Below are positions 1-6,606 of a stretch of DNA of 6,606 nt, in pieces. The notes under the pieces are model-generated. The model was not told where the DNA came from, ran no database searches, and saw only the letters and a program-made list of their open reading frames with translations. Every line of letters starts with the position of its first letter. The first letter of the stretch is position 1. This DNA comes from an uncultured Caryophanales bacterium (GTDB lineage: Bacteria; Bacillota_I; Bacilli_A; RF39; UBA660), in NCBI GenBank assembly GCA_946414975.1, contig CAMKQS010000073.1:1-6606 (forward strand), read 5' to 3'. Position numbers and translations under genes: made by a program.

Positions 1-44
1 AATTATAATATTCGATATAAATAGATAAAATCCTTTTTATTTTA

Positions 45-73
45 TAAAAAAAATAACATCAATTATGATGTTA
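45..73 (-). terminator. Rho-independent terminator after the phosphohexomutase gene
   Basis: Read on the minus strand, an 8-bp perfect stem (TAACATCA pairing with TGATGTTA, positions 73-66 and 61-54) closes a 4-base loop and is followed by eight U residues (complement of A46-A53). It starts 13 bases past the TAA stop of the phosphohexomutase gene, so it is well placed to end the leuA-to-phosphohexomutase series. The stem is AT-rich, but the U-tract is strong. Bases 1-44 beyond it hold nothing I can identify. Confidence 0.85.
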
Positions 74-86
74 AATTCTTTTATAA

Positions 87-1439
87 TTATATATTCATAT
101 TTTCTATTACTTGCATAAATTCATTTTTTATTTCAGATAGTCTTTCCTTAGTATTAGATTCAAATCTTATTGTAAGTATTGGTGTTGTATTACTTCCTCT
201 AATAAGAGCAAATCCATCATCAAATTCTACTCTAATACCATCTATATCTATATAATTATATCCTTTATTAATAACATATTCTTTTATATTATTTATATAC
301 TTATCTTTATTATCAATGTTTATTGGATATTCTATATATTCGTTTTCATAATGGTTAAAAACACTAAGTAAATCACTTAATTTATAATCTACATTAGCTA
401 ACATTTCAATTAATCTTACTGCAGCATATATTCCATCATCAAATCCAGGCCATTTATCTCTGAAGAAAATGTGTCCTGAATATTCTCCACCTAATAAATA
501 GTTATTTTCTTTCATTTCTTTATTAGTATATGATGATCCTGTTTTATAAATACATGGTTTAATATTATTATCATTACATGCATCTATAAGCATTTTGGAA
601 CATTTAACATCAAACAATAATTTATCAAGAGTATCTTTCATATATGTACTTAAGAGTGCAAGATAATAATCAGCTGTATAGTATTCTCCTAAGTTATCAA
701 CAAAACCTACTCTGTCTGCATCTCCATCAAATGAAACTCCTAAATCACAATTAAATTCAACAACTTTCTTTCTTAAATCTTCCATATTTTCTTCTTTTGA
801 AGGATCTGGATGATGATTTGGAAAATTACCATCAGAGTCACAATAAATATAAATAGGTTCTATGTTTAAATTATCAAAAACATCTTTAACAATTACACTT
901 GCTGTTCCATTTCCACAATCTATAGCTACTTTTAATTTTCTTTTTATATCAATAGAATTTTTTATTAATGATAAATAATCTTCTTTTACATTATAATCTA
1001 TTATGCTTCCATTTCCACTTAAAAAATCTTCTTTTTTTATAAAATCTCTAAGTTCTCTTATTTTTTCTCCATATGCATTTCCAATATTATCAAAAGAAAC
1101 TTTATAACCATTATATTCTTTTGGATTATGGCTTGCTGTAACCATTATACCTGCATCAAGACCTAATTTATACTTAGCACAATAAAACATAGGTGTAGTA
1201 ACAAGTCCTAAATTTATAACATCTACTCCACTTGATGTAAGACCTTTAATTAGTTTATCAGTTAAATAAACACTCGATAATCTGTTATCATATCCAACAA
1301 CTACTTTACTATAACCTTTAAATTGTACAAATGAACCAAAGCCAAGTCCTATTTTATAACTAACATCTGGAGTTATTTCGTCTCCTACTATTCCTCTTAA
1401 ATCATATTCCTTAAACAAACTATCTTTTATATTTACCAT
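87..1439 (-). CDS. Phosphomannomutase/phosphoglucomutase (alpha-D-phosphohexomutase)
   Basis: This cytosolic enzyme interconverts hexose 6-phosphates and hexose 1-phosphates (mannose and/or glucose), feeding nucleotide-sugar synthesis. At 450 residues it is close to the family size (about 460 in Pseudomonas AlgC). Family landmarks occur in order: YDLRG (12-16), the phosphoserine loop TASHNP (101-106, catalytic Ser103), NGYK (110-113), the Mg2+ loop DGDADR (238-243), the sugar-binding loop GEYSGH (318-323) followed by GFDDGIYAA, and the phosphate-binding RGSNTTP (414-420). Two loop positions differ from AlgC as I recall it: GEMSGH is GEYSGH here, and the active-site TGHS is TGSS (Ser302). The ATG start has a strong AAAGGAGA site at 1447-1454 and overlaps the pgi stop by one base (TAATG), which points to translational coupling. 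Mannose versus glucose preference cannot be decided from sequence, so no symbol is assigned. Confidence 0.95.
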   Translation of the reverse strand: MVNIKDSLFKEYDLRGIVGDEITPDVSYKIGLGFGSFVQFKGYSKVVVGYDNRLSSVYLTDKLIKGLTSSGVDVINLGLVTTPMFYCAKYKLGLDAGIMVTASHNPKEYNGYKVSFDNIGNAYGEKIRELRDFIKKEDFLSGNGSIIDYNVKEDYLSLIKNSIDIKRKLKVAIDCGNGTASVIVKDVFDNLNIEPIYIYCDSDGNFPNHHPDPSKEENMEDLRKKVVEFNCDLGVSFDGDADRVGFVDNLGEYYTADYYLALLSTYMKDTLDKLLFDVKCSKMLIDACNDNNIKPCIYKTGSSYTNKEMKENNYLLGGEYSGHIFFRDKWPGFDDGIYAAVRLIEMLANVDYKLSDLLSVFNHYENEYIEYPINIDNKDKYINNIKEYVINKGYNYIDIDGIRVEFDDGFALIRGSNTTPILTIRFESNTKERLSEIKNEFMQVIENMNI

Positions 1440-2611
1440 TATATACTCTCCTTTATTAATCTTTTATATTCATTTACTCCTGGCTGATTATATGGATTTA
1501 TTCCCATTAAATACCCACCTATTGCACAACTAACCATAAAAAAGTAAATTAAACTTCCTATGTTTTTTTCATTCAATTTATCTATATTAATTATTATGCT
1601 AGGCATTTTATATGATTTTGCAATATTAAGCATAGCTATATTATTAATTTTATTAAGTGATTTATCTAATATTTTGACATCTTTATTATTAACAACATTA
1701 ATGACTGTTGAAAAGAATAAATTCTCTCCTTCATTAAAATACTGTCCTAGTGAATGCATATCTCTTGTATTAAATACACTTATAGGAAATATTCCAGATT
1801 TTTTCTTTCCTTGTGTTTCTGCAAATAACTGTTTTAACCACTCATTAAAATATATAAACCTCTCATCATAAATAGTAAATGCTTCTATTTTCTTTCCATC
1901 TTTATAAAGCATATCTCTAATTACTGCATATATAAAACATTTATCTATACTCTTTTCACCTAATCTATAACCATCTAATAATTTTTGTATATCTACCCCA
2001 CTTACTGCCATAGGAAGTAATCCTACTGCAGTTAAAAGTGAATATCTTCCACTTATATCAGGTATATTAAATTTCATATAATTGTTTTTATTGGCTATAT
2101 TTAAAAGCTTGCCTGTTTTTTTATTAGTAGTAATAATAATCCTTTTTCTAAGTTCTTTATCGCTATACTTATTTTTCATAAGTTCTAAAACTTTAGAAAA
2201 TGTATAATTAATTTCTAGAGTATTACCACTTTTACTAATTACATTTACAATTACTTTTTTATTTTTTATATATTCTAAGATATTAGCTAAGCTATTACTA
2301 TCAAAGCTATATCCTGTATATATAATTTCTATATCTTTTTTAAATTTGTTTTCAAATAGTGAAGTAATTGCTTTACTTCCCATATATGATCCACCAACAC
2401 CAATAATTAAAAAAACATCACAATTATTTCTTATAAATTTACTTACTTTTATTATTTTTTCTATTTCTTTAGTTGAAATACATTTATCTATGTTAATAAA
2501 TTTATCTGGTCCTTCTTCTTTTTTTAATCTCTCTTTTATTTTATGGATATAAAGTTTATAATCATTTATACCATCTATATTCATAAATGTCTTAAAATCA
2601 TATTTAATCAT
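1439..2611 (-). CDS. pgi: Glucose-6-phosphate isomerase, compact form
   Basis: It interconverts glucose 6-phosphate and fructose 6-phosphate in the cytosol (glycolysis/gluconeogenesis). The SIS-fold landmarks are all present: GVGGSYMG (71-78), the phosphate-binding SKSGNTLE (126-133), SGRYS (187-191, Arg189), FAETQGKK with catalytic Glu265 (263-270), DMHSLGQ with His286 (284-290), and QPGVNEYK with Lys383 (376-383). The 21-residue Glu-to-His spacing matches the classic enzyme. At 390 residues it is about 60 shorter than typical Bacillus enzymes (about 450). Part of the loss is in the short N-terminus and part lies between His286 and Lys383, but no catalytic residue is missing. The ATG follows the upstream coiled-coil gene's stop by 2 bases, and its AGGAGT site (2621-2626) lies inside that gene's last codons. 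It is followed by the phosphohexomutase in a TAATG overlap. Confidence 0.95.
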   Translation of the reverse strand: MIKYDFKTFMNIDGINDYKLYIHKIKERLKKEEGPDKFINIDKCISTKEIEKIIKVSKFIRNNCDVFLIIGVGGSYMGSKAITSLFENKFKKDIEIIYTGYSFDSNSLANILEYIKNKKVIVNVISKSGNTLEINYTFSKVLELMKNKYSDKELRKRIIITTNKKTGKLLNIANKNNYMKFNIPDISGRYSLLTAVGLLPMAVSGVDIQKLLDGYRLGEKSIDKCFIYAVIRDMLYKDGKKIEAFTIYDERFIYFNEWLKQLFAETQGKKKSGIFPISVFNTRDMHSLGQYFNEGENLFFSTVINVVNNKDVKILDKSLNKINNIAMLNIAKSYKMPSIIINIDKLNEKNIGSLIYFFMVSCAIGGYLMGINPYNQPGVNEYKRLIKESI

Positions 2612-2613
2612 AA

Positions 2614-3660
2614 TTAAAATACTCCTATATTCTCACTAAAATTTTTAAATATATCAATTGTATCCGTAATTATTTTTTTTATAAATTCATCTTCTAATGT
2701 TTTTATTTCATTTCTTAAGTCTAATATAAATCCTCTAATTATTTCATATTCACTACTAATTATTTCATCATCATTATGTAATTCTTTATAATTTTTTGCA
2801 AAATGACTCATATTATGAATTATTGAATTATGTTTTATTTTTTCTAAACTAATTTCTCTTATTCTATTATTTGATAATTTATTATTCATAATTATATCTA
2901 AATAATTATCTACTGAATTATTCAAATCTTTTAACATATTATATTCTAATAAAATACTATTGTTTTCTAAATTTATATTCATATCTTTTTGATATGATAT
3001 TAACATATAACTCTTAGATATTTCATAAGTATGATATAAATTATCTAAATCAAGTGATATCATTTCAAATAAGTATGTCATATAACATCTTATTGCGTCT
3101 TTATTCGTAATAAAATTCTTTAATTCAGATTCATATTTATCTTTTTTATTATATGATAAATAATCTATTTCTATTTTATCTATATTATTTATTTTGTACT
3201 TTAATGTATTAACAAGCATATCCTTATCAAACTTATTTATTGTTAGTGAATTTATCTCATTACTTATTCTATCAATTTCCAGTGTTAATTTTCCTATATT
3301 ATCAGCATTTCTAATTAAGTATTTGTTTATTTTTTCTTCCGTTTCTATTTTCTTTATATCTATCTTTTCTGTAAGTGATTTTACTATATTAATTTTCTTT
3401 TTTAATAGCGCGAAATTATGGTTTTCTAAAATATTTTTTTTATTTATATAATAATCTAATTCTTTTTTTAATATATCACGTGTTCTTATATCTTTTTCTT
3501 TGCTCTTTTCAAATGTTAATATATCTATATATAACTTTCTAATATCTATTAATTTTAGTATTATTTCTTGATCTAAATATTTATTAAAAAAAGATTTATT
3601 TAAACTATTAATTTTATCTCCACTATCGTTTTTAAAGATATTTTCTAATATAGTAAACAC
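2614..3660 (-). CDS. Unrecognised coiled-coil-rich protein in the pgi gene cluster
   Basis: I do not recognise a family. From the start chosen here it is a 348-residue protein rich in Lys, Asn, Ile, Asp and Glu, with no signal peptide and no membrane segment, so it is probably cytosolic. Residues about 50-185 look like long charged helices with heptad-like spacing of Ile/Leu (coiled coil), and about 260-345 is a second helical stretch. No catalytic motif is visible. The start is set by the ribosome site: AGAGGTGG (3666-3673) lies 5 bases upstream of the GTG at 3658-3660. The longer reading from GTG 3667-3669 would put the start codon inside that site. It ends 2 bp before pgi and carries pgi's ribosome site in its last codons, so it is expressed together with pgi and the phosphohexomutase. 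A scaffold or envelope-linked role is possible but not supported by any motif. Confidence 0.8.
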   Translation of the reverse strand: MFTILENIFKNDSGDKINSLNKSFFNKYLDQEIILKLIDIRKLYIDILTFEKSKEKDIRTRDILKKELDYYINKKNILENHNFALLKKKINIVKSLTEKIDIKKIETEEKINKYLIRNADNIGKLTLEIDRISNEINSLTINKFDKDMLVNTLKYKINNIDKIEIDYLSYNKKDKYESELKNFITNKDAIRCYMTYLFEMISLDLDNLYHTYEISKSYMLISYQKDMNINLENNSILLEYNMLKDLNNSVDNYLDIIMNNKLSNNRIREISLEKIKHNSIIHNMSHFAKNYKELHNDDEIISSEYEIIRGFILDLRNEIKTLEDEFIKKIITDTIDIFKNFSENIGVF

Positions 3661-3679
3661 GTATTCCACCTCTATAATA

Positions 3680-3708
3680 AGAATAACATATTTTTATGAT
3701 TTATACAA
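3680..3708 (-). promoter_or_regulatory. Weak candidate promoter upstream of the coiled-coil/pgi genes
   Basis: On the minus strand there is a poor -35 (TTGTAT, 3708-3703), a 17-bp spacer, and a -10 TATTCT (3685-3680) with the extended TGn motif directly in front. It would start transcription only just upstream of the ribosome site of the coiled-coil gene. The match is modest in DNA this AT-rich and may be chance. The 73-bp gap (3661-3733) shows no terminator hairpin, so read-through from leuA is equally possible. Confidence 0.3.
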
Positions 3709-3733
3709 TTTATTTTGTTAAATATATCTCCAC

Positions 3734-4894
3734 TTAATTTATTTTTTTCTTTCTTTTTACAATGATTTTTTCTAAATTTTCATCATCTATATTAGAATGA
3801 GTGGTACAGTATGTTTTTACATCATTTAAAATATCGCTAATATCATATTTTGATATATCATATTTCATTTTCTCCATTTTATTTATAATAGCATTCTTAC
3901 CAGAATGAATACCTATTATTATATTATCTGTATATATACCATAATCTATAGGATTTATAATTTCATATGTTTCTTTATTATTAATAACTCCCGCTTGATG
4001 TATTCCTGCTTCATGTTTAAACGCATTAGCACCTACTATTGGTTTATTATTTTGTACATATGAATGTGTAATTTCTTGAACATATTTACTTACTTCCATT
4101 ATCATTTTTTTATTAATCGTAGTCTTTGATTTGAAGTAATCATATCTAGTATCAAGAGCAGCTACTATCTCTTCTAGTGCAGCATTACCTGCACGTTCTC
4201 CTATACCATTAATTGTGCATTCTACTTGTTCAGCACCTACCTTAATAGCTGATAAAGAATTAATAGTAGCTAATCCTAGATCATTATGACAGTGAATGGA
4301 TAAACAAACATCATTAATGTACTTACTATTTTTCTTAATATATTTTAAAAATTTCATAAATTCATATGGAACTACATACCCTACTGTATCTGGTATATTT
4401 ATTGTAGTAGCACCTGAACTAATAGCAATATCTATTATTTCTACTGCAAAATCTTTATCTGTTCTTGTTGCATCTTCTAGTGAAAACTCTATATCATCAC
4501 ATTTGCTTTTAGCATAACTAACATATTTTTTTACTATTTCTTTTATCTGTTCTTTATTCTTTTTTAATTTATACTTCATATGAATATCTGATGTAGCAAT
4601 AAATGTATGTATTCTTTTATTTTTAGCACCAGATAAAGCTTCTATTGCTAAATCTATATCATTCTTATTACAACGTGCAAGTGATGTAACTATACTATTA
4701 TTTACTACTTTAGATATCTTTTTTATTGCCTCAAAATCATTTTTACTACTAGCAGCAAATCCTGCTTCTATTATATCTACACCCATCATATCAAGTTTTT
4801 TGGCAAGGGTCACTTTTTCATTAATGCTCATAGAGCACCCTGGTGATTGTTCACCATCTCTAAGTGTTGTATCAAATATTTTTATCTTTCTCAT
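3734..4894 (-). CDS. leuA: 2-isopropylmalate synthase, short form without the leucine-binding regulatory domain
   Basis: It condenses acetyl-CoA with 2-ketoisovalerate, the committed step of leucine synthesis. The DRE-TIM barrel motifs run from residue 8, DTTLRDGEQSPG (Arg12, Asp13), through HTFIATS (His96), FSLEDATR (Ser138), NIPDT (166-170), HCHNDLG (metal ligands His201 and His203) and NGIGERAGNAALEE (Asn237), to NAFKHEAGIHQAGV (290-303). The protein ends at residue 386, where classical LeuA (about 510 residues) continues into the C-terminal allosteric dimer domain. The 3' end reads as a normal stop with no remnant downstream. The start is the ATG at 4894, with GGAGG (4905-4901) 6 bases upstream and MRKIKIFDTTLRDGEQ typical of LeuA. 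The ATG at 4900 abuts the GGAGG and is unlikely. Homocitrate or citramalate synthase are alternatives, but the leucine-codon leader upstream favours leuA. No leuBCD is present in the window. Confidence 0.9.
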   Translation of the reverse strand: MRKIKIFDTTLRDGEQSPGCSMSINEKVTLAKKLDMMGVDIIEAGFAASSKNDFEAIKKISKVVNNSIVTSLARCNKNDIDLAIEALSGAKNKRIHTFIATSDIHMKYKLKKNKEQIKEIVKKYVSYAKSKCDDIEFSLEDATRTDKDFAVEIIDIAISSGATTINIPDTVGYVVPYEFMKFLKYIKKNSKYINDVCLSIHCHNDLGLATINSLSAIKVGAEQVECTINGIGERAGNAALEEIVAALDTRYDYFKSKTTINKKMIMEVSKYVQEITHSYVQNNKPIVGANAFKHEAGIHQAGVINNKETYEIINPIDYGIYTDNIIIGIHSGKNAIINKMEKMKYDISKYDISDILNDVKTYCTTHSNIDDENLEKIIVKRKKKIN

Positions 4895-4908
4895 AATCAT
4901 CCTCCATC

Positions 4909-4950
4909 AAAAAAAGCCCATTACTATAAAAATTTGTATAGTAATAGGCT
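4909..4950 (-). terminator. Attenuator terminator (segments 3:4) in the leuA leader
   Basis: On the minus strand, segment 3 (AGCCTATTACTATA, 4950-4937) pairs with segment 4 (TATAGTAATGGGCT, 4928-4915) in a 14-bp stem with one G-U pair and an 8-base loop. An unbroken run of seven U (4915-4909) follows. This is a strong intrinsic terminator lying between the promoter and the leuA ribosome site (GGAGG, 4905-4901). It would stop transcription before leuA unless segment 3 is sequestered by segment 2. Confidence 0.93.
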
Positions 4951-4990
4951 AATAACCATAAATATCCATGCAAAAACTACCTATTACTAT
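4938..4990 (-). promoter_or_regulatory. Antiterminator (segments 2:3) of the leuA leader
   Basis: Segment 2 (ATAGTAATAGG, 4990-4980) is perfectly complementary to bases 4948-4938 of segment 3 over 11 Watson-Crick pairs, plus a possible U-G pair (4979 with 4949). Segment 3 cannot be in this helix and in the terminator stem at once, so 2:3 pairing prevents termination. It is favoured when a ribosome stalled on the leucine codons hides segment 1. Confidence 0.88.
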
Positions 4991-5045
4991 TCAGTCGTAA
5001 TAATAGGCATAAGAGATTATTTAAATTATGTGAATAATTACTCAT
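4977..5045 (-). CDS. Leucine-rich leader peptide of leuA (leuL-type attenuation peptide)
   Basis: This is a 22-codon ORF starting ATG (5045-5043) and ending TAG (4979-4977). It has seven leucines, six of them within eight residues (Leu-Leu-Cys-Leu-Leu-Leu-Arg-Leu, residues 11-18), encoded by CTC TTA TGC CTA TTA TTA CGA CTG. CTC and CTG look uncommon in the AT-rich neighbours, where TTA and CTT prevail, so the run includes probably slow leucine codons. The region AAAAGAGATGAT (5061-5050) matches the extended Shine-Dalgarno AAAGGAGGTGAT at 10 of 12 positions and sits well for the ATG at 5045. An in-frame ATG at 5054-5052 would add three residues but overlaps this site. The product is expected to act in cis: stalling on leucine codons when charged tRNA-Leu is scarce changes folding of the leader RNA and allows leuA transcription. 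It is not homologous by sequence to E. coli LeuL; the match is one of design. Confidence 0.9.
   Translation of the reverse strand: MSNYSHNLNNLLCLLLRLNSNR
4980..5007 (-). promoter_or_regulatory. Pause/anti-antiterminator hairpin (segments 1:2) of the leuA leader
   Basis: Segment 1 (CCTATTATTA, 5007-4998) pairs with segment 2 (TAGTAATAGG, 4989-4980) over 10 bp with one G-U pair and an 8-base loop. Segment 1 is made of the leader peptide's own leucine codons (CTA TTA TTA), so ribosome position decides whether it can form. When 1:2 forms, or when the ribosome reaches the TAG at 4979-4977 and covers segment 2, the 3:4 terminator is free to fold. Confidence 0.88.
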
Positions 5046-5070
5046 ATCAATCATCTCTTTTCTTAAATAG

Positions 5071-5099
5071 AATATATCACTAATCAATATTTATGTCAA
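5071..5099 (-). promoter_or_regulatory. Strong promoter for the leuA leader transcript
   Basis: On the minus strand there is a perfect -35 TTGACA (5099-5094), a 17-bp spacer ending in the extended -10 TGn, and a -10 TATATT (5076-5071). Initiation is expected near A5064, about 170 nt before the leuA ATG. A terminated leader RNA would be roughly 155 nt. The near-consensus promoter suits a system where control is exerted after initiation. Confidence 0.9.
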
Positions 5100-5104
5100 T
5101 TAAT

Positions 5105-5133
5105 TTGATATTATTTTTTTATTATGTTATTAT
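5105..5133 (+). promoter_or_regulatory. Divergent promoter for the plus-strand coiled-coil gene
   Basis: TTGATA (5105-5110) and TATTAT (5128-5133) are separated by 17 bp, with an extended TGn just before the -10. Initiation would fall near 5140, so the 5' leader is only about 13 nt and begins at the ribosome site TGGAGGT (5139-5145). Its -35 lies 5 bp from the -35 of the leuA promoter, so RNA polymerases on the two should interfere. Confidence 0.7.
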
Positions 5134-5152
5134 TACAATGGAGGTAATTAGT

Positions 5153-5953
5153 ATGGGAATAATTAAAGATATTAAAAATAAAAAAATATTAAATGAGATT
5201 AATAAACTTAATGGTAATAAACTTCAAATTTTTGGGTGCGTAGAGGGAATATATAGAGCTTCATTAAATGTTAACTATGAAAAAATAAAATTACCAAATG
5301 GCATTAAAAGCACTATTCATCTTTATAATAATGACAATACTTTGCAAATTTTTTTTACAAATGAAAATAATGAAAAGTTTGCTGTTGTTGAATGTTTAAA
5401 AACAGAAAAAATGTTGGAAGAACATAAAAAACAAGAAGAAATTAGAAAAAAAGAAGCTGAACTAGCAGAAGAAAAGAGATTGCTAGAACAAAAAGAAGTT
5501 GAAAGAAAAAGAAAAGCGATGAAAGAACTTAATGATAGAATTGCTCAAAGAAGATTTGAAAGTTATATTGATTTTTTAATTACTAATGGTGCGAATAAAG
5601 AAATAATTGAATTAGAACCTGTTAGAAAATTAATTATGGGGATTATAAAAAATGGAGATCCAAGAGTAATAATGGATGGAAGATCTCCAATTGTATATAA
5701 AACACCAAATAGTGATGGTACTTTTGAAATAGCCGGAAGATTAAATGGACCTATTGCTAGTGATTTTTATAACATTAGTTATTGTAATGATGACGATCCT
5801 TCTCACTTTATTAAAATAACTAATGAAAGAAAAAAAAGACTTCATTATTCTATGGATGACCCAATTGGTGATGCATATGATGTAACTATACTTAATACGA
5901 CTTATATCGATAAAAATGGAGAAATCGTCAATGAAGATACTAAAAGATATTAA
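5153..5953 (+). CDS. Unrecognised protein with a central charged coiled coil
   Basis: I do not recognise a family. It has 266 residues with three visible parts: a mixed N-terminal region (1-80), a strongly charged Lys/Glu/Arg helix with coiled-coil character (about 82-135), and a C-terminal domain of probable mixed alpha/beta fold (about 136-266) with DPRVIMDGRSPIVYKTP and ITNERKKRLHYSMDDP. There is no signal peptide and no membrane segment, so it is probably cytosolic. The start is the ATG at 5153, with GGAGG (5140-5144) 8 bases upstream. An in-frame ATG at 5093 has no ribosome site and lies upstream of the promoter. It is a single gene, divergent from leuA and convergent with the kinase gene, ending in the shared terminator with its stop inside the palindrome. 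Its job is unknown. Confidence 0.85.
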   Translation: MGIIKDIKNKKILNEINKLNGNKLQIFGCVEGIYRASLNVNYEKIKLPNGIKSTIHLYNNDNTLQIFFTNENNEKFAVVECLKTEKMLEEHKKQEEIRKKEAELAEEKRLLEQKEVERKRKAMKELNDRIAQRRFESYIDFLITNGANKEIIELEPVRKLIMGIIKNGDPRVIMDGRSPIVYKTPNSDGTFEIAGRLNGPIASDFYNISYCNDDDPSHFIKITNERKKRLHYSMDDPIGDAYDVTILNTTYIDKNGEIVNEDTKRY

Positions 5954-5982
5954 AAAACTGTATAAAATTTATACAGTTTTTT
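5952..5982. terminator. Bidirectional terminator shared by two convergent genes
   Basis: This is a perfect 31-base palindrome centred on A5967: six A, CTGTATAAA, one A, TTTATACAG, six T. Read on either strand it forms a stem followed by a U-run. It overlaps the TAA of the plus-strand gene (5951-5953) and the TAA of the minus-strand kinase gene (5981-5983), so both genes terminate here with no spare intergenic DNA. Confidence 0.9.
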
Positions 5983-6550
5983 ATCGTTTAATTTTTAATA
6001 TTTTTCTTACATTATCATAAGCAGTTTCAAAATTATCCATCTCAATATTATGCACATGAATTGGTGTATATAAAGCAAGCTCATTACTTATATCTCTATA
6101 TACTTTTTGTTGATTTACACTATTCTCTAAACTAAACGCTTGATAATTATGATGTGATTCTCTAGCAAGTCTTTGTCTAAATAATTCTACGTTTTCTAAA
6201 TATACTGAAAAATAATGAATATCATACTTTAATTGTGACAAATCATCAACTAACTCTCTATATACATCAGTAAAAGAATATTTCTTATAACCTAATCTTG
6301 CATAAACTTCTTCTGTCATAAATGTTCTATCAAATATCAAATCCATTGGAATATCTTGCATTTTATATAAATAATTAATTAATGATTTATACATTTTTAT
6401 ACTATATTTCTTCCCATTGATTGTCTTATCATTTTGCCCTGATAATCTATATAAATTAGCACCCTTTATATTCTCTCTTAAATAATTGGCAAGTGTTGTC
6501 TTACCTGTTCCTTGTGGTCCCTCTATTATTATTAATCTATTATCTTTCAT
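5981..6550 (-). CDS. P-loop nucleoside/nucleotide kinase-like protein (thymidylate or deoxynucleoside kinase type)
   Basis: This is a small cytosolic P-loop phosphotransferase of 189 residues. The Walker A is GPQGTGKTT (11-19) after a beta strand (LIIIEG). LIFDRTFMTEEVYARLGY (71-88) carries the Asp-Arg pair seen in deoxynucleoside kinases and thymidylate kinases. RQRLARESHHNY (125-136) fits an arginine-containing LID segment. It probably phosphorylates a nucleoside or nucleotide, but the substrate cannot be read from sequence: it is shorter than typical dTMP kinases (about 205-215), and nucleoside kinases and phage-type kinases share these features. The ATG follows GGGAGG (6556-6561) by 5 bases. 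It is transcribed alone from its own promoter and ends in the terminator shared with the convergent gene. Confidence 0.85.
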   Translation of the reverse strand: MKDNRLIIIEGPQGTGKTTLANYLRENIKGANLYRLSGQNDKTINGKKYSIKMYKSLINYLYKMQDIPMDLIFDRTFMTEEVYARLGYKKYSFTDVYRELVDDLSQLKYDIHYFSVYLENVELFRQRLARESHHNYQAFSLENSVNQQKVYRDISNELALYTPIHVHNIEMDNFETAYDNVRKILKIKR

Positions 6551-6580
6551 ATAAACCTCCCTAATATTAATACCATAATA

Positions 6581-6606
6581 AGTATAGCATAATTTTATAA
6601 TTATTA
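6581..6606 (-). promoter_or_regulatory. Promoter of the kinase-like gene (extended -10; -35 mostly off the window)
   Basis: On the minus strand, TATACT (6586-6581) is preceded by the extended -10 TGn (TGC). At normal spacing the -35 would lie at about 6604-6609, cut by the window end. Initiation would be near 6574, giving a short leader before the GGGAGG ribosome site. Confidence 0.6.

What the first reader, a model, noticed from the sequence alone, without database searches (positions are those of the whole stretch)
4909..5099. Complete leucine-codon ribosome-stalling attenuator upstream of leuA in a low-GC Gram-positive-like genome
All parts of a classical attenuator are visible in under 200 bp: a near-consensus promoter, a 22-codon leader ORF with six Leu in eight codons, segment 1 built from those leucine codons, segment 2 ending directly before the leader stop, segment 3 pairing with either 2 (11 bp, perfect) or 4 (14 bp), and a U7 tract just ahead of the leuA ribosome site. 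Four alternating copies of one 10-base sequence and its complement (CCTATTATTA, TAGTAATAGG, CCTATTACTA, TAGTAATGGG) make the exclusive pairings exact. This design is well known from enterobacterial leu operons. In Bacillota leucine genes are usually under T-box control, so this may be an undescribed or independently evolved example.
Basis: partly seen in the sequence, partly recalled or inferred. Interest (0 to 1): 0.92.

Follow-up and report, generated by a model that had tools for sequence, protein, structure and literature searches.

The report
Leucine attenuator on orphan leuA gene
A short RNA switch in which a ribosome that stalls on leucine codons should turn on a leucine-pathway gene is present and conserved in uncultured, AT-rich Bacilli; the mechanism is textbook, but the relatives that carry it seem to lack the other leucine-pathway enzyme families that were searched for, so what the gene is for is an open puzzle.

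Summary
In detail: on the minus strand before leuA lie an 11-of-12 promoter, a 22-codon leader ORF (MSNYSHNLNNLLCLLLRLNSNR), four alternating segments giving 1:2, 2:3 and 3:4 helices, and U7. A Leu-dense short ORF alone is common (55 of 1123); conservation makes the case. Of 13 relatives with a strong leuA match, 12 have a Leu-rich leader and terminator (the 13th gene is broken, not assessed). Coordinated changes keep all three helices. A covariance model hit 4 of 386 genomes, all before leuA, one outside its training set. Best explanation: classical leucine-dependent ribosome-mediated attenuation (0.93); nothing was measured. Such BCAA attenuators are published for S. aureus and L. monocytogenes, so the novelty argument weakens: new member of a known kind. 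The surprise is the target: LeuA lacks its C-terminal regulatory domain, and tested relatives lack the LeuC and branched-chain aminotransferase families (0 of 12 each) and LeuB and IlvD (0 of 8 each); controls rang in 13-14 of 14. The window's own genome is not held. In passing: a covarying RNA without Rfam match precedes the Leu leader in three relatives and other genes elsewhere.

The parts
5094..5099 (-). -35 hexamer TTGACA
   Evidence: 11 of 12 together with the -10, spacer 17
5071..5076 (-). -10 hexamer TATATT, TG before it
5055..5060 (-). weak leader ribosome site AAAGAG, 9 nt before the leader ATG
   Evidence: read from the sequence; stronger sites in relatives, e.g. GGGAGG in G111
4977..5045 (-). 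leader peptide ORF MSNYSHNLNNLLCLLLRLNSNR, 22 codons, six Leu in eight codons
   Evidence: Leu-rich leaders in relatives
4998..5007 (-). segment 1 core CCTATTATTA, made of the Leu codons
4980..4989 (-). segment 2 core TAGTAATAGG, ends just before the leader stop; pairs with 1 or 3
4939..4948 (-). segment 3 core CCTATTACTA; pairs with 2 (antiterminator) or 4 (terminator)
4917..4926 (-). segment 4 core TAGTAATGGG
4915..4950 (-). 3:4 intrinsic terminator hairpin, 14 bp, -17.4 kcal/mol
4909..4915 (-). U7 tract of the terminator
4901..4905 (-). leuA ribosome site GGAGG
   Evidence: read from the sequence
3734..4894 (-). leuA, 2-isopropylmalate synthase without the C-terminal LeuA_dimer domain (ORF listing start 4900; likely start 4894)
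   Evidence: NF002086 553.6 bits over its cut-off 532; TIGR00973 519.2, under its cut-off 598.7; PF00682 and PF22617 only

Best explanation
A classical ribosome-mediated transcription attenuator that senses charged leucine tRNA. Transcription starts at the 5099-5071 promoter. With leucine plentiful the leader ribosome runs through the Leu codons to the UAG stop and covers segment 2, so segment 3 pairs with 4 and transcription ends in U7. With leucine short the ribosome stalls in the Leu run (segment 1), segment 2 is free and pairs with 3 as soon as 3 is made, the terminator does not form in time and leuA is transcribed. The anatomy and its conservation are shown here; promoter use, translation of the leader, termination and the leucine response are inferred. 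In the relatives the controlled gene is a pathway-orphan leuA; its product lacks the C-terminal regulatory domain and is under purifying selection.
For: Parts in order. Fold z -4.29. RNAalifold on six leaders, given no structure, returned the 1:2 and 3:4 hairpins, 6 of 23 pairs with a change on both sides. In G027 one core position changed in all four segments (C,G,C,G to A,U,A,U), keeping 1:2, 2:3 and 3:4; L002 has a matching triple change in 1, 2 and 3. Ribosome-footprint folding: in the window segment 3 is 0.70-0.85 paired upstream, before segment 4 is made, with the A site at Leu codons 11-16, falling to 0.51 at codon 18 and 0.49 at the stop; a clear drop in 7 of 9 sequences. The 2:3 duplex is matched by at most 31 of 500 shuffles in 9 of 12 sequences. 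Leaders are Leu-rich in two sequence types, LLxLLLRL (window, G001, G002, G027, G388, G400, G516) and LLLAL (G032, G108, G111, G172, G197, G372). Model R1 hit 4 of 386 genomes, each before leuA, G516 being new. Rare codons CTC+CTG are 17 of 80 leader Leu codons against 2 of 161 in six window genes, Fisher 1.9e-7, leaders not independent.
Against: No expression data. In the window the terminator wins at equilibrium even with a stalled ribosome (0.94-0.99), so the switch must be kinetic; in some relatives (L002, G027, G108, G172, G197) stalling at some codons does lower it. Without any ribosome the computed upstream pairing of segment 3 before segment 4 is made is already 0.80 in the window, so super-attenuation is not clearly predicted. 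G111 shows no stall effect and G197 a weak one. 2:3 is unremarkable against shuffles in G400 (43 of 500), G111 (114) and G032 (121). R1 does not reach the LLLAL type well: G172 E 0.005, G111 0.5, G372 0.94, and G032, G108, G197 none at E<=1. The leader ribosome site in the window is weak. Leu-dense short ORFs are common here (55 of 1123).
Confidence: 0.93

Rival explanations
1. Another leucine-sensing leader, such as a T-box or riboswitch, with the ORF incidental.
For: T-boxes abound in these genomes, 7-11 matches in each of 8; leucine genes of B. subtilis use one (PMC5794164, PMC6123439, passages).
Against: No Rfam match in this leader at E<=1; none of the T-box matches listed lies within 2 kb upstream of leuA in those 8 genomes; Leu codons and segment pairings are conserved together.
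Confidence: 0.02
2. An ordinary intrinsic terminator or insulator before leuA with a coincidental Leu-rich ORF.
For: Leu-dense short ORFs are common (55 of 1123); the terminator alone is strong.
Against: Leu-rich leader in 12 of 13 relatives (the 13th, G294, has a broken leuA and was not assessed); segments 1 and 2 follow the changes in segment 3; R1 hits only before leuA, 4 of 4.
Confidence: 0.03
3. The leader peptide arrests its own ribosome (nascent-chain arrest on a conserved LLxLLLRL or LLLAL motif) in response to a small molecule, rather than sensing charged leucine tRNA.
For: Peptide motifs are conserved within each type, and a CGA codon that occurs once in 2038 codons of the window genes is kept in all 7 LLxLLLRL leaders (read from the leaders listed).
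Against: The two peptide types share little but the leucine run; the RNA constraint on segment 1 explains much of the shared sequence; rare Leu codons are enriched, as expected for tRNA sensing.
Confidence: 0.04
4. About the target, not the switch: attenuator and leuA are relics of a lost leucine pathway and leuA is on its way out. This is compatible with the attenuator being real.
For: LeuC, LeuB, IlvD and branched-chain aminotransferase families absent in tested relatives; G294 carries a broken leuA; leuA is rare (6 strong of 193 family genomes; 9 of 385 in the order). dN/dS of leuA (0.12) is higher than that of the neighbouring isomerase gene (0.07).
Against: dN/dS about 0.12 (window against L001) and 0.13 (against L002) still means purifying selection; most active-site motifs kept; one well-supported clade of short LeuA with conserved leaders.
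Confidence: 0.12

Closest known systems
leu operon attenuators of Salmonella and E. coli (leuL)
   Same: Leu-codon leader peptide, alternative helices, terminator before leuA (segment design recalled; attenuation summarised in PMC6123439, passages read)
   Different: No detectable sequence kinship (no Rfam match); there leuA heads leuABCD, whereas tested relatives of the window lack the LeuC (0 of 12) and LeuB (0 of 8) families
S. aureus ilv-leu attenuator (PMC5794164)
   Same: Bacillota; leader peptide with Leu codons; terminator; leucine response seen with reporters
   Different: 26-aa peptide with Ile and Leu codons before ilvD of a full ilv-leu operon; its proposed antiterminator frees a motif that pairs with the U-tract, the terminator stem staying intact (section 9)
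L. monocytogenes Rli60 (PMC5864092)
   Same: Bacillota; four-segment ribosome-mediated attenuator tested by mutation
   Different: 13-aa leader rich in BCAA codons, before ilvD of an ilv-leu operon, also under CodY
Leu leaders of Fusobacteriaceae leuA (L003, L004)
   Same: Very Leu-rich leader ORFs before leuA
   Different: Long LeuA (505 and 504 aa); two terminator-like stems (by eye); no R1 match

Membership tests
Ribosome-mediated transcription attenuator (leu leader type) | Short leader ORF rich in codons of the pathway's amino acid | tested here: met
   ORF and Leu run, conserved; its translation was not testable
Ribosome-mediated transcription attenuator (leu leader type) | Mutually exclusive antiterminator and terminator helices kept by coordinated changes | tested here: met
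   weak or absent in G111 and G197 and, for 2:3, in G400, G111 and G032
Ribosome-mediated transcription attenuator (leu leader type) | Intrinsic terminator before the structural gene | tested here: met
   in the window; in relatives
Ribosome-mediated transcription attenuator (leu leader type) | Expression responds to leucine through leader translation | not testable with these tools
   needs reporter or RNA data
Rfam leader families incl. T-box RF00230 | Match to the covariance model | tested here: not met
   no match in the leader at E<=1, no listed T-box within 2 kb upstream of leuA in 8 genomes
2-isopropylmalate synthase (LeuA) | Catalytic domain and active-site motifs | tested here: met
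   one conserved Asp (HQDG) is Ala in the window and Ala or His in the other short LeuAs that reach it, but G516 keeps Asp
2-isopropylmalate synthase (LeuA) | C-terminal leucine-binding LeuA_dimer domain | tested here: not met
   no such Pfam match; 388 aa against about 500 aa in most other LeuAs; all 120 listed of 7113 homologues carry only PF00682 and PF22617
Leucine biosynthesis pathway | LeuC, LeuB, IlvD, branched-chain aminotransferase in the genome | tested here: not met
   relatives only: PF00330 0 of 12, PF00180 0 of 8 (36), PF00920 0 of 8 (37), PF01063 0 of 12 (48). LeuD, IlvC and other aminotransferase families were not tested; the window's own genome is not held

The most novel reading that the evidence does not exclude
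A leucine attenuator has been kept for a lone, feedback-free 2-isopropylmalate synthase in leucine auxotrophs: when leucine runs short the cell makes 2-isopropylmalate (or a related acid) that it cannot itself turn into leucine, for example to export it to neighbours whose own feedback-inhibited LeuA step is thereby bypassed, or for a use not yet known. In some relatives the switch is stacked behind a second, undescribed structured RNA.
Probability: 0.35. Interest if true: 0.78.

Novelty: new member of a known kind. Interest (0 to 1): 0.52.

Why it matters
The switch extends experimentally grounded BCAA attenuation to an uncultured Bacilli lineage and gives a compact case with coordinated four-segment changes. 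More important, a well-kept starvation switch on an enzyme whose pathway seems to be missing asks what a leucine auxotroph gains from making 2-isopropylmalate. That can be tested directly by enzyme assay and metabolite measurement, and it bears on metabolite exchange in microbial communities.

Tried and rejected
Rejected: T-box or other Rfam leader. Rejected: chance Leu-rich ORF, although such ORFs alone are common. Rejected: loss of the active site (most motifs kept); the HQDG Asp is Ala or His in the short LeuAs that reach it, but His also occurs in many long ones and G516 keeps Asp, so it says little. Alignment A2 places L002's segments 3 and 4 wrongly and A4 misplaces G027; pairings were therefore also checked in register without alignment, where the two mismatches shown for L002 3:4 are loop letters that I took into the core, and G400 has 1-2 mismatches at the end of each helix. 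A first tree used a wrong frame for G516 and is void; it was redone (the dN/dS figures do not use G516). The default filters of the RNA search missed the training sequence G027 in L083 although the same stretch in L123 scores 75.3 bits and G027 was found. Paper searches for a lone LeuA or 2-isopropylmalate exchange and for the second RNA gave no listed title on the point; that is no proof of absence. The lineage name RF39-like is a guess from recall; records L001 and L002 say 'uncultured Bacillales bacterium'.

Full report
What is there. The minus strand upstream of leuA carries, within 191 bases, an 11-of-12 promoter, a 22-codon leader, four alternating ten-base segments and a 14-bp terminator with U7. 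The region folds better than shuffles (z -4.29, 1 of 200 as good). The leuA start is best placed at 4894. Downstream on the same strand lie a 351-aa ORF without family match, a glucose-6-phosphate isomerase-like and a phosphoglucomutase-like gene, in the same order in L001.

Relatives. A scan with LeuA gave the best 80 of 293 loci: L001 (91%) and L002 (76%), titled 'uncultured Bacillales bacterium', then 54% or less. Whole-genome searches gave strong leuA matches in 6 of 193 genomes drawn from the family of G001 (13 of 193 at E<=0.001, the other 7 weak, E 1e-13 to 5e-4), 3 of 7 of the genus and 9 of 385 drawn from the order at E<=1e-60. In all, 13 relatives have a strong leuA: G001, G002, G027, G032, G108, G111, G172, G197, G294, G372, G388, G400, and G516, which came through the RNA model. 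Twelve have a Leu-rich leader and terminator before leuA. In G294 the match starts at residue 70 and holds a stop; its upstream region was not assessed. The gene that follows leuA differs in most loci inspected; window and L001 agree, and G388 and G294 share theirs. Leader and leuA thus travel together.

Selection on the pairings. RNAalifold on six leaders (window and five relatives) returned the two expected hairpins without being given a structure, with 6 of 23 pairs changed on both sides in at least one sequence. In G027 one position differs in all four segments so that every helix is kept; in L002 three segments change together. A covariance model of these six (R1) scanned over 386 family genomes, with stricter filters, hit 4, all before leuA; three were training sequences and one, G516, was new. 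The LLLAL-type leaders are weak matches to R1 (G172 E 0.005, G111 0.5, G372 0.94) or none at E<=1 (G032, G108, G197), so common descent of the two types is plausible but not shown.

Mechanism test in silico. Folding only the RNA downstream of a stalled ribosome, segment 3 pairs upstream while the A site lies in the Leu run, and this fades by the stop codon in 7 of 9 sequences; G111 shows no effect, G197 a weak one. The footprint edge (12 nt after the first A-site base) is an assumption, and the measure counts any upstream partner, not segment 2 alone. In the window the complete RNA prefers the terminator at equilibrium, so the decision must be kinetic. Against shuffles the 2:3 duplex is strong in 9 of 12.

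The controlled gene. LeuA here passes one NCBIfam IPMS cut-off (NF002086, 553.6 bits over 532) and not another (TIGR00973, 519.2 under 598.7). Most active-site motifs agree with solved IPMS in the alignment. It is 388 aa long and has no C-terminal domain match. All 120 listed closest homologues, of 7113 at E<=1e-100, are 379-411 aa and carry only PF00682 and PF22617. Twelve short LeuAs, first 395 residues, form one side of a branch against 21 other LeuAs chosen, support 100/100 (cut G172 and broken G294 left out). dN/dS is about 0.12 and 0.13, against 0.07 for the neighbouring isomerase gene. Yet none of 12 relatives has a member of the aconitase/LeuC family or of the branched-chain aminotransferase family, and none of the 8 tested has LeuB/ICDH or IlvD; the same searches rang in 14, 13, 14 and 14 of 14 control genomes. 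All 12 carry leuA, broken in G294 and split over contig ends in G172. Completeness of these genomes was not reported, but four families missing from all tested genomes are hard to blame on gaps. LeuD, IlvC and other aminotransferases were not tested, nor was G516 for any of these. For the window itself the orphan state is inferred from its sister G001.

Leucine sensing elsewhere in the genomes. Each of 8 relatives has 7-11 T-box matches at E<=0.001. I looked at 20 of these loci; in three (G197, G027, G002) the T-box precedes a 110-116-aa hydrophobic ORF and then leuS. So these cells use T-boxes and still have ribosome attenuation for leuA.

What is known. S. aureus (PMC5794164) and L. monocytogenes Rli60 (PMC5864092) have experimentally supported ribosome-mediated BCAA attenuators, and PMC6123439 cites predictions in L. 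lactis and Streptococcus. The present case is therefore a new member of a known kind. Its leader has no Rfam match.

Verdict. Observation confirmed; interpretation right on mechanism, too strong on novelty; the pathway-orphan target is the part worth following.

Noticed in passing
L118:1210-1308 (+), L117:2819-2911 (-), L124:1362-1450 (+); model R2 in 47 of 386 genomes: A second structured RNA with its own terminator lies between promoter and Leu leader of leuA in G388, G400 and G516. A three-way-junction model found 59 matches in 47 of 386 genomes of the family of G400. On 39 aligned matches 98.7% of cells pair (shuffles 75.1) and 147 cells are changed on both sides (shuffles 49.5); further pair types are not raised (214 of 500 shuffles as high); the alignment was fitted to the model. 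No Rfam match in L117, L118 or 20 further loci. Of 6 downstream proteins tested, 2 are GNAT acetyltransferases, 1 an ABC ATPase, 1 a methyltransferase. The 5' GUGA can pair with UCAC in the terminator arm (by eye): riboswitch-like. No R2 match in the window.
   Followed up: partly
L087 and L119 (G172, G372), between terminator and leuA: A second Leu-rich small ORF with its own ribosome site (MCYIKFIDRIIYLLLLLSPLGGEI; MQYARYKNIIISLLLFLSPSGESK) holding a CCCC/GGGG stem follows the attenuator: possibly a second control step.
   Followed up: no
L003, L004 upstream of leuA: Two Fusobacteriaceae leuA genes have leaders with runs of 10 and 12 Leu codons and two terminator-like stems seen by eye.
   Followed up: no
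window 4997-4993 (-) and relatives: The loop of the 1:2 hairpin keeps CGACU, including a CGA codon, in all 7 LLxLLLRL leaders; CGA occurs once in 2038 codons of the window genes.
   Followed up: partly
window 2614-3669 (-) and 5153-5953 (+): Two ORFs without Pfam or NCBIfam match; the first is kept in L001 between leuA and the isomerase gene.
   Followed up: no
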